A stretch of 64,000 bases of DNA from Halobacteriales archaeon YIM A00010 (GTDB lineage: Archaea > Halobacteriota > Halobacteria > Halobacteriales > Haloarculaceae), in NCBI GenBank assembly GCA_025041175.1, contig JAKCFJ010000001.1, positions 2,373,526 through 2,437,525 of the forward strand, written 5' to 3'. Positions 1 to 64,000 of the stretch are shown here, in pieces (positions within the stretch are counted from its first letter, which is position 1; each line of letters begins with the position of its first letter). Made by a program: the position numbers and the translations under genes. The notes below the pieces were generated by a model that saw only the letters and a list, made by a program, of their open reading frames with translations, did not search any database and was not told the DNA's origin.

Positions 1-543
1 GACGGCGGATTCCGTGGCGGCGGCCTCTGTGGTTGACGCGTCGGTTTCATCGGCCGGCTGGATGGCCGATTCGGCCTCAGCGCCGCTGTCACCGTCTTCG
101 GCGTGTTCGCGCACGTCGGTCGTGCTGACGCGCCCACCGGGACCGGATCCCGACACGGCACCGATGTCGACACCGAGTTCGCGCGCGAGCCGGCGCGCGC
201 TCGGCGCGGCAAACACGCGGCCGGACTCGCTCGCTTGCTCGCTGGCCTCCTCTGTCGACTCCGTTTCGGTCTCGTCGGTTTTGGTCGCCGTTTCGGTTCC
301 GTCCCCATCGGTGTCGAAGACGATGATCACGTTACCGACGGGCACCATCTCGCCCTCCTCGGCGCGACGCTCGGCGACGGCCCCATCCACCGGTGAGGGG
401 ACTTCAACGACGGCTTTGTCGGTCTCGACCTCCGCCACCGGCTGGTCCTCTTCGACGGTATCGCCGGTCTCGACGAGCCAGCTGACGATCTCGCCCTCTG
501 CGACACCTTCTCCAACGTCTGGTAGTTCGAACTCGTGTGTCAT
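1..543 (-). CDS. pdhC: Dihydrolipoamide acyltransferase (E2), N-terminal part
   Basis: Acyltransferase core subunit of a 2-oxoacid dehydrogenase complex in the cytoplasm. Only 181 codons are inside the window; the gene runs off the left edge, so the catalytic domain is not visible. Residues 1-78 are a lipoyl domain starting MTHEFELPDVGEG, with the lipoyl-accepting lysine at about K43 in EVETDKAVVEVPS. An acidic Thr/Glu-rich linker follows, then an E1/E3-binding domain (APSARRLARELGVDIGAV, then GSGPGGRV). It lies 19 bases downstream of pdhB in the same operon. Haloarchaea oxidise pyruvate mainly through ferredoxin oxidoreductase, so the true substrate of such complexes (pyruvate, branched-chain or another 2-oxoacid) is uncertain. 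Family assignment is secure; substrate is not. Confidence 0.93.
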   Translation of the reverse strand, partial: MTHEFELPDVGEGVAEGEIVSWLVETGDTVEEDQPVAEVETDKAVVEVPSPVDGAVAERRAEEGEMVPVGNVIIVFDTDGDGTETATKTDETETESTEEASEQASESGRVFAAPSARRLARELGVDIGAVSGSGPGGRVSTTDVREHAEDGDSGAEAESAIQPADETDASTTEAAATESAV

Positions 544-562
544 AGCTTGGGATACACCTGTC

Positions 563-1560
<998 letters not shown>

Positions 1561-1564
<4 letters not shown>

Positions 1565-2664
1565 TCCAGTAGCTCCTCGTCGCCGTGTCGGTCACGAAGC
1601 TGTTCGAACGCCTCGCGCTGCTCGGCCACCCGATCGGGCATCTCCGAATAGACGTGCTCGAACATCGCCGACGGATCGGGCCGATCGGTGGATTCGGCGG
1701 TGTCGATCGCGTCGTCGACCTCTGCCTCGATCTCGCTCGTTATCGCGTCGATGCGCTCGTCGTCGAGGATCCCCTTGCCACGGAGATACTCCTCGAACCG
1801 CGGTATCGGATCGCGGCGCTTCCACTGCTCGACCTCGTCGTCGTCGCGGTAGACGCTCGGATCGTCAGCGGTCGTGTGCGCGCCAAACCGGTACTGAACG
1901 GCTTCGATCAGCGTCGGGCGGCGTTCACCCTCGCTCGGATCCCGTGCCTTCTCGACGGCCGCCTTCGTCACCCGATACACCGCGAGCGGATCCATCCCGT
2001 CGACCTGGACGCCGTCGAACCCGTAGGCAGTAGCCTTCTGTGCGATGGTCTGGCTCGCCGTTTGGCGCTCTCGCGGAACGGAGATGGCCCACTGGTTGTT
2101 GTTACAGAAGAAGATTGAGGGGGTGTCGAACACGCCGGCGAAGTTCAATCCCTCGTGAAAGTCGCCTTCGCTGGTCGCGCCGTCCCCGAAATAACACATG
2201 AATACGCGGTTTTCTCCTTTGAGCTTCGACGCCCACGCCATTCCCGTGGCGTGGGGGATCTGGGTTGCGATCGGAACGGTGGACGGGAGGACGGGCTGGC
2301 CGTCCATCTGGTTGCCCCGCTCGTCGCCCATCCAGTACCGGAGCGTCTCAGCCAAGTCGACGCCAGCGCCGTAGACGGCCGCGTGCTCGCGGTAGGACGG
2401 AATCAACCAGTCGTCGTCCGCCACCGCGTGAATGCTCCCGACCTGTGCCCCTTCCTGACCCGACATCGGCGGAAACGTCCCCATCCGTCCCTGCCGCTGG
2501 AGACTCACCGCCCGCTGGTCGAAGTGACGCCCGATCTTCATCTCTCGATACATCTCGAGGAGTTCGTCCTCCTCGAGTTCCGGTACCGTGGCCCCATCGC
2601 GAACGCGTCCGTCTTCGTCGAGAATCTGAACGCGCTTCTCGGGGTCGCGTTGTAGCGTACTCAT
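1561..2664 (-). CDS. pdhA: 2-oxoacid dehydrogenase E1 component, alpha subunit
   Basis: Thiamine-diphosphate-binding alpha subunit of E1 (367 aa, family length). The thiamine-diphosphate motif begins at GDGATSEGDFHEGLNFAGVF and ends at the paired asparagines of FFCNNNQWAIS, about 30 residues apart as expected. The phosphorylation-loop-like region YRFGAHTTADDPSVYRDDDE follows. First gene of the minus-strand operon pdhA-pdhB-pdhC, overlapping pdhB by ATGA. The chosen ATG lies about 28 bases downstream of the inferred transcription start. The operon works with lipoyl synthase (12161) and lipoate ligase (26974) elsewhere in the window, which supply the E2 cofactor. Confidence 0.94.
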
Positions 2665-2718
2665 ACTTCCCTCTGCAGCATATACGAAACTTTCCCGCTG
2701 TCCGTATAGTGTTTTCGT

Positions 2719-2729
2719 AAATATCTTTT
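2719..2729 (-). promoter_or_regulatory. Likely TATA box of the pdhABC operon
   Basis: On the minus strand the region reads GAAAAGATATTTACG, an A-rich BRE-like stretch followed by a TATA-like core. It sits about 27 bases upstream of an expected start near 2692, leaving a leader of about 28 bases before the pdhA ATG. Inferred from position and composition only. Confidence 0.5.
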
Positions 2730-2987
2730 CTTCGTTGCTAAACTTGCCATAAGGGTGTAGATCCGTGGCGCTCGATCCCGTTTAGCGCTACAGGCGGAAA
2801 TGTCTACGGCTGAACCGAGGCAGCGTTGACATTCTCCGGTTTTCTCAGCACACCGCCGTCCTGCGTGGCGATCTAGTCGGTTCTCCGGCGGGTGGCACAG
2901 GTGGATTCGTGGACCTGATGTTGGGAAACGTTGTCAAGTTGATCCCAAGACAAAATAATTATCTACAACGGACTCAACTGAGCATTC
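2730..2987. other. Divergent intergenic region
   Basis: Non-coding space between the divergent pdh operon and the glycan locus. At its right end the A/T-rich stretch CAAAATAATTATCT (from 2951) is a plausible TATA box about 30 bases before the 2988 ATG, implying a leaderless transcript. I recognised no RNA gene or intact mobile element in the rest. Confidence 0.5.
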
Positions 2988-4583
2988 ATGAGTTATACAG
3001 TGGTGCGGGACTCTCTCCTCTCTTTTTTCTCCATTTCTCCTACGTCTGTTACTACGCGCGGTGTGCTTCTCTCTGCAGTCTCCCTCACGACGCTGCTCGT
3101 CGCCGTCGTTCCGGTGGTAACACTCACAACCGGTCTCCCACTCCTCGCCGTGGTGGCCGTTGCCGGCGCCGTGTATGCCGCTGGATTGGTTCTTACGGAC
3201 AACGTCATTGATGGGTTGTGGAGCGGGGTTCTCGTCCTCTGTACGTTCCAGGCCGATCTCCCGATCGCTGGGGTCGAACGGGGTGGTCGGCTCGGAGCGT
3301 ATGCATTAGAGATCATGCTGGCCGATGCCGCAGCGATTCCGCTCGCGATCCTGTTGGTGCTGTGGGGGTCATCGCGTTTCACACCAGAGGGCCGTAGCGA
3401 ACGGATTGCTGGCTACGCACTCGTCGGGCTCGTGGTCTGGTCGGCTATTGCTGCCGTCATGGGCGACGGTCCATCGACAGTTATGGGCCTTTTCTTTTCC
3501 GTTGCGCAACTACGCCATCTGCTTCTCTTTGGCGTTGCTGTGGCGATCGGCCGGTACGTTAGCATTCGAACCACCGCGTATTCGCTGCTCATTGCGGTGA
3601 GTGGACACATGCTGTTTGCGATCGCCGAGGTGTTCAATCAGGGTTCGTTCGGTCTCAGCTACCTCGGGGAAGCGAGCGGCTACGGCTTCGAAACCTTCTA
3701 CATCGGGCCAGTAGCGTTCGTGGCCTCGACGTACGCCGGTGGATTCACCGGTATTTCGCGGATCCTAATCGCGCTGTTGTTGCTCGTGACGCCGATAGCG
3801 CTAGAGCGCATCGTCAGGGGATCGAACTGGCAGCAGGTGCTCGCCCTCGGGTTCGTCGCGGGAAGCGTCTTCCTCATTCGCGTCAGCGCGACTGATTCCG
3901 GTTGGGCAGCGTTTTTGCTCACCACGCTGTTGATGCTCGGTTTGCTGGCGTACGTCCATCTCCGTGCCGACGAGACGCGAGTCGGGACGTACGATTACGC
4001 CCGCGGGTACGTCGCTACTATCGGTGCAGCACTGTCGAGCTGTTTCCTGTTTCTTTCGAGAACAGCGCCCGACGAAACCCCGGAGCCGACAACACCCTCG
4101 GAACCGACGGGTGGCTCCGGTACGCTGTCTCAGGTCGATACCGAGATACTCTCGGTGGTGGACGCCGTTCCGTTGATAAACACGGGCAACCTCTCGATAC
4201 GATTGCAGCAGTACATCGCAGGGATCGAGATCGGCATCACGCATCCGCTGTTCGGTCTCGGAGGACTGAACTTCTCCCTCGTCGCGGAGGAGTACGGCGT
4301 CCCCCGGGCGGTATCGATGCACAACGTCTACCTGTCTTTTCTCGTGGGGACAGGAATACCGGGTCTCGTCCTGTTCGTCACCAGTATCGTTGCGGTCCTC
4401 GTCGTGGCGGTCAAAAACGCCATGACGGCAGCTGCTGAGGATCGGATGCTCTGGGCGATGATCACGTGTGGGCTGCTCGGTTTCCACGCCATCAACTTCT
4501 GGATCGCCGCGGGCGAAATCGGGAAGGTTGCGTACATGACGTTCTGGGTGTTCGCCGGGGCGGTCGTCGGCTCCGTGAAATAG
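2988..4583 (+). CDS. O-antigen ligase/polymerase-like membrane protein
   Basis: Polytopic membrane protein of 531 residues with about 12 hydrophobic segments and a long extracytoplasmic loop near residues 360-410 (rich in Pro, Thr and Glu). The Wzy_C-type signature is seen around residues 405-465: YIAGIEIGITHPLFGLGG, then AVSMHNVYLSFLVGTGIPG. O-antigen ligases and polymerases share this HN-x-YL pattern. In archaea such proteins are candidates for joining or polymerising lipid-linked surface glycans. It opens the glycan locus, and the next gene (AlkP superfamily) has its own TATA box. Ligase versus polymerase cannot be separated from sequence. The ATG follows a TATA-like stretch by about 30 bases. 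Confidence 0.8.
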   Translation: MSYTVVRDSLLSFFSISPTSVTTRGVLLSAVSLTTLLVAVVPVVTLTTGLPLLAVVAVAGAVYAAGLVLTDNVIDGLWSGVLVLCTFQADLPIAGVERGGRLGAYALEIMLADAAAIPLAILLVLWGSSRFTPEGRSERIAGYALVGLVVWSAIAAVMGDGPSTVMGLFFSVAQLRHLLLFGVAVAIGRYVSIRTTAYSLLIAVSGHMLFAIAEVFNQGSFGLSYLGEASGYGFETFYIGPVAFVASTYAGGFTGISRILIALLLLVTPIALERIVRGSNWQQVLALGFVAGSVFLIRVSATDSGWAAFLLTTLLMLGLLAYVHLRADETRVGTYDYARGYVATIGAALSSCFLFLSRTAPDETPEPTTPSEPTGGSGTLSQVDTEILSVVDAVPLINTGNLSIRLQQYIAGIEIGITHPLFGLGGLNFSLVAEEYGVPRAVSMHNVYLSFLVGTGIPGLVLFVTSIVAVLVVAVKNAMTAAAEDRMLWAMITCGLLGFHAINFWIAAGEIGKVAYMTFWVFAGAVVGSVK

Positions 4584-4602
4584 TCGGGGCTACAACAACA
4601 GA

Positions 4603-4609
4603 GTTATAC
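4603..4609 (+). promoter_or_regulatory. TATA box for the first AlkP-superfamily gene
   Basis: GTTATAC lies about 28 bases before the ATG at 4634, the spacing of a leaderless haloarchaeal transcript. This supports the ATG at 4634 over upstream in-frame codons inside the preceding gene. Confidence 0.5.
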
Positions 4610-4633
4610 CCAACTGCTGAACTGTGTTGTAGT

Positions 4634-5659
4634 ATGAGTACAGGACTGCTCGTTGTCGGCTGGGATGCGGCAACACGTGCTCATCTTGGATCATTTGATC
4701 TTCCCTTTTACGAGTCACTCGAAGCCAGTGGCACGCTACTCCCGGAACCGTTTTGGCAGTCTCGGGAAGTCGATAGCGGCTCCGCGTGGACGACCATCAC
4801 GACCGGCCATTCGATGTGGGAGCACCGGATTGCCACCCTCAGCGGTCGCGTCGAACGTCCACGCCGTCTCAAATTCATTTCAAAATTCGATCATTTCATT
4901 CCGCGGAATCTCTTCGACAAGCCGGCGCGCATATGGCTGCGCAAGCTCGCGCTCGGCGACCAACCGACCAACGACGACGTTCCGTACAAGCGCGTCTGGC
5001 ACTACCTCCCCGATTCGCTCGGTTTTGCCGTCCCGCTCACGTATCCACCGCGACGGACCGACGGGGTTACTGTCAGCGGATTTCCGAACCCGGAGGTCGC
5101 CGTCCAGCCCCCGGAACTGGAAGACGATATCCGCGAGCGCTACGACGGCGAACCACAGCGAAAATTCTCCGAGGAGGGATCCGGGGCCGTGAGAGATGGG
5201 TACATCGACGACCTCTTCGAGACCCACCGACAGGAGCGCGACACCGTGCTGTGGCTGAACGAACAACGCGACTTTTCGTTCCAGTTCGTCACGTTCACGC
5301 TCCTCGACCGCCTCTTACACGTCACCGACCCGGACAACGACGCGATCCAACGCGCCTACGAGACGATCGATGAGACGACCGCGACCCTCGTCGACGCCAT
5401 CGATCCCGACGACGTGCTCATCCTGAGCGACCACGGAATGAAACACGCTCCTCGGCTGAAGTGGCGCCACATCCACGACGAAACGAGCGGTATATGGGCC
5501 GGAACGCGCGACTTCGGGCTCGACACCCATCTCGATGTGACGCCCACCATTCTCGACTATTACGGGGCGGAGATGGACGACGAACGGTACGAAGAACCCG
5601 CTTCGAACGCTAACACCGAAGAGATGGAAGGGCGGCTAGAAGATCTCGGGTATCTGTAA
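4634..5659 (+). CDS. Alkaline-phosphatase-superfamily phosphodiesterase/transferase
   Basis: A 341-residue protein with the alkaline-phosphatase/nucleotide-pyrophosphatase fold. The metal-binding Asp is in LLVVGWDAATRAHL near the N-terminus; the nucleophile region is GSAWTTITTGHS near residue 50; further metal ligands are in ILSDHGMKH and DTHLDVTPTILDYYG near the C-terminus. This superfamily includes phosphodiesterases, sulfatases and phosphoglycerol or phosphoethanolamine transferases. Homologues are frequent in haloarchaeal glycosylation islands with unknown substrates. The reading frame is open further upstream, but the ATG at 4634 fits the TATA box and the family N-terminus. The stop codon abuts the start of the glycosyltransferase (TAAATG), so they form an operon. 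No signal peptide or membrane anchor is seen, which favours a cytoplasmic location. Confidence 0.82.
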   Translation: MSTGLLVVGWDAATRAHLGSFDLPFYESLEASGTLLPEPFWQSREVDSGSAWTTITTGHSMWEHRIATLSGRVERPRRLKFISKFDHFIPRNLFDKPARIWLRKLALGDQPTNDDVPYKRVWHYLPDSLGFAVPLTYPPRRTDGVTVSGFPNPEVAVQPPELEDDIRERYDGEPQRKFSEEGSGAVRDGYIDDLFETHRQERDTVLWLNEQRDFSFQFVTFTLLDRLLHVTDPDNDAIQRAYETIDETTATLVDAIDPDDVLILSDHGMKHAPRLKWRHIHDETSGIWAGTRDFGLDTHLDVTPTILDYYGAEMDDERYEEPASNANTEEMEGRLEDLGYL

Positions 5660-6646
5660 ATGACTCGCGTCGGGCTGTTATACCAAAAGGAACGTCACGC
5701 CCGCGCACTCGCGCGGACGCTCGATCGTCTCCCCGTCGACTACACGGCCGAGGTCCTCGGGCTGTCCGATCTCTCCCGGGCGAAGACGTACGATCTGCTC
5801 CAAACCGACGAACTGCTTCGCTACGGGGCGAGTGCTGCCGTTGCTGGCGAGCTTGCCGATATCCCGGTCACGACCCATCTGCAGGGCTGGGCCGATTACG
5901 CGAACACGCACGGCCAGTACAGTCGGCGTATGCACTCGCTGATCCGTGCTCTCAGCGTCGTTTCCCGCCACGCCGTCGCGGGCGTCCTGTACGTCACCCA
6001 AATAACGAAAGAGCGGTTTCCGTACTCGTTTGACCGCTATGGGTACTCGATGCCGTTGTTCGACGTCGATAGCTACAGAACCGACGCCTCGAACACCGAC
6101 GCTCGTACCCTGTTGACGGTGACGAACCTCCGGTACCAGGAGAAGTTGCGGGGCGTTGAAACCGTTCTCGACGGACTGAAACCGCTGTTTGAGACCCACG
6201 ATGATCTCCGGTATCGGATCGCGGGTGGCGGCGAACAGCTCGACGCGCTCCGAGAAATCGTTTCGGCGTATCCATACGCCGACCGTGTTAGCGTGCTCGG
6301 CTTCCGTGACGACGTTCCCCAGCTACTGGCCTCGGCCGATCTTTTCGTGTACGTCAGCTATCTCGATTCGCTCGCCATGACCGTCCTCGAAGCCCAGGCT
6401 GCCGGCGTTCCGGTCGTTGCGAGCGATTGTGGCGGCGTCCCCGAGGCGGTCGCCGACTCGGGACTCCTGTGCCCACCGACTGCGGAGGGCGTTTCGGAGA
6501 CCGTTCGAACCCTCGTTCGAAACAACGAGCTGCGCGCGTCGTTCGCAGCGGCTGGCCGCAAACGAATGGCCACCCACAACCGGCGACAGGCCCACCGACA
6601 CGTCGCGCTCTGGGAGAACGTGCTTCATAGTGACTGTTGTGAGTAG
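5660..6646 (+). CDS. Glycosyltransferase, GT4-like, C-terminus formed by a mobile element
   Basis: GT-B-fold glycosyltransferase (328 aa). The N-terminal acceptor domain is short. The C-terminal donor domain holds the typical features: LLTVTNLRYQEKLRGVETVL (about 150-170), YRIAGGGEQLDALREIV, VLGFRDDVPQLLASADLFVY, and the EX7E-like segment EAQAAGVPVVASDCGGVPEA around 250. Nucleotide-sugar donor is unknown. It starts directly after the stop of the AlkP-family gene. The final residues (HSDCCE) and the stop codon are encoded by the left end of the inverted-repeat element beginning at 6627, so insertion has replaced the native C-terminus. The catalytic core looks complete, so activity is probably retained. 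Confidence 0.85.
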   Translation: MTRVGLLYQKERHARALARTLDRLPVDYTAEVLGLSDLSRAKTYDLLQTDELLRYGASAAVAGELADIPVTTHLQGWADYANTHGQYSRRMHSLIRALSVVSRHAVAGVLYVTQITKERFPYSFDRYGYSMPLFDVDSYRTDASNTDARTLLTVTNLRYQEKLRGVETVLDGLKPLFETHDDLRYRIAGGGEQLDALREIVSAYPYADRVSVLGFRDDVPQLLASADLFVYVSYLDSLAMTVLEAQAAGVPVVASDCGGVPEAVADSGLLCPPTAEGVSETVRTLVRNNELRASFAAAGRKRMATHNRRQAHRHVALWENVLHSDCCE

Positions 6647-6667
6647 TTTCGGCACGGTGGTTGAGTG

Positions 6668-6767
6668 ATACTGTCGGACAGAGTCACGGACGGACTGAGA
6701 CGGAATATCTAGTTGCTGTCTGGCGGTCACCAGCATTCGATATTCAACTATCTCTGTCCGACAGTAT
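6668..6767. mobile_element. ATACTGTCGG-family miniature element, type A, copy 1
   Basis: A 100-base sequence with perfect 16-base inverted termini, ATACTGTCGGACAGAG and CTCTGTCCGACAGTAT. It lies inside the larger element at the same position as in copy 2 (10347-10446), so it entered before the carrier was duplicated. No coding capacity; any transposition would need a transposase supplied from elsewhere. Confidence 0.85.
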
Positions 6768-6787
6768 GACGGCTGTTCTGGGGTTTC

Positions 6788-6896
6788 ATACTGTCGGTCA
6801 TCGGCCTGTGAACACTCGGTCACCGGTGCAGCCAGCAGCGCGCTCCATGATCCCGAAGCGTCCACTGCTGGTGTACGTGAGTCTGACCGACAGTAT
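6788..6896. mobile_element. ATACTGTCGG-family miniature element, type B, nested
   Basis: A 109-base insert bounded by ATACTGTCGGTCA and TGACCGACAGTAT. The matching place in copy 2 of the carrier (near 10462) is an empty site reading GGGGGTTCACGAACC, which shows insertion after the carrier duplicated. The first 75 or so bases resemble the reverse complement of the element at 51771-51878, and more weakly that of 8211-8320. Confidence 0.87.
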
Positions 6897-6977
6897 CACG
6901 AACCGTTCTGTGTCGCCACAGCGGTACGGAATCACAACAGTCACTATCACGTCCGGTCGTAGCGTTCGATTCCGCGT

Positions 6978-8198
6978 TCACTCCGCGGGCACTGCCGGAT
7001 CGAACTGATCACAAACGGCCGCACACCGGTTCGTCGACGGCGGTTGCAGGAATTCGTCCCGGACCGCTTTTCGTTCGGCGGCGAAGTCGTCGTCTTCGAG
7101 CACCGCCTCGATGCTGGTCAGCAGTTCCTCGAACTCCGTTGCGATCGGACCGGGAGTCACCTCGTCGTAGTCGAGATTGAATCCTCGCGTCGCGCGGTAC
7201 TGCTCCCGGTCGAACGGATAGAAGACGACCGGTCTGTCGAGCAGCAGATAATCGAAGTACAACGACGAGTAATCCGTGATCAGCACGTCGGTAGCCGGCA
7301 ACAGCGGATACACGTCTAGCGCGGACGACATCGACATGATCCGCGAAAACTCCCCACGATCGGTGTCGAGCCGGTCCCGTGGGTGCGGTTTGACGATGAG
7401 GTACGCATCGATGTCGGCGAGCAGCGCGTCGAGCTTCGAGAGATCGAGGTGATCCCGGATGTGCTGGCCCGTCTCCTCGTGAAAGGTGGGTGCATACAGG
7501 AGCACGTCGCTCTCTTCGTGGAGCTTCTCGGCCGTCTCGTAGATCTCCGCCCCGGTTTCGGATTTCGTTTCGGTTTCGATCCCCTCCGGGAATCCGCCGT
7601 CGAGGAGGTCGTTTCTCGGATACCCGGTGGCTACAACGCGGGACGGATCCATCCCGCGACCGGACGCGAACGGCTCGACCATCGCCTCGCTCGTCACGGT
7701 GAGCCAGTCGAACCGTTTGAACAGGGTGTATTTCCCCCGTTCGATCAGTCCCATAACGGGGTGGTCGACGTCTCGACCGGCGTCCCAGCTGACCTGTTTC
7801 AGCATGACCCCGTGCCACAGCCCAACGACCGTTGCACCGCCGGAGCACCACATGTTCACGTCCCGCGTGCCGTGGGACACGAACACGACTCCTGCCCGGA
7901 GCGTCACACGGATCCCCTGGAGTGAGAACGCGTAATACGCTTTGTATCCCCGAGACTGCAACGTCTCGACCACCGCCCTGTCTTTCGCAATCCACACGGG
8001 CGTGACGTTCTCGCGCTCCTCGACGGCGTGGAGATAGAGGTACTTCGAGTTGTCGACGAAGGCCTTGCCGTCGTTCGCACCGAACGCCCACAGCGCGTCG
8101 TCCTTCGGCCAGACGAACGAAAGGAGGAACAGCACACCGAGAAGGAGGTGCTTCATGCCAGCGATCGCGCGAGACCACCATCCGTTGTAGTCGATCAC
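6978..8198 (-). CDS. CDP-glycerol glycerophosphotransferase-family protein (TagB/TagF type)
   Basis: A 406-residue GT-B-like polyol-phosphate transferase. A hydrophobic segment near residues 15-30 probably attaches it to the membrane. Family signatures in order: FVSHGTRDVNMW, VVGLWHGVMLKQVSWD (the catalytic LWHG region), ATGYPRNDLL, LLYAPTFHEETG, YLIVKPHPRDRLD and LPATDVLITDYSSLYFDYLL followed by PVVFYPFD. Bacterial relatives build teichoic acids from CDP-glycerol or CDP-ribitol. Start is GTG at 8198. The LicC-like nucleotidyltransferase upstream on the same strand would be a natural supplier of the CDP-activated substrate. A 110-base inverted-repeat element separates the two genes. The actual polyol is unknown. 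Confidence 0.87.
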   Translation of the reverse strand: MIDYNGWWSRAIAGMKHLLLGVLFLLSFVWPKDDALWAFGANDGKAFVDNSKYLYLHAVEERENVTPVWIAKDRAVVETLQSRGYKAYYAFSLQGIRVTLRAGVVFVSHGTRDVNMWCSGGATVVGLWHGVMLKQVSWDAGRDVDHPVMGLIERGKYTLFKRFDWLTVTSEAMVEPFASGRGMDPSRVVATGYPRNDLLDGGFPEGIETETKSETGAEIYETAEKLHEESDVLLYAPTFHEETGQHIRDHLDLSKLDALLADIDAYLIVKPHPRDRLDTDRGEFSRIMSMSSALDVYPLLPATDVLITDYSSLYFDYLLLDRPVVFYPFDREQYRATRGFNLDYDEVTPGPIATEFEELLTSIEAVLEDDDFAAERKAVRDEFLQPPSTNRCAAVCDQFDPAVPAE

Positions 8199-8210
8199 TG
8201 TTCGATACCT

Positions 8211-8320
8211 ATACCGTCGGTCATATCCATTGATACGCTACGATCGCTTGTTGGGTGCGTCGCGGTCGATCCCGTGGTGAACAGGCAACCGAGTGTTCCA
8301 AGGCCCATGACCGACGGTAT
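8211..8320. mobile_element. ATACYGTCGG-family miniature element between two glycan genes
   Basis: A 110-base element with 14-base perfect inverted termini, ATACCGTCGGTCAT and ATGACCGACGGTAT. Its reverse complement matches the left part of the type B element at 6788 (for example the shared GAACACTCGG). It fills nearly all the space between the nucleotidyltransferase and the glycerophosphotransferase on the minus strand, so a transcript of the pair would contain a long hairpin. Confidence 0.82.
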
Positions 8321-8328
8321 ACTGCCTT

Positions 8329-9066
8329 TCACCACAGCTCTTTGGCCCGCGATAGGTCTTCCTGGGTGTCGATCTCGATCCAGGAACCATCGACCGGTAC
8401 GAACCCAACGTCCACGTCTTGGAACAGGCGATCGAACGCTGCCTCGTACCACTCGTTGACCGCCTCCTGCTCGATGAAGCGATCGATGTGGTCGAAAAGC
8501 ACGTCCGCGTCCGCCGCGGTGAACTTCGAGACGCCGATGTACTCCGCGTTGCCGTCGGTGAGGTCCTTTCCGATCGAGTCGATCGCGCCGTTTTGACCGA
8601 ACGAAATCAGCATCTCCTCGTCGGTGTGTTCCGTCCCACGGTCGACGAGGAGCGCGCTCCTGTTGGCCTGCTGTAACTTAGAGAGGCTTTCCGTCGGGAA
8701 CAAGGTGTCCGAGTTTATCAGCGTGAATCCGTTGGCGGCGTACTCCCGTGCCAGCCACAGCGAATAGATGTTGTTGGTCGAGTCGAATCGCTCGCTGTGA
8801 ACGAACTCGATCTCCAGTGATTCCCGGGGGCGACAGTGGGTCCTGATCTGCTCGCTCTCGAACCCCGTCACGACGATGGCTCGCTCGTACCCGTTCGTTT
8901 CGAGCGCTCGAAGGATGTGTTCGAGAATAGCGTTCTCGCCCACCTCGAGCAGCGTCTTTGGCGTATCGTCAGTCAGCGGTCGGAGACGCTTCCCCTGTCC
9001 AGCGGCAAGAACGATCGCTTGATCGCTTGGACCTCCCCCCAAACCATCTGTACGATGGTCATTCAT
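8329..9066 (-). CDS. LicC-like sugar/choline-phosphate nucleotidyltransferase
   Basis: A 245-residue nucleotidyltransferase with the signature loop AIVLAAGQGKRLRPLTDDTPK near residues 17-37. The segment FDSTNNIYSLWLAREY near residue 95 is typical of LicC-type phosphocholine cytidylyltransferases, and INSDTLFP supplies a metal-binding Asp. Bacterial LicC makes CDP-choline; related enzymes make other NDP-activated small molecules. Because the next gene is a CDP-glycerol-type phosphotransferase, I infer this enzyme activates a phospho-alcohol with CTP, but the substrate is not proved. An A/T-rich TATA-like stretch (TTAATATG on the minus strand) lies about 27 bases upstream of the ATG, suggesting a leaderless transcript. 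Confidence 0.83.
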   Translation of the reverse strand: MNDHRTDGLGGGPSDQAIVLAAGQGKRLRPLTDDTPKTLLEVGENAILEHILRALETNGYERAIVVTGFESEQIRTHCRPRESLEIEFVHSERFDSTNNIYSLWLAREYAANGFTLINSDTLFPTESLSKLQQANRSALLVDRGTEHTDEEMLISFGQNGAIDSIGKDLTDGNAEYIGVSKFTAADADVLFDHIDRFIEQEAVNEWYEAAFDRLFQDVDVGFVPVDGSWIEIDTQEDLSRAKELW

Positions 9067-9302
9067 AGGTGCATTTGCATCAACACCACATATTAACGCT
9101 TGGATTCCACTACAGACGCCTCTACACCTCTGTCAACGTTGGTATAAAATAAAAAGGTACGCAACGAAGAGATCGGCTCCGTTGGCGGTCTTCGTTTGGG
9201 ACCGAATTTTGCTCCCGACGGTGTTCACATATCCAATTCGAATATTCTCACATTCTAAGATCAGGATTTTACTGTTGTGGAACGAACGCTGCGAGAAGAA
9301 CG

Positions 9303-9312
9303 AAAAGATATT
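9303..9312 (+). promoter_or_regulatory. TATA-like box for the second AlkP-superfamily gene
   Basis: AAAGATATTG about 26-35 bases ahead of the ATG at 9338 supports that start and a leaderless transcript. A second TATA-like stretch, TATAAAATAAAAAGG near 9142-9156, has no obvious gene within the usual distance. Confidence 0.4.
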
Positions 9313-9337
9313 GTCTTCCAACCATCAGTACCAATCC

Positions 9338-10294
9338 ATGAACCCCTCGCCGATACGCTGGCTTCGCAAACGCGTCCAATACGGCCACGAGGAGTACCAA
9401 AAGAACGGGCTTGCTGGCGCTCGGGAGGGCCTACTGACCACGTGGCGAGCGATATTCCACGAACTGAACGCACAGTACATTCGTCGGATCGGGAACCCCG
9501 GACACTCCATCTACGAGCGCGATTGGGATGTCCTCGTCGTCTTAGATGCTTGCCGGGTCGATTTGATCCGTGAAATCGCTGACGAGTACGAGTTCCTCGA
9601 GGAGATCGAGACGTTCTACTCGAACGCGAGCAAGTCGTCGACGTGGATGGAGCGGAATTTTGGAGGAGAGTACGCCGACGAGACGGCCAACACCGCCTAC
9701 GTGACTGGGAACCCGTTTTCGAGGATGCTCTCGGGATCGGAGTTCGCGTATTTCGATGACGCCTGGCGATATGCGTGGGACGACGACCTCCACACGATTC
9801 CGGCGCGGCCGTTGACCGATTCGGCGATCGATGTCTGGCGAAACGAGTCGGGCGTGGACCGCATGATCGTCCACTACATGCAGCCACACGTCCCGTTCGT
9901 GTCGGAGCCGGAGCTGGGCTCTTACAACGGTCCGGAGGACTTCGGCGATGGGTTCAACGACCTCTGGGACCAAGCGGGCTACACGCTCCCGGCGGATCAG
10001 GTGTGGGACGCCTACCGCGACAACCTCCGGTACGTGCTCGACGACGTTCGGCTGTTCCTCCGGAACGTCGACGCGGAACGGGTCGTGATCACTGCCGACC
10101 ACGCAAACGCCTTCGGTGAGCTCGGATTCTGGGGCCACCCGCCCGATATGTTGCTTCCCTCGATTCGACGGGTTCCGTGGGTCGTGACGTCCGGTGTGGA
10201 CAGTGGTGAGTACGAGCCGACGGTCGACCGTAGCGGACAGATCCACGACGACCAGGCGGTAACCGACCGTCTCCAGGATCTCGGATACGTATAA
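9338..10294 (+). CDS. Sulfatase-like alkaline-phosphatase-superfamily protein
   Basis: A 318-residue protein. DWDVLVVLDACRVDLIREI near residues 65-83 supplies the first metal site, SSTWMERNF the nucleophile region, HYMQPHVPFVSEPE a conserved loop, and ITADHANAFGELGFWGHPP the later metal ligands. This haloarchaeal group of sulfatase-like proteins is common in glycosylation islands. Possible roles are a phosphodiester or sulfate ester hydrolase, or a phospho-alcohol transferase. The C-terminus DRLQDLGYV resembles EDLGYL of the 4634 protein, suggesting related function. It ends 11 bases before the second copy of the composite element. The ATG at 9338 is preferred over the longer frame because of the TATA box and family length. 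Confidence 0.8.
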   Translation: MNPSPIRWLRKRVQYGHEEYQKNGLAGAREGLLTTWRAIFHELNAQYIRRIGNPGHSIYERDWDVLVVLDACRVDLIREIADEYEFLEEIETFYSNASKSSTWMERNFGGEYADETANTAYVTGNPFSRMLSGSEFAYFDDAWRYAWDDDLHTIPARPLTDSAIDVWRNESGVDRMIVHYMQPHVPFVSEPELGSYNGPEDFGDGFNDLWDQAGYTLPADQVWDAYRDNLRYVLDDVRLFLRNVDAERVVITADHANAFGELGFWGHPPDMLLPSIRRVPWVVTSGVDSGEYEPTVDRSGQIHDDQAVTDRLQDLGYV

Positions 10295-10305
10295 ATCCGA
10301 GACTG

Positions 10306-10516
10306 ATAGTGACTGTTGTGAGTAGTTTCGGCACGGTCGTTGAGTGATACTGTCGGACAGAGTCACGGACGGACTGAGACGGAATATCTAGTTGCTGTCT
10401 GGCGGTCACCAGCATTCGATATTCAACTATCTCTGTCCGACAGTATGACGACGGCTCTGGGGGTTCACGAACCGTTCTGTGTCGCCACAGCGGTACGGAA
10501 TCACAACAGTCACTAT
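10306..10516. mobile_element. Composite inverted-repeat element, copy 2 (211 bases)
   Basis: Same 16-base perfect termini as copy 1 at 6627 (ATAGTGACTGTTGTGA and complement) and in the same orientation. It carries the type A insert at 10347-10446 but not the type B insert. Nearly identical to copy 1 over shared parts, with one base change in the left arm and a few differences around the type B insertion point. Without inserts the carrier is about 111 bases. Confidence 0.85.
10347..10446. mobile_element. ATACTGTCGG-family miniature element, type A, copy 2
   Basis: Same 100-base sequence and same insertion point as 6668-6767, with perfect 16-base inverted termini. It marks the two carriers as copies of one already-interrupted ancestor. 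Confidence 0.85.
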
Positions 10517-10615
10517 GAGGTCGTCGCGCGTTCAGCTGCGCGTTTCGCGCCGCGCGGATCTCCTGACTAGAAAAGAAAAGGATAATCAACGAATCTCGCC
10601 CACGTTCACGTACGG

Positions 10616-12145
10616 ATGGCGTCTGAATCTGATGCTGGTAAATCTGATGCTGGTGGTCTTTATTCCTCGCTTCAGTCCGTAACGCGTGGAGCGTCGGTGT
10701 TCGCAGTCGGGACTGGACTCAGCAAGGCGCTGAGCTTCGTGTTTCAGGTGTTGATGACCCGCGGGTTGGGTGTCAATCTGTACGGCATCTACACGTATGG
10801 GTTCACACTCGCCATGTTCGTCGTCAACTTTGCCGATCTCGGGACGAGCAAGTCGATTTTGAAGTTCGTTCCCCAGTACGAAGACGAGCGCCCCCACCAG
10901 AATCGACTGCTCGGACTTGCGTATCTGACGTCGTTCGTGGGGAGCGTCCTGTTAGGAGGTGGGCTGTACGTTTTCGCACCCACGATAACCGGTGTGACGC
11001 TGAAAGAGCCGCTGCTCACCGACGTTTTGCGGGTCTTTGCGATCTTCATCCCGTTTTACACACTCACGAGAACCGTAAGCAGCGTGTTCCAGAGCATCGA
11101 GCTCCAAGAGTACAAGATGCTTCTCGAGAGCGTGACTACACAGGCGGTCCGCATCCTCATGGCTGGCGTCGCACTTGCCGTCGGGGCCTCCGTCGTTGGC
11201 GTTACTGCCGCCATCGTCGCTGGCAGCATCCTGACGTTTGGGATTGCGCTCGTGGTGTTTTTCTCTCGGACCTCGTTTCATCCCTCTCTTGGGGCGTCAC
11301 GGACGGAGGCCGGCGAGTTCTACAACGTTTCTCTTCCGCTGACGTTTTTGGACGCGGGGCGGTTGCTGTACCGGCGGGTTGACGTGCTTATGGTCGGCTT
11401 TCTACTCTCTGCGAGCAGTGGCGTCGGCGTCTACAACATCGCAACGGTGATCGCAAGCTTTCTCCGACTGCCCCTCACCGGGTTCAATCAGCTGTTTCCG
11501 CCGATCGCGTCCCGACTGTATTCGAACGGTGAACTCGAAGAGCTACAATCAGTGTACAGGGTGGTGACGCGGTGGACGTTCACGATCTCGTTGCTCCCCG
11601 CTGCTGGCGCAATCGTCTACACGAGGGAGTTGCTCGGAATATTCGGAAACGCGTTCACGGCCGGTGAAGCCGTACTCTTGTTGTTCGTGGCCGGGGAGTT
11701 GGCCAACGCCGTGGCTGGCCCGAGCAATTACATGCTGATAATGACCGACCACCAGTACGTGACGTTGGTCAACGAGTGGTCACTCGGAGTGTTCAACGTC
11801 GTTCTCAACTACTTCTTCATCACCTGGTTCGGTCTTGTCGGCGCTGCGCTTGCAACAGTGAGTGTCCTTTCGGTCATCAACCTCGTCCGCGTCGTGGAGG
11901 TGTGGTACTTCGAAGGAATGGTTCCCTACTCGACGAAGTTCTTCAAACCGATCCTTGCTGGCATTGGGGCCGGGGCTGTGATGTACGGAGCGAAAGCGTT
12001 TCTCTCGGGATATCCACTGCTTGTCGTCGGTGGTAGTGTTGGCGGAATCGTCTTCGCGCTCGGCCTGTTCGCACTCGGGATCGAACAGGAAGACAAGGAA
12101 TTTTTCGCCGAATCGATCCCCGCGCTCGATGCCGTGCTTTCGTGA
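10616..12145 (+). CDS. Oligosaccharide flippase (Wzx/AglR-like)
   Basis: A 509-residue polytopic membrane protein of the polysaccharide transporter group of the MOP superfamily, with about 14 hydrophobic helices. The N-terminal region contains SVTRGASVFAVGTGLSKALS, LMTRGLGVNLYG and NFADLGTSKSILKFVPQYE, a pattern typical of Wzx and archaeal AglR flippases. The central FNQLFPPIASRLY is also typical. The role would be moving a lipid-linked glycan across the cytoplasmic membrane, fitting the neighbouring ligase-like protein and transferases. It lies 100 bases after composite element copy 2. Substrate is unknown. Confidence 0.87.
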   Translation: MASESDAGKSDAGGLYSSLQSVTRGASVFAVGTGLSKALSFVFQVLMTRGLGVNLYGIYTYGFTLAMFVVNFADLGTSKSILKFVPQYEDERPHQNRLLGLAYLTSFVGSVLLGGGLYVFAPTITGVTLKEPLLTDVLRVFAIFIPFYTLTRTVSSVFQSIELQEYKMLLESVTTQAVRILMAGVALAVGASVVGVTAAIVAGSILTFGIALVVFFSRTSFHPSLGASRTEAGEFYNVSLPLTFLDAGRLLYRRVDVLMVGFLLSASSGVGVYNIATVIASFLRLPLTGFNQLFPPIASRLYSNGELEELQSVYRVVTRWTFTISLLPAAGAIVYTRELLGIFGNAFTAGEAVLLLFVAGELANAVAGPSNYMLIMTDHQYVTLVNEWSLGVFNVVLNYFFITWFGLVGAALATVSVLSVINLVRVVEVWYFEGMVPYSTKFFKPILAGIGAGAVMYGAKAFLSGYPLLVVGGSVGGIVFALGLFALGIEQEDKEFFAESIPALDAVLS

Positions 12146-12160
12146 TCTCCGCTCGGAGCC

Positions 12161-13093
12161 TCACTGCGAGTCGGCCCGGGCGATCGCCCTTGCCGCTTCG
12201 ACGGATCGTCCCTCGCGGCGGACGGCTTCGACGAACAGCTCTCCGGCGCGGTACGACGACCGCACGAGCGGACCGCTCGCACAGTAGAGAAAGTCGAACT
12301 CCTCGTGTGCAACGCGTTGCCACGTCGAGAACTTGTCCGGATGGACGTGCGTGCTCACTTCGAGGTGGCTGCGGGACGGTTGGAGGTACTGGCCGAACGT
12401 CACGATGTCGACGCCCGTCTCCCGGAGATCGCCCAGCGTTCGGTAGATCTCGTGGTCGTACTCCCCGATTCCGAGCATGAGCGACGTCTTGGTGTGGATC
12501 TCCGACGCCTTACTCACCTGCTCGAGCACCGACAGCGACTGCTCGTAGCTCGCCCGGCGATCCCGGACCGGCCACTGGAGCCGTTCGACCGTCTCGACGT
12601 TGTGGGCGATCACGTCCGGACCGGCGTCGATCACCGCTCCGACGAGATCTGGATCACCCCGGAAGTCGGGGATGAGAACCTCGATCAGCGTATCGGGCTG
12701 GCGGCTTCTGATCTCCCGAATCGTCCGGGCGAAATGCCCGGCGCCCTGATCGGAGAGATCGTCGCGGTCGACGGAGGTGAGAACGACGTACTCCAACCCG
12801 ATCTCCGCGATCGCGCTGGCGACGTTTGCCGGCTCGTCGGGATCGAGCGGCTCCATTCCTCCGGTTTTTACGTCACAGAAGTTACACCCGCGGGAACACC
12901 GGTCGCCCATGAGCATGATCGTCGCCGTCCCGGGACCCTCACGACCGCTCCAACACTCGCCCAGGTTCGGACAGTTCGCCTCCTCGCACACGGTGTGGAG
13001 ATCGTGCTCCCCGAGGACCTGTTTGATCTCGGTGAAGCGCCGGCCCGACGGCGGACGCATCTTCAACCAATCGGGCTTGCGCGCACGGCTCAT
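12161..13093 (-). CDS. lipA: Lipoyl synthase
   Basis: Radical-SAM enzyme (310 aa) that inserts two sulfurs into protein-bound octanoyl groups. Both cluster motifs are present: the auxiliary cluster in CEEANCPNLGECW (C-x4-C-x5-C), and the radical-SAM cluster in RCSRGCNFCDVKTG (C-x3-C-x2-C). The C-terminal auxiliary ligand Ser region reads SGPLVRSSYRAGE. It serves the E2 subunit encoded at the start of the window. The ATG is followed directly by SRARKPDWLKMRPPSGRRF, the usual N-terminus. It is convergent with the flippase, only 15 bases apart. Confidence 0.96.
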   Translation of the reverse strand: MSRARKPDWLKMRPPSGRRFTEIKQVLGEHDLHTVCEEANCPNLGECWSGREGPGTATIMLMGDRCSRGCNFCDVKTGGMEPLDPDEPANVASAIAEIGLEYVVLTSVDRDDLSDQGAGHFARTIREIRSRQPDTLIEVLIPDFRGDPDLVGAVIDAGPDVIAHNVETVERLQWPVRDRRASYEQSLSVLEQVSKASEIHTKTSLMLGIGEYDHEIYRTLGDLRETGVDIVTFGQYLQPSRSHLEVSTHVHPDKFSTWQRVAHEEFDFLYCASGPLVRSSYRAGELFVEAVRREGRSVEAARAIARADSQ

Positions 13094-13154
13094 GTCCGAA
13101 GGGATGATCGTCCGCGATTAAAACCTGTGGTTCACTGCCGTTCTCACACGCCAC

Positions 13155-13170
13155 ATAATATAAAAATTTA
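13155..13170 (+). promoter_or_regulatory. TATA box of the MATE transporter gene
   Basis: The A/T-rich stretch ATAATATAAAAATTTA places transcription start near 13188. That lies downstream of the ATG at 13174 and just before the GTG at 13198, so it decides the start codon in favour of the GTG. Confidence 0.6.
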
Positions 13171-13197
13171 TTAATGTGTTGTTGGAATACTGTTTTA

Positions 13198-14673
13198 GTG
13201 TTCGATATCAAGCCCGAGGATATAACAGACGGACCGTTATTGCGGGGGTTGTTGGTGTTGTCCATCCCGCTGTTGGCCCAGAACGTCGTGCAGGTGGTTC
13301 AGCAGGTCGTCGATCTGTTTTGGGTGGGACGGTTGAGCAGCGACGCGGTCGCGGCGATCGGGTTTACGACGCCGGTCATGTCGATGGTTACGTCCGTAGC
13401 GGTGATACTGCCGTTCGTCGGGACGCAGGTGTTGGTTTCCCAGCGCATCGGGGGCGATGACAGGGCCGGTGCGCGGCGGGGGTTGTTCACGGGGCTTCTC
13501 GTTTCGGGCGTGATCGGGCTCGTCCTCGGAGCGATCGCGTTCGTCGGTGCGCGGCCGTTGTTCGAACTCCTGATACACACGCGCCCCGGTCCGGTTCCGA
13601 CCCAGGTCATCGACCTTGCAGTGGCGTACTTCGGCGTCTTCTGCGTGGGCGTGTGGATAGCCGGCATCACCGACACGACCGAAGCCGCGTTCATCGGGTG
13701 GGGTGACTCCCGAGCAGCGTTGTACATGAACGTGATCGCGCTCTCGGTGAACATGTTTCTCGATCCGATTTTGATCTTCGGCTTCCACGACAATCCGCTG
13801 TTCGTGGGGCTTGGGTTGGACGGTCTGCAGTCGGTGCTGCTGTCGGCGACCCAGTTCGGTGGTGTCGGCATCATGGGTGCCGCGCTGGCGACTCTCATTG
13901 GGTACGCCGCGGGCGGGGTGATCGGTTTGCTGTTGATCGCGCGGGGTCGCAACGGGGGGATGCTTTCGTGGGCGGCCGTCGGTATCGACAGTGACACGGT
14001 TCGGGCGCTCGTGGACATCGGCGCTCCGGCCGGCGGTCAGTTCTTCTTGAAGCAGGCCGTGGAGCTGGTTCTCATTTTGGTCGCATTCCGGGCCGCCGGT
14101 GCGGCCGGGCTTGCGGCGTACATCGTCGGCTACCGGGTTGCAACCATCGCCGTCGTTCCCTCCAACAGCCTCCAGCAGGCCGCCCAGAGCGTCGTCGGTC
14201 AGAATCTCGGCGCGGGGCGGGCTGACCGCGCCCGCCGGACCACGTGGCTCGGCGTCGGAATCGCCGGTGGCACTCTCGCGTTCATCGGTCTCGTTCAGCT
14301 GGCGGCTCCGGCGACGATCGCCAACCTGTTCGTTCCCTCGCTCTCGCCTGCAGCGACCAGCCTGGCCGTCGAGTATCTCGCCATCCTCGCGTACGGCTAC
14401 CCGGCTATCGGCGCTGTGTATCTGCTTCAAGGGGGCTTCAACGGCGCGCGACGCACCCGGACGAGCTTCGTGGCGAGTTTCCTCCAGTACTGGGGGCTGC
14501 GCCTCCCGATCGCCGCCGTCGGTGGGATCGTCTTATCGGCGGGGGCGTCGGCCGTCTTCTGGGCAGTCACGATCTCGAACGTCGTCGCCGCTGTCGGGCT
14601 GGCCGGCTACTACCGCTACTCGACCGCCGAGGGCATGCTCGACCGAGCGGCCCAAACTGCGGCCGCCGACTGA
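13198..14673 (+). CDS. MATE-family multidrug/organic-cation exporter
   Basis: A 491-residue transporter with 12 predicted membrane helices. It starts FDIKPEDITDGPLLRGLLVL, an N-terminus common in haloarchaeal MATE proteins, and has VVDLFWVGRLSSDAVAAIGF in helix 1-2. The duplicated second half includes AVELVLILVAFRAAGAAGLA. It should export cationic compounds using a Na+ or H+ gradient. Start is the GTG at 13198 because the promoter lies too close to the in-frame ATG at 13174. The stop codon TGA (14671-14673) shares its last base with the inverted-repeat element that follows, so insertion was at the very end of the gene. Confidence 0.88.
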   Translation: MFDIKPEDITDGPLLRGLLVLSIPLLAQNVVQVVQQVVDLFWVGRLSSDAVAAIGFTTPVMSMVTSVAVILPFVGTQVLVSQRIGGDDRAGARRGLFTGLLVSGVIGLVLGAIAFVGARPLFELLIHTRPGPVPTQVIDLAVAYFGVFCVGVWIAGITDTTEAAFIGWGDSRAALYMNVIALSVNMFLDPILIFGFHDNPLFVGLGLDGLQSVLLSATQFGGVGIMGAALATLIGYAAGGVIGLLLIARGRNGGMLSWAAVGIDSDTVRALVDIGAPAGGQFFLKQAVELVLILVAFRAAGAAGLAAYIVGYRVATIAVVPSNSLQQAAQSVVGQNLGAGRADRARRTTWLGVGIAGGTLAFIGLVQLAAPATIANLFVPSLSPAATSLAVEYLAILAYGYPAIGAVYLLQGGFNGARRTRTSFVASFLQYWGLRLPIAAVGGIVLSAGASAVFWAVTISNVVAAVGLAGYYRYSTAEGMLDRAAQTAAAD

Positions 14674-14847
14674 TACTGTCGGACCTGCGGACGGAGTGCG
14701 ACGGACGAGCCAGCTGCTGACTGGCGATTCATCACATCTGCTAGCCACCCTGTCAATCAGAAATCTGTCACTCATTGATTCGATCTATCCGGTCGCAGTC
14801 TCTGGGTTTGCAATCGTGGTTACTGAAATAGTTCTGACCGACAGTAT
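14673..14847. mobile_element. ATACTGTCGG-family miniature element, long variant
   Basis: A 175-base segment opening ATACTGTCGGACCTG and closing TTCTGACCGACAGTAT, giving a 10-base perfect terminal repeat with partial extension. It fits exactly between the MATE stop codon and an ATG (14846) in frame with the helicase. The interior is unrelated to the ~109-base copies by eye. No coding capacity. Confidence 0.75.
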
Positions 14848-14950
14848 GATCGCTGTGTCCGGCTCGATTCCTCGGAGCGGTCGAACACAGAACTTCGATC
14901 CGCGAGAGCGAGACAGAAATCCATTTGGTCCGTCGGATCCGTCCTTCGCT

Positions 14951-17284
14951 GTGAACGTCGCAGAGCGGATTCCGGAGTTCGCCGACGCCTTCCCGTTCGA
15001 TTCGTTCAATCGGATGCAGACAGAGGCGCTGCCGGCGATTTTGGAGCACGAGGAGAACGTCGTCGTCAGCGCCCCCACGGCGTCGGGCAAGACAGCGCTG
15101 GCAGAACTCGCCATCTGCAGGGCGCTCAAAGCGGGTGGCACGGCGCTGTTTCTCGCTCCGCTTCGCGCGCTCACCAACGAGAAGGAACGCGAGTGGGAAC
15201 GGTTCGAGGAGCTGGGGTATTCGGTGTACGTCGTCACGGGCGAGCGCGACCTCAACCCCCGCCGGGCAGAGAGGGCCGACATCCTCGTGATGACGCCGGA
15301 AAAGGCCGATTCGGCCACTCGAAAACACGACTCGTCCAGATACCGGTTCATCCGGAGCGTCGACTGTTGCGTCATCGACGAGGTGCATCTGCTCGATTCG
15401 GACCGCCGGGGCAGCGTCCTTGAGGTGACGGTGTCGCGCCTCCGCCGGCTCTGTGATCCGCGCATCGTCGCCCTGTCGGCCACGATGCCGAACGTGGACG
15501 ACGTGGCCGGGTGGCTCGACGCCGTTCCGGAAACGACGCTCCAGTTCGGCCAGGAGTATCGCCCGATCCCGCTCTCTTCGGCGGTCCGCACGTACACACA
15601 CGGCGACAATCCGTTTGCCGACAAGTACCGCCGGCTCTACCGCGCGCTCGATCTGGCCGAGCCACACATCCGCGACGGCGGACAGGCGCTCGTGTTCGTC
15701 GCCTCCCGCCAGGACACGCGCCAAGCCGCGGAGAAGGCCAGAGACGAGCTTGCGGCCCGGGACGTTCCGATAGGTGCCCGTGGCGAGTACGATTTTCACA
15801 CCGAAACCCAAACTCTCACGAACGAGACCCTCCGAAAGTCCGCGCTCGACGGCGTCGGCTTCCACCACGCGGGGCTGTCCCGCGAGGACAAAAACCACGT
15901 CGAGGAGTGGTTTCGCCGGGGGGATCTACAGCTGCTGTTTTCGACCTCGACGCTCGCGTGGGGCGTGAACCTCCCGGCCCGCTGTGTCGTCATCCGCGAC
16001 ACGAAGCTCCACGACCCGCTTGAGGGCGAGGTCGACATGAGTCCGTTGGACGTACTCCAGATGCTCGGGCGGGCGGGGCGGCCGGGCTACGACGACGCCG
16101 GCTACGCGTACGTGGTCTGCGATGGATCGGACGCAGACACCTACCGCACGCTGTTGCAGGACGGGACGCCGATCGAATCCCGGCTCGCGGAAGACCTTCC
16201 GTCCCACCTCAACGCCGAAATCGCGCTGGGCACGATCGAGGATCTCGACAGCGTGATGGAGTGGCTCGAAACCACGTTCTACTTCGTGCGCGCTGAGCGC
16301 GCCTCGGCGTACGACTCCGGAGAACAGCTGCGGGAAACCGCGCGCGAGACGCTGTCCGCGCTCGTGGCCGACGGCTTCGTGGACACCGACGAGCGTCGGA
16401 TCGAGCCGACGCCGCTGGGACAACTCACCTCCCGGTACTACCTCCGGCTCGACACCGCAACCCGGTTCAGCGCGCTCACAGAGCGCGAGGCGGTGACCGA
16501 GACCGATGTCCTGGAGACGGTCGCCGGCGCGGCGGAGTTCGACAGCGTGAGCGCCAGACAAAGCGAGCGCGAGGCCATCTCTGCGGTCGTTTCCGGACGC
16601 TCCGGGCTGTCCGAACCGAGCCACCGGAAGGTTTTGGCGATCTTACAGGCGAGCACGACCGGATCGACCCCCTCCGAGCTCCAGAGCGACGCGTGGGTGA
16701 TCCGGCACAACGCGCTCCGGCTGCTGGGGGCGCTCCGCGCGTTTCTCGATCGGTTCGCCGACCCCCCCGCGGCGAACGTTGCACGCCGCGCCGAGGCGCG
16801 CATCGAGAACGCGATCAGCGCCGAGTCCGTCGGGTTGACCGCCATCGACGGCGTCGGCTCCGGGCGGGCGAAGACCCTCGCGCGGGCGGGGTTGTCAACC
16901 CCGGCGGACGTGCTCGATACCGGACTCGATGGACTAACCGAGGTCGGTCTCTCGGAAGGGGTCGCACAACGCGTCCTCGAAAGCGCCCGCGAGCTGCCCG
17001 CCGTCGCCATCGAGTGGGGAGCGTTTCCGGACACCATCTCGACGGGCGAGAACGACCTCCGCGAGGTCACCGTCCGGACGACTGCCGGAGACGCACGGGC
17101 ATCCGTCGCGGTCACCGTCAACGGGGTGTCGATGATGGATACGAGTACGTATCTCGGAGAGACGTCCGTCCCCGTCGGGGTGTTCGGCGGCGACGCGGAA
17201 GAACTGGAGTACACCATCTCCGTCGCGTTTCCCGAACTGCCCCTCGTTCCGATCGCGGAATCGAAAACCGTGCGGGTCGTGTGA
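14951..17284 (+). CDS. Ski2/Hel308-like superfamily 2 DNA/RNA helicase
   Basis: About 777 residues from the GTG start. Helicase motifs in order: Q-motif-like FNRMQTEALPAIL; Walker A APTASGKTALAE; LAPLRALTNEKEREW; DEVH box in CCVIDEVHLLDSD; motif III ALSATMPN; FHHAGLSREDKNHVEEW; LLFSTSTLAWGVNLPARCVV; and motif VI QMLGRAGRPGYDD. A winged-helix/ratchet region and a helix-hairpin-helix-like segment (TAIDGVGSGRAKTLARAGLS) follow. The C-terminal ~100 residues resemble the beta-rich Sec63 end. This is the Brr2/Mer3-like archaeal branch rather than classical Hel308a; a role in repair or replication restart is likely. The start is uncertain: an in-frame ATG at 14846 lies within the mobile element and would add 35 low-complexity residues. 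Confidence 0.87.
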   Translation: MNVAERIPEFADAFPFDSFNRMQTEALPAILEHEENVVVSAPTASGKTALAELAICRALKAGGTALFLAPLRALTNEKEREWERFEELGYSVYVVTGERDLNPRRAERADILVMTPEKADSATRKHDSSRYRFIRSVDCCVIDEVHLLDSDRRGSVLEVTVSRLRRLCDPRIVALSATMPNVDDVAGWLDAVPETTLQFGQEYRPIPLSSAVRTYTHGDNPFADKYRRLYRALDLAEPHIRDGGQALVFVASRQDTRQAAEKARDELAARDVPIGARGEYDFHTETQTLTNETLRKSALDGVGFHHAGLSREDKNHVEEWFRRGDLQLLFSTSTLAWGVNLPARCVVIRDTKLHDPLEGEVDMSPLDVLQMLGRAGRPGYDDAGYAYVVCDGSDADTYRTLLQDGTPIESRLAEDLPSHLNAEIALGTIEDLDSVMEWLETTFYFVRAERASAYDSGEQLRETARETLSALVADGFVDTDERRIEPTPLGQLTSRYYLRLDTATRFSALTEREAVTETDVLETVAGAAEFDSVSARQSEREAISAVVSGRSGLSEPSHRKVLAILQASTTGSTPSELQSDAWVIRHNALRLLGALRAFLDRFADPPAANVARRAEARIENAISAESVGLTAIDGVGSGRAKTLARAGLSTPADVLDTGLDGLTEVGLSEGVAQRVLESARELPAVAIEWGAFPDTISTGENDLREVTVRTTAGDARASVAVTVNGVSMMDTSTYLGETSVPVGVFGGDAEELEYTISVAFPELPLVPIAESKTVRVV

Positions 17285-17300
17285 GGGCTCTGGATCCGGA

Positions 17301-18890
17301 CTACTGGCTCACCCGAACCCAGCTTCCCGCTCCATCGGCGCGGAACGGTGTCCACGGCGCTGCGTTCGTGTTCCACACCGTGGCACCCATCGCGCTGGCG
17401 TACTCCCCGTGGCCGTTCCACTCGCCGGTCGATCGGGGATCACCGGCGTTCGTTCCCTGCCGGTTGAGCAGCGTCCGCTGTCCATCGTCTTGCAGGGACG
17501 AGAGCGTGACCCCACGAACGGAATCGAGCACCGTTTCGACCGCGCTGTCGACGACCAGCTTCCACGCGTTGTCGCCGTGGCAGACGACGTTCGACAGCTC
17601 GTTGCGCGCTCCCGAAATCCGGGCCGCCACGGCGTCCCCGTTGGGCTGTGCGAGCGAGACGCCCGTGAGACGACAGTCGGTCCCCGAGCAGTCGATCGCT
17701 GGCGCGCCCGACTCGTCGCGTCCGAACCCCGAGACGGTCAGACCGGTCACTGACACGCCGGTGCCGTTCAGTTTGATCGCTTCCCGTTTCGCGTTGAAGA
17801 CGCTGAGGTTCGCGTACTGGGAGCGGGTCCCGTCGGTGGCGACGCCGACCGCCGACTCCGTGATCGTCGCGTTCCCCACCACGTTCCCGGTTACGTCCCG
17901 CTCCTGAATCGCGGGTCCGTCACGGGCGTTCGTGACGTACACGTTCGAAACGGAGTTGTTGGCCCCGGTGAGTTCGAGACCGGGCGAGCAGTTGACGATC
18001 GAGACGTTCGAGACCTGGCTGTAGCTCGGCCTGAGATAGATTCCGCCCTCCTTCCCGGAGACGATGTGGAGGTTCGAGAGCTTCAGCCGCGTTCCACCGC
18101 CGAGATACACGTTCCAACCGAAATTGTTCTCGATCCAACTGTTCCGGAGTCGTGTCCCCGACGTGGAGGCCTCCAGACGGAGTCCGTCTCCCCACGAATA
18201 CCGAACGATGAGGTTCTCGTACAGCGTATCGATGATCTTACCGGTTCCGTGGATGAGGTGGCCCTTCGAGCGCTCGTTCTCGTCGGGGTAGTGGCCCAAC
18301 ACGCTCATGTCGCTGACACCCCCGAAATTGCCGGACTCATCGCTCCGGAAGCTGATGAGCGACCCGTCGGTAGCGTCGTCGGTCAGCGTGGTGGTTCTGA
18401 CGCCTGCTCCCTCGAGATACACCGCTGTCTGCTCGTAATCGACGTCCGGGACTGTGGACATCCCGGGGGAAACGTAGTTTCCCGGTTCGAAATACACGGT
18501 CCCCCCTTCTGGGAGCGCGTCGGCGTCGAGCACCCACGGGTCGTCGGGCGTCCCTCTGCCGGCGTTCGCGTGCTGGACGGCGAATCGAACCCCGCTGGCC
18601 GCGAACTCGCTCATCTGCTTCCACTCCTCGCCCTGCCAGATGTACAACGCCCCTTGCTGTGGTCCGCGGTCGACGAAGTACTCGTGACCGGCCTGATTTC
18701 CCGTCTCTGGACGGGAAGCCAGCGGCCCAACCCAGCGGGGCGCGTCCCTCACCGGCTCCTTCGATCCTTGAGACTCTTTATTCTGACTCTCGTCCGAGAA
18801 CATAGAACACCCGGCGAACGATCCCACCCCTGCGGCTGCCGTTCCCTGTAACACTGATCGTCTGTCGTATCCCTGCGACTCGTCTGTCAT
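17301..18890 (-). CDS. Tat-exported lipoprotein with right-handed parallel beta-helix
   Basis: A 529-residue secreted protein. The N-terminus has a twin-arginine signal (YDRRSVLQGTAAAGVG) ending in a lipobox (SFAGC), so it should be exported folded and lipid-anchored. Residues ~30-45 are a polar Ser/Glu/Lys linker. From ~130 there are repeated strand-turn units (ALPEGGTVYFEPGNYVSP, NSWIENNFGWNVYLGGGTRL, GGIYLRPSYSQVSNVSIVNC, NNSVSNVYVTNARDGPA), typical of pectate-lyase-like or NosD-like beta-helices. Such surface proteins bind or cleave polysaccharides. No clear catalytic triad could be assigned, so enzymatic function is open. It is convergent with the helicase and is not obviously in an operon. 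Confidence 0.85.
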   Translation of the reverse strand: MTDESQGYDRRSVLQGTAAAGVGSFAGCSMFSDESQNKESQGSKEPVRDAPRWVGPLASRPETGNQAGHEYFVDRGPQQGALYIWQGEEWKQMSEFAASGVRFAVQHANAGRGTPDDPWVLDADALPEGGTVYFEPGNYVSPGMSTVPDVDYEQTAVYLEGAGVRTTTLTDDATDGSLISFRSDESGNFGGVSDMSVLGHYPDENERSKGHLIHGTGKIIDTLYENLIVRYSWGDGLRLEASTSGTRLRNSWIENNFGWNVYLGGGTRLKLSNLHIVSGKEGGIYLRPSYSQVSNVSIVNCSPGLELTGANNSVSNVYVTNARDGPAIQERDVTGNVVGNATITESAVGVATDGTRSQYANLSVFNAKREAIKLNGTGVSVTGLTVSGFGRDESGAPAIDCSGTDCRLTGVSLAQPNGDAVAARISGARNELSNVVCHGDNAWKLVVDSAVETVLDSVRGVTLSSLQDDGQRTLLNRQGTNAGDPRSTGEWNGHGEYASAMGATVWNTNAAPWTPFRADGAGSWVRVSQ

Positions 18891-18975
18891 AAATGGACAA
18901 TTTGGGCCGGCAGTAAGGGCTTTGTGGCCCTCTCCGGCTCAGTGACGCCCTCGTTGATCTTTCCAACGTTCCGAA

Positions 18976-18984
18976 ACTTTATAC
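18976..18984 (+). promoter_or_regulatory. TATA box for the NucS-N-like gene
   Basis: ACTTTATAC lies about 28 bases before the ATG at 19009, giving a near-leaderless transcript. Confidence 0.5.
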
Positions 18985-19008
18985 TGTAGATCGACACCAG
19001 AGCCCCCG

Positions 19009-19509
19009 ATGACCGATTCGATGCGCGTGTACGCCGGCGAGTGTACCGCAGTGTACGAGGGGACGGTCGACCGGACGGCTCGTGGTCACGTCGTAGCGCT
19101 GGTAAAACCCGACGACACGGTGCTGGTCCACGATCGGGATGGGTATTCTCCGGCCGTGTGGTTGACCCGTCCCGCGTCGCTCGACATCGATCACGGCGAT
19201 GGCCCCCGGATCACCGCTATCGACGGCGATCAGCGCCTCACCGTTCGGTTTCACGGGGTCGAGGAGACGTTCTCTCCCGCCGTGAGCGTCGCCGGCGTTC
19301 CTGTGGGGTCGACAGCGGGCGAAACCGATCGCCCGTTCGTTCGCAACCGCGGCTCGGTCGTGGACCTCACGACGGGCAACCGGTACGCGCTTTCGGCCCA
19401 CAGCGCCGTACTGAACGCGCGCTGTGAGTGTGGCCTGCCGTTGATCCGCGTCGAGCGGACGGCAGACGACCAGCGGTGTCTCGATCCCGCTTGCGAGCGC
19501 GCCGAGTGA
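19009..19509 (+). CDS. NucS N-terminal-domain-like protein with C-terminal Zn-binding motif
   Basis: A 166-residue protein. Residues ~1-60 (CTAVYEGTVDRTARGHVVAL, then VKPDDTVLVHDRDGYSPAVW) resemble the DNA-binding N-terminal domain of archaeal NucS/DUF91 endonucleases, where a comparable KPDGTVLVH strand occurs. The RecB-like nuclease half (Asp and Glu-x-Lys motifs) is absent. Instead the C-terminus carries CECG and, about 20 residues later, CLDPAC, giving a probable four-cysteine zinc site. Full NucS is about 250 residues, so this is either a dedicated single-stranded DNA-binding protein or a remnant; the intact frame and clear TATA box argue it is functional. It is followed 64 bases later by endA. 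Confidence 0.6.
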   Translation: MTDSMRVYAGECTAVYEGTVDRTARGHVVALVKPDDTVLVHDRDGYSPAVWLTRPASLDIDHGDGPRITAIDGDQRLTVRFHGVEETFSPAVSVAGVPVGSTAGETDRPFVRNRGSVVDLTTGNRYALSAHSAVLNARCECGLPLIRVERTADDQRCLDPACERAE

Positions 19510-19573
19510 GACGCCACCCAGCGGGCCACCGACCAACCACAGCCGCTTTGTCCGTCGCTCCGCCAGTACGTGT

Positions 19574-20623
19574 ATGTACGGTTCGATGGAGGGCGATACG
19601 GTGCACGTTCCGGCCCCCGCCCGCGAGCAGTTTTACGACAATCGGGGGTACGGCCATCCGCGCGGGGACGCGCTCGCGCTTTCGTCCGTCGAGGCGGCAC
19701 ACCTTCTCTTTCGTGATGATCTCGAAGCGGTTGACGGGATGGGGTTTCGGTCCTTCCTCGCCACGACGAACACGCTCGTCCGGTTTCTGGTGTACAAGGA
19801 CCTCCGGGAGCGAGGGTTCTACCTGTCGCCGGCGCGCGATGGGTGGGTCGGGTCGGATACGACCGACGACGTCGATTTCGTCGTCTATCCGCGAGGCAAC
19901 GGGCCGTGGGACGGCGTCACCGAGTACCGCGTTCGGGTTGTCGGTGAGCGCGAGTCCATCCCAGCGTCCTCGCTCACGGGAACGCTCGCGGTCGTCGATG
20001 AGGAGAGCGAGATCACCTACTTCTCGGTCGAAACGCCCGACGTGACCGGATCGACTGACCACGACCTTCCCCAGGACGTTTCCGGGATGTTGCTCGCTGA
20101 TCGCGTTGTGCTGTGGGATGTGCCTCCTGTGCTCTATGAGAACGCGTTCTACGGCCAACCGCTGGATCCACGCGATACGGCGGACGACGGCTCCGCTTCC
20201 GGTTCGGCGAAACCGATGTCGATCCAGTGTTCGCTCGTCGAGGCGGCCCACCTCGCCGATCGCGGCATCGTTCGCGTCGATGCGGGTCTCGATGGCGTCG
20301 TCGAACGCGGTCGGGCTGTCGAAGGCGAGCGGTTCGACCGGCGTCGGGCCGCCTACAGCACGCTCCGGGGCCGGGGTATCGTTCCGAAAACCGGCTACAA
20401 GTTCGGAGCCGACTTTCGAACCTACGCGAACGTCGAGCACGTCGGTGATCTCGACCACTCCGAACAGCTCGTCCGGGTGCTCCCCAGCGATCACTCCGTT
20501 TCACCCCGCGATCTCGCGCTCGACGTCCGGCTGGCGCACGGGGTCCGCAAACGAATGGTTTTTGCGCTGACCGACGCGACAGGCGCAATAGACTGGCGTT
20601 CGATCAGTCGACTCACACCATGA
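19574..20623 (+). CDS. endA: tRNA-intron endonuclease
   Basis: A 349-residue enzyme that removes introns at bulge-helix-bulge motifs in pre-tRNAs. Length and internal duplication match the fused type used by haloarchaea. The first half (SSVEAAHLLFRDDL, NTLVRFLVYKDLRERGFYL) is the degenerate repeat. The second half carries the catalytic triad: Tyr in GADFRTY, His in LDHSEQLVRVL and Lys in HGVRKRMVFAL near residue 328. Its stop overlaps the trpS ATG (ATGA at 20620-20623), so the two are co-translated. Haloarchaeal tRNA-Trp carries an intron removed by this enzyme, which makes the pairing with trpS functionally meaningful. Confidence 0.95.
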   Translation: MYGSMEGDTVHVPAPAREQFYDNRGYGHPRGDALALSSVEAAHLLFRDDLEAVDGMGFRSFLATTNTLVRFLVYKDLRERGFYLSPARDGWVGSDTTDDVDFVVYPRGNGPWDGVTEYRVRVVGERESIPASSLTGTLAVVDEESEITYFSVETPDVTGSTDHDLPQDVSGMLLADRVVLWDVPPVLYENAFYGQPLDPRDTADDGSASGSAKPMSIQCSLVEAAHLADRGIVRVDAGLDGVVERGRAVEGERFDRRRAAYSTLRGRGIVPKTGYKFGADFRTYANVEHVGDLDHSEQLVRVLPSDHSVSPRDLALDVRLAHGVRKRMVFALTDATGAIDWRSISRLTP

Positions 20624-22149
20624 GCGAGCACGATCACGACGAGGACACCGACGGAAACGCGACCGGGACGGAGAGCGGGGCGGCCGGGGCCGACGATCTC
20701 ACGCTCGATCCGTGGGGATCCTCGACGGTGGCTGACTACCGGAAGCTCTTCTCCGAGTTCGGCATCGAATCCTTCGAGTCGGTGCTTTCCGACGTTCCGA
20801 ATCCCCACTATCTGATGCGCCGGGGCGTCATCTTCGGCCACCGGGAGTACGATCGGGTGCTCGATGGGATGGAGACGGGCGAGGCGGCCGTCCTGTCGGG
20901 ATTCATGCCCACAGGCGATCCCCACATCGGTCACAAGCTCGTGTTCGATGAGATCGTCTGGCACCAACAGCGGGGTGCCGACGCCTACGGGTTGATCGCG
21001 GATCTGGAGGCCCACTCTGCCCGTGGACTCGACTGGGCGGAGATCGACGAGCACGCCCGCGATTACCTGCTTTCGCTGCTCGCGCTCGGGTTCGATCCCG
21101 AGGAGGGTGAGCTGTACCGCCAGTCCACGAACCGCACCGTCCAGGATCTCGCGTTCGAGTTGGGGATCGAAACCAACACCTCGGAGCTGCGGGCAATCTA
21201 CGGATTCGATGGGGAGACCGACGTGTCCCACATGCAGAGCGTCGTCACCCAGATGGCGGACATCCTCTACCCCCAGCTCGAGGAGCCGAAACCGACGGTG
21301 ATCCCCGTGGGTCCGGATCAGGACCCACACGTGCGGCTCGCGCGGGATCTCGCAGCTCGGATGCGGTCGTTCAAGGTCACCGAGGCGTACGCGAGCTTCG
21401 AGGCCGAGCCTGGCGAGCGCGCGCTCATCGGTGAGGCCTACGAAACCCTCGGCGGCGAAGACGCCGAGGAGTCGATCCGGTGTGTCGCGGCCGCCGACTG
21501 GATCGCCGAACGATACGACGCGCCCGACGTCGAGGAGAGCCTCCGGGCGGCCGGAAAGGAGCCGATTCGGCCCCGCGTTCGGTTTCTCGACCGGAACGCG
21601 AGCGATGATGCGTTCGCGGCGCTCATCGACGCGATCGACGGCGAAAAGCGCGTGTACGAGGGCCACATCGATGCGTTCGACTGTTCGCGCGAGGAGGCGC
21701 ACGCGCTGGCGCGCGAGATCGAGGTCGAACACGACGGCTACGGCTTCTATCCCCCCTCCTCGATCTACCACCGGTTCATGACCGGGCTGACCGGCGGCAA
21801 GATGTCGTCCTCGATCCCCGCGAGCCACATCAGCCTGCTCGACGATCCCGAGGACGGCTACGACAAGGTCAACGCCGCCACGACCGGGGGACGGGACACG
21901 GCCGAACTCCAGCGGAAACTGGGGGGTGAGGCCGACGACTGTCCCGTTTATGAGCTGTACGCCTACCTGCTCGCTGGCGACGACGACGAACTGGCCAAAA
22001 CCGTGTACGACGAGTGCGTCGGCGGCGAACGCCTCTGTGGCGATTGTAAGGAACAAGCCGCCCAGCTGATGAAAGCCTTCCTCGAAGACCACCAGGAGAA
22101 ACGCGAGGAGGCCGAAGAACTGCTCGAATCGCTCGACGTGGAACTGTAG
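20620..22149 (+). CDS. trpS: Tryptophanyl-tRNA synthetase
   Basis: Class I aminoacyl-tRNA synthetase of 509 residues, the archaeal/eukaryal type. It has an acidic N-terminal extension (~1-35). The HIGH-type motif appears as GDPHIGHKLVFDE near residue 97, and KMSSS in GGKMSSSIPASH near residue 393. Between them LIADLEAHSARGLDW and VGPDQDPHVRLARD are typical of TrpRS. The C-terminal part is a long charged helix region. It starts inside the stop codon of endA and should be transcribed with it. Confidence 0.96.
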   Translation: MSEHDHDEDTDGNATGTESGAAGADDLTLDPWGSSTVADYRKLFSEFGIESFESVLSDVPNPHYLMRRGVIFGHREYDRVLDGMETGEAAVLSGFMPTGDPHIGHKLVFDEIVWHQQRGADAYGLIADLEAHSARGLDWAEIDEHARDYLLSLLALGFDPEEGELYRQSTNRTVQDLAFELGIETNTSELRAIYGFDGETDVSHMQSVVTQMADILYPQLEEPKPTVIPVGPDQDPHVRLARDLAARMRSFKVTEAYASFEAEPGERALIGEAYETLGGEDAEESIRCVAAADWIAERYDAPDVEESLRAAGKEPIRPRVRFLDRNASDDAFAALIDAIDGEKRVYEGHIDAFDCSREEAHALAREIEVEHDGYGFYPPSSIYHRFMTGLTGGKMSSSIPASHISLLDDPEDGYDKVNAATTGGRDTAELQRKLGGEADDCPVYELYAYLLAGDDDELAKTVYDECVGGERLCGDCKEQAAQLMKAFLEDHQEKREEAEELLESLDVEL

Positions 22150-22578
22150 CTACCTGATCGTTTCGGGTGGAGACAACGCAATGTCCTTCAGTTTGGTCTC
22201 CAACTCACGTCTTGCTTCTCATGGTGGGTTTTGGGCGGTGTTCAGTTCTGCGAGCGACCCTGTCGCGTGCGCTCGCCGCCACAGCTTCACCACCGCGCGA
22301 GCGACGAGGCTCCTCGGCGCGTTCGACCCAGAACGTTTTTCAGTACTCGTTGTTCAAGGGCGCGTATGGCATCGAAACCCCTGCCAGTGAATTTCGCTAC
22401 CGGGCGGCGAGCGCGCGTCGGATCCAGGGGTTGCTTTTTTTCCGCGTAGGCGACGGTGGAGCGGTGCCGAGCGGAAACGCGACGCGCCCTGAACCCGACG
22501 CCCTGCGCGGATCGGTTCGACGATCTCGATCCATTTCGAATCACTGACGACCAGATCATCGACACGACACCACAACGC
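22150..22578. other. Intergenic region trpS-pheS with a stem and T-run
   Basis: 429 bases with no gene that I can support. It contains AACCCCTG (22376-22383) and its complement CAGGGGTT (22425-22432), enclosing 41 bases and followed two bases later by seven T residues (22435-22441). This could be a terminator or the 3' end of a small RNA. No SRP RNA, RNase P or tRNA signatures were recognised. Confidence 0.5.
22376..22441 (+). terminator. Possible stem-loop terminator or small-RNA end
   Basis: Perfect 8-base stem with a large 41-base loop, then a T7 tract. The stem is more than 220 bases past the trpS stop, so it may end an independent transcript. The pheS transcript would start downstream. 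Confidence 0.35.
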
Positions 22579-24087
22579 ATGAAACTCCCACGAACCCAAG
22601 CCGCCGTGCTCGAAGCGGCGAGCGCGACGGAAACGCGACCGATCGCGGAGATCGCTGACGAAACGGACGAGAACCGGACGACAATCACCCGTGCGGCGTT
22701 CGAACTCGAAGAGTCGGGCCTGCTCGACATCGTCGAGGAGACGACCGAATCCGTCAGTTTGACCACGGAGGGCGAGCGCTACGACGAGCACGGCCTCCCC
22801 GAGATCCGGCTCTACCGGGCCGCCGTCGAGCGCGGTGCCGAGGGGTCTGTCCCGATCGGTGAACTCCTCGGGCCGGCGGATCTCGACGGCCCTGCGGTGG
22901 AGATCGCGCTGTCGAACTTCGCACGCAAGGGGTACGGCGAAATCGAGAACGGAGCCGTCTCCGTCGATTCCGGTCTCGATCCCGACTCGGACGCCGAAGC
23001 CGCCGCGCTGTCGGAGATCGCTGGGGAAACGGACGACGCTCCCCCGGGGAGCGTGTTGGATCAGTTGGAACGCCGTGATCTCGTGGCCCGCGAGGAGTCC
23101 ACGGCACGATCGGTCGCGCTCACCGACGACGGCGTGACCGCGCTCATGGAGGGCGTCGAGATCGCTGACACCGTCGGACAGCTCACGCCGGAACTGCTGA
23201 CGAGCGGGGAGTGGCAGACCGTCGACTTCGCGGAGTACAACGTGGCGGCCGACGCAGAAACGATCCACGGCGGCCGAACGCATGTGCTGCGCCGGATCGC
23301 GGACCGGGTGAAACGCGTGCTCGTCGGGATGGGGTTCGAGGAGATGGACGGTCCCCACGCGGACGCGGATTTCTGGATCAACGACGCGCTGTTCATGCCC
23401 CAGGACCATCCGGCGCGCACCCACTGGGACCGGTTCGCGCTTTCGGATCCCGAACACACCGACGATCTCCCCGAGGAACTGGTCGATCGCGTTCGTTCGG
23501 CCCACCGCAACGGCGTCGGCGAGCAAGGTGACGGCTACCACTCCCCGTGGGACGAGGACTTTTCCCGCGAACTCGCGCTGCGCGGACACACGACGAACCT
23601 CTCGATGCGATATCTCGCCGGAGAGGCGGAGGGCGATCTCGAACCGCCTCAGCGGTATTTCAGCATCGAAAAGGTGTATCGCAACGACACCCTCGACGCG
23701 ACCCACTTGTTGGAATTCTTCCAGATCGAAGGGTGGGTGATGGCCGAGGAGCTATCGGTGCGCGATCTGATGGGAACGTTCACGGAGTTTTACGAACAGT
23801 TTGGCATCACTGATGTTCAGTTCAAGCCCCACTACAACCCCTACACTGAGCCGAGTTTCGAGCTGTTCGGTCGTCATCCGACGACGGGTGAACTCATCGA
23901 GATCGGTAACAGTGGGCTGTTCCGCCCGGAGGTGCTCGAACCGCTCGGCGTGGAGTGTGATGTGATGGCGTGGGGACTCGCGCTCGAACGGCTCGCAATG
24001 CTCATCACCGGCGCGGAGGACATCCGGGATCTCCACGGTACGCTCACGGATCTCGACTTCCTGCGGACCGCGGAGGTGACTCTCTAA
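22579..24087 (+). CDS. pheS: Phenylalanyl-tRNA synthetase, alpha subunit
   Basis: Catalytic alpha subunit (502 aa, archaeal size) of the alpha2-beta2 class II synthetase. The first ~190 residues are stacked winged-helix-like domains used to bind tRNA (KLPRTQAAVLEAASATETRP, TITRAAFELEESGLL). Catalytic motifs follow: GFEEMDGPHADADFWINDAL then FMPQDHPARTHWDRF (motif 1 region), YRNDTLDATHLLEFFQIEGW (motif 2), and MAWGLALERLAMLITG (motif 3). The ATG at 22579 is chosen because it begins the conserved N-terminal helix; the frame is open upstream but without similarity. The stop is TAA at 24085-24087, directly at a repeat insertion that separates it from pheT. Confidence 0.95.
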   Translation: MKLPRTQAAVLEAASATETRPIAEIADETDENRTTITRAAFELEESGLLDIVEETTESVSLTTEGERYDEHGLPEIRLYRAAVERGAEGSVPIGELLGPADLDGPAVEIALSNFARKGYGEIENGAVSVDSGLDPDSDAEAAALSEIAGETDDAPPGSVLDQLERRDLVAREESTARSVALTDDGVTALMEGVEIADTVGQLTPELLTSGEWQTVDFAEYNVAADAETIHGGRTHVLRRIADRVKRVLVGMGFEEMDGPHADADFWINDALFMPQDHPARTHWDRFALSDPEHTDDLPEELVDRVRSAHRNGVGEQGDGYHSPWDEDFSRELALRGHTTNLSMRYLAGEAEGDLEPPQRYFSIEKVYRNDTLDATHLLEFFQIEGWVMAEELSVRDLMGTFTEFYEQFGITDVQFKPHYNPYTEPSFELFGRHPTTGELIEIGNSGLFRPEVLEPLGVECDVMAWGLALERLAMLITGAEDIRDLHGTLTDLDFLRTAEVTL

Positions 24088-24343
24088 TGCCCCACGTTTT
24101 TTCCACTCCCACCTTTTTTCCGCTCGGGTGGACTTCGTCCACCGCTCGCCGCGCGAGAGCTCTGCTCTCGCGCGTTCCCACTCGCTTCGCTCGCGGGAAC
24201 GCAAAAAACGTGGGCGAAAAAAAGCCGCACGCTTCGCTCGCGGTGAGCGTACTCACGCACTGCACTGTTCGCACAAATAAGCTGCCTGGCGAGAACGTTG
24301 CTCCCGCAGTGAGTAACAGCATGGAGGTGAATCTCTAATGCCC
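24072..24343. repeat. Palindrome-rich insertion between pheS and pheT with 21-base flanking duplication
   Basis: The 21 bases at 24072-24092 (end of pheS, TAA stop and a following ATGCCC) recur at 24323-24343 with one mismatch. There the TAATGCCC is the real start of pheT. Between them lie about 230 bases rich in hairpins: CCCACGTTTTTT (24091-24102) pairs with AAAAAACGTGGG (24203-24214); inside are GGTGGACTTCGTCCACC, GCGCGAGAGCTCTGCTCTCGCGC-type and GTTCCC...GGGAAC stems. The same sequence family recurs at 32769-32925. A frame opening at the first ATGCCC is a chance reading frame of the repeat, not a gene. Confidence 0.8.
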
Positions 24344-26053
24344 GTTGTCGACATCAATACCGACGAACTCCGCCAACTCGCCGCGACAGAGAAGGACGAC
24401 GACGAACTGAAGCGGGATCTGTTCGCGCTCGGACTGGAGTACGAGGGCGAAACCGACGACGGTGACCTGCAGTTCGAGTTCGCTCCGGACCGGCTGGATC
24501 GGCTCAGCGTCGAGGGGGTCGCGCGCTCGCTCCGGTACCAGTACGGCCACGACCGGGGCGTGTACCTCCCCACCACCAACGATCCCGAATGGGTCATCGA
24601 GGTCGAAGAGTCCGTCCCGGACGAGCGCCCGTACGTCACCGGCGCGGTCGTCCGCGGACTCGACATGGGCGAGGAGGAACTGCAGTCGCTCATCCAGCTC
24701 CAGGAGAAACTCCACGCGACGATGGGTCGCCAGCGCGCGAAAGGAGCGATCGGGGTTCACGACCTCACGATGCTCAAAGGACACCGGACTGACGGAGATC
24801 GGTCGAAATCGATCACGTACCGGGGCATCGAGCCGGAGGGTGACCGGTTCGTTCCGTTGGACAGCGACGCGGAGCTCACGCCCGCCGGCGTGCTTTCTGA
24901 TCATCCGACCGGCGAGCAGTACGCCGATCTCGTCGCGGACTACGAGCGCTACCCCGCGATCTACGACGACATCGGGCTGTTCTCGCTCCCGCCGGTCATC
25001 AATGGCCGCCGGACGGAGGTCTCGACCGATTCGCGGGATCTGTTCATCGAACTGACCGGGACCGACCAGTGGACCATCGACAAGATGTGCACCATCATCT
25101 GCTACGCGCTCGACGCGCGCGGCGGCCGGATCGAACGGGTTGCGGTCGAGTATCCCGATCGACAGCTCGACCGTCCCGATCTTTCGGTCACGCGCAAAAC
25201 CGTCGCCCACGAGCGCATCGAGTCGGTGCTCGGGATCGATCTCGACGCCGATAGCGTGGTCGACTACCTCGAACGGGCCGGACTCGACGCCGAGGTCGGT
25301 GACGATCGGGTCTACGAAGTCTCCGTCCCGCCCTACCGCGTCGACGTGCTCCACTCGATCGATGTCGTCGACGATGTCGGTCGGGCCTACGGCTTCAACG
25401 ACCTCGAACCGGGCTATCCCGACGTGAGCACCATCGGCGGCTGTCACGACCGCACCCGGCGCGAGGACGCCGTTCGGGACGTGCTCGTCGGATTGGGCTT
25501 CGAGGACATGCTGAACTTCTATCTCTCCAGCGAACGGGAGTGTTTTGACCGGATGAACCTCTCGTTCGATTCCGATCCCAGCAGTGACGCGCCGTTCGGC
25601 GTCGCACGCCCGCCGACGATCACCGAACCGTACAGCGAGGAGTACACCATCGTCCGGACGTGGGCGCTTCCCTCGCTCCTGATGGTGCTCGAGAACAACA
25701 CCCACCGGAGCTACCCACAGGACCTCTCGGAGATCGGGCTGTCCGCCGCAGTGGACGAGAGCGAGGAGACGAAGGTCCACGAGCACCGGACGGTCGCGGC
25801 GGTTCTCGCGCGCACTGACGCCAGCTACGAGGACGCCAAAGCCCGCCTCCAAGCGATCGCTGCCGCGCTCGGTGTGACGCTCGAAACGCCGCCGACCGCC
25901 CACCCGAGCTTCATCGACGGACGCACTGCCGAGGTGGTGCTCGATGGGGAGCGCGCGGGCGTCGTCGGAGAGATCCATCCAAAAGTGCTCCTCGAACACG
26001 ACCTCGAACTGCCCGTCGCGGCGTTCGAGTTCGATCTGGCAGCGATGGAGTGA
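24338..26053 (+). CDS. pheT: Phenylalanyl-tRNA synthetase, beta subunit
   Basis: Beta subunit (571 aa, archaeal length). It starts MPVVDINTDELRQLAATEKD. B1/B5-type domains carry FAPDRLDRLSVEGVARSLRY and GTDQWTIDKMCTIICYALDA. VSVPPYRVDVLHSIDVVDDV and GRAYGFNDLEPGYP belong to the B5 and inactive class II-like domains, and ERAGVVGEIHPKVLLEHDLE closes the protein. It partners with pheS. The start ATG overlaps a TAA inherited from the duplicated pheS end, implying that the ancestral genes overlapped as TAATG. pheST transcripts would now contain about 250 bases of structured repeat. Confidence 0.95.
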   Translation: MPVVDINTDELRQLAATEKDDDELKRDLFALGLEYEGETDDGDLQFEFAPDRLDRLSVEGVARSLRYQYGHDRGVYLPTTNDPEWVIEVEESVPDERPYVTGAVVRGLDMGEEELQSLIQLQEKLHATMGRQRAKGAIGVHDLTMLKGHRTDGDRSKSITYRGIEPEGDRFVPLDSDAELTPAGVLSDHPTGEQYADLVADYERYPAIYDDIGLFSLPPVINGRRTEVSTDSRDLFIELTGTDQWTIDKMCTIICYALDARGGRIERVAVEYPDRQLDRPDLSVTRKTVAHERIESVLGIDLDADSVVDYLERAGLDAEVGDDRVYEVSVPPYRVDVLHSIDVVDDVGRAYGFNDLEPGYPDVSTIGGCHDRTRREDAVRDVLVGLGFEDMLNFYLSSERECFDRMNLSFDSDPSSDAPFGVARPPTITEPYSEEYTIVRTWALPSLLMVLENNTHRSYPQDLSEIGLSAAVDESEETKVHEHRTVAAVLARTDASYEDAKARLQAIAAALGVTLETPPTAHPSFIDGRTAEVVLDGERAGVVGEIHPKVLLEHDLELPVAAFEFDLAAME

Positions 26054-26362
26054 CGCTTCGCATCGAGAAAATATCTGGCCCTGTTTCCATACTGGGTCAC
26101 GCCGCGTGTTCTGTCCGCATCTCTTCAGTCTGCTCGATAAAGGTCCGGGCAGCCCGATCTCATCGCGGCGTTCGATAGGAGAGACGTAAACGCGCTAACC
26201 AGCGGCTAAACAAACGTAACGGTTCTACACCGGAGACGAGCGTCGTACGAGATAGTCCAATCGATTCCCTACCATTCTGCGCTTTGATCTGCGCGCTCTG
26301 TGACTGTGAACGGTGCCAAGATAACAACGTATATATGGAAAACAACAGTCAAACACAACTCA
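26054..26362. other. Intergenic region after pheT
   Basis: 309 bases with no supported gene or RNA. At its right end GTATATAT (26329-26336) is a clear TATA box about 30 bases before the ATG at 26363. Confidence 0.5.
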
Positions 26363-26911
26363 ATGATAGAATCGGTAGGGGTTTTGATTCAGGCTGGTAC
26401 CGTCGTGGAACTCATCGGTTTCCTGGTCGTCGTCGGACTACTGATCGCGGTGCTACGCTATTTTGGGTACCTGACTTCCGGTGGTGATACCGAGCACGAG
26501 ACGGACGGTGATGGTGACGACGGGGCGTTCGACTTCACGAACGAGGAGGTCCAGCAGCTGCTCCAGACGGATGAGGAACTGTTGGAGACCCTCGAGGAGA
26601 TGGTCGAGGACGACCTGGCCCAGCCCGTGTACGAAGGAGATGAAGAATCGCACTACGCAGTGCTCGACATCTGGTGGAATCAGATCGCCAGGGGGTTCGG
26701 GTACGAGCCGCCCGAGGACGACGACGGCGGCGCGTATCTCGTGGCGTTAGCAACCACAGCGGCGTATCAAGAGCACGCCGATCGCGTCGAGGAGTATCCC
26801 GCTATCGAAAGCAACATCTGTGGAACCTCCCCGTTCGTCGTCGAACACCGATCCGAGCAGACCGACAACGTGCTCGACGAGCGGACCGAACGCACGCCGC
26901 TCGAAGACTGA
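26363..26911 (+). CDS. Membrane-anchored haloarchaeal protein of unknown function
   Basis: A 182-residue protein. One N-terminal transmembrane helix (VELIGFLVVVGLLIAVLRYF, residues ~14-33) is followed by an acidic linker (DTEHETDGDGDDG) and a soluble domain with very acidic helices (FTNEEVQQLLQTDEELLETL). The later segment HYAVLDIWWNQIARGFGY is conserved-looking but I do not recognise it. The soluble part would be exposed on one face of the membrane. The start at 26363 is set by the TATA box at 26329. It precedes the lipoate ligase gene by 62 bases; no functional link is evident. Confidence 0.72.
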   Translation: MIESVGVLIQAGTVVELIGFLVVVGLLIAVLRYFGYLTSGGDTEHETDGDGDDGAFDFTNEEVQQLLQTDEELLETLEEMVEDDLAQPVYEGDEESHYAVLDIWWNQIARGFGYEPPEDDDGGAYLVALATTAAYQEHADRVEEYPAIESNICGTSPFVVEHRSEQTDNVLDERTERTPLED

Positions 26912-26973
26912 TCGGTTGCTCCGGAGCGTGGACGATCGAGATTCCTTTTGTCGTCGCCAATCCAAGGGTCGCT

Positions 26974-27792
26974 ATGACCGACATCGATCTCTCGGATAGG
27001 GAGTGGCGATTGGTGCGCGAAGAATCGTTGCCCGGTCCGATGTGTATGGCGCTCGACGCGGTGGCAGCAGAAACCGCCGCCAACGGTGGCCCACGAACCG
27101 TTCGGGTGTACCAGTGGCAGCCATCCACGCTTTCGTTGGGCTATCACCAACGGCCCGAAGACATCGACTGGGCGTTTTGTGAGCACGAAGGGATCACGGT
27201 CACCCGTCGGCCGACCGGTGGCGGCGCGATCTACCACGACGAGCACGGCGACATCTCCTATTCGATCATCGCGCCGGCTGACGAGCTCCCCGGCGACCTG
27301 ATGGAGAGCTACGAACGCCTGTGTCAGCCGCTGCTCGATGCCTGCTCGGCGATGGGCGTGGATGCCGATTTCGCCGGGGAGAGCGCCGACGCGCTCCACG
27401 AACCCGCCTGCTATCTCAGGGACATCCACCCGGCACACGACGTCATCTACGAGGGTGGGAAGCTGAGCGGCAACGCCCAGTACCGGCGGCGCGACAGCGT
27501 GATCCAACACGGATCGCTCACCTACCACGCGACGCCCGAACGCACCCGTGCGTGTTTCACCGATCCCGAGGTCTCGATCGAACAGGTCACGGACCGCATC
27601 ACCGGGATCGACGAACACAGCGGCGTCTCACGCCGCGAGGCCGTGCAAGCGCTCGAGGACGCGCTCGGAACGTGGGCCGACGCCGAGACGGCCGCGTGGA
27701 CCGACGAGGAACTGGCCCGCGCAGAGGAGATCGCCACCGAGAAGTTCGCTGCCGAGGCGTGGAACCGAAACGGCGAGGATCCCACGGCGTAG
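26974..27792 (+). CDS. lplA: Lipoate-protein ligase A family protein
   Basis: A 272-residue member of the LplA/LipB/BirA fold. The catalytic lipoate/biotin ligase motifs are RRPTGGGAIYHDEHGDISYS near residues 78-97 and GGKLSGNAQYRRRDSVIQHG with the conserved Lys near residue 162. The N-terminus has MALDAVAAETAANG, and the C-terminal helix ARAEEIATEKFAAEAWN resembles the accessory part of lipoate ligases. It should attach lipoate or octanoate to E2 and GcvH-type proteins. With lipA at 12161 this gives a full lipoylation route for the pdh operon. ATG 26974 was chosen over the long upstream extension, which lies in another gene. Confidence 0.9.
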   Translation: MTDIDLSDREWRLVREESLPGPMCMALDAVAAETAANGGPRTVRVYQWQPSTLSLGYHQRPEDIDWAFCEHEGITVTRRPTGGGAIYHDEHGDISYSIIAPADELPGDLMESYERLCQPLLDACSAMGVDADFAGESADALHEPACYLRDIHPAHDVIYEGGKLSGNAQYRRRDSVIQHGSLTYHATPERTRACFTDPEVSIEQVTDRITGIDEHSGVSRREAVQALEDALGTWADAETAAWTDEELARAEEIATEKFAAEAWNRNGEDPTA

Positions 27793-27844
27793 TGGTCTCG
27801 CCCCACTCCGAAGCCTCTAACCTCACCGGCTTGAAAACCGAACC

Positions 27845-28675
27845 ATGACACGAATCGGAGCGCACGTCTCCATCGCCGGCGGCGTCGACAACGCGGTCGG
27901 CAACCAACTCGACGTTGGCGGCAACTGCGGGCAGATCTTCACCCACTCCCCACAGGTGTGGCAGGATCCGAACATCGATTCCGAGGAGGCAGCCCGGTTC
28001 CGCGACGGAACCACGGAGAACCTCGCGGGTCCGTGGGTCATCCACACCTCCTATCTCGTCAATCTGTGCACGCCGAAAGCGGATCTCCGCGCGAAGTCGA
28101 TCGACAGCATGCAACGGGAGGTCGACGCGGCTGACACGCTCGGCATCGAGTACGTGAACGTTCATCTCGGAGCCCACACTGGCGCGGGCGTCGGGCAGGG
28201 GCTCGACAACGCGGTGAGCGCGCTCGACGAGCTGGACATTCCTGCGAATGTGACCGTGCTCATCGAGAGCGACGCGGGCAGCGGAACGAAACTAGGGGGG
28301 GAGTTCGAACATCTCGCACGCATCCTCGACCGATCGAAACAGGATCTCGATGTCTGTCTTGACACGGCCCACGCCTTTGCGGCGGGGTACGACCTGTCGA
28401 GCGAAGACGGCGTGAACGAAACCATCGAGGCGTTCGACGATGTGGTCGGACTCGATCACCTGCAGTGTATCCACCTCAACGATTCGAAGCACGAGCGTGG
28501 GACGAACAAGGACGAACACGCCCACATCGGTGAGGGACGGATCGGAGTGGAAGGAATGCGCGCGGTCGTCAACCACCCAGAACTCCGTTCCCTGCCGTTG
28601 GTGCTCGAAACGCCGACTGAAAACGGAAAGGGCTTCGAATGGAACATCGACCGGGTCAAAGAACTCAGGGTCTAA
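27845..28675 (+). CDS. nfo: Endonuclease IV (AP endonuclease)
   Basis: A 276-residue TIM-barrel DNA-repair nuclease that cuts 5' of abasic sites. The metal-binding residues lie in the conserved segments [82 protein letters not shown] and [10 protein letters not shown]. Length matches the bacterial and archaeal family. The methyltransferase gene downstream starts four bases after its stop. Confidence 0.96.
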
Positions 28676-28679
28676 GACC

Positions 28680-29486
28680 GTGCGCCGCTTTTCCGCCGAT
28701 TATCTCGAGGAGACGAGACGCGGGATGTGGGACCACTCCCGGGCGGCGCTCGATCCGCTCACGCTCGAAGACCGGGAGCTGATCCTCGATGTGGGGTGTG
28801 GGACGGGTGAACTGTCATCGGTGCTCGCAGAGGAAACCGACGGGACGGTCGTCGGGATCGACCGCGACCGTCGGCTTCTGGATGAAGTCGCCGTCCCCAC
28901 CGTGCACGCCGACGCGACCGATCTCCCGATCGGCACCGACACGGCCGATCTCGTGGTCTGTCAGGCGCTGTTGATCAATCTCCCCGATCCCACCCGCGCA
29001 GTCGCGGAGTTCGTTCGGTGTGCGACGGATCTCGTGGCCGCGATCGAACCGGACAACAGCGCCGTCACCGTCGAATCGACGATGTCCGCCGAAAGCGAAC
29101 TGGCCGCACGGGCGCGCGAACACTACATTCAGGGCGTAACGACCGACGTGACGCTCGGAACGGTTCCCGAACTCCTTCGGAACCACGCAAGCCACGAAGT
29201 GACCGACGTCAAAACGCGCCGGCACGATCACGTCCGGACGATCGAACCACCGTACGATCGCCGGGCGTTCGAGACCGCAAAGCGAAAAGCGACCGGCTCA
29301 CGGATCGCGCGACAGCGCGACACCCTGATCGCTGGCGGCATGAGTCCCGACGAATACGACGCGTTCCGTTCCTCGTGGCGGGAAATGGGTCGGTCGATCG
29401 TCGACGCGATGGGAAACGAAACGTACCGGCGGAAAGAAGTGATACCGTTCTACATCACTGTCGGTAAAATAAAGGGGACAGATTGA
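28680..29486 (+). CDS. Class I SAM-dependent methyltransferase
   Basis: A 268-residue methyltransferase. The SAM-binding motif is LILDVGCGTGELSSVLAEE near residue 35, followed by VVGIDRDRRLL (acidic residue after strand 2) and a motif II-like DLVVCQALLINLPDPTRAV. The C-terminal ~90 residues (YDRRAFETAKRKATGSRIAR, SPDEYDAFRSSWREMGRSIV) are a helical extension of unknown role. The start is taken as GTG at 28680, four bases after the nfo stop. The substrate is unknown. Confidence 0.8.
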   Translation: MRRFSADYLEETRRGMWDHSRAALDPLTLEDRELILDVGCGTGELSSVLAEETDGTVVGIDRDRRLLDEVAVPTVHADATDLPIGTDTADLVVCQALLINLPDPTRAVAEFVRCATDLVAAIEPDNSAVTVESTMSAESELAARAREHYIQGVTTDVTLGTVPELLRNHASHEVTDVKTRRHDHVRTIEPPYDRRAFETAKRKATGSRIARQRDTLIAGGMSPDEYDAFRSSWREMGRSIVDAMGNETYRRKEVIPFYITVGKIKGTD

Positions 29487-29498
29487 CAGCGGCCGTGA

Positions 29499-31262
29499 CT
29501 ACTTCTCCCGGAACCTCTGTCTGCGCTCTTCGAGGCGTTGCTCGAACCACTGCCACTCCGGCGTGAACTGATCGATCTGTTTCAGATTCCAGACGTCGGC
29601 GTCCATCACGACCGGACCGATGCGGTAGGACTGGATCATGTTGTAGAGCCAGACGATGACCCCTGCGAACAGGATGAACGCGCCGATCGAGGCGGCTTGT
29701 TGCAGCCCCGCGAACTCGGTGGGGTAGGTGGCGTACCGGCGGGGCATTCCCAGCATTCCGATGATGAGCAACAGCCCGAACGTGACCGTGACACCGACGA
29801 TGCTGAGCCACGCGTGGACTTTCGCCAACAGCGTATCGTACATCCGGCCGGTGAGGAGGGGGTACCAGTAGTAGCTCGCGGCGAAGGCGGAGAACGTGAT
29901 GATCCCCACCACGATGAAGTGGAAATGACCGACCACGTAGTACGTGTCGTGGTAGAGGAGATCGACCGGGATCGACGCGAGAAACACCCCCGTCACGCCA
30001 CCGATGATGAAGAGACTGATCCCGGACACACAGAACAGCATCGGCGCGGTGAGCCGAACGTGGCCGTCCCACATTGTCGTCATCCAGTTGAACGTTTTCA
30101 CGGCGCTCGGAACCGCGATCGCCAGCGACACCGCCATGAAGCTGGCCCGAACCCGGGGATCGATTCCCGTCGTGAACATGTGGTGTGCCCACACACCGAA
30201 CGAAAGCACACCGATCGCCAGCGTCGAGTAGACGATGAACTTGAAGCCAAACAGCTTCCGGCCCGAGAATTTCGGGAGAATGAGACTCACCAGCCCGAAC
30301 GCCGGTAACACGAGGATGTACACCTCGGGATGCCCGAAGAACCAGAACAGGTGCTGCCAGAGCATCGGTCCGCCGCCCTCGACAGCGAAAAAGGTGGTGC
30401 CGAAGTTCCGGTCGAGCAACAGCATGATCAACGCGCTCCCGAGCAGCGGAAACGCGAACAGGACGAGACCGCTCGTTGTGAGCATCGTCCACGAGAAGAT
30501 GTCGAGATTGGCCCACGTGATCTCCTTGGCGCGCTCGGTGAAGATCGTGACGAGGAAGTTGATCGCTCCGAGCGTGGTGGCGATTCCGCTGAGGTGCAAC
30601 CCGAGCAACATCAGATCGATCTGTGGATTCGCCATCTGGGTGGTCAAGGGGGTGTACATCGTCCATCCCGTTGCCGGTGGCTCCAGCGCGAACAACGCTG
30701 TGAGCGGGAAGCCGATGGCTGCGAGCGCTTTGGCGATCACCTCCGTGATGAGCCCCGCGCGAACGAGCAGGTAGGCGGGCGGAAGGATCCAAAAAGCGAT
30801 GGCATTGATCCGGGGATACGCCATGTCGTCGGCCCCGAGCAACAGCGGGAGGACGTAGTTCCCGAGCCCGAAAAACGCCGGGGTGACGAAAAACAGCAGC
30901 ATCGTCAGCCCGTGGGTGGTAAAGAGGGCGTTGTACGTCACTGGGTCCCACGGACCGGACGCTGGCGTCAACAGTTCCGTCCGGATCATCATCGCGTCGG
31001 TCCCGCCCCAGAGGGCGGTCGCCGTCGCAAACACGATGTACAAGATTCCGATGTCCTTGTGGTCGACCGTGGTAATCCAGCGGAACAGCCCGCCGGGCTT
31101 TTCCGCTTCCATCTCTTCGGCCGTCTCACCACCGATCAGATATCCGCCGTCTGGCAGCGCAAGCGTCGGTGGCCACCCGTCTCGAAGAGCGACCACCATA
31201 GCGAGAGTGAGTAACAGCCCGCCGCCGATTGCGAGACCCGAGAACGTAGCTGTCGGTATCAT
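29499..31262 (-). CDS. Heme-copper terminal oxidase subunit I
   Basis: A 587-residue polytopic subunit that binds the low-spin heme and the heme-copper centre. The N-terminus has an extra membrane helix and an acidic loop before the canonical start TTVDHKDIGILY. The CuB site and cross-linked Tyr are in WFFGHPEVYILVLPAFG, which also holds the D-channel Glu of A-type oxidases. K-channel residues appear in RKLFGFKFIVYST followed by GVWAHHMFTTGID; the heme-binding His pair is in YYVVGHFHFIVVG. It reduces oxygen and pumps protons. No subunit II or III gene is adjacent, so partners must be elsewhere. A small four-helix membrane protein is upstream on the same strand. Confidence 0.94.
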   Translation of the reverse strand: MIPTATFSGLAIGGGLLLTLAMVVALRDGWPPTLALPDGGYLIGGETAEEMEAEKPGGLFRWITTVDHKDIGILYIVFATATALWGGTDAMMIRTELLTPASGPWDPVTYNALFTTHGLTMLLFFVTPAFFGLGNYVLPLLLGADDMAYPRINAIAFWILPPAYLLVRAGLITEVIAKALAAIGFPLTALFALEPPATGWTMYTPLTTQMANPQIDLMLLGLHLSGIATTLGAINFLVTIFTERAKEITWANLDIFSWTMLTTSGLVLFAFPLLGSALIMLLLDRNFGTTFFAVEGGGPMLWQHLFWFFGHPEVYILVLPAFGLVSLILPKFSGRKLFGFKFIVYSTLAIGVLSFGVWAHHMFTTGIDPRVRASFMAVSLAIAVPSAVKTFNWMTTMWDGHVRLTAPMLFCVSGISLFIIGGVTGVFLASIPVDLLYHDTYYVVGHFHFIVVGIITFSAFAASYYWYPLLTGRMYDTLLAKVHAWLSIVGVTVTFGLLLIIGMLGMPRRYATYPTEFAGLQQAASIGAFILFAGVIVWLYNMIQSYRIGPVVMDADVWNLKQIDQFTPEWQWFEQRLEERRQRFREK

Positions 31263-31417
31263 GAGTGGGTGAGATCGATGTCCGAAAGTACACGGCCGCG
31301 GTAGAAATAGGTGTGTGTTATTGCTATACTTGATGATTTTTCGTGTTGTTTGTTATCGTGGTACTGGTGACCGATTCAGGGGGTGCGGACGGGTCTCCGT
31401 CGGGATCGATCTGGTGT

Positions 31418-31840
31418 CTATCGAGGGGACGGACCGCGGAGGTAGGCGTACACCGCGCCGAGGGTGAAGCCGTACGCGAGGTGCGCAAGGAGCGTCAGGG
31501 CGGCGTACACGATGATGAGCGGCCAGCCGATGGTTCCACGGCCGGTGATGACGAACACGACCCAGAGCCCGAACGCGAGCACGATCCCCCGTGCAGCGGG
31601 GTCGGGGCCGCGCGGGATGTACGGTTCGAGCGCGATGAACAACAGCGGCCACGCGAACACGCCCGCGGCCACGAAGAGGATGAACCCGATCACGACGTGG
31701 CCGGGTAATCCGACGAACCGGGCGATCACGTCGAAAATCCCGATCTGGCTCCGTGTCTGCACCTCAGTCAAGATCATCAGCAACGATAGGATGGCCGTGC
31801 CGGCAACCCCGCCGGCAACGGCACTGGACGGACGGTTCAT
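31418..31840 (-). CDS. Small four-helix membrane protein upstream of oxidase
   Basis: A 140-residue protein with four hydrophobic helices: AVAGGVAGTAILSLLMILTE, GHVVIGFILFVAAGVFAWPL, GIVLAFGLWVVFVITGRG and IVYAALTLLAHLAYGFTLGA. The last, ending YGFTLGAVYAYL, resembles haloarchaeal DUF6789-type proteins, though I cannot verify the family. The ATG (MNRPSSAVAGG) is preferred over a longer frame because the hydrophobic domain begins there. It lies upstream of the oxidase subunit I gene on the same strand, 155 bases apart; a role in oxidase assembly is only a guess from position. Confidence 0.7.
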   Translation of the reverse strand: MNRPSSAVAGGVAGTAILSLLMILTEVQTRSQIGIFDVIARFVGLPGHVVIGFILFVAAGVFAWPLLFIALEPYIPRGPDPAARGIVLAFGLWVVFVITGRGTIGWPLIIVYAALTLLAHLAYGFTLGAVYAYLRGPSPR

Positions 31841-32131
31841 CTCGACGTGGAAAACGACGGCCTCCGTCAAAAGGCTGACTTCGCGGTGGTCGGTGCGTTC
31901 CGACTTCGAACGCCGCGCAAACACGACCCCTCGATCTCTACTGCTTTCCGACGGTCACGAACCACCCAAAGCCCTGCCGTGTCCCAATCACCCGACCCGG
32001 TAGCGCTGGTGTCCATGGTGTGACTCCCGCCATCGTGTATCTGTCCGGCACCCCAGTCAGTCGTCGTCCCGAGTCGGGTTCACGTCGCGCCGTCCGGAGG
32101 GTACAAACCCTCCGCCCAAGTAGAGAGTCGT

Positions 32132-32758
32132 ATGACAGGTTCGGAGTTCGTCGAGACTGTTCGAGATCGAAACAAAACCGAGCTGTCGCGGCTCGGCTCC
32201 TCGAAAGCGTTGTACGCCGACACCCAGGGGGAACTCGAACCGGAGGAGGTGCTCCGGGCGGTTGCGACGGCTGAGCGCGCCGCGATGGAGACGTTCGAAT
32301 CGTGGGGCGACGCCGAGAGCGAGACGGTCGCCGAGGCGTTCACCGAAAGCGCCGCCGAAGAGCGAGACCACTACGAGACGGTCAGCGGGCTGCTCGACGA
32401 ACACGATCCCGACGGGACAGTCCCGGCGATCCAGTCGTATCTCCGCGATCGAGAGGGGACGATCGAGCGAGTGGGCGGCTTCGTCGGGCGGACGATCGCC
32501 GCGGAGAAATCCAAAGAGCAGGTGACTGCGTTCTTCGTCGGGCAGGCCGACCCCCAAACCGCAGGAACGTTCCGGGGGATGAAATCGGATCTAGAGGCGC
32601 AGCTCGACCGGGCGAGCGAACTCGTGGCGGCGTGCTGTGAGACCGACGACGACGTTGATCGGGCGATCGAAGCCGCATCGGGCGCGATCGAAGCCGCCTA
32701 CGAGGAGTACACCCAACAGCTCGAATCGATGGGCGTGAACCCGAAACCGGTTTGCTGA
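32132..32758 (+). CDS. Rubrerythrin/ferritin-like helical-bundle protein
   Basis: A 208-residue acidic, all-helical protein. The pattern AERAAMETFESWG in one helix and TESAAEERDHYETV in the next gives Glu and ExxH-like ligands expected of a ferritin-like four-helix bundle. A later helix repeats AAEKSKEQVTAFFVGQ. Haloarchaeal relatives are usually called rubrerythrin-family proteins. No rubredoxin-like Cys4 domain is present. Possible roles are iron binding or oxidative-stress protection, not proved here. A palindromic repeat follows directly after the stop. Confidence 0.65.
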   Translation: MTGSEFVETVRDRNKTELSRLGSSKALYADTQGELEPEEVLRAVATAERAAMETFESWGDAESETVAEAFTESAAEERDHYETVSGLLDEHDPDGTVPAIQSYLRDREGTIERVGGFVGRTIAAEKSKEQVTAFFVGQADPQTAGTFRGMKSDLEAQLDRASELVAACCETDDDVDRAIEAASGAIEAAYEEYTQQLESMGVNPKPVC

Positions 32759-32768
32759 TACTCCACCT

Positions 32769-32925
32769 TTCTCATCCGCCACCTTTTTTCCGTTCGGGTG
32801 GCCGAAGGCCACCCTCACGCAAAAAACGTGGGCGAAAAAAAGCCGCTCGCTCGTTCCCACTCGCTCCGCTCGCGGGAACTTCGCTCGCGGTGGGTGTACT
32901 CACGTTACCGCGACCGCACCGCAGG
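32769..32925. repeat. Palindrome-rich repeat, copy 2
   Basis: Shares long blocks with the pheS-pheT insertion: CCACCTTTTTTCCG, then TCGGGTGG, CGCAAAAAACGTGGGCGA, GTTCCCACTCGCT and CGCTCGCGGGAAC, followed by TTCGCTCGCGGTG. The internal hairpin here is GGTGGCCGAAGGCCACC instead of GGTGGACTTCGTCCACC, a compensated arm change that keeps the stem. It follows the ferritin-like gene within about 10 bases and may act as a 3' structured end. No flanking duplication was found here. The rest of 32759-33123 holds no gene. Confidence 0.75.
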
Positions 32926-33123
32926 TTCCCGAATGAACTTACACGGCCTTGTTTAGACGCAGAAATTCAGTAGAACGAGGCTGTCGTTATTCTCGTTATC
33001 CAGTTCATCTCACTGTGTGGTAGAAAGTAAGTTAGATTCCACACGGTATTATGTATAATGATTTTAAAATATTACCAGTCCCTTGGAGCACCCGATATTA
33101 GTAGCTGGCTATCAATCATAAGT

Positions 33124-33570
33124 ATGATGGACAAAGACACCTCCAAAATAATAGAATTGGATCAAGAGATGGCCGAAGCACTCGCTCAAAGAGCGAGACG
33201 GACCACGTATTACACGCACCTAACCGAGTTTCTCTCCGAGAACATGGGTGAACAGGTGCCACAGGAGAACATCCGGGCATTCGAACGGGAGGATGGAGTC
33301 CACGTGGTAGGTATCAATGATAGTACAGACTGTGACAGCCTCCCACAAATCGGTATCACATTTATCTTCGAGGAAGAGAAAGTGATCCAAGCAACTGCTG
33401 AAGTCAATGATCTCGACGCTAGCGGTACGCAAAAGATAATTCATGTAAATGAATTTATACCAAATCCCGATGAGGTACCTGAAGAGATTCCCCTACCGAA
33501 CGATGATTCAGCCGACGTAAAAATCAGGAATTTCGAGGATGTGACTGTCTACGAAATCGATCATCAGTGA
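33124..33570 (+). CDS. A/T-rich hypothetical protein, probably acquired
   Basis: A 148-residue acidic soluble protein (start MMDKDTSKIIELDQEMAEAL). It has a helical first third (LAQRARRTTYYTHLTEFLSE), a central beta-rich part (VHVVGINDSTDCDSLPQIGI, TFIFEEEKVIQATAEV) and an Asp/Glu/Pro-rich tail. I do not recognise the family. Codon use is much more A/T-rich than that of neighbours, pointing to horizontal gain. An in-frame ATG at 33058 would add 22 residues, but the A/T-rich TTTTAAAATATTA stretch there looks like its promoter, so 33124 is preferred. A GTGTGG...CCACAC pair just upstream could be an operator. Confidence 0.6.
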   Translation: MMDKDTSKIIELDQEMAEALAQRARRTTYYTHLTEFLSENMGEQVPQENIRAFEREDGVHVVGINDSTDCDSLPQIGITFIFEEEKVIQATAEVNDLDASGTQKIIHVNEFIPNPDEVPEEIPLPNDDSADVKIRNFEDVTVYEIDHQ

Positions 33571-33784
33571 TCTCTCCTTCACCTGTATCGATCCAACCCA
33601 AAGGTGCGAATTCGATGTTTCTCATAGCTGCTTTCAGAACGAATTCACGGAACTGACCAAACCATCCGTGCTTGGAGCGCCTCACTAATTTATATCCCAT
33701 GTCTGGGAGATAAAAATAGTCGCGGTGGGCGTAAGCATCTATCGGTTTTCCACCTCTGCCCTATCCGATCATTTCGGTTTCTCG

Positions 33785-34342
33785 TCAGTCGTCGGTGGTG
33801 GATGCAGCGGCGGCCGCACCGACGACGTGTACCAGCTCGGGATGACGCTGCTGTAAGCCAGCTAGATCACCGCGCTGGCGGTACTTACAGTACTGCACGA
33901 GCGTTTCAACCAAGCAGGCTGGCGCACTCTCTGCATCCGACTTCTCGGTGATCTCGGCGGGATCACGTGCGTCGTCGGGCGTGAACACGGATTGGACTAT
34001 GTCACCATCACGCTGTTCGTGAAAGCGCACGCATGCGCCGTTGTCGAACCAGCATTCGACGATCATCTCACCGGTGGCCGCGTAGCGGGTGAACCGCGCG
34101 ATCCCCGGTAACTCCTCGTAGCCGCCCGTTCGGGTCCTGCCAAGCCCCGCCATCGCCAGTATCTGCTCGATCTGGGTGGCGTGGGCACAGCCGGTCGACT
34201 GGCAGGGTCTACACCAGAGTCCTTCACCCACGTCGATGCTGTGGTACAGCTCTGCCTTCGTAATCACGTCCCGATCCTCGACGGCCGAGAGGTTCACGAC
34301 CTCGCCCTGCCGATCCCGGAACTGGAACAGCGGCAAACTCAT
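33785..34342 (-). CDS. Cysteine-containing hypothetical protein coupled to a microprotein
   Basis: A 185-residue protein, MSLPLFQFRDRQGEVVNLSA at the start. Residues ~35-60 hold GLWCRPCQSTGCAHATQIEQ, with C-x2-C-x4-C-x-H, a possible zinc or Fe-S site. The C-terminal part is helical (CLVETLVQYCKYRQRGDLAG) with an alanine-rich tail. I do not recognise the family. The start ATG (34340-34342) overlaps the stop TGA (34339-34341) of the 48-residue zinc-finger-like gene upstream, a translational-coupling arrangement that fixes the start and argues both genes are real. The longer in-frame start upstream would override this overlap and is rejected. Confidence 0.6.
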   Translation of the reverse strand: MSLPLFQFRDRQGEVVNLSAVEDRDVITKAELYHSIDVGEGLWCRPCQSTGCAHATQIEQILAMAGLGRTRTGGYEELPGIARFTRYAATGEMIVECWFDNGACVRFHEQRDGDIVQSVFTPDDARDPAEITEKSDAESAPACLVETLVQYCKYRQRGDLAGLQQRHPELVHVVGAAAAASTTDD

Positions 34343-34485
34343 CGCCACCACCGCCCCAGCGGGCAGCCCATCCGGTGTTCGAGGCGCGTGCGGACCGGCC
34401 GACCACACACCGGACAGCGCGTTCTCTGGTTATCATTCTGATACGATGCGACACCGTTACATGCCTCTGATTCGTTCCCTGTCAT
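34339..34485 (-). CDS. 48-residue CPxCG-like zinc-finger microprotein
   Basis: A very short ORF starting MTGNESEACNGVASYQND and containing RCPVCGRPVRTRLEHRMGC, which has the CPxCG knuckle typical of haloarchaeal small zinc-finger proteins, with a His and a third Cys 11-14 residues on. It overlaps the following gene by ATGA. Small CPxCG proteins in haloarchaea are often regulators or adaptors. A complete four-ligand zinc site would be C, C, H, C. The function here is unknown; the coupling suggests it acts with the 185-residue partner. Confidence 0.5.
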   Translation of the reverse strand: MTGNESEACNGVASYQNDNQRTRCPVCGRPVRTRLEHRMGCPLGRWWR

Positions 34486-34855
34486 GGGTTCTTGCACGTT
34501 GAGAACCCCAGCGTCGGGTGCCTTCATCACCCGGCGCGTTTTCGAACGCGCGGTCAACGCACGCTGGCGTCCTCATCTATCGTTCCCTGCCCCATCACAC
34601 ATAAAGGTACTGATGGAACGAACAATGTTATATCGTACTAACAACTCGTTGCTCCAGCATTGCTCGCTGGAAGGCAACGAATCACCGGCATCGGACGTTG
34701 TTGCTGGCCGGGACTGCACTGACAGTGATGAATTTCCTCTCGACAATCACGTCGGTGCTGCCAGCACTCGGAGCGAACAACACGAACCGCTACCGCGGTG
34801 AGCGCGTGAGTCGAAAAAAGGAGGGGTATAAACGCGGGACCAGTCAAAAACCGGC
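34486..34855. other. Intergenic region between microprotein operon and membrane-protein gene
   Basis: 370 bases. A TATA-like TTATATC sits near 34627-34633, and one frame downstream (ending near 34860) reads hydrophobic (LLLAGTALTVMNFLSTITS) but lacks a convincing start, so I do not call a gene. GGTATAAAC at 34825-34833 is the promoter of the gene at 34856. Confidence 0.4.
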
Positions 34856-35218
34856 ATGGGCGTTGTGATGCAGGTCGATCCGACCGGTTGGGGACCGTTC
34901 GCGTACGTCGTTACGTTTCTGATCGCGTGGGTGTTTTACGCGGTCACGCTGCATCTCGCGGCGCTGTACGTTCTCGGTGACACCCCCCACCAGCGCGCTG
35001 CCCTCGCCGGCGCGGTTCCCGCAATCGTTTCGTTGGTGATCCAGCCGTACAGTCCCGTGGTGGCCGTCGTGCTCGCGCTTCTCAGCGACGCCGCCGCAAT
35101 CCACGTGGTCTACAAGCTCAACAGACGGGGCACGGCGCTGCTCTCGCTCGCACACTACACCATCGCCGTCATCTTTGGTTTCGCGCTGTTCAACATCATC
35201 ACGCTGCTCTCGGGATGA
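34856..35218 (+). CDS. Four-helix membrane protein convergent with hisG
   Basis: A 120-residue protein with four hydrophobic helices: FAYVVTFLIAWVFYAVTLHL, LAALYVLGDTPHQRAALAGA, IVSLVIQPYSPVVAVVLALL and LAHYTIAVIFGFALFNIITL. I do not recognise a named family; it has the look of a conserved haloarchaeal membrane protein. The ATG at 34856 lies about 28 bases after GGTATAAAC, a leaderless promoter arrangement. It faces hisG tail to tail, 24 bases apart. Function unknown. Confidence 0.7.
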   Translation: MGVVMQVDPTGWGPFAYVVTFLIAWVFYAVTLHLAALYVLGDTPHQRAALAGAVPAIVSLVIQPYSPVVAVVLALLSDAAAIHVVYKLNRRGTALLSLAHYTIAVIFGFALFNIITLLSG

Positions 35219-35242
35219 GATGAGGGGGCCGCCGAGATAGTC

Positions 35243-36088
35243 TTACTCCACGAGCCGCTCGATTTCGGTGACCAGAATGTCGCGTGCGCCCTGTTCGCGC
35301 AGCTGAGCGATGGTTTCGAACACGTCGTCTTCGTCCACGACGGCGTGAACGGCGAGCGCGTTCTCGCCAGCGACATCCATCACCGTCGGTCCACCCATTC
35401 CGGGGATAACGCCTCGAACGTCGTCGAGATCCTCTCGGGAGACGTTCATCATGAGATAGCGCTTGTCGGAAGCGGTGAGCACCGACTGGAGCGCGGTTCG
35501 GACCTGTTCGACCTTCGGATTCTCGACCGTATCCGGACGGGCGAACAGCCGCACGGAGCTGTCCATCACCTCCTCGACGATCGCAAGGCGATTCATCCGC
35601 AGGGTCGTTCCCGTGCTGGTAATGTCGATGATCGCGTCCGCGATGTCGACGTGTGGGGTCAACTCGGTCGCGCCCGAAACCTCCGCGATGGACGGATCCA
35701 CGCCGGTGTCGGCAAAGAAATTCCGCGCGATCTCCGGAAACTCGGTGGCGACCGTCCCGCCGCCGAGATCCGACACCCCTTCGATCTCCCCGTCCTCGGG
35801 GGCCGCCAACACCAGACGGCAGCGGCCGAACTCCAGATCGAGCAGATCAACCAGCTCCGCTCCGGACTCCTCGGCCTGATCGTACCCCGTGATACCGATC
35901 TCCGCCGCGCCGTCAGCGACGTACTCCGGGATGTCCGCCGCGCGCGCGAACAAAACGGTCACGTCGGGATCGACGGTTTCCGCGTACAGCTTCCGGTCCG
36001 CGCCGTCGACGAGATGCAGCCCAGCCCGCTCTAACAGATCGATCGTCGGCTGGTGCAAGCGTCCCTTGTTGGGCACGGCAATACGCAT
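35243..36088 (-). CDS. hisG: ATP phosphoribosyltransferase (long form)
   Basis: First enzyme of histidine biosynthesis, condensing ATP with PRPP. At 281 residues it is the long, HisZ-independent form with a C-terminal regulatory ACT-like domain (about 205-281, [20 protein letters not shown] then [20 protein letters not shown]) expected to sense histidine. Catalytic-domain signatures are [36 protein letters not shown] and the PRPP-binding [19 protein letters not shown]. The ATG at 36088 is chosen because the conserved N-terminus begins there; seven additional upstream codons are in frame. No other his genes are adjacent, which is common in haloarchaea. Confidence 0.95.
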
Positions 36089-36204
36089 TATCGACCCTTC
36101 ACGCTCCACGAAACAATTGCTTTCGCATCACGGTCATCGCCAACCGAACAACCCCAAGTAGCATCTCCAATCTCGAAATTTTTCATCGATGTATGAACTG
36201 ATAT

Positions 36205-37329
36205 GTGTCCGTGATCGGAACACTGGATATGGTTTCTGCTGTTCTCCTGTGGTGGATCGTATCGATTCTCATATGTTCGGGACTCGCATTCGGTAGCTTT
36301 CGATTGTACGCCTGGTGGATAGATCCGAACGAAAAACAGCAATCCAACACGCGGATGCGACGGGTGTTGCTCGGCGGGGAAGCGATGTTCTGTGTTCTCA
36401 CGATAGTCGTGTTGCGTTCAATGGGTACCACCAACGAAACACACGCCGTTCTATCCTCACTCGGCGTTCCGATGGGTCTCGGTACACTCGCGTTGGTCCC
36501 GACGGTACTCGGGTTTTCGGTGGTTGTAACAGTGGGCTATCTCGGCTTCCTCCCGGTGGCCCGCGAGTATCGTGATGCGGAAACGTCCACATTCCGAGCC
36601 GCGATCATCGTGTTCCGCTGGACGCTCGCGTTTGGTGGGTTCCTCGGAATCCTTTATGCGCTGCTCATGTTCGCAGTCGAGAGCAAACATCCGCTGGTCT
36701 CTCCCGTTGGTATGGCCGTGGTCATCATCGCCAGTTACACCGCCAGTCCGTGGATCGTTCGGCTCTCTCAATCCACTCGTCCGCTCACCGAGACCGAACG
36801 CAAGCGATTCGAGCGGCTCAACGACGGTCTCGACGTGCACCGCATCCACGTCCTCAGCGGGCGAGACAACCGCATTGCGACGGCCTTCGTGCGTGGGTAT
36901 CCCCCACAGCTGTTCGTCACGGATCATCTGTTCGAAGCATATGACGACCAACACGTTTCGGTCGTGCTCGCTGCGGTTGGGGGTCGGCTTCGTCAGCGGT
37001 ATCTTGAATACAAGTTCGGGGGGCTGTTGGTTCTCGGTACGGTCGCTGTCGGCCTTCTCACTGCCTCCGGATCCGTGTTGATCGTCGGGTGCGGTGTGCT
37101 CGTGGTTGCGGCCGCCGCGTTCGTTTGGTATGGCAACCGACTCGTCTACCGTGTGGATGAAAACGTGGCCGATCGACTCGGACGAGAGCGGGTCATCACG
37201 ACGTACGAACGGCTCGCTGACGCCCACGGAACCGAGGGGAGACGAAGCTGGCTCCGGACGCTGCAGATGAATCCGCCACTCCCCCGCCGAATCGCCCGGC
37301 TTCGGAACCGTGCGAACTCGATGGATTGA
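36205..37329 (+). CDS. M48-like membrane protein with destroyed metalloprotease motif
   Basis: A 374-residue protein with about six membrane helices and the overall plan of haloarchaeal M48/HtpX-like peptidases: four N-terminal helices, a segment with RLSQSTRPLTETERKRFERL, the strand RIHVLSGRDNRIATAFVRGY, and LFVTDHLFEAYDDQHVSVVL just before the catalytic helix. Where active relatives have HExxH, this protein reads AAVGGRLRQRYLEYK, lacking the two His and the Glu. The downstream acidic ligand region RVDENVADRLG is kept in part. It is therefore probably a pseudo-protease with a scaffold or regulatory role, or a decaying enzyme; the intact frame favours the former. Start is GTG at 36205, with ATG at 36229 as alternative. 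Confidence 0.65.
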   Translation: MSVIGTLDMVSAVLLWWIVSILICSGLAFGSFRLYAWWIDPNEKQQSNTRMRRVLLGGEAMFCVLTIVVLRSMGTTNETHAVLSSLGVPMGLGTLALVPTVLGFSVVVTVGYLGFLPVAREYRDAETSTFRAAIIVFRWTLAFGGFLGILYALLMFAVESKHPLVSPVGMAVVIIASYTASPWIVRLSQSTRPLTETERKRFERLNDGLDVHRIHVLSGRDNRIATAFVRGYPPQLFVTDHLFEAYDDQHVSVVLAAVGGRLRQRYLEYKFGGLLVLGTVAVGLLTASGSVLIVGCGVLVVAAAAFVWYGNRLVYRVDENVADRLGRERVITTYERLADAHGTEGRRSWLRTLQMNPPLPRRIARLRNRANSMD

Positions 37330-37355
37330 CACCACTCCGGAGAAAACCGGCAGTA

Positions 37356-38645
37356 ATGACGACGCTCGGTATCACCAACGGATTCGTTCTGCATCCGGAT
37401 CTGTCCGTGTCGGAGTCTGACGTGCTCGTCGACCAATCGTCGGGTGAGATCATCGACGTCGATCCGGAGATCGGGATGAGCGGCGACCGCCAGCTGGACG
37501 CGACTGATTCGCTCGTGATTCCTGGGTTAGTCAACGCCCACTCTCACGTTGCGATGGCGCTGCTTCGGGGGTACGCGGACGACAAACCGCTCGGGGCGTG
37601 GCTCCGGGAGGACATCTGGCCGGCCGAGGCCGAACTCACCGTGGAAGACGTCCGAGCGGGAGCACGGCTCGGGATGGCGGAGATGATTCGCTCGGGCACG
37701 ACAGGGTTTGCTGACATGTACTTTCACGTGCCCGCCGTCAGTGAGGCCGTCGAAGCAGCGGGGCTGCGCGCCCGGCTCGGCCACGGGATCGTCACCGTCG
37801 GAAAAACGGAAGCGGAAGCCGAGGCCGACGTCGAGGAGGGCCTGCGCATTGCCCGCGAGATCGAGAGCGAGCGCGTCTCGACAGCGGTAACGCCACACAG
37901 CCTCACCACCGTCTCCGAGCCTGTGCTCTCCAGGGTGGCCGAGCGCGCCCGGGAGATGGGCGTGCCGGTGCACTGCCACGTGAGCGAGACCACGGCGGAA
38001 GTCGATCCCATCGTCGAGGAACGCGGCGTCCGCCCGGTCGACTACGCGCACTCGTGTGGATTGCTTACCGCGGACGATTTCATCGCGCACGCGGTCCACA
38101 TCGATTCCGAGGAGATCGAACAGCTCGCCGAAACCGGCACGGGTGTCGTCCACTGCCCGGCGTCGAACATGAAGCTCGCGAGCGGAATGGCTCCGGTGCA
38201 AGCGATGCTCGACGCGGGCGTTACGGTCGGGATCGGTACCGATGGCGCAGCCTCGAACAACGATCTCGACATGTTCGACGAAATGCGCGACGCCGCCATG
38301 CTCGGCAAGCTCGCTGCCGACGATGCGAGCGCTGTCGCCGCGCCCGACGTGGTCCGGATGGCGACCCAGGGAAGCGCCGACTGCGTGGGCTTCGACAGCG
38401 GCCGGATCGAACCCGGAGCGCCCGCCGATCTCGCCGTCCTCTCTCTCGATACCCCCCATCTCACACCCGCCCACGATCTCGTGAGTCACCTCGCATACGC
38501 CGCAACCGGATCGGACGTGCGCCACACGGTCTGTGACGGACAGATTCTGATGCACGAGCGAGAACTGCTCACCATCGACGAAACCACGGTCTGTGAGGAG
38601 GCCACGAAACGCGCCAACGATCTCGTTGCCAGAGTGGACGCGTAA
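37356..38645 (+). CDS. dadD: 5'-deoxyadenosine/SAH/MTA deaminase-family amidohydrolase
   Basis: A 429-residue zinc-dependent amidohydrolase. Metal ligands and catalytic residues appear in VIPGLVNAHSHVAMALLRGY (His-x-His), VPVHCHVSETTAEV, FIAHAVHIDSEEI and VGIGTDGAASNNDLDMFDE. Archaeal relatives deaminate 5'-deoxyadenosine, S-adenosylhomocysteine or methylthioadenosine, recycling products of SAM enzymes such as lipoyl synthase. The ATG at 37356 begins the family-typical N-terminus. It follows the M48-like gene by 26 bases and may be co-transcribed. Exact substrate preference cannot be read from sequence, so the gene symbol is tentative. Confidence 0.85.
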   Translation: MTTLGITNGFVLHPDLSVSESDVLVDQSSGEIIDVDPEIGMSGDRQLDATDSLVIPGLVNAHSHVAMALLRGYADDKPLGAWLREDIWPAEAELTVEDVRAGARLGMAEMIRSGTTGFADMYFHVPAVSEAVEAAGLRARLGHGIVTVGKTEAEAEADVEEGLRIAREIESERVSTAVTPHSLTTVSEPVLSRVAERAREMGVPVHCHVSETTAEVDPIVEERGVRPVDYAHSCGLLTADDFIAHAVHIDSEEIEQLAETGTGVVHCPASNMKLASGMAPVQAMLDAGVTVGIGTDGAASNNDLDMFDEMRDAAMLGKLAADDASAVAAPDVVRMATQGSADCVGFDSGRIEPGAPADLAVLSLDTPHLTPAHDLVSHLAYAATGSDVRHTVCDGQILMHERELLTIDETTVCEEATKRANDLVARVDA

Positions 38646-38994
38646 CCGTCAAATCGCTCCGGAGCGTGAACGCAACGATCGATTCGTGTTCGGGAAGATT
38701 GCTCTTCCCTCGGAATCTTCTTGCGCTTCCAGCACCAGCCGAACATCGAACGAGAACGGCCGACAACGATACTGATCGGTTCTACGGACGAATCTCTGTA
38801 AAACCCTCTGTTTCTATGGTTAATATTAATCATACAAATAATAAACTAAATAATATAATCCATCCACATAATATTCAAATTATTGCTATCCAAGGTTCTG
38901 TATAATGAGTTTCATATGATATGTTCGTTTCTAAGATGATTCCCCGATGATTTGGATAGATATAAATGGTAATAGAATATATTCGGAAAACGAA
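38646..38994. other. A/T-rich intergenic region
   Basis: 349 bases without a supported gene. Roughly 38810-38940 is strikingly A/T-rich compared with the rest of the window and includes the palindrome TTAATATTAA. ATATAAAT near 38959-38966 is a good TATA box for the gene at 38995. No mobile-element ends were recognised. Confidence 0.5.
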
Positions 38995-39621
38995 ATGATT
39001 GGTGACGCCATCAGCTATCCGACACAGCGCGACGACTGGCTCAAAACCATCCTGATCGGCGGGGTATTGTCTTTCCTTTCGTTCTTTATCATCCCCGCAT
39101 TCATCATAGCTGGATACCAGGTTCGGGTTCTTCGCTACGCCGCAACGGATGAACAAGCCCCGCCCACGTTCGGTGATTGGGGTGATCTTATCGTCGATGG
39201 GCTCAAAGTCTTCTTGATCGTTATTGCCTATATTTTCATCATAGAGACCGTGCTGTTCATCGGTCTCATGATGGAATCCGTCGTGGGAACTGTCATTGCG
39301 CTGGTGGCGGCGCTACTCCTTCTCGTTGCCATATACCTTCTTCCGGTTGCACTGACGAACTTCGCGCTGACAGGCTCAATCGGGGCTGCGTTCGACATCT
39401 CGACGATCACAGACGCCGGATTCACTAGCGAGTATTTCATCGCACTCGTGCTCGCTATCGCGGTTGGCTTTGTGTTCAACATCGTCGCCTCTTTCGCCAT
39501 GGTTTTGTTGTTTGCCGGTGTCTTCGTGATGTTTTACGCGATCATCGTTGTCTGCTACCTAATCGGGCAGGGCTGTGGTCCGGCGCTCCGCCAGGACACG
39601 ACCGAAGAGTTCGCCACGTAA
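38995..39621 (+). CDS. DUF4013-like polytopic membrane protein
   Basis: A 208-residue membrane protein. The N-terminus MIGDAISYPTQRDDWLKTIL matches the usual beginning of haloarchaeal DUF4013 proteins, followed by FIIPAFIIAGYQVRVLRYAA and PPTFGDWGDLIVDGLKVFLI. About six hydrophobic helices are visible. The function of the family is unknown. The ATG at 38995 was chosen over 38947 because it begins the conserved segment and sits about 30 bases after the TATA box. The gene has its own promoter in an A/T-rich region and no evident operon partner. Confidence 0.78.
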   Translation: MIGDAISYPTQRDDWLKTILIGGVLSFLSFFIIPAFIIAGYQVRVLRYAATDEQAPPTFGDWGDLIVDGLKVFLIVIAYIFIIETVLFIGLMMESVVGTVIALVAALLLLVAIYLLPVALTNFALTGSIGAAFDISTITDAGFTSEYFIALVLAIAVGFVFNIVASFAMVLLFAGVFVMFYAIIVVCYLIGQGCGPALRQDTTEEFAT

Positions 39622-39765
39622 CCGGCTCGATCTCCCTCTTTTGCTCATCCTATGCCACTCTCGTGGCACGCGTTCCGTTGAAGCAACACCGAGACCCAAC
39701 CGTGGGGTGTGCGATCGTCTCGGGCCGTCGGTATTTTTCTGTACTGGAAACCCATACCAGCACAC

Positions 39766-40713
39766 ATGACAGCTTCTGGATGGACATCAGAGGAGATGGG
39801 TTCGTTGGACGGGAAAACGATCGTCGTCACGGGGGCCAACAGCGGCCTTGGGTACGCGGCCACGGAGGCGTTTGTCTCCCACGGTGCCCACGTGATCCTC
39901 GCGTGCCGGAGCACCGAACGGGGGCAGGCGGCGGCAACCCGGATCCGCGAGAACGCTCCGGATGGATCCACGACGGTGCTACAACTGGATCTCGCGGATC
40001 TCGATTCGATCCGGTCGTTCGTGGAGCGGTTCAAAGCGGACCACGACAGCCTCGATGTCCTCTGTAACAACGCCGGGGTGATGGCGATCCCGCGGAGCGA
40101 GACGGCAGACGGCTTTGAAACACAGTTCGGGGTGAACCACCTCGGTCACTTCGCGCTCACGGGGCTGTTGCTCGAGACGCTCACCGACACCGATAGCGAG
40201 ACGCGCGTCGTGACCCAGAGCAGCGGGCTTCACGAGCAGGGCCGAATCGATTTCGAGGACCTCCACCACGAGGACAGCTACGACAAATGGGACGCCTACG
40301 GCCAGAGCAAGCTCGCAAACCTCCTGTTCGCCTACGAACTGCAGCGCCGCCTTGAGCGCACCGACGAGGATATCGTGAGCGTGGGCTGTCATCCGGGCTA
40401 CGCGGCGACGAACCTCCAGCAACGCGGTCCCGAACAGTCGGGATCGACGCTACGGTTGTGGCTGATGAAGGCCGCGAACGCCCTCATCGCCCAGGATCCA
40501 GAGCAGGGTGCGCTTCCGTTGTTGTACGCCGCGACGGAATCCGACGCAGGCGGTGCGTACGTCGGTCCGGGCGGCTTCAGAAACATGCGCGGCCACCCGA
40601 CGCCACAACGTTCCAGCGCCCGGTCGTACGACGAGGCGACCGCCGAACGGCTGTGGTCGGTGTCCGAGGAACTGACCGGCGTGACCTACGATCTCGACGG
40701 CTCGCAGCACTGA
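39766..40713 (+). CDS. Short-chain dehydrogenase/reductase
   Basis: A 315-residue NAD(P)-dependent oxidoreductase of the WW-domain oxidoreductase/retinol dehydrogenase-like branch. The Rossmann motif is TIVVTGANSGLGYAATEAF near residue 17; VLCNNAGVMAIP follows, and the catalytic Tyr-Lys pair is in YGQSKLANLLFAYELQRRL. Arg in ACRSTERGQ suggests NADP preference, as known for this group. The physiological substrate is unknown. The ATG at 39766 gives a normal N-terminus. The dinB gene follows after 58 bases. Confidence 0.88.
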   Translation: MTASGWTSEEMGSLDGKTIVVTGANSGLGYAATEAFVSHGAHVILACRSTERGQAAATRIRENAPDGSTTVLQLDLADLDSIRSFVERFKADHDSLDVLCNNAGVMAIPRSETADGFETQFGVNHLGHFALTGLLLETLTDTDSETRVVTQSSGLHEQGRIDFEDLHHEDSYDKWDAYGQSKLANLLFAYELQRRLERTDEDIVSVGCHPGYAATNLQQRGPEQSGSTLRLWLMKAANALIAQDPEQGALPLLYAATESDAGGAYVGPGGFRNMRGHPTPQRSSARSYDEATAERLWSVSEELTGVTYDLDGSQH

Positions 40714-40771
40714 CAAGCGTGAATGCTCCCGTCACGAACAGCTACAAACCGTCCCCGTTCGTAGCACACCC

Positions 40772-42013
40772 ATGAGCGATGGAGGCCGTCCGAGGGTTCC
40801 GTCGGAAGAGCGGATCGTTCTGCACGTCGACATGGACTGTTTTTACGCCTCCTGTGAGCGCCGCCGAGAGCCCGAGCTCCAAAACAAGCCCGTCGTGGTC
40901 GGGATGGGGTACGAAGCTGGCGAGTCCCACGGTGCGGTTGCGACAGCGAGCTACGAGGCCCGAGAGCACGACGTCGAGAGCGCACAGGCCATCTCCCAGG
41001 CCCTCGAACGCCTGCCCCGCGCCGAGAACACTGACGATTCTGCCGAGCCAGCCGGTCACTACCGTCCCGTGGATCTGGCCTACTACGAGTCGGTGAGCGA
41101 GGAGGTGAAAGACGTGTTACACGAGGTCGCCGACACCGTTCGGGCGGTCAGCATCGACGAGGCGTACCTCGACGTGAGCGACCGACTCGGGTGGGAGGGC
41201 GCGCCGGTGTTCGCACGGAACCTGAAAGCCCGAATCCACGAGGCCGCGGGCGTGCCGGCGAGCATCGGCGTCGCACCGAACATGAGCACCGCGAAGATAG
41301 CCAGCGACTACGACAAACCCGACGGGCTGGTCGTCGTCGCGCCCGACGAGGTCCGCTCGTTTCTGGCACCGCTTGCCACCGAGACCCTCCACGGCGTCGG
41401 TCCCGTCACCGCTCGTGAGCTGCGATCGATGGGGATCGAAACGGCGGGTGAGCTGGCAGAAGCCGATCGACACCGCCTCGTCGAACGGTTCGGCTCCCGT
41501 GGCGGGACCGTCCACGACCACGCGCGGGGACACGACGACCGCGTGGTCGAGCCGGTCGGGAACCCGAAGAGCCTCTCGAACGAGTCGGCGTTCACCGAAG
41601 CGACCGACTCGTTCGACCACATCCGCGACCGGCTCGTGGCGCTGGCCGAGGAGGTGACCACCCGAACGTCCCAGCGGAGCGTGTTGTACAAAACCATCGG
41701 AATCAAGGTCGTGACGCCGCCGTTCGACGTGCACACGCGGTCACGGTCGCTTTCCGGTCCTGTCGACGATCCACCGCTCGTCGAACGCATCGCGCTGGAT
41801 CTGATCGAGGAGTTCGAGGGACGACCGATCCGGAAGCTGGGAGTCCGCGTCTCGAACCTCTCCTTCGTCGAGGCCGATCAATCCAGCCTCGAGGACTGGG
41901 AGCGGTCGGCCGCCGAACCGAACGATCCTGGTGGCGCTTCTCCCCAACCGGACGGCGGACCGACCACCGAGAACGAGTGCGACCGTCAAGCGTCAGTGTT
42001 CGAGTTCCTCTGA
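40772..42013 (+). CDS. dinB: DNA polymerase IV (Y-family)
   Basis: Translesion DNA polymerase of 413 residues. Catalytic metal ligands are in VLHVDMDCFYASCE (residues ~17-30) and VSIDEAYLDVSD. The thumb helix-hairpin-helix region is ETLHGVGPVTARELRSMGIE. The little-finger domain contains FTEATDSFDHIRDRLVALAE. The C-terminus ends RQASVFEFL, a PCNA-binding (PIP-like) pattern Q-x2-V-x2-F-L, preceded by an acidic, low-complexity linker. It should extend past damaged bases on a PCNA clamp. Confidence 0.95.
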   Translation: MSDGGRPRVPSEERIVLHVDMDCFYASCERRREPELQNKPVVVGMGYEAGESHGAVATASYEAREHDVESAQAISQALERLPRAENTDDSAEPAGHYRPVDLAYYESVSEEVKDVLHEVADTVRAVSIDEAYLDVSDRLGWEGAPVFARNLKARIHEAAGVPASIGVAPNMSTAKIASDYDKPDGLVVVAPDEVRSFLAPLATETLHGVGPVTARELRSMGIETAGELAEADRHRLVERFGSRGGTVHDHARGHDDRVVEPVGNPKSLSNESAFTEATDSFDHIRDRLVALAEEVTTRTSQRSVLYKTIGIKVVTPPFDVHTRSRSLSGPVDDPPLVERIALDLIEEFEGRPIRKLGVRVSNLSFVEADQSSLEDWERSAAEPNDPGGASPQPDGGPTTENECDRQASVFEFL

Positions 42014-42018
42014 TCGAA

Positions 42019-42435
42019 CTACTCCGTATCCGGCCGAACCGCGGTCCGGAGCCGATCGACCACGTGGGAAAGCGAGCGCCGCTCCGACAACAACGCGGCG
42101 TCACCCGGTGCCTTGTAGTAGGCGATGAGACTCCAGATGAGAATGCCCGCGCCTGCTCCGAGCGCAGAGCCCAACAGATCGAGCGTGTAAAACGCGACGC
42201 CCTGGCCCGAAAGCACGACCATTGTCGGGATGCTCGTCGTGTGTGGGACGATCGCGTTCTCGTCGATCAGCGTGGGAATGAGGCTGGCGATCGCAACGAT
42301 GCTACCGGCGAGGATGACGATGTCTTGCCACATGGTTCTATTGAAGAGGGATGCCCGGCTGTTCGAGGCGACGACCGCCTGGAACGGGCTTGGACCAACG
42401 TAGGAACTCAGGTCGTAGTAAACATTTCCGTTCAT
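42019..42435 (-). CDS. Small haloarchaeal membrane protein
   Basis: A 138-residue protein with three hydrophobic helices: QDIVILAGSIVAIASLIPTL, GQGVAFYTLDLLGSALGAGA and GILIWSLIAYYKAP. It resembles a widespread haloarchaeal type that usually begins MWQD; in this gene that Met is at 42333, which would give 104 residues. The longer form is reported because a T/A-rich TATA-like element lies about 30 bases upstream of the ATG at 42435. It is convergent with dinB, five bases apart. Function unknown. Confidence 0.6.
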   Translation of the reverse strand: MNGNVYYDLSSYVGPSPFQAVVASNSRASLFNRTMWQDIVILAGSIVAIASLIPTLIDENAIVPHTTSIPTMVVLSGQGVAFYTLDLLGSALGAGAGILIWSLIAYYKAPGDAALLSERRSLSHVVDRLRTAVRPDTE

Positions 42436-42583
42436 TGTCGATTTGGGTAGAATTCACATATCAGGGATGATAAAAAATGATTATAGTTGCTCGTGGCGGT
42501 GTTACGTTCTGTCGCCGGGATACGCGCTCGCCGGGAGACCGCTCACCGACGCCGAACACGAATGCATGTCTGACGTGCAGTTA

Positions 42584-42591
42584 TGTTTATT
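42584..42591 (+). promoter_or_regulatory. TATA-like box of the HerA-like/Dna2-like operon
   Basis: TGTTTATT lies about 27-34 bases before the ATG at 42618, consistent with a leaderless transcript of both genes. Confidence 0.4.
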
Positions 42592-42617
42592 GAGGATGAG
42601 TAGGCGAACAAGAGCGC

Positions 42618-44195
42618 ATGGCTGACGAAGAGATCAAGGTCGGGACGGTCAGCGACGGCCCGAACGCGGGCGATCAGGTTCGGCTCCCGGTGGTGGATCT
42701 GTTGACTGGCCGTGGATTTGTCACTGGAAAATCAGGTTCGGGCAAGTCCAATTCCGCGAGCGTCATCGCGGAGAAGCTGCTCGATCGCGGGTTTGCACTG
42801 TTGGTGGTAGACATCGACGGCGAGTACTACGGTCTCAAAGAGCAGTACGAGATACTGCACGTCGGCGCCGACGAGGAGTGTGACATCCAGGTCGGACCGG
42901 AACACGCGGACAAGATCGCAACGCTCGCGCTCGAAAACAACGTGCCGATCATCCTCGACGTGTCCTCATATTTGGACGAGAGCGAAGCGGATGAACTCCT
43001 GAAAGCGATCGCCCATCAGCTGTTCACGAAAGAAAAGAAGCTCAAAAAGCCGTTTCTGTTGATCATCGAGGAGATCCACGAGTACATTCCGGAGGGCGGC
43101 GGTCTCGACGAGTGCGGTCGGATGTTGATCAAGATCGGCAAGCGGGGGCGAAAGCACGGGTTAGGGATCGTCGGCGTCAGCCAGCGCCCGGCAGACGTGA
43201 AAAAGGACTTCATCACCCAGTGTGACTGGCGGTGTTGGCACCGGCTCACGTGGAACAACGACACGAAGGTGGTGCGCCGGGTGCTCAGCGGGACGTACGC
43301 CGAGGCGGTCGAGTCGCTGGCCGACGGCGAGGCGTTCCTCCGGGCGGACTGGGCGTCTGAGATCCGCCGGGTGCAGTTCGACCGGAAGCAGACGTTCGAC
43401 GCCGGAGCGACGCCGGGGTTGGAGGAGTTCGAGCGCCCGGATCTCAAACCCGTCGACACGGATCTCGTCTCGGAACTCCAGGAGATCACCGAGGAGGAAC
43501 ACCACCGCGAGGCGGAGATCGAACGGCTCGAAGCCGAGCTAGCACAGAAAAAATCCCGTATCGAGACGCTGGAACGCGATCTCGAGGAGGCGCGGGATCT
43601 CCGCCGGATGGCTGATGAGTTCGCCAGTGCCCTGTTCGATCACCCCGGTCACTCGCGCGCACAGATCGACGCTGTGGATCGCGCGCGGTGGCGGAAGACG
43701 ACCCAAGAGGTCCAAGACAGCAACGGTGCCCCCACCGAACGGCCGACGAACGCAGATCCAGAGTCGCTAGCCCCTCGACCCGGATCGAACAGCGCTAGCG
43801 GGTCGTCTACAGCTGACGACAGCGAGACCGAGAACGATGCGTACGAGGAACCGGCCTCTGAAAGCCCGCCGTCGGTGGTCCAGCGCGTTCGTCGTGAGAT
43901 CGAATCGCTCGCTCCCACGGCGCGCGCGATGTTGGCGACATACTACACGGACGGGCCGCTGTCGCCGGTCGCGGCGCACACGAAGGCCGGTGGTGACGGC
44001 GATCGAATGGACGCGTACCGGCACAACAGTTCGCTCCGGCGAGCCGAGTTCATCACCCACGTCGGCCATGGACAGTACGAGTACGCGATTTCCGATCGGA
44101 TCACCCCAACGCCGGAGGACCGACCCTCCGATCGTCTGGCTGCGCTCGCCCGGATCGAGCGGGAGCTGCTGTCGGAAGGAGAGGAACGACAGTGA
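42618..44195 (+). CDS. HerA/FtsK-superfamily ATPase
   Basis: A 525-residue ATPase. Walker A is TGKSGSGKSNS at residues ~36-46, with LLVVDIDGEYYG shortly after. Walker B is FLLIIEEIHEY near residue 152, and GIVGVSQRPADVKKDFITQC holds the sensor region, as in HerA-type pumps. There is almost no HAS-barrel domain before Walker A, unlike classical HerA. Residues ~290-340 form a coiled coil (HREAEIERLEAELAQKKSRI), then an acidic low-complexity linker and a winged-helix-like C-terminus (AHTKAGGDGDRMDAYRHNSS). It overlaps the Dna2-like gene by GTGA, so the two products are made together. Probable role: DNA translocation or end-processing with the nuclease-helicase. Confidence 0.82.
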   Translation: MADEEIKVGTVSDGPNAGDQVRLPVVDLLTGRGFVTGKSGSGKSNSASVIAEKLLDRGFALLVVDIDGEYYGLKEQYEILHVGADEECDIQVGPEHADKIATLALENNVPIILDVSSYLDESEADELLKAIAHQLFTKEKKLKKPFLLIIEEIHEYIPEGGGLDECGRMLIKIGKRGRKHGLGIVGVSQRPADVKKDFITQCDWRCWHRLTWNNDTKVVRRVLSGTYAEAVESLADGEAFLRADWASEIRRVQFDRKQTFDAGATPGLEEFERPDLKPVDTDLVSELQEITEEEHHREAEIERLEAELAQKKSRIETLERDLEEARDLRRMADEFASALFDHPGHSRAQIDAVDRARWRKTTQEVQDSNGAPTERPTNADPESLAPRPGSNSASGSSTADDSETENDAYEEPASESPPSVVQRVRREIESLAPTARAMLATYYTDGPLSPVAAHTKAGGDGDRMDAYRHNSSLRRAEFITHVGHGQYEYAISDRITPTPEDRPSDRLAALARIERELLSEGEERQ

Positions 44196-46912
44196 CCGAG
44201 ACCGACACCCTCATTTCGAGTGACCGTTCCATGTTGGGTGTGGAGCTTCGCGGACCTGTTGTGGAGGTAGACGAGCCGAGGACAGTGAACACGCGCCACG
44301 GCTCCCGTGAGATCGCTGAGATAACGATGCGTCCGGACCGGGGTGAGGAGCCACCGGTGACCGTTTCCCTGTGGGGGTCGTGGGCCGAGACGGCCGAGCT
44401 CCTCGCCCCGGGGATGACGGTTCTCGTGACCGAGCCGAAACGGGAGGAGTTCCGTGGTGAAACCCAGTACGCGACCACCGCGGAGTCGTACGTCGTCGTG
44501 GAGCCGGAGTTCGTGGTCAACGTGACCGACATCCGCGAGTGGGTACAGTGTCCGCGCCAGTACTACCTGAGCAAGTTCACGAGCGCATCGCTGTCCTATC
44601 CCCTGGTGAAGGGGTCGCTGGTACACGAGGTGTTCGGTGATCTGCTCAGGGACCGCGATCTCGAGGAATCCATTGAGGAGCGGGTCGCGGACGCCGGACT
44701 GAAGCTCGGGTTGCTCGGTCGAGACCGGACGGCAGTCACCGAAGACGTTCGATCGAACGCACAGGCCATCGCGGGGTGGCTCCAGCAGGGAACGCTCACC
44801 GAGCAGGACGAGTGGCGATCCGAGCTGACGCTGATCAGCGAGACGTTCGGGATCAAAGGCCGGGCTGACGCCGTCAGGCGGGGTGGTCCCGTCGAACTCA
44901 AAACGGGAAAGAACACCAACAACGAACCCCGGTTCGAGGACAAGGTGCAGGCGACCTGTTACGCGCTGTTGCTCGGGGAGCACGGGGAGACGCCGGACAC
45001 TGGAACGTTGCTGTACACGAAAAACGCCGCGATCGATCGGACCGAGGAGTCGGGCGATCTCTCCCCCGCCAAGGAGTTCTCGATCGGGTCGGGACTGTTG
45101 CAGTTCGTTGTTCGCGCGCGAAACGAACTCGCCGCCATGGAGTACGACCTGTCGGTTCCCACGGGGTACGAAAGCAATGCGGTCTGTGAGTACTGTTTCG
45201 AACAGGACACGTGCATGGCCGTCTCCGGCCGGCTCGATCAGGAGTCGAAAGCGGGCACGGTCGGGGCAGCGCTCCCGGCGGCAGAACGGGAGTATTTCGA
45301 CCGGTTCTACCGCGCGATCGAGACCGAGCGCCGGGAGATCCACCGCGAGTACGTGAAGCTGTGGACCCAGTCCGCGACCGAACGCGCGGCCGACGACAGG
45401 GCACTCATCGACCTCCGGCCCCAGGGACAGAACCAGCGAGCCGACGGGACGTGGGAGCTGGCGGCGGCGGGTGAGAGCGCCGTGTCGAAGATCCGCGAGG
45501 GCGACGTCGTGCTCGCTAGCGACGGTCATCCGACGCAGGGCGACGCCGAACTCGCGCGGGTCGTCCGGCTCCAAGCGGACGCGAGCGGAACCGCGGAGAT
45601 CGTCGTCCACGCGGACGAGCCGGTCGAACTCCGTCGCCTCGACGTGTACCCCTCCGATTACGGCGTTAACGGGCTGTTGACGGCGGTACACGACGCCGTG
45701 TTGAAGGGATCGCAACGCCGGCGCGACCTCCTGTTCGGGCGGCGCGATCCCGTGTTTGGGGAGACCGACGCGACGTTCGTCGACAACAACGCTGCACAGG
45801 ATCGGGCCGTCCGGCGGGCGGTGACCGCAGAAGACTGTGCGCTCATCCACGGCCCGCCCGGAACGGGGAAAACGCACACGCTGGCGCGGGCGGTGCGAGC
45901 GCTCTGTGAGCGCGGCGAACGGGTGTTGCTGGCGGCGTTCACGAACCGCGCGGTCGACAACGCGCTCGAGTGCCTCCGCGAACAGGGCTTTACGGAGTTC
46001 GTCCGGATCGGCACTGAACACGGCGTCAGCGAATCGATGCAGGACGCCAGACTCGACTACCGGGGCGATCCCGAAGAACGCGCCGAGACGCTCCGGAACG
46101 CACCCGTCGTTGCTGGGACCGCTGCCACGTGTGGCTCGCCAGTGCTCAAAGAGTGCGCGTTCGACGTGGCGATCGTGGACGAGGCCAGCCAGCTCACCGA
46201 GCCGGGGACGCTTGCGGCCATCAACCTCGCCGAGCGGTTCGTGCTCGTGGGCGATCACAAACAGCTCCCGCCGGTCGTCAGGGACGACGACTCCGATCTG
46301 CAAACCTCGTTGTTCGAGCGGCTCATCGAACGATATCCCGAGGCGTCGGTGACGCTCGACAAACAGTATCGGATGGCCCAGCGCATCCAGTATTTCTCTT
46401 CGAGAGCGTTTTACGACGGCCAGCTCCGCCCGGCGACGCCAGCGGTTGCCAGCCAGCAGCTGGCAGAGCTACCGTCGGTCTCTACCGAGGCGCTTCCCTC
46501 TGGGTTGCGAGATTCGGTGGCGTTCGTCGATCCCGACGGCACGGCGACCGGAAACGTGAACCGAACGGAAGCCGAGCGCGTCGCAGAGATCGTCGACGCC
46601 TACCGATCTGCCGGGGTTGCCCCGGATGATATCGGCGTCATCGCCCCGTTTCGCGCGCAAGTGGCGGCCATCACACGGTGCGTTCCGAACGACATCACTG
46701 TCGACACGGTCGATCGGTTCCAAGGCTCCTCGCGGGCGGTGATCGTCGTCTCCTTCGTCGCCACTGACGCGCTCGACAGCCCCATCTTCGAGGACCGCCG
46801 GCGCGTGAACGTGGCGCTCACGCGGGCAAAAAAGGCGCTCTGTCTCGTTGGCGACGAGGAGGCGCTCCGGAGCGATCCGTTCTACGAACGGCTGTTGGAG
46901 TGGGCGCAGTGA
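44192..46912 (+). CDS. Dna2-like Cas4-type nuclease/SF1B helicase
   Basis: A 906-residue multidomain protein. Residues ~1-105: OB-fold-like region. Residues ~110-350: RecB/Cas4-type nuclease with first cluster Cys in WVQCPRQYYLSK, VKGSLVHEVFGDLL, the catalytic Asp in IKGRADAV, Glu-x-Lys in VELKTGKN, and the remaining cysteines in CEYCFEQDTC, giving an Fe-S cluster. Residues ~550-900: helicase with Walker A HGPPGTGKTHT, IVDEASQLTEPG, GDHKQLPPVV, LDKQYRM and RRVNVALTRAKKALCLVGD. This order matches eukaryal/archaeal Dna2. Start is GTG overlapping the previous stop. Likely acts in DNA-end resection or flap processing together with the HerA-like ATPase. Confidence 0.88.
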   Translation: MTETDTLISSDRSMLGVELRGPVVEVDEPRTVNTRHGSREIAEITMRPDRGEEPPVTVSLWGSWAETAELLAPGMTVLVTEPKREEFRGETQYATTAESYVVVEPEFVVNVTDIREWVQCPRQYYLSKFTSASLSYPLVKGSLVHEVFGDLLRDRDLEESIEERVADAGLKLGLLGRDRTAVTEDVRSNAQAIAGWLQQGTLTEQDEWRSELTLISETFGIKGRADAVRRGGPVELKTGKNTNNEPRFEDKVQATCYALLLGEHGETPDTGTLLYTKNAAIDRTEESGDLSPAKEFSIGSGLLQFVVRARNELAAMEYDLSVPTGYESNAVCEYCFEQDTCMAVSGRLDQESKAGTVGAALPAAEREYFDRFYRAIETERREIHREYVKLWTQSATERAADDRALIDLRPQGQNQRADGTWELAAAGESAVSKIREGDVVLASDGHPTQGDAELARVVRLQADASGTAEIVVHADEPVELRRLDVYPSDYGVNGLLTAVHDAVLKGSQRRRDLLFGRRDPVFGETDATFVDNNAAQDRAVRRAVTAEDCALIHGPPGTGKTHTLARAVRALCERGERVLLAAFTNRAVDNALECLREQGFTEFVRIGTEHGVSESMQDARLDYRGDPEERAETLRNAPVVAGTAATCGSPVLKECAFDVAIVDEASQLTEPGTLAAINLAERFVLVGDHKQLPPVVRDDDSDLQTSLFERLIERYPEASVTLDKQYRMAQRIQYFSSRAFYDGQLRPATPAVASQQLAELPSVSTEALPSGLRDSVAFVDPDGTATGNVNRTEAERVAEIVDAYRSAGVAPDDIGVIAPFRAQVAAITRCVPNDITVDTVDRFQGSSRAVIVVSFVATDALDSPIFEDRRRVNVALTRAKKALCLVGDEEALRSDPFYERLLEWAQ

Positions 46913-47052
46913 TCTGTGTCGCAGTTTGATCCAATTCAGGTCAGCAGTTGTTGATTGGCTGTCGAACGACCGCCAAATCGATACCGGTTTTTCTAGCAGT
47001 AGCGGTTATAACGAGTCAGTGAGATGGCAGACACGATCGGAGGCTCTCGTTC

Positions 47053-47733
47053 ATGACACAGCCAACGCAAGACGATGAGACGGTCAAGGAACTCGTCCAA
47101 CAACACTGGAATGGCCGGGCAGCGACGTTCGACGAGGAGAGCCACCACGGGATCCATTCCGACGACCAACACGACCGTTGGCTCACAGTGTTGCGCGAGT
47201 GGACAGGCGGCGATTCTCTTCGCGTACTCGATGTCGGTTGTGGGACAGGCGTTGTCTCGTTACTGTTGGCAGAGCTCGGCCATGATGTCGTGGGGGTAGA
47301 CTTCGCTCCGGAGATGCTCGAACACGCCCGAGCGAAGGCTCGACAGACAAACCACTCGATCACGTTCCACCGAGGGGACGCGGAGACCCTCGCATTGCTA
47401 GACGATACCGTCGAGCTGGTCACTGCTCGCCACCTCGTCTGGACGCTCCCCAATCCGACTGCGATACTTCAAGAGTGGCAACGAGTCGTCGAGCCAGGTG
47501 GCCGGATTCTCCTGATCGAAGGATACTGGAACCACGACGAGCCGTGGGACGAATACGAGCACATGCACGACGATCTCCCGATGTACGATGGCCGACCGCC
47601 AGAGGAACTGAGCGACGTGCTTGTCCAAGCGGGGCTCTCCGACACCACGCACGAACCGCTGATGGATGCGACACTGTGGGGACGGGAACCCCACCACGAC
47701 TACTACATTATGAGCGGCAAAGTCCCCCGTTGA
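47053..47733 (+). CDS. Class I SAM-dependent methyltransferase
   Basis: A 226-residue methyltransferase of the UbiE/Methyltransf_11 type. SAM-binding motif LRVLDVGCGTGVVSLLLAEL near residue 57; VVGVDFAPEMLEHARAKARQ; and ARHLVWTLPNPTAILQEWQR followed by VVEPGGRILLIEGYW. It begins FDEESHHGIHSDDQHDRW, as in small-molecule methyltransferases. A TATA-like GTTATAAC lies at about 47003-47010. It sits between the Dna2-like gene and a short degenerate copy of a similar helicase end. The substrate is unknown. Confidence 0.83.
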   Translation: MTQPTQDDETVKELVQQHWNGRAATFDEESHHGIHSDDQHDRWLTVLREWTGGDSLRVLDVGCGTGVVSLLLAELGHDVVGVDFAPEMLEHARAKARQTNHSITFHRGDAETLALLDDTVELVTARHLVWTLPNPTAILQEWQRVVEPGGRILLIEGYWNHDEPWDEYEHMHDDLPMYDGRPPEELSDVLVQAGLSDTTHEPLMDATLWGREPHHDYYIMSGKVPR

Positions 47734-48034
47734 TGGCGCGCTCGATGCCTGTCCTGAGCATTCGTCGGCCGCCGCATAGCGGGTGGGAGGTCTCTTCTAT
47801 GACACCCTCAGCACTATCTAGGTTATCGATGATACTTATGTACGTAACCGAAACACACGGTTCAGGCTCTTCGAATTCTTCACAGCCCCATCTTCGAGAA
47901 CTGCCGACGCGTGAACGTGGCGCTCACACGGGCGAAAAAAGCGTACTGTCCCGTGGGCGAAATAGGTGTCGCCGTGTGTTACCGCCGATCACCCAACGAA
48001 AAGGCTGAACCGTTCGGCCCGCCTCTGGGAGACA
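47734..48034. other. Intergenic region with helicase gene fragment
   Basis: 301 bases. Apart from the helicase-like fragment at 47881-47960 I see no gene. The left part (47734-47880) has no recognised feature. Confidence 0.5.
47881..47960 (+). pseudogene. Remnant of a Dna2-like helicase C-terminus
   Basis: This 80-base stretch closely matches 46778-46857 near the end of the Dna2-like gene. Both contain CCCCATCTTCGAG, GCGTGAACGTGGCGCTCAC and CGGGC(A/G)AAAAAAG. The translated remnant reads RRVNVALTRAKKAYCPVGE, the last conserved helicase motif, with no upstream helicase domain and no similarity after it. The divergence suggests an old duplication or the last trace of a paralogous SF1 helicase. 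Confidence 0.75.
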
Positions 48035-48613
48035 ATGGTCAGCGTGGACGACGATCCGATCGCACTCGTCCCCTCCAGACACGAGGCGTGGCGTGAACGC
48101 TATCGGGCCGAACGGGACCGGATACGCGCCGTTCTCTCGGATCGATCGCTCGAAACACAGCTCCAACGGATCGAACACGTCGGTTCGACGGCCGTTCCGG
48201 ATCTCCCGGCGAAGGACATCGTGGATCTCGACATCGTCGTTGCCGACAGTGCGGTGGGTACGGTTTCACGAACGCTCGAGCGCGAACTCGGCGGGAGCCG
48301 CGTCGAGAACACCGACAGGTGGCAGCCCGTCTTTCGGGTGCACGACAGCCAGCGGTTCAATAATCACGTGTTCGGGCTGTCAGACGAGGGTTGGAAGATC
48401 AGCGTCGTGACCCGCGACGTGCTCCAGAGACGCCCGGAGCTTCGCAAGGAGTACGCCCGATTGAAACGCGAACTCACGGAGCAACACGACGACATCACGG
48501 CGTACTCCCGGGGAAAAACGCGGTTCGTCGAGCGCGTGCTCGCTGTCGCTCGGGCCGATGCCGGTCTGGCGTACGAGTTCGCCGTTCCGACGTGTGAAAC
48601 ACACCCCGACTAA
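48035..48613 (+). CDS. GrpB-family nucleotidyltransferase-like protein
   Basis: A 192-residue member of the GrpB/UPF0157 nucleotidyltransferase fold. It shows RIEHVGSTAVPDLPAKDIVD, the GS-x-A...D-x-D active-site pattern, and then LDIVVADS. RFNNHVFGLSDEGWKISVVT and LRKEYARLKRELTEQHDDI near the C-terminus are typical of the family (conserved H and the K-x2-Y-x2-L pattern). Its substrate is unknown in archaea. ATG 48035 begins the conserved part; further upstream codons run into the helicase remnant. It is convergent with the YlbF-like gene. Confidence 0.82.
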   Translation: MVSVDDDPIALVPSRHEAWRERYRAERDRIRAVLSDRSLETQLQRIEHVGSTAVPDLPAKDIVDLDIVVADSAVGTVSRTLERELGGSRVENTDRWQPVFRVHDSQRFNNHVFGLSDEGWKISVVTRDVLQRRPELRKEYARLKRELTEQHDDITAYSRGKTRFVERVLAVARADAGLAYEFAVPTCETHPD

Positions 48614-48643
48614 CTCGGCTTCCTGATCGGGAGCCGGTTGATC

Positions 48644-49045
48644 TCAATCCTGACAACAGCCGCCGGCTTTCTCGCCGAAATCGACGGCCAGCGGCGCGGA
48701 GATCATCTCGTTGAGTTCCTGGAGTTCGAGTTCGAGCTCCGATTGCAGCTCGAGGAACTCGCTCATCACCGGCACGTCGTGGAGTTCCTCCTGGGCGGCC
48801 TGTAGCTCCCGGAGGTCCTCGTTGGTCGCGTTGCCGGTCTGGCGCGCGAGCATGAACTCTTCGCGCAACTGCTCGAACTGTTGGACCTTCTGTTGGGCCT
48901 CCTCGCTCTCCTCGACGCGCGCTTTGGCCTCGAGAAACTCCTGGTACGTCGGGAGCTGGGTGATCGCCTCTCCGAGATCGCTCGCCAGCTCGGTGACCGT
49001 CGCCTCGGACGCCAGTTCGGCGTCAGCTGTCGTCTCGGTGCTCAT
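48644..49045 (-). CDS. YlbF/YmcA-family protein
   Basis: A 133-residue all-helical protein. The central helices (AITQLPTYQEFLEAKARVEE, QQKVQQFEQLREEFMLARQT) match the Com_YlbF fold. Bacillus members form a complex with YaaT that binds Fe-S clusters and guides RNase Y. The C-terminus ends DFGEKAGGCCQD, a pair of adjacent cysteines that could bind a metal cluster. Archaea lack RNase Y, so the partner here is unknown. The ATG at 49045 is preferred over two codons upstream. It is transcribed alone, as far as can be seen. Confidence 0.82.
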   Translation of the reverse strand: MSTETTADAELASEATVTELASDLGEAITQLPTYQEFLEAKARVEESEEAQQKVQQFEQLREEFMLARQTGNATNEDLRELQAAQEELHDVPVMSEFLELQSELELELQELNEMISAPLAVDFGEKAGGCCQD

Positions 49046-49226
49046 ACCCACGATTGGTGATCGAGCGGTTTAGGTATGCCGAACGCCACGGGAACTAGCG
49101 AACGACGCAGGCTGAGGATCGCTCAGACGGCTTGGGGTACTACTTCCTGTCCTGTATCTGCTGGTCCACCGTGGCATATTTTGTACTATACTAGCGTGGA
49201 TCAGTGTATCGTAGGATCTTGCAGTG

Positions 49227-49679
49227 TTATCCGACAAAACGTGCAGCCAGTTCGAGTTGGAGACAATAGACGCTCACGACGGCACAAAGTATGCTTCCGA
49301 GGCTGTATCCGATGTAGAAGAGGTACCCTGTCCAGAGCTGGATCCCCACGAGTCCGAAGAGCCACGCGAGCCCACCGAAGACGACCGGCCATCCGATCCA
49401 CAACACGAGCAGGTAGTCAAGCCGTTGGCCGTATTCGTGGATCTCTTGTTCGGCATGCTCAGTTCGGCGTGCCACCCAGAGGTAACCCCCAATAAACGCT
49501 ATCGCGAGAACAATAGTGACCTCACGCCCATACGAGATGTTGATTGAACCAGACCGTGTTCGCATTAGATATTTGAAATATATGTCGGTTATTGTACCAA
49601 CTATAACTAGTGCAGTGAGCACCCACTGGAGCCCTCCAAGCAATCGGGAGCCCAGCGTGGGTGAATACTCTTCCGCCAT
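49227..49679 (-). CDS. Four-helix membrane protein of unknown function
   Basis: A 150-residue protein. Four hydrophobic helices: LQWVLTALVIVGTITDIYFK, VTIVLAIAFIGGYLWVARRT, LLVLWIGWPVVFGGLAWLFG and YLFYIGYSLGSILCAVVSVY. A charged cytosolic loop (TEHAEQEIHEYGQRLD) separates helices 2 and 3. I do not recognise a named family. The longer upstream frame is rejected because it overlaps the small plus-strand gene at 49739-49918 and has a basic, non-haloarchaeal composition; ATG 49679 (MAEEYSPTLGS) is the likely start. Moderate A/T content hints at recent gain. Confidence 0.62.
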   Translation of the reverse strand: MAEEYSPTLGSRLLGGLQWVLTALVIVGTITDIYFKYLMRTRSGSINISYGREVTIVLAIAFIGGYLWVARRTEHAEQEIHEYGQRLDYLLVLWIGWPVVFGGLAWLFGLVGIQLWTGYLFYIGYSLGSILCAVVSVYCLQLELAARFVG

Positions 49680-49738
49680 TGCGACCACAGTAATTGATAG
49701 ATTGCTAACATCCTGTCGATTTGTGAGTTCTGAGCGAC

Positions 49739-49918
49739 GTGCTCGACGACGAATCGATACGGGAGATGATAGAGGTGCTGTCGGATCTCGATCCGGCGGA
49801 CACCGAACGACACGCCGTCCGTTCGAGCGCAACGGCCGAAGATCTCCCGATAGCGGCGTTTGCAGGCCAACAGGTTCGCGTCGACAGCACTAGCGGAACC
49901 GTCGATGTCCTCGAGTGA
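49739..49918 (+). CDS. Small acidic protein upstream of dph2
   Basis: A 59-residue ORF with GTG start: LDDESIREMIEVLSDLDPAD, then a region ending VRVDSTSGTVDVLE. It is acidic, has haloarchaeal-like codon use, and ends 65 bases before dph2. Composition is that of a real protein, whereas the opposite strand reads basic, nonsense-like sequence here. No family recognised; no cysteine or membrane segment. It may be co-transcribed with dph2. Confidence 0.45.
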   Translation: MLDDESIREMIEVLSDLDPADTERHAVRSSATAEDLPIAAFAGQQVRVDSTSGTVDVLE

Positions 49919-49983
49919 GCGAATCTGCACCCGTCACGCGCTGAACCACACGCGTTATCCGCACCGATCCACTGGAACGGACA

Positions 49984-51030
49984 ATGAGCCACGGATCGTC
50001 AGGATCGGAGCGTTCGGAGGGCGATCTCCGGAAAACGGGACTATCGCTTAAACACGACCGCGAGTGGGATTACGAACTCGACCGGATCGTTTCGGCAGTC
50101 GACGAGCGGGACGCGGACACCGTCGGGTTGCAGTTTCCGGAGGGACTGAAACGGCGCGGTCCGGCGGTCGCGGACGACCTCCGCGAACTGCTCGGGGACG
50201 ACGTTCACGTGATGATTTCGGGCCAGCCCTGTTACGGTGCGTGTGATCTAGATACGTATCTCATGCGCCGAACGGACGTGTTCGTGCATTTCGGCCACTC
50301 CCCGATGAAAGAATCGGAGAAGATCATCTACGTGCCGCTGTTCTCGAACGTCGATGTCACGCCCATCATGGAAGAGGCGACCGACGAGCTTCCCGAGGAA
50401 GAGACGGGACTGGTCACGACCGCCCAGCACATGAACCGGTTCGAGGAGATGCGGTCGTGGCTCGAAGAACGCGGCTACACGGTCCACACCCGACGCGGGG
50501 ACGATCGGCTCACCCACGAGGGGCAGGTGCTCGGCTGTAACTACGCGAGCGCCGACATCGACGCGGACCAGATCCTCTACGTCGGTGGCGGAAAGTTCCA
50601 CCCGCTCGGGCTGGCGATGGAACACCCCGACAAACGGGTCGTCATCGCCGATCCGGTGAACAACGTCGTCACCGTCGCTGACACGGAGAAGTTCATGAAA
50701 CAGCGCTACGGCGCGGTCCACCGCGCGATGGACGCAGAGCGCTGGGGCGTGGTCTTCTGTACGAAGATCGGTCAGGGACGGTGGGAGGTCGCCACGGAGA
50801 TCGTCGAGGACAACGACGACGCGTATCTCATCACGATGGACGAGGTAACCCCCGACCGGCTGCGAAACTTCGGTTTCGATGCGTTCGTGAACACCGGCTG
50901 TCCGCGCATCACGACCGACGACGGGCCGCAGTTCCACAAACCGATGCTCACGCCCGGCGAGTACGAGATCGCCGTCGGTAACAAGCCCCTGGATTCGCTG
51001 TCCTTCGATACGTTCCACGGCACGTGGTGA
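49984..51030 (+). CDS. dph2: Diphthamide synthesis protein Dph2
   Basis: A 348-residue radical-SAM-like (non-classical) enzyme that transfers the 3-amino-3-carboxypropyl group from SAM to a histidine of elongation factor 2. Three cysteines for the Fe-S cluster are widely spaced as expected: CYGACDLDTYLMRR near residue 85, VLGCNYASADIDADQILYVG near 185, and FVNTGCPRITTDDG near 300. The N-terminus carries TVGLQFPEGLKRRGPAVADD, typical of archaeal Dph2. Length and domain order match the archaeal homodimeric enzyme. The methyltransferase gene follows after 40 bases. Confidence 0.95.
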   Translation: MSHGSSGSERSEGDLRKTGLSLKHDREWDYELDRIVSAVDERDADTVGLQFPEGLKRRGPAVADDLRELLGDDVHVMISGQPCYGACDLDTYLMRRTDVFVHFGHSPMKESEKIIYVPLFSNVDVTPIMEEATDELPEEETGLVTTAQHMNRFEEMRSWLEERGYTVHTRRGDDRLTHEGQVLGCNYASADIDADQILYVGGGKFHPLGLAMEHPDKRVVIADPVNNVVTVADTEKFMKQRYGAVHRAMDAERWGVVFCTKIGQGRWEVATEIVEDNDDAYLITMDEVTPDRLRNFGFDAFVNTGCPRITTDDGPQFHKPMLTPGEYEIAVGNKPLDSLSFDTFHGTW

Positions 51031-51070
51031 ATTGTGGCCTGTTTTTGACCGTGGCGACGATACACCATTC

Positions 51071-51682
51071 ATGCGACGGGGTGCGCTCGAACGCGCGTTG
51101 TCGGTGGTCACCGGCTTCGAGGAGCCGTCTCCCCGGCTGGAGCAGTATCCCACGCCGGCGGACATCGCGGCCCACCTCGTTCATCTCGCGGCTGTGCAAG
51201 GGGATCTCGAACGAACCATTGTGGATCTCGGAACGGGAACCGGAATGCTCGCGCTCGGCGCGGTGCTGTCCGGCGCTCCCCGTGTGGTCGGAATCGACCG
51301 CGACCGGCGCGCGCTCACACGCGCCCGAGAGAACGAACGGCGCGTAGCGCCACCGACGAGACCGGATTGGGTGTGTGGAGACGCGACCGATCCTCCGCTC
51401 GCCGTCGAGAACGCGACGGTGGTGATGAACCCACCGTTCGGTGCCCAGCGCGGGACCGAACACGCAGATAGGGCGTTTCTCGACGCGACGGCCGACATCG
51501 CGGGGGTCTCCTACTCGATCCACAACGCGGGGAGCCGCTCGTTCGTCGAGGCCTTTGCCGAGGAACGTGGCGGCACCGTCACCCACGCCTTCGCCGTCGA
51601 TCTCGATCTTCCGCGGCAGTTCGACTTTCACACCGAGGCGCGCCGAACGATCGATGCCGAAGCCTACCGGATCGAGTGGTGA
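51071..51682 (+). CDS. METTL5-like N6-adenine (rRNA) methyltransferase
   Basis: A 203-residue methyltransferase. The N-terminal segment RRGALERALSVVTGFEEPSP, then LEQYPTPADIAAHLVHLAAV, matches archaeal and eukaryal METTL5 homologues. SAM-binding motif IVDLGTGTGMLALGAVLSG and catalytic NPPF in TVVMNPPFGAQRGTEHADR. Human METTL5 methylates adenine in 18S rRNA; the archaeal target is expected to be 16S rRNA, an inference from family. ATG 51071 chosen because it starts the conserved N-terminus. It lies downstream of dph2, so two translation-modifying genes are paired. Confidence 0.85.
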   Translation: MRRGALERALSVVTGFEEPSPRLEQYPTPADIAAHLVHLAAVQGDLERTIVDLGTGTGMLALGAVLSGAPRVVGIDRDRRALTRARENERRVAPPTRPDWVCGDATDPPLAVENATVVMNPPFGAQRGTEHADRAFLDATADIAGVSYSIHNAGSRSFVEAFAEERGGTVTHAFAVDLDLPRQFDFHTEARRTIDAEAYRIEW

Positions 51683-51770
51683 GGCCTGTCGAGAAGCGTG
51701 CGGTGTTGGAGCGGCTGCAGGCCGTTTGCTGACATTCGATCATCTAGTGAATCTTGCCCACTTGGAAGCT

Positions 51771-51878
51771 ATACTGTCGGTCATAAGTATATAACTAGAA
51801 ATTGATACTTCGGGAACATGGAGCGCGCTGCTGGCTGAACCGGCGTCCGAGTGTTCACAGATCTATGACCGACAGTAT
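51771..51878. mobile_element. ATACTGTCGG-family miniature element, inverted copy
   Basis: A 108-base element with 15-base perfect inverted termini (ATACTGTCGGTCATA and its complement). Its reverse complement matches the left ~75 bases of the copy at 6788-6896, including CAGCCAGCAGCGCGCTCCATG. It lies between the METTL5-like gene and the VapBC module, in a 347-base gap that otherwise holds no gene. Confidence 0.85.
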
Positions 51879-52015
51879 AGCGATGATGGTCTTGTCGTAG
51901 TGGATGTTGATCCAATTCTCGGTGGAGACACCCCAGTGGGTGATTCGAGACGCCAGTCACTAATCGAGATGAAACGACACGCTCACGGGCGAAACAGCAA
52001 AGTCCTCCGGTGTAT

Positions 52016-52025
52016 ACATCGATGT
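52016..52025. promoter_or_regulatory. Possible VapBC autoregulatory operator
   Basis: ACATCGATGT is a perfect 10-base palindrome ending five bases before the antitoxin ATG. Antitoxins of this type commonly repress their own operon by binding such palindromes. Inferred from position. Confidence 0.4.
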
Positions 52026-52029
52026 GTAG

Positions 52030-52242
52030 ATGGTTGATAAGACCATTCGTGTCTCCGAACAGACGTGGCGAAAGCTTCGCGCCCGCAAACGCGGGAACGA
52101 GAGTTTCGAGGCAGTCATCGAGCGCGAGCTAGCAGACGACGATCCTCTAGCTGGGTTCGGAGCGTGGAGTGACACGACCATCGACGAGTCGGTCCGTGAG
52201 GTCAAACAGGAGATGAACGAGGATTTCGAAGCGGGGCTATGA
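52030..52242 (+). CDS. vapB: VapB-type antitoxin
   Basis: A 70-residue protein starting MVDKTIRVSEQTWRKLRARK, a ribbon-helix-helix-like DNA-binding N-terminus seen in haloarchaeal DUF7557/VapB antitoxins. The acidic C-terminal part (DESVREVKQEMNEDFEAGL) would bind the toxin. Its stop overlaps the toxin start by ATGA. Together they form a type II toxin-antitoxin module that probably represses itself through the palindrome at 52016. Confidence 0.8.
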   Translation: MVDKTIRVSEQTWRKLRARKRGNESFEAVIERELADDDPLAGFGAWSDTTIDESVREVKQEMNEDFEAGL

Positions 52243-52634
52243 AGGTCCTCGATAGTAGCTACTGCGCTGACTTCCTCCGGGGTCGCACCTCGGCCAAAGA
52301 GTATCGGCTTGCTCATCCGGACGAGAGCTTCGTTCTTACGTCCGTCGGCTGTTACGAACTGTACCACGGGGCCGTGAAGGAAGGCCGCGATCCGGTTCTC
52401 ATTGACGACGACCTCCCGTGGGTGGAGCGGCTGGACTACACCCGATCGCATGCTCTGGAAGGCGCACGCATCCGGCAGGAACTGGAGGAGCAAGGCCAGC
52501 GGATTCAACACCCAGAAATGATGATCGCTGGCGTCGCGCAGTCGCTCGACGTACCGCTCGTCACTGCTGACGGAGGATTCGAACGCATCGTCGGTCTCGA
52601 TATCGACAACCACCGAGAGATGTACGAGTCATAG
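52239..52634 (+). CDS. vapC: VapC-type PIN-domain toxin
   Basis: A 131-residue PIN-domain ribonuclease. Acidic active-site residues are expected at D5 in MKVLDSSYCADFLRG, Glu in SVGCYELYHGAV near residue 41, and Asp residues near the C-terminus in PLVTADGGFERI. The segment IQHPEMMIAGVAQSLDVPLV corresponds to the conserved D-x-x-I-A helix region, with Glu replacing the usual Asp. VapC toxins cut tRNA or rRNA; the target here is unknown. It is translationally coupled to the antitoxin. Confidence 0.85.
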   Translation: MKVLDSSYCADFLRGRTSAKEYRLAHPDESFVLTSVGCYELYHGAVKEGRDPVLIDDDLPWVERLDYTRSHALEGARIRQELEEQGQRIQHPEMMIAGVAQSLDVPLVTADGGFERIVGLDIDNHREMYES

Positions 52635-52679
52635 CGAGTGTGTACCGGCATCACTGGTTGTGTGACGGATGGAGCGGAA

Positions 52680-53369
52680 TCAGACGACGTTCCACGGCGG
52701 TTCCATCAGCTCCGCCATCGAGTCGATCGTGTACTCGGGTCTCGGATCCGGATCGAAATCGGGAGCAGCGCCGTCCGAAAGCCACACCGCCCCGACGCCC
52801 GCCGCCTGTGCGCCAGCCACGTCCGCGGACAGCGAGTTCCCGACGTGGACGGTCGAGTCGGGCGTGGCATCAAGTCCCGAGAGCGCTCGGCGGAACGGTT
52901 CGGGATCCGGCTTTGCGGGCGCATCGTACCCCGCGTGGATCACGACATCGAACGCGTCGGTGAGTCCGAGCGCCGCGAGCTTCGGAGTCTGGATTTCGGC
53001 TGCGGCGTTCGTTACGATCCCCAACCGGTGATCGCGGGACAGGGATTCGACGGTCTCACGCACCCCCGGCAGCGGGCGGATATCCCGGTGATCGCGTTCC
53101 TCGGCGTAGGCGGCCGCGACTGCACGACCGAGCGCCGGATCACGACCGCGTTCCTCGGTGATCGCAGCGAAGCACTCCGACCGGAGCGCGTCGATCGTGT
53201 CGGTGATCTCGACGAATTCGTTGTATCGATCGTGGTAGGTCTCGATCTCGAAAAACGGCTCTATGCCTTCGCGCTCGAACGCGAGCGCGAGAAGGTTCGC
53301 ATCCGCCTGCCGGTACTCACACAACGTGTCGTCAACGTCGAACAGGACGGTCTCGATCTGCTCGGCCAT
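52680..53369 (-). CDS. HAD-superfamily hydrolase
   Basis: A 229-residue phosphatase-like protein. Motif I is VLFDVDDTLCEYR with the nucleophile Asp; motif II IVTNAAAEIQ (Thr); motif III Lys in AKPDPEPFRRAL; motif IV in VHVGNSLSADVAGAQAAGVG, where the usual first acidic residue is replaced by Asn, but the later Asp is kept. The cap is a helical C1 type (residues ~15-90). Likely a small-molecule phosphatase; substrate unknown. The ATG at 53369 is favoured over a longer frame. Confidence 0.85.
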   Translation of the reverse strand: MAEQIETVLFDVDDTLCEYRQADANLLALAFEREGIEPFFEIETYHDRYNEFVEITDTIDALRSECFAAITEERGRDPALGRAVAAAYAEERDHRDIRPLPGVRETVESLSRDHRLGIVTNAAAEIQTPKLAALGLTDAFDVVIHAGYDAPAKPDPEPFRRALSGLDATPDSTVHVGNSLSADVAGAQAAGVGAVWLSDGAAPDFDPDPRPEYTIDSMAELMEPPWNVV

Positions 53370-53737
53370 CGTTGTGCTGTTGGTTCTGGAGGAGGGTAAA
53401 CGTATCTTGGCATCCCTGCATGGTGTGAACGGTGTCCCCGCTACGTTCGGAGTGTGGCAGCTGCCCATTTCGTGAGCGGACGAGCCGCACCCATGGGATG
53501 TGACTCAATATATCATCCTACTGAGTGCGCTCTACTCCTCCGATGCGACTGGTTGCCCTACGGGACTGCACCGATTGGGTGTGGTGACGGAGGATGTACG
53601 AGTCACCACCGAGTCAATCTGCTATGTATTAATACGATGATAAATCTACTTGTAAATTCCACACATAAAACACGAGGGGTCTTTCCTCGGTGTTGAATGA
53701 CCGGTCTGTCGGTATCGTGGTTTGGTCCTCAGCTCCG
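53370..53737. other. Intergenic region between HAD and DUF1931 genes
   Basis: 368 bases with no gene I can support. A region near 53610-53680 is A/T-rich. No tRNA, RNA gene or recognised repeat was seen. Confidence 0.45.
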
Positions 53738-53905
53738 TTACAGATCGCGCGGCTGGGCCGTCTTCCGACCGTTCTCTTGGGCGCGACGTTCGGCGTCGTC
53801 GAGGAGATCCTGGACCTCCTCGTCGAGCGCGTCGTAGAAGTCCGACGCCACGTTCATCTCATCGACCGCGTCCTTTACGGCGGCTTTGACGATTAGATCT
53901 GCCAT
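53738..53905 (-). CDS. DUF1931-type mini histone-fold protein (55 aa)
   Basis: A 55-residue protein starting MADLIVKAAVKDAVDEMNVA and ending NGRKTAQPRDL. The central helix FYDALDEEVQDLLDDAERRA followed by the RKT-x-x-x-x-D/L pattern is that of a histone-fold second and third helix start, and the whole matches the short haloarchaeal DUF1931 group. These are thought to be DNA-binding or nucleoid-associated. Unlike full archaeal histones, the third helix is almost absent. It lies 113 bases upstream of the siderophore operon's end, on the same strand, but has its own stop and start. Confidence 0.8.
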   Translation of the reverse strand: MADLIVKAAVKDAVDEMNVASDFYDALDEEVQDLLDDAERRAQENGRKTAQPRDL

Positions 53906-54018
53906 ACAGGAACCCCTTCACGAACTCCCTTTAACCTGGTGGTTGGTCCCCGCGGTAGATCCCTCCGATCGTGCCGGGCGGTCCGTCTTGCTCTCGTCGA
54001 AACGAAAGCTCCCCCTGG

Positions 54019-55869
54019 TCAGCCGTCCCCGACCACGTCGAGCGCGTTGCGGACGGTGCCGTGCTCGGAGGCGTGGGGTCGTCCGGGAGCGTCTCCATAC
54101 CCATACTCGAGCAGCCGGTTGCGGTTCAGACAGAGCTTCGTGAACTCCGGACGGAGCAGGTCGAACAGCTCGAAGCGGTCTTCGAGCTCGGGAAACCGTT
54201 CCTGGTACCGGAGAATCGTCTCGCGAGCGTGCGTCCACAGCCGTTCTTCTGCGTAGTCGTGGTGGGTTTCGAGGATATCCGCGACGTACCGGAGCACACC
54301 GACGAACAGCCCGCTGAAGACGAACTGGCACAGCCCCTCGGGGGGTTCGGTCCGGAGCACGCTGCGCAACTCCTCGGGCAGCGCTTCCAGCTCGGGAAGC
54401 GGCTGGTCGCTGACGTTCACGTCGTCGACGAAATCCTTGATCGCCAGCCGGTGGGGGGCACCGTCTTTCAACACGAGGATCGTGTTCTGGCCGTGGGGTG
54501 AGAAGACGGTGCCGTACTGATACAGAAAGTGCAACAGCGGCGGCAACACCACGTCGAAGCACTGTTCGAGCCACTCGTCCAGCGTGAGACCGGAACGGTC
54601 GACGAGCTGAGAGAGATACGGCGTGCCGTCCTCGACGTGTCCCAACGCCGCCAGCGTGATCGGCTGTTCGTCCTCGGCGACGAACGTGTAGATGCTCTCG
54701 CGCCAGATGGCCCCCAATAGTTCGAGATACTGATACGGCACCCCGTCGATCGCGGCGAAATCCTCGTGGTCGTAGTTGACGCCGGCGATCTCGCCCGGCA
54801 GGATGAGATCACACTCCGAAGAGAGGAACTCGTCGGTCTCGTAGATCCCGTGGATGTACTCCGTGACCGTCGGCGCAAGCTCCGTTCGGCTGCCGGGAAG
54901 CCCGCGCCAGACGAGCGTGTTGAGGATCCGCATCGGGAGTTTGACGTGGTGGCGCTCGAGGGAGTCGACGTTCACGAACGTCCGCACGGACTGTTGGGGC
55001 AGGTACCGATCCGGTCCCTCCCCGAGCGGGACGATGTCGTCGGTAGCGATGTCCCGGGGAAACAGCTGGGCGATCGAGTTGTCCCACTGCCAATCGTGGA
55101 CCGGCACGAAGTAGTACGAATCGGGATCGAGTCCGTCCGAACGGAGTTGATCCCGGAACTGCTGGTAGTGATCGCCCAGCTCCGCCTGCACGAGCGAATC
55201 GTGTGAGATCCCATCGACGGCGGTAAACGTCGCGTTCTCGCGGGCAACGGCCGCCCACGACAGCGTGATCGGCCGCTTCTGTTCGGGCGCGTACGACCGG
55301 TAGTCAGTGTAGCCCCACCCGAGCCGGCCCTTGTTGTACGTGATCCACGGGTGGCCCTCCATCTCGCCCTCGAGGCGAGCGTACCCGAGATCGGTGATAT
55401 CGGTTTCTCCCCGTTTTCGGCTTCGGGCCTCGATGTGTGCGTCTGCGAGCAGCGTGTTGTTGTACTCGCGGATGAGATTCCCCGCAGTGAGCGGGTCGAT
55501 CCCGATCGTCGGCTGGAGATCCCGGAGAAACTGGACCGGGTCGACAGCCTGCTCCCACTCACCATCCGTTCTCCGCTCGATGGTCTCTTCGTACACGTGG
55601 TAGCTGTCCATCAGCCGCTCGCTCGCCTCGAACCGGTAGTCGTTCCCGGTGTCCATCGACAGCCAGTAGCGAACCCGCCCATTCTCAGCTCCAGCGTCGG
55701 TTTCGGGGACGGGCGCGACGATCTCCTCGTACATGAACGTCGAAAGCATCTTGGTCAGCAGCCGTTTGCTGACCGTCTCCCAAACATTGGGCGTCAGCGC
55801 CTCCCCGAGTCGTACGCCGTCGTCGTGTGCCGTTTCGTCTATCGCGTCGTTATTAATTTTGAGTGTCAT
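54019..55869 (-). CDS. iucC: IucA/IucC-family siderophore synthetase (second)
   Basis: NIS synthetase of 616 residues, expected to condense citrate or a citryl intermediate with N-hydroxy-N-acetyl-diaminopropane using ATP. ATP and substrate regions: EGHPWITYNKGRLGWGYTDY, VPVHDWQWDNSIAQLF, SVRTFVNVDSLERHHVKLPM and SPHGQNTILVLKDG. The C-terminal ferric-reductase-type FhuF-like tail includes DRFELFDLLRPEFTKLCLNR. It is the last gene of the operon and overlaps the upstream monooxygenase gene by ATGA. The presence of two such synthetases fits a symmetric citrate bis-hydroxamate such as schizokinen. Gene symbol by analogy. Confidence 0.9.
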   Translation of the reverse strand: MTLKINNDAIDETAHDDGVRLGEALTPNVWETVSKRLLTKMLSTFMYEEIVAPVPETDAGAENGRVRYWLSMDTGNDYRFEASERLMDSYHVYEETIERRTDGEWEQAVDPVQFLRDLQPTIGIDPLTAGNLIREYNNTLLADAHIEARSRKRGETDITDLGYARLEGEMEGHPWITYNKGRLGWGYTDYRSYAPEQKRPITLSWAAVARENATFTAVDGISHDSLVQAELGDHYQQFRDQLRSDGLDPDSYYFVPVHDWQWDNSIAQLFPRDIATDDIVPLGEGPDRYLPQQSVRTFVNVDSLERHHVKLPMRILNTLVWRGLPGSRTELAPTVTEYIHGIYETDEFLSSECDLILPGEIAGVNYDHEDFAAIDGVPYQYLELLGAIWRESIYTFVAEDEQPITLAALGHVEDGTPYLSQLVDRSGLTLDEWLEQCFDVVLPPLLHFLYQYGTVFSPHGQNTILVLKDGAPHRLAIKDFVDDVNVSDQPLPELEALPEELRSVLRTEPPEGLCQFVFSGLFVGVLRYVADILETHHDYAEERLWTHARETILRYQERFPELEDRFELFDLLRPEFTKLCLNRNRLLEYGYGDAPGRPHASEHGTVRNALDVVGDG

Positions 55870-57233
55870 GTTCGCATCTCGTTCGTATCCGGCTCGTCGT
55901 CAGTCGGTTCAGTAGTCGCTCCCGGCGCGCGTTCGAGGAACTGTTCGAGGGAGAAATCCTGATAGACGGTGTCGGTGTCCAGCGGATAGATCTCGCGCCC
56001 GAGGAGCTGGTTTACGATGCGTGTGTTGCGGTAGCAGCCCAGCCCGAGATCCGGCGTTCCGACGCCGTGGGTGTGTAACTCGGCGTTCTGGACGAACGTG
56101 CACCCCTCGATTCCCGGGAGTTCGAGCCGGTAGTCCTCGGTGATCCGGAACCGTCCGTGGTCGTCGTAGGCGATTCGATCGGACAGCGGGTCGAGACAGT
56201 CGGGTGCGGGGCGCTCGTAGCCGGTGCCCAGAACCACCACCTCGCTCTCGTGGGTGAATTCCTGTTCGGTCTGGGTCTGTTCACACGCCAGCCGGTAGCC
56301 CCGGTTCGTTTCTTCGATCGCGGACACCTCGGTCGTCGCAAAGAGACCGATGTCTGGCTCCCGATCCCCGATCGAGCGCCGGTAGAGCAGATCGTATATC
56401 TCGGCGCTCGTGTCCGGGTCGATCCCCTTGTACAGCAGATCCTGGTCGGGGATGAGCTCGTCTTTGGTCTCCTGGGAGAGATCGTACACGTACTGGGTGT
56501 ACTCGGGGGTGAAATGCTGGAGTCCGAGCTTCGAGTACTCCATCGGGAAAAACCCATCCGAGCGCGTGAGCCAATCGAGGCGGTACCCGCCTTCAGGCTG
56601 GTGGTCGAGGAGATCGAGAAACACCTCCGCCGCGCTCTGGCCCGACCCGACGACCGTGATCGAATCGGCATCGAGGCACCGCTCCCTGCGGTGCAGATAC
56701 GAGGCGGTGTGAAACACGTCCACAGCGGGGTGATTGTCAAGCGCGTCGGGCACGTGGGGCTGGCTTCCGACGCCGAGCGCGACGTCCGCGGCGCGGTACT
56801 CGTGTACTTCGCCGGTCTCGGGGTGGACGGCCGTGAGGACGAACAGTTTTTCACTCGCGTTCCACCGGACCGACTCCACCCGGCGGTCGAACTGACAGCT
56901 CCCGAGCCGTTCGGACGCCCACCGGAGGTAGTCGTCGTACTCCCGCCGGGGGATCTGGAACGTCTCATAAAAGTAGAACTCGTAGATCCGTCCCGTTTCG
57001 CGCAGGTAGTTGAGGTAGCTGTGGGGATTGGTCGGATCGGCGAGCGTGACGAGATCCGCGAGAAACGGCACTTCGAGCGTCGTTCCCTCGATGAGCATCC
57101 CCTCGTGCCACCTGAATTCGGGGCGCTGTTCGAGAAACAGCCCATCGGCCTCGGTTCCATCGAGTAAGGCCGCCAAGCCGAGGTTGAACGGCCCGAGTCC
57201 GATCCCCACGATGTCGTAGACCTCATCGGTCAT
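55866..57233 (-). CDS. iucD: Siderophore amine N-monooxygenase (IucD/RhbE-like)
   Basis: A 455-residue flavin-dependent N-hydroxylase. FAD-binding motif DIVGIGLGPFNLGLAALLDG at the N-terminus; NADPH-binding VVGSGQSAAEVFLDLLDHQP near residue 195; and a conserved VVLGTGYERPAPD near residue 355. YRLDWLTRSDGFFPMEYSKL and GLQHFTPEYTQYVYDLSQET are characteristic of lysine/ornithine N-monooxygenases. In this operon the substrate is probably 1,3-diaminopropane. It overlaps the acetyltransferase gene by 11 bases and the iucC start by four. Symbol by analogy. Confidence 0.92.
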   Translation of the reverse strand: MTDEVYDIVGIGLGPFNLGLAALLDGTEADGLFLEQRPEFRWHEGMLIEGTTLEVPFLADLVTLADPTNPHSYLNYLRETGRIYEFYFYETFQIPRREYDDYLRWASERLGSCQFDRRVESVRWNASEKLFVLTAVHPETGEVHEYRAADVALGVGSQPHVPDALDNHPAVDVFHTASYLHRRERCLDADSITVVGSGQSAAEVFLDLLDHQPEGGYRLDWLTRSDGFFPMEYSKLGLQHFTPEYTQYVYDLSQETKDELIPDQDLLYKGIDPDTSAEIYDLLYRRSIGDREPDIGLFATTEVSAIEETNRGYRLACEQTQTEQEFTHESEVVVLGTGYERPAPDCLDPLSDRIAYDDHGRFRITEDYRLELPGIEGCTFVQNAELHTHGVGTPDLGLGCYRNTRIVNQLLGREIYPLDTDTVYQDFSLEQFLERAPGATTEPTDDEPDTNEMRT

Positions 57234-57828
57234 CGGCGCTCACCTCGCGGTCGGCACGAGCAGCCCGCTGCTCGCGCTCACACACCATCAACAGCGCGTC
57301 CTTTTCGGGGAGTTCGAGATCGCGTCGTGGTTCGAACCCACACTCCTCGAACACGTGGATGACGGTTTCGTTTCTGACATCGGGTTCGGTGAGGATGCGG
57401 TCGGTTTCGGGGTGGGTAAACTGCATCTCCGTGGCTGCGCGCACCAGGGGGATCGCGTACCCTTTTCCGAGATACTCCTGTGGGCCAATGAGCAGGTGGA
57501 TCCCCTGATCGGTCGGATCGGTGTCGCAGTGCTCCGCGAGTTCGTCGTCTGCGGCCCAGTAACACTCCCAGTAGCTCATCGGGACGTGGTCGAGGGAGCC
57601 GATGTACGGCACCAGGTGCTCGTCGTCGAGCTTCTCCCTGAATGCAGCCCGGAACTCCGGCAGTGGATCGTTCAACTGCCAGTACGGCAGCACGTGCTCG
57701 GCGTTGAGCCACGCGTGCAGCCGTTCCAGATCCCGCTCCATGGACGCTCGTCTGAACGCGATCGTCCGTTCCAGCACCGGGTCGTAGGTCCGGTAGTCGT
57801 CGTTCGAGGCGTTGATGCCCGTGCTCAT
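57223..57828 (-). CDS. iucB: GNAT acetyltransferase of siderophore synthesis (IucB/RhbD-like)
   Basis: A 201-residue acetyltransferase resembling AlcB/RhbD. Features: MERDLERLHAWLNAEHVLPY, DHVPMSYWECYWAADDELAE and the acetyl-CoA-binding region IGPQEYLGKGYAIPLVRAAT, followed by EPDVRNETVIHVFEECGFEP. It should acetylate the N-hydroxylated diamine to form the hydroxamate. Its start overlaps the previous gene's stop (ATGA) and its end overlaps iucD, so its position in the operon fits the order of the pathway. Symbol by analogy. Confidence 0.88.
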   Translation of the reverse strand: MSTGINASNDDYRTYDPVLERTIAFRRASMERDLERLHAWLNAEHVLPYWQLNDPLPEFRAAFREKLDDEHLVPYIGSLDHVPMSYWECYWAADDELAEHCDTDPTDQGIHLLIGPQEYLGKGYAIPLVRAATEMQFTHPETDRILTEPDVRNETVIHVFEECGFEPRRDLELPEKDALLMVCEREQRAARADREVSADDR

Positions 57829-59636
57829 CGCTGGCTCACCTCCAGCTCGGTCACGAGTGGATTGTCGATCTCCGTGTACACCGATTGGTTCTCGATCGAG
57901 CCTTCGAGTTCGTCCATGCCGTGGAATCGCGTGAGCAGGTTCGCTTTACACGGGATCGTTCGGGACGCGAGCAGCTCCTCGAGCAGCACCGAGGCGTCTC
58001 GATCGAACCGGCGGAGTTCCGATAGCTCCTCGTACAACAGCCGGAGCAGCCGGCGCTCCTCGACGAGTCCCGCGCATCCGAAGGCGTTGATGAGTCCAAA
58101 GACGTTGTTGATGATCACGTAGTACCGGATCCGCTCGTCTGCGACTGCGTCACGACAGATCGTGTCGGCGCGCTCTCCCACCCCTGGCAGGAACGAATCG
58201 ACGGCGTCGTACGTCGATTCAGGGAAGTAATACCCCTGGTTGTCGCGGTAGTAAAACCGGTCGGGATACCCCTCCTCCAAGGAGAGCACGCTGTTTTGCT
58301 GGTGGGCTTCGAGGCCGATCCCGTGGACGAGATACAGCCACAACACCGGCCGCACCGAGATCGACAGATACCGCCGGAACCACTCCTCACTCACCGCCGC
58401 CGTGCTCCGCCCCTCTCGATCCGCGAGCGTCCGAACGATGTGGCCGAGCCGTGACCGGGGTTCGTGCGCGCGATCCGTGAGGTGTGGGCTGTGGACGTGG
58501 TCCTGACAGAGCGCGACGACCGGCGTCACGCCCCGTGCTCGCTCGCCGCGGAACGGGTTCTCCCGCAGCACGACCTCGAACCCCGATTCCCGCTCCGAAC
58601 CGAGATCGAGCGCGAGGTAGGCCGGATCACGAACCACGTCGAACGCCGGGAACCGTTCTCGGAGCTGTGTCCCGAGATCCGTGTCCATCAGCTCCGCGAT
58701 CGCCACCCCCCGCTCTAACTCCGGCCGCTTGTTCGTCCGCACGGAGTTCGTGATCTTCACGTTCAGCGACCCTTTCGCCATGAACCGGGAGTTGGGGCTG
58801 TAGAGGGTTCGCACGGACGACGTGGGGTAAAACTCCGGTCCGTGCGCACCCACGTGTTCGAGCGTTCCTTCCTCGATCGCCGCGGTGACGCGTGGCTGAT
58901 CCAGCAGATAGTCGGCCTGCCACGGGTGGACCGGCACCAGCGCGTCGCCGTGCTCACCGAGGACCTCCCCTGACACGCCCGATTCGCGTAGCTCGGCTTT
59001 CACCCACTCGATGGCCGACTCCTCGCGCGCCGATCCGTGGCTCACGAGTTCGGGCGCGGCGCGGAAGTAGTGGAGCTGGAACGTCCCGCGCAGTTCGGGC
59101 GCGTAGACCGGATCGTTGCGTTCGGCGATGCCCTGCCTGCTTTTCGGCGTCGGGTGGAGGAGGTGGCCGAACACGAGCGACTGCTCCGCGTCCCGGAACG
59201 TCGGTTCGACGCCGTACAGCCGTTCGAGATCGTCGCGGGCCGCGTACCGCGCCGTGTTTCGGCAGCTGCGGATGACGCGCAACAGGAGTTCGTCAGCGCT
59301 CTCGATCTCCTCGCGCGACAGCGCGAGATCCCGAACGATCACGCTGGCGAGGGTGGTGTAGTCCAACTCGGTCCATCCGTCGTCCGGTCCCGCACGGCAG
59401 TACACCGGCAGCGCGAACAGGTGGCGGTCGGTCGGAGAGTCGTACCGAACAGGCACCGACAGCTCGATCCCAAGATTCGACAGCTCGCTGTGGAACACCA
59501 GATCGCACTCGGGGTGGTCGATCGCGTCGGTCGGCTCCGTTCGTTCGTAGTTCTCTGTTTCGCGCAGGTAGCAGTTCAACAGGCTGTGAACCGTCGCCGC
59601 TCGGGCGATCGTTTCTGGGGTCGTCGTTCCCGTCAT
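57825..59636 (-). CDS. iucA: IucA/IucC-family siderophore synthetase (first)
   Basis: NIS synthetase of 603 residues. Family signatures are FGHLLHPTPKSRQGIAERN (the HPxPKxRxG region), VPVHPWQADYLLDQ, PTSSVRTLYSPN, KGSLNVKITNSVRTNKRPEL and IGLEAHQQNSVLSL. It likely performs the first citrate-hydroxamate condensation. Start and stop overlap neighbours by ATGA. With iucC it completes a citrate-based bis-hydroxamate. Which of the two synthetases acts first is inferred from similarity to IucA/RhbC and is not certain. Confidence 0.9.
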   Translation of the reverse strand: MTGTTTPETIARAATVHSLLNCYLRETENYERTEPTDAIDHPECDLVFHSELSNLGIELSVPVRYDSPTDRHLFALPVYCRAGPDDGWTELDYTTLASVIVRDLALSREEIESADELLLRVIRSCRNTARYAARDDLERLYGVEPTFRDAEQSLVFGHLLHPTPKSRQGIAERNDPVYAPELRGTFQLHYFRAAPELVSHGSAREESAIEWVKAELRESGVSGEVLGEHGDALVPVHPWQADYLLDQPRVTAAIEEGTLEHVGAHGPEFYPTSSVRTLYSPNSRFMAKGSLNVKITNSVRTNKRPELERGVAIAELMDTDLGTQLRERFPAFDVVRDPAYLALDLGSERESGFEVVLRENPFRGERARGVTPVVALCQDHVHSPHLTDRAHEPRSRLGHIVRTLADREGRSTAAVSEEWFRRYLSISVRPVLWLYLVHGIGLEAHQQNSVLSLEEGYPDRFYYRDNQGYYFPESTYDAVDSFLPGVGERADTICRDAVADERIRYYVIINNVFGLINAFGCAGLVEERRLLRLLYEELSELRRFDRDASVLLEELLASRTIPCKANLLTRFHGMDELEGSIENQSVYTEIDNPLVTELEVSQR

Positions 59637-61180
59637 CGGTCGTTCGACCCCCGCGTGGGTTTCGCCGTTCGACCGCCGGGAGCGAGCGCCTCTCCGTGTC
59701 GCTCGATCGCTGCGAGGATCTCCTCGACGTCGGCAACCGTGGTTCGTGGGTTCAACAGCGTGAACTTGAGGCAGGTCTCGCCGTCGACGCTCGTTCTGGC
59801 GACCATGGCGGTCCCCTCTTCGCGCAGCCGATCCCGGATGCGCTCGTTGATCTCGTCGCCGCGTTGGGACGGGCCGGTGGGCGGACGATACCGGAACACC
59901 ACAGCGTTCAGCGTCGGTTCGTGTTTCAGTTCGAAGGCAGGAGCGTCGCGGATCCGGTCGGCGACCGCGGCTGCGAGATCGAGCGTGTACTCTATCAGCT
60001 CCCCGAAGCCGTCCCGACCCAGCGTTTGGAACGCGACGTACGGTTTCAGCGCGTCGAACCGACGGGAGGTTTGGACCGATTTGGAGACGAGATTCACGAC
60101 GCCGCTCTCAGCGTCAGCGGGGTTGAGATACGCGGCGTTGCGGTCGATGTACCGGTACCGATCCCCGTCTCGAAGGAGAAAGGCCCCGCAGCTGAGCGGC
60201 TGGTAGAACAGCTTATGAAAGTCCACGGCGATCGAATCCGCCGTCTCGATGCCGCGCAGCTTCTCCCGGTGGCGGTCGCTGAGCGCGAGCGCGCCGCCGT
60301 AGGCCGCGTCGACGTGGAACCACAACCCGTGTTCGCGCGCCCGATCACCGAGTTGCTCGAGCGGATCGATGCTCCCGAAATCGGTCGTTCCGGCCGTGCC
60401 GATCAGCGCGAACGGCTGGCGGTCGCTGTCGGCCAGCTCTGCGAGCGTCGAATCGAGGGCGTCGACCGAGAGGCGGTGTTGCTCGTCGGTGGGGATCGAG
60501 ACGATGGCGCTTTCGCCCAGCCCGAGCTGTGCCGCGGCCTGGCGCGCCGTGAAGTGGGCGTCCGCAGAACAGAGGACACGAAGCGAATCTGCAGCCGGTG
60601 GGAGTCCATCGGCCTGTGCGTCGTGGTCGAACCGCTCGTCGAGCACCCAGTTGCGCGCGAGCAACAACCCCATGAAGTTCGACTGGGTGCCCCCGCTCGT
60701 GACCACGCCGTCTGCGCCCCCGTCGTAGCCGAACACCGCCGCCAACTCCTCGATGAGCCGGGTTTCCAGCGCCGTCGCCGCCGGAGCCTGATCCCACGAG
60801 TCCAACGACTGGTTGGTGGCAGAGATCAGCGCCTCCGCAGCCAGCGCCGGGATCATCGGCGGACACTGGAGGTGTGCCACACACGCGGGATGAGAGGTCC
60901 CCACGGAGTGACCGACCACCGTCTGGGCAACCGTCTCGATCGTCGCCGTCAATCCCTGTCCCTCTTCGGGGAGCATCTCGCTCTCCTCGAACCGGGCTTC
61001 GAGTTCCTCGGGCGACCGCCCGGAGTACGGCGTCGCGCGCTCGAGATACACGTCGGTAACGGCCTTGTGGGCCTGTTCCATCGCGGTCCGGTAGGCCTGC
61101 GTGGTCCCCGATCCCAAAAAGAGTCCCGCGGTGAGTTCCCGTTCGGGGTCGGGTCTCTCGGTGGCGTTGGGTTGGTTCAT
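59633..61180 (-). CDS. ddc: L-2,4-diaminobutyrate decarboxylase (PLP)
   Basis: A 515-residue group II PLP-dependent decarboxylase. SVGTSHPACVAHLQCPPMIP near the N-terminus; GVVTSGGTQSNFMGLLLARN; WFHVDAAYGGALALSDRHRE; and the PLP lysine in DSIAVDFHKLFYQPLSCGAF. It converts diaminobutyrate to 1,3-diaminopropane, the amine of the siderophore. The ATG at 61180 overlaps the aminotransferase stop; a longer frame upstream has a low-complexity, Arg-rich extension and is rejected. Relatives named aspartate or tyrosine decarboxylase exist, but the operon context points to diaminobutyrate. Confidence 0.9.
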   Translation of the reverse strand: MNQPNATERPDPERELTAGLFLGSGTTQAYRTAMEQAHKAVTDVYLERATPYSGRSPEELEARFEESEMLPEEGQGLTATIETVAQTVVGHSVGTSHPACVAHLQCPPMIPALAAEALISATNQSLDSWDQAPAATALETRLIEELAAVFGYDGGADGVVTSGGTQSNFMGLLLARNWVLDERFDHDAQADGLPPAADSLRVLCSADAHFTARQAAAQLGLGESAIVSIPTDEQHRLSVDALDSTLAELADSDRQPFALIGTAGTTDFGSIDPLEQLGDRAREHGLWFHVDAAYGGALALSDRHREKLRGIETADSIAVDFHKLFYQPLSCGAFLLRDGDRYRYIDRNAAYLNPADAESGVVNLVSKSVQTSRRFDALKPYVAFQTLGRDGFGELIEYTLDLAAAVADRIRDAPAFELKHEPTLNAVVFRYRPPTGPSQRGDEINERIRDRLREEGTAMVARTSVDGETCLKFTLLNPRTTVADVEEILAAIERHGEALAPGGRTAKPTRGSNDR

Positions 61181-62511
61181 CGAGTGCCCTCCGTGGCCGA
61201 CGCGGCCACCACGGCCTCGTGGAAGATCGCCGCGATCTCGTCGATCTGTGCGTTCGAAACGGTCAACGGCGGGAGGAACCGGACGGTGCTCGACCGGCGA
61301 CCGCCCAACTCGACGATCATTCCCCGATCCAGACACTCCGACTGTATCCGTGCTGCGAGATCGGGGTGCTCGGGATACGGGGGAGCGGCGTCCGCGATCG
61401 GGTCGACGATCTCGACGCCGATCATCAGGCCGCGACCGCGAACATCCCCAACGACATCGAACTGTTCGTCGGTTCGTTCGAGCCGGTCTTGGAGGCGTGC
61501 ACCCATCCGTGCCGCGTGGTCAGCGAGGTCGTTGTCGAGCACGTACTCGATCGTCGCCCGGCCGGCCGCCATCGCCAGCTGGTTCCCGCGGAACGTCCCC
61601 GCGTGTGCGCCCGGCTCCCAGACGTCGAGGCGCTCGTCGTACACCACCACCGACAGCGGAAGCCCTCCGCCGATCGCCTTCGAGAGCGTCACCACGTCGG
61701 GCGTGATTCCCGCGTGCTCGAACGCGTACAGCTCGCCCGTCCGCCCGAGCCCGGTTTGGATCTCGTCCACGACGAGCGGGATGTCGCGCTCGCGCGTGAT
61801 CCGGCGGATTTCGCGCGTCCACGCGTCGGGCGCGGGAATGACCCCGCCCTCTCCCTGAACGAGTTCGGCGATCAGCCCCGCTGGATCGACGACCCCCCCG
61901 TTGGGATCGTCGAGCAGGTGCTCGACGTACTGGCTGGCGGTCTCGTGGCTGCCATCCACACCGAACGGACTCCGGTAGTCGTAGGGATATGGAAGGTGGT
62001 GGACGCTGGGCATCAATCCAGCAATGTCGGATTTGACGGCCACATCGCCCATCAAGCTCAGCGCGCCGTTGGTCATTCCGTGGTAGCCCCCCTGAAACGC
62101 CAACACGTTTTGGTTCCCGGTCGCGGTTTTCACCAGCTTCAGCGCCGCTTCCACGGCGTCCGTTCCCGCCGGGCTACAGAACTGGATCTTCGCCGAGGAG
62201 GCAAACCGCTCGGGAAGGCTCTCGAACAACGCGTCCACGAACCGCTCTTTGATCGGCGTGGTGAGATCGAGCGTGTGGTGGGGCCGATCGTTGTCCAGCG
62301 CGCGCTCGATCGCGTCGACCACCACCGGATGGTTGTGGCCCAACGCGAGGCTCCCCGCACCAGCGAGACAGTCGAGGTAGCTGTTGCCGTCAACGTCCTC
62401 GACCGTCAGCCCCGAAGCCGACTCGATGGCGATCGGAATGTGGCGTGGATACGTCCGCGCATTCGATTCCCGATCTGCCTGCTGGGACAACAGCTCACTG
62501 TTCCCGGTCAT
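61177..62511 (-). CDS. dat: Diaminobutyrate--2-oxoglutarate aminotransferase
   Basis: A 444-residue class III aminotransferase. GLTVEDVDGNSYLDCLAGAG near the N-terminus, QFCSPAGTDAVEAALKLVKT, LVVDEIQTGLGRTGELYAFE with the PLP-interacting Asp, and VTLSKAIGGGLPLSVVVYDE with the PLP lysine. It makes L-2,4-diaminobutyrate from aspartate semialdehyde and glutamate, feeding the decarboxylase downstream. It is the first gene of the operon and lies 70 bases downstream of the nearer iron box. Haloarchaeal siderophore clusters with this gene order are known in Haloferax. Confidence 0.92.
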   Translation of the reverse strand: MTGNSELLSQQADRESNARTYPRHIPIAIESASGLTVEDVDGNSYLDCLAGAGSLALGHNHPVVVDAIERALDNDRPHHTLDLTTPIKERFVDALFESLPERFASSAKIQFCSPAGTDAVEAALKLVKTATGNQNVLAFQGGYHGMTNGALSLMGDVAVKSDIAGLMPSVHHLPYPYDYRSPFGVDGSHETASQYVEHLLDDPNGGVVDPAGLIAELVQGEGGVIPAPDAWTREIRRITRERDIPLVVDEIQTGLGRTGELYAFEHAGITPDVVTLSKAIGGGLPLSVVVYDERLDVWEPGAHAGTFRGNQLAMAAGRATIEYVLDNDLADHAARMGARLQDRLERTDEQFDVVGDVRGRGLMIGVEIVDPIADAAPPYPEHPDLAARIQSECLDRGMIVELGGRRSSTVRFLPPLTVSNAQIDEIAAIFHEAVVAASATEGTR

Positions 62512-62582
62512 CCGTTCCCTCCGTACGGCTGTCGTGGGTAACGACCACGCGCCGTCGAAACCTCGTTTCCTGCATACATCGG

Positions 62583-62598
62583 TTTAGGTGGCCCTAAA
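62583..62598. promoter_or_regulatory. DtxR/IdeR-type iron box 1
   Basis: TTTAGGTGGCCCTAAA has TTTAGG and CCTAAA arms around four bases, matching the TTAGG/CCTAA core of DtxR-family operators. It lies 72 bases upstream of the dat ATG and overlaps the expected core promoter on the minus strand, so a metal-loaded repressor bound here would block transcription. Confidence 0.75.
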
Positions 62599-62618
62599 CC
62601 ACATAAAGGCACTGATTT

Positions 62619-62634
62619 TTTAGGACGGCCTAAA
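62619..62634. promoter_or_regulatory. DtxR/IdeR-type iron box 2
   Basis: TTTAGGACGGCCTAAA has the same arms as box 1, 36 bases away centre to centre. A pair of boxes on either side of a TATA-like TTTATG on the minus strand (near 62602-62608) is what iron-dependent repression would use. Confidence 0.75.
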
Positions 62635-62665
62635 TCAAGTCGGCTGCGCGAAACGATCTAACGAG

Positions 62666-62677
62666 TTTATATTTATA
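62666..62677 (+). promoter_or_regulatory. TATA box of the flippase transcript
   Basis: TTTATATTTATA places transcription start near 62698, only a few bases before the ATG at 62704. The promoter therefore fires into the micro-ORF chain that precedes the flippase. It lies about 30 bases from iron box 2, so iron could also affect this direction. Confidence 0.6.
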
Positions 62678-62703
62678 CGCTATCCGCGCCCAGTACCGCG
62701 GGT

Positions 62704-62790
62704 ATGAACCCGTACCACGGCACCGCGATACCGGACGGTCCCACCGAAACAGTTCCAGTGACGCCCGATCGGCGCGGTCTCCCACGATGA
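62704..62790 (+). CDS. 28-residue upstream micro-ORF 1
   Basis: A short ORF reading MNPYHGTAIPDGPTET onward, ending TGA at 62788-62790. It is nearly leaderless relative to the TATA box at 62666 and overlaps the next micro-ORF by ATGA. No family is recognised. It could be a leader peptide coupling translation to the flippase. Confidence 0.4.
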   Translation: MNPYHGTAIPDGPTETVPVTPDRRGLPR

Positions 62791-62870
62791 GTGCGGGGAG
62801 TGTGGACAGCGCGGACTGGGCGCCGTGGGAAACGTGCGACCGCGACGCGGTGGCCACCCGACAGCGATGA
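62787..62870 (+). CDS. 27-residue upstream micro-ORF 2
   Basis: A short ORF (MSAGSVDSADWAPWETCDR onward) that starts inside the stop of micro-ORF 1 and whose own stop TGA (62868-62870) overlaps the flippase ATG (62867). Two successive ATGA junctions are unlikely by chance and suggest stepwise translational coupling. Product unknown. Confidence 0.4.
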   Translation: MSAGSVDSADWAPWETCDRDAVATRQR

Positions 62871-64000
62871 AGTATACGAAGATACTGCGATCGTCGCTCG
62901 GAACGTTCGCGACGAGAATCGGCCTGTCGGTGGCGATCTTCTTGGGCACCTTCTATCTCGCGGTGGCGACGGGACCGCGGGTGCTCGGGATCTATTCGCT
63001 GTTCGTCGCTGTCGTCCGGATTTTCGATCTCGTGACCAATGCCGGAGTCGTCGAGGCAGCACAGAAACGAATCAGCGAGGGAACGGATACAGCGGCGTTT
63101 CTCACCGCCGCGCTGTTGGTCCGGCTCGCGTTGTTCGCCCCCGTTGCGCTCGCCGTCCTCGTTTTCCACCGAGAGATCGCCGCGTACGTCGGTCACGAAG
63201 CGGTGGTGGCGTTCTTGCTCGCCGGATCGTGTGGCCTTCTCGTCCGGAAGATCATCGAATCGGGGTTGGTCGGCGAGAAACGGGTTGCACAGGCGGGCTT
63301 GCTCCAGTTCGTGTTCGCCACGGGGCAGTTGGTTTCGTGGGTTGTCCTCGTCTCGCTCGGTTACGGACTGTTCGGTGTTCTGGTGGGGTACGTCGTGGGT
63401 CAGGTGCTCGCTATCGGGGTGGGCGTGGTGCTGTTCCCGCCGCGGTTGCAACGGCCATCTCTCTGGCATTTCCGGAGCCTCTTCCGGTTTGCCAAGTACG
63501 GCTGGATCGGCAGCGTGACCACCCAGCTGTGGGTGTGGACGGACACTCTCGTCCTCGGGTTGTTCGTCGTCCACGCCTTCGTGGGCGTCTACGAGCTGAG
63601 CTGGCAGATAACCGGCGTGCTCTTTTTGCTCGCGTCAGCGATCAGCACCACGTTGTTCGCCAACGTCAGCGAGCTCGCCGCCCAAAACGAGACCGACCGG
63701 ATAACGGACCTGCTCGAACGCTCGCTGGTCTACACCGGCATTCTGGCGATTCCGGGGCTCGTGGGTGGTACCATCCTCGCCGAACCGCTCCTTTCCATCT
63801 TCGGCGAGGAGTACCGGATCGGCGCCACGGTGGTCGTGGTCTTGATCCTCGCGCGGGTGTTCCACAGCTACGAGGTGGTCTTCGGAAAGGTGATCAACGC
63901 GCTCGACCGGCCGGACCTGATGTTCCGGACGAACACCGTGTTTATCGCTCTCAACGTCGTTTTGAACCTCATCGCCGTTGGGACCATCGGGTGGATCGGC
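62867..64000 (+). CDS. Oligosaccharide flippase, 3' end beyond window
   Basis: 378 codons visible, open to the right edge. Sequence starts MKYTKILRSSLGTFATRIGL and continues with SVAIFLGTFYLAVATGPRVL, GIYSLFVAVVRIFDLVTNAG and VVEAAQKRISEGTDTAAFLT, the usual beginning of Wzx/polysaccharide-transport proteins of the MOP superfamily. At least nine hydrophobic helices are visible. It is the second such flippase in the window (the first at 10616) and probably belongs to another glycan locus further right. The ATG overlaps the stop of micro-ORF 2. Divergent from the siderophore operon. Confidence 0.88.
   Translation, partial: MKYTKILRSSLGTFATRIGLSVAIFLGTFYLAVATGPRVLGIYSLFVAVVRIFDLVTNAGVVEAAQKRISEGTDTAAFLTAALLVRLALFAPVALAVLVFHREIAAYVGHEAVVAFLLAGSCGLLVRKIIESGLVGEKRVAQAGLLQFVFATGQLVSWVVLVSLGYGLFGVLVGYVVGQVLAIGVGVVLFPPRLQRPSLWHFRSLFRFAKYGWIGSVTTQLWVWTDTLVLGLFVVHAFVGVYELSWQITGVLFLLASAISTTLFANVSELAAQNETDRITDLLERSLVYTGILAIPGLVGGTILAEPLLSIFGEEYRIGATVVVVLILARVFHSYEVVFGKVINALDRPDLMFRTNTVFIALNVVLNLIAVGTIGWIG

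Follow-up and report, generated by a model that had tools for sequence, protein, structure and literature searches.

How did the pheS/pheT junction, in most relatives a plain overlap of stop and start, come to be present twice on either side of a palindrome-rich repeat, and how might translation pass from one gene to the other? The locus lies in a window of 64,000 nt (the whole stretch of DNA that was analysed) from a genome, here G000, that appears from its sequence to belong to the genus Halocatena. As argued below, a palindromic mobile element, called E, probably inserted at the overlap and duplicated 21 nt of its target, as it does with longer stretches at a minority of other sites, and ribosomes may be relayed through it.

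The doubled pheS/pheT junction

The motif GGAGGTGAxTCTCTAATGCCC is found at 24072-24092 (GGAGGTGACTCTCTAATGCCC) and again at 24323-24343 (GGAGGTGAATCTCTAATGCCC), with a spacing of 251 nt and 20 of 21 positions identical. These are the only sites on the plus strand of the 64 kb window when up to four substitutions are allowed. Each duplicate comprises the stop/start overlap and a GGAGGTGA motif, which we take to be Shine-Dalgarno-like. Stop and start overlap in both TAATG sites (24085-24089 and 24336-24340); the TAA at 24085-24087 is the pheS stop, while the ATG at 24338-24340 is the start of pheT. The sequence between the repeats is rich in palindromes and folds more stably than shuffled versions (z-score -3.5). 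The features of the locus, together with the second copy of E in the window, are as follows:

22456-24087, plus strand: pheS (phenylalanyl-tRNA synthetase alpha chain), longest frame, stop TAA at 24085-24087
24072-24092, plus strand: left 21-nt target duplicate, with the Shine-Dalgarno-like motif, the pheS stop and the original pheT start
24087-24338, plus strand: proposed relay frame that crosses the insert (83 codons), beginning in the first TAATG and ending with the stop of the second
about 24092-24256, plus strand: palindromic mobile element E, with a double T-run left arm, nested hairpins, A-runs and the palindromic end GTACTCAC
24257-24322, plus strand: 66-nt tail that separates E from the right duplicate; positions 24306-24345 are common to the H. 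pleomorpha phe locus only
24323-24343, plus strand: right 21-nt target duplicate, with the Shine-Dalgarno-like motif, TAATG and the present pheT start
24338-26053, plus strand: pheT (phenylalanyl-tRNA synthetase beta chain)
32779-32904, plus strand: second copy of E

The original prediction had described the junction as doubled, 251 nt apart, around a palindrome-rich repeat, and its coordinates proved exact, with one mismatch between the two copies. It also held that both genes were left intact; both are complete, but the ancestral 1-nt overlap has been broken and there are two overlaps instead. When it comes to the tail (24257-24322), the genus yielded no other convincing match than the same locus of one sister species.

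In all, 146 genomes of the family were searched for pheT and for the C-terminal 108 amino acids of pheS. Each was matched in 142 genomes, and with two partial cases left out both genes were measurable in 140. The plain 1-nt overlap, which the original prediction had expected in most relatives, is present in 135 of the 140, a count that is slightly inflated if G002 and G003, which share the same coordinates at every locus searched, are the same or near-identical genomes. The exceptions are this genome (+251 nt), H. pleomorpha (G004, +226 nt), G041 (+2 nt), G029 (+1812 nt) and G098 (+13492 nt). Among the 140 genomes, the E-type insert is found only in G000 and H. pleomorpha, which together with the predominance of the plain overlap shows it to be an insertion. 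The longer junction in G029, a member of another genus, is a 1.8 kb insertion between pheS and pheT without E (L321, G029:C1:1269900-1272500). By eye it carries a transporter-like gene; the C-terminus of pheS is altered there and GGAGG...TGATG is retained before pheT.

Element E and proposed translation across the insert

The minimum form of E is 96-97 nt, running from CCACC to GTACTCAC, and bigger copies have extra hairpin modules. In the large copies at L018, L028, L113, L120 and other loci, nested hairpin modules are inserted at a few fixed points, so that E looks modular, with palindromes stacked within palindromes. The core of E gave 63 matches in its own genome, at least 62 of them other than the phe copy (40 of 100 candidates scored). 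An exact pattern covering 21 nt of the left end has 47 occurrences in G000, 22 in H. pleomorpha and 19 in G005; G081 has two, while G044, G046, G066 and G145 have a single one each, a total of eight of the 146 genomes. Three Halocatena genomes have E in abundance, and in five other genera it is rare. Diverged copies are present in G001 and G006, and no copies, diverged ones included, were found in G003. The element is not named in the literature that was searched, a selection that left most subscription journals outside.

E tends to be found just after genes. Of 96 copies, 39 start at most 45 nt past the stop of a frame that has 70 codons or more, 20 of them at 0-4 nt, while 526 of 3000 random positions in the same loci fall within 45 nt after a stop. 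Since its starts cluster after stops, E is placed as one would expect of a 3' end or terminator element, and it may terminate transcription. The phe copy starts 4 nt past the pheS stop, and its T-runs (TTTTTT) follow just after that stop. It is therefore conceivable that E is a terminator here and that pheT is transcribed from a new promoter in the tail, the two genes now being separate units and the open frame through the insert incidental. The T-runs directly after pheS and the 20 copies placed 0-4 nt past a stop codon fit this, as does CACAAATAAG in the tail, by eye about 60 nt before the pheT start. Against it, the tail of H. pleomorpha shows no comparable AT-rich stretch by eye, and we consider this reading possible, though doubtful.

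The reading preferred here is a translational relay. An open frame of 83 codons begins at the first ATG (24087), crosses the insert and is closed by the TAA of the second TAATG. In H. pleomorpha a frame of 74 codons runs from an ATG 4 nt past the position of the pheS stop (TAATATG) to a TGA that overlaps pheT. The two inserts differ by 25 nt and the two frames by 27 nt, a multiple of three. Shuffled inserts are open with a probability of 0.24 and 0.125, and 29 of 97 other E copies are open for at least 81 codons in the frame of the phe relay, so that openness alone is weak evidence for a relay; openness plus phase would occur by chance with a probability of about 0.1 per species. The frames thus hint, with weak statistical support, at a relay between pheS and pheT. 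The poverty of E in stop codons was also considered as a sign of selected read-through and was found unconvincing, 99 of 150 sense frames being open against 86.7 expected from shuffles.

A second overlap is also split by E. ORF1 (about 48 amino acids, with a zinc-finger-like CPxC motif) overlaps ORF2 (about 185-200 amino acids) in a repeated gene pair that lies at 33788-34384 on the minus strand of the window, with about 34 further copies in G000, for instance at L003 (2310-2906). At several loci the TGATG overlap of this pair is interrupted by E; nine loci were inspected. The first ATG is intact in five of them; the frame through E ends with a 4-nt overlap of the next start in three, ends 7 nt before the next start in one, and runs in frame into ORF2 in one. 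As for the other four loci, ORF1 is truncated in three and one has no E left end.

In Haloferax volcanii, nine of nine overlapping gene pairs were strictly coupled (PMC6728339) and reinitiation was abolished by a 22-nt gap (PMC10666635). If a termination-reinitiation pair is taken as a stop and a start that overlap or lie within about 20 nt of each other, both TAATG sites would be such pairs. As the duplicated 21 nt would form a complete termination-reinitiation signal, ribosomes leaving pheS could restart at the first ATG, read the 83-codon frame through E, terminate at the second TAATG and there start afresh on pheT. Such a relay would keep pheS and pheT translationally linked, and might also prevent transcript termination at the T-runs of E. 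In this respect nature offers, at the phe locus, a test of how translational coupling in haloarchaea depends on distance.

Flanking duplications at phe and elsewhere

For 99 distinct copies of E, the left flank was aligned with the sequence right of E; the left copy of a duplication had to end at most 14 nt from E, and a score of at least 18 was required. A flanking duplication adjoining the left end of E was found at 13 of the 99 copies, and one more (L028) was noticed by eye and then aligned. No duplication was detectable at 86 of the 99, and these copies may be old, short or made otherwise. Eight of the 13 duplications lie at the 3' end of ORF2, with 74-85% identity; they may share a history and so not be independent. 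The remaining five sites are unrelated to each other. L311, in G000, has a 78-nt duplication of 96% identity, L023 one of 75 nt (87%), L015 one of 39 nt (82%) and phe one of 21 nt (95%), while at L318, in another genus (G081:C29, about 2940-3140), 54 nt of a gene 3' end are duplicated around E with 98% identity. The near-perfect duplication at L318 is a recent event.

Because earlier null distributions were inflated by the repeated gene, a cleaner one was made from 6000 pairs of left and right flanks taken from different E copies; 99% of these score 11.5 or less, and the top of the distribution is inflated by overlapping loci and the repeated gene. The phe duplication scores 18.5, more than chance would give. 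When copies with ORF2 in the left flank are set aside, 91 remain, and of these exactly the five sites named above score at least 18.5, the next best scoring 10.

Comparison with relatives confirms the duplication at three sites where the target is found as a single copy, namely phe, L015 (about 44 nt) and L028 (48 nt). At L015, the single target copy in G003 aligns with both flanks, with an overlap of 44 nt; the insertion is also present in H. pleomorpha, and E sequence is found there in G005 too. At L028, the 48 nt are present twice in G000 and once in both H. pleomorpha and G005. No syntenic empty site was found in relatives for L023. Judged by eye, the duplicates at L318, L311, L028 and the ORF2 sites are gene 3' ends including the stop, that at L318 presumably from a hisF-like gene, while the L023 duplicate is the start region of a gene that we take to be purD-like. 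The neighbouring genes are thus left complete, as at phe. With the duplicated stretch each neighbour receives a stop, a start or a promoter of its own, and such duplications explain how a repeat can settle in dense operons and at the ends of genes without destroying them.

The single-copy targets and the 135 empty phe sites bear out the original prediction of an insertion with a long target duplication, and the search it had proposed for duplications around other copies was productive. Its broader claim, that such an element can spread with a large target duplication, is supported by the 13 copies, with long duplications at L311, L318 and L023, although none is detectable at the other 86.

By pheT the nearest named relatives are H. 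pleomorpha (88%), H. marina (G003, 79%) and Actinarchaeum halophilum (G001, 75%). G005 has no insert at phe, though it is nearer than G003 by pheT, so that the insertion took place in the ancestor of G000 and H. pleomorpha, or there were two events. The insert of H. pleomorpha also belongs to the E family and lies at this very point, and the two have the right tail in common, which speaks against two insertions. The two phe copies differ in the subtype of their E core, the sequence between the A-runs being CGTGGGCG or TCTGGACC. The duplicates are more alike within a species than between the two species, both of those in G000 having TCTCTAATGCCC and both of those in H. pleomorpha ACGTACT. One old insertion passed on by descent would need parallel changes in the duplicates, absent later conversion or introgression. 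The likeness would be explained by gene conversion between the duplicates, or by introgression in which the short flanks took on the recipient's sequence, and two separate insertions might also cause it. A version of this in which the insert allele was gained from a relative by homologous recombination, with mismatches in its short flanks repaired to match the recipient junction, would move the duplication to an earlier event elsewhere. This accounts for the species-specific variants in both duplicates, but gene conversion between the copies does so equally well, no donor has been identified, and the duplicates at L015 fit simple vertical descent; we find recombination from a relative rather unlikely.

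It has also to be considered whether the junction was first duplicated in tandem by replication slippage, E entering later between the copies. Some ORF2 loci with the order gene, E, gene fragment, E (G004:C10) do resemble a tandem duplication of fragment plus E. At phe, L311, L318 and L023, however, the left end of E lies -3 to +4 nt from the left duplicate, which chance entry into an existing duplication would not give, and a doubled junction without E is found in no genome examined, making this order of events improbable. That pheT instead re-evolved a similar ribosome-binding site by selection after E had split the operon, with no target duplication, would account for the GGAGG core, expected from function alone, but is largely refuted by the other copies with duplicates of 39-78 nt that lack such a function and by the single-copy targets at L015 and L028, and it is very improbable also because the 20/21 match includes CTCTAATGCCC, for which conservation is needed in an overlap but not elsewhere.

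In the preferred reading, then, E probably inserted in an ancestor of G000 and H. pleomorpha at the pheS/pheT overlap with duplication of 21 nt, and at a minority of other sites it duplicates 39-78 nt, possibly more than 100 nt. The duplication may come from two nicks, or from a template switch, tens of nucleotides apart, one end of E probably always being joined at CCCACC/CCCACG while the other end is variable.

Element E compared with known mobile repeats

The original prediction had called the repeat REP-like. REPs and BIMEs are, like E, palindromic, extragenic and present in many copies. A REP is recognised by a GTAG/CGTC-type end and by a RAYT transposase that goes with it. Target duplication is, to our knowledge, no known feature of REPs. 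The size also differs, REPs being given as 20-40 bp (PMC3733652) and E having a minimum of about 96 nt. As far as the comparison goes, the family name appears to be wrong.

By description, the closest known kind is the YPAL/RU-2 palindromic elements of Yersinia. According to PMC2229807 these are, like E, small (YPAL is about 168 bp), not A+T-rich and provided with internal palindromes; they are linked to upstream genes, have an open frame and are known from filled and empty sites. YPAL target duplications are variable, at 3-26 bp (PMC2229807), and those of E likewise vary, the five sites outside ORF2 ranging from 21 to 78 nt. E differs in being archaeal, in having nested hairpin modules and two T-runs, and in duplications as long as 54-78 nt at clear single sites, perhaps even longer than 100 nt.

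Two haloarchaeal groups are also relevant. The SMRs and PATEs of Haloquadratum walsbyi share with E a size of about 80-110 bp and the lack of a transposase, and their mobility is described either as of unknown mechanism or as IS605-linked; they are reported to be without target duplications (PMC3119063), whereas E has them at 13 of 99 copies. Haloarchaeal MITEs are short, non-autonomous and multi-copy and have target duplications, as does E (PMC3119063, PMC10969869). MITE duplications follow the donor transposase, with 5, 8 and 10 bp the commonest for Halobacterium transposons (PMC3119063). Short duplications of fixed length would be expected of a MITE, whereas those of E range from 21 to 78 nt. 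Filing E as a REP or a MITE was not adopted. No terminal inverted repeat could be established across a whole solo copy of E. A target-primed, SINE-like retroelement would be marked by a reverse transcriptase acting in trans, by variable truncation at one end and by target duplications that are long and variable; in E, long duplications and a variable tail side are observed.

Duplications longer than that at phe, as carried by other E copies, are unusual for such elements. At 40-80 nt they are well above the lengths given as commonest for Halobacterium transposons (5, 8 and 10 bp, PMC3119063) and those given for YPAL (3-26 bp, PMC2229807), and point to an unrecognised movement route of transposase-free archaeal repeats. 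Tentatively, and with less than even confidence, E may stand for an archaeal class of hairpin elements that moves with very long, variable duplications (tens to more than 100 nt) and, when a duplication copies a complete termination-reinitiation signal, is able to create a small ribosome-relay gene between operon partners.

No partner transposase of E was found, and ORF2 has no transposase match. ORF1-ORF2 has no match in Pfam or NCBIfam, and the predicted structure of ORF2 (mean pLDDT 66) gave no PDB match at an E-value of 0.001 or better. ORF2 gave 41 matches in G000, fragments included, 18-24 in G001, G004, G005 and G006 and one in G003, and is found in seven of the 146 genomes, all of the Halocatena genus. 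Several ORF1-ORF2 units are bracketed by inverted copies of E, yet E is also present in five other genera without ORF2. The pair was considered as the mover of E and rejected, because G081 has an E copy with a long duplication and ORF2 was not found there. Upstream of ORF1-ORF2 there is a conserved, apparently structured leader, GCGCCGGGTG..CACCCGACGC..GGGTTCTC, seen by eye for instance at L120 (from about 860) and L027.
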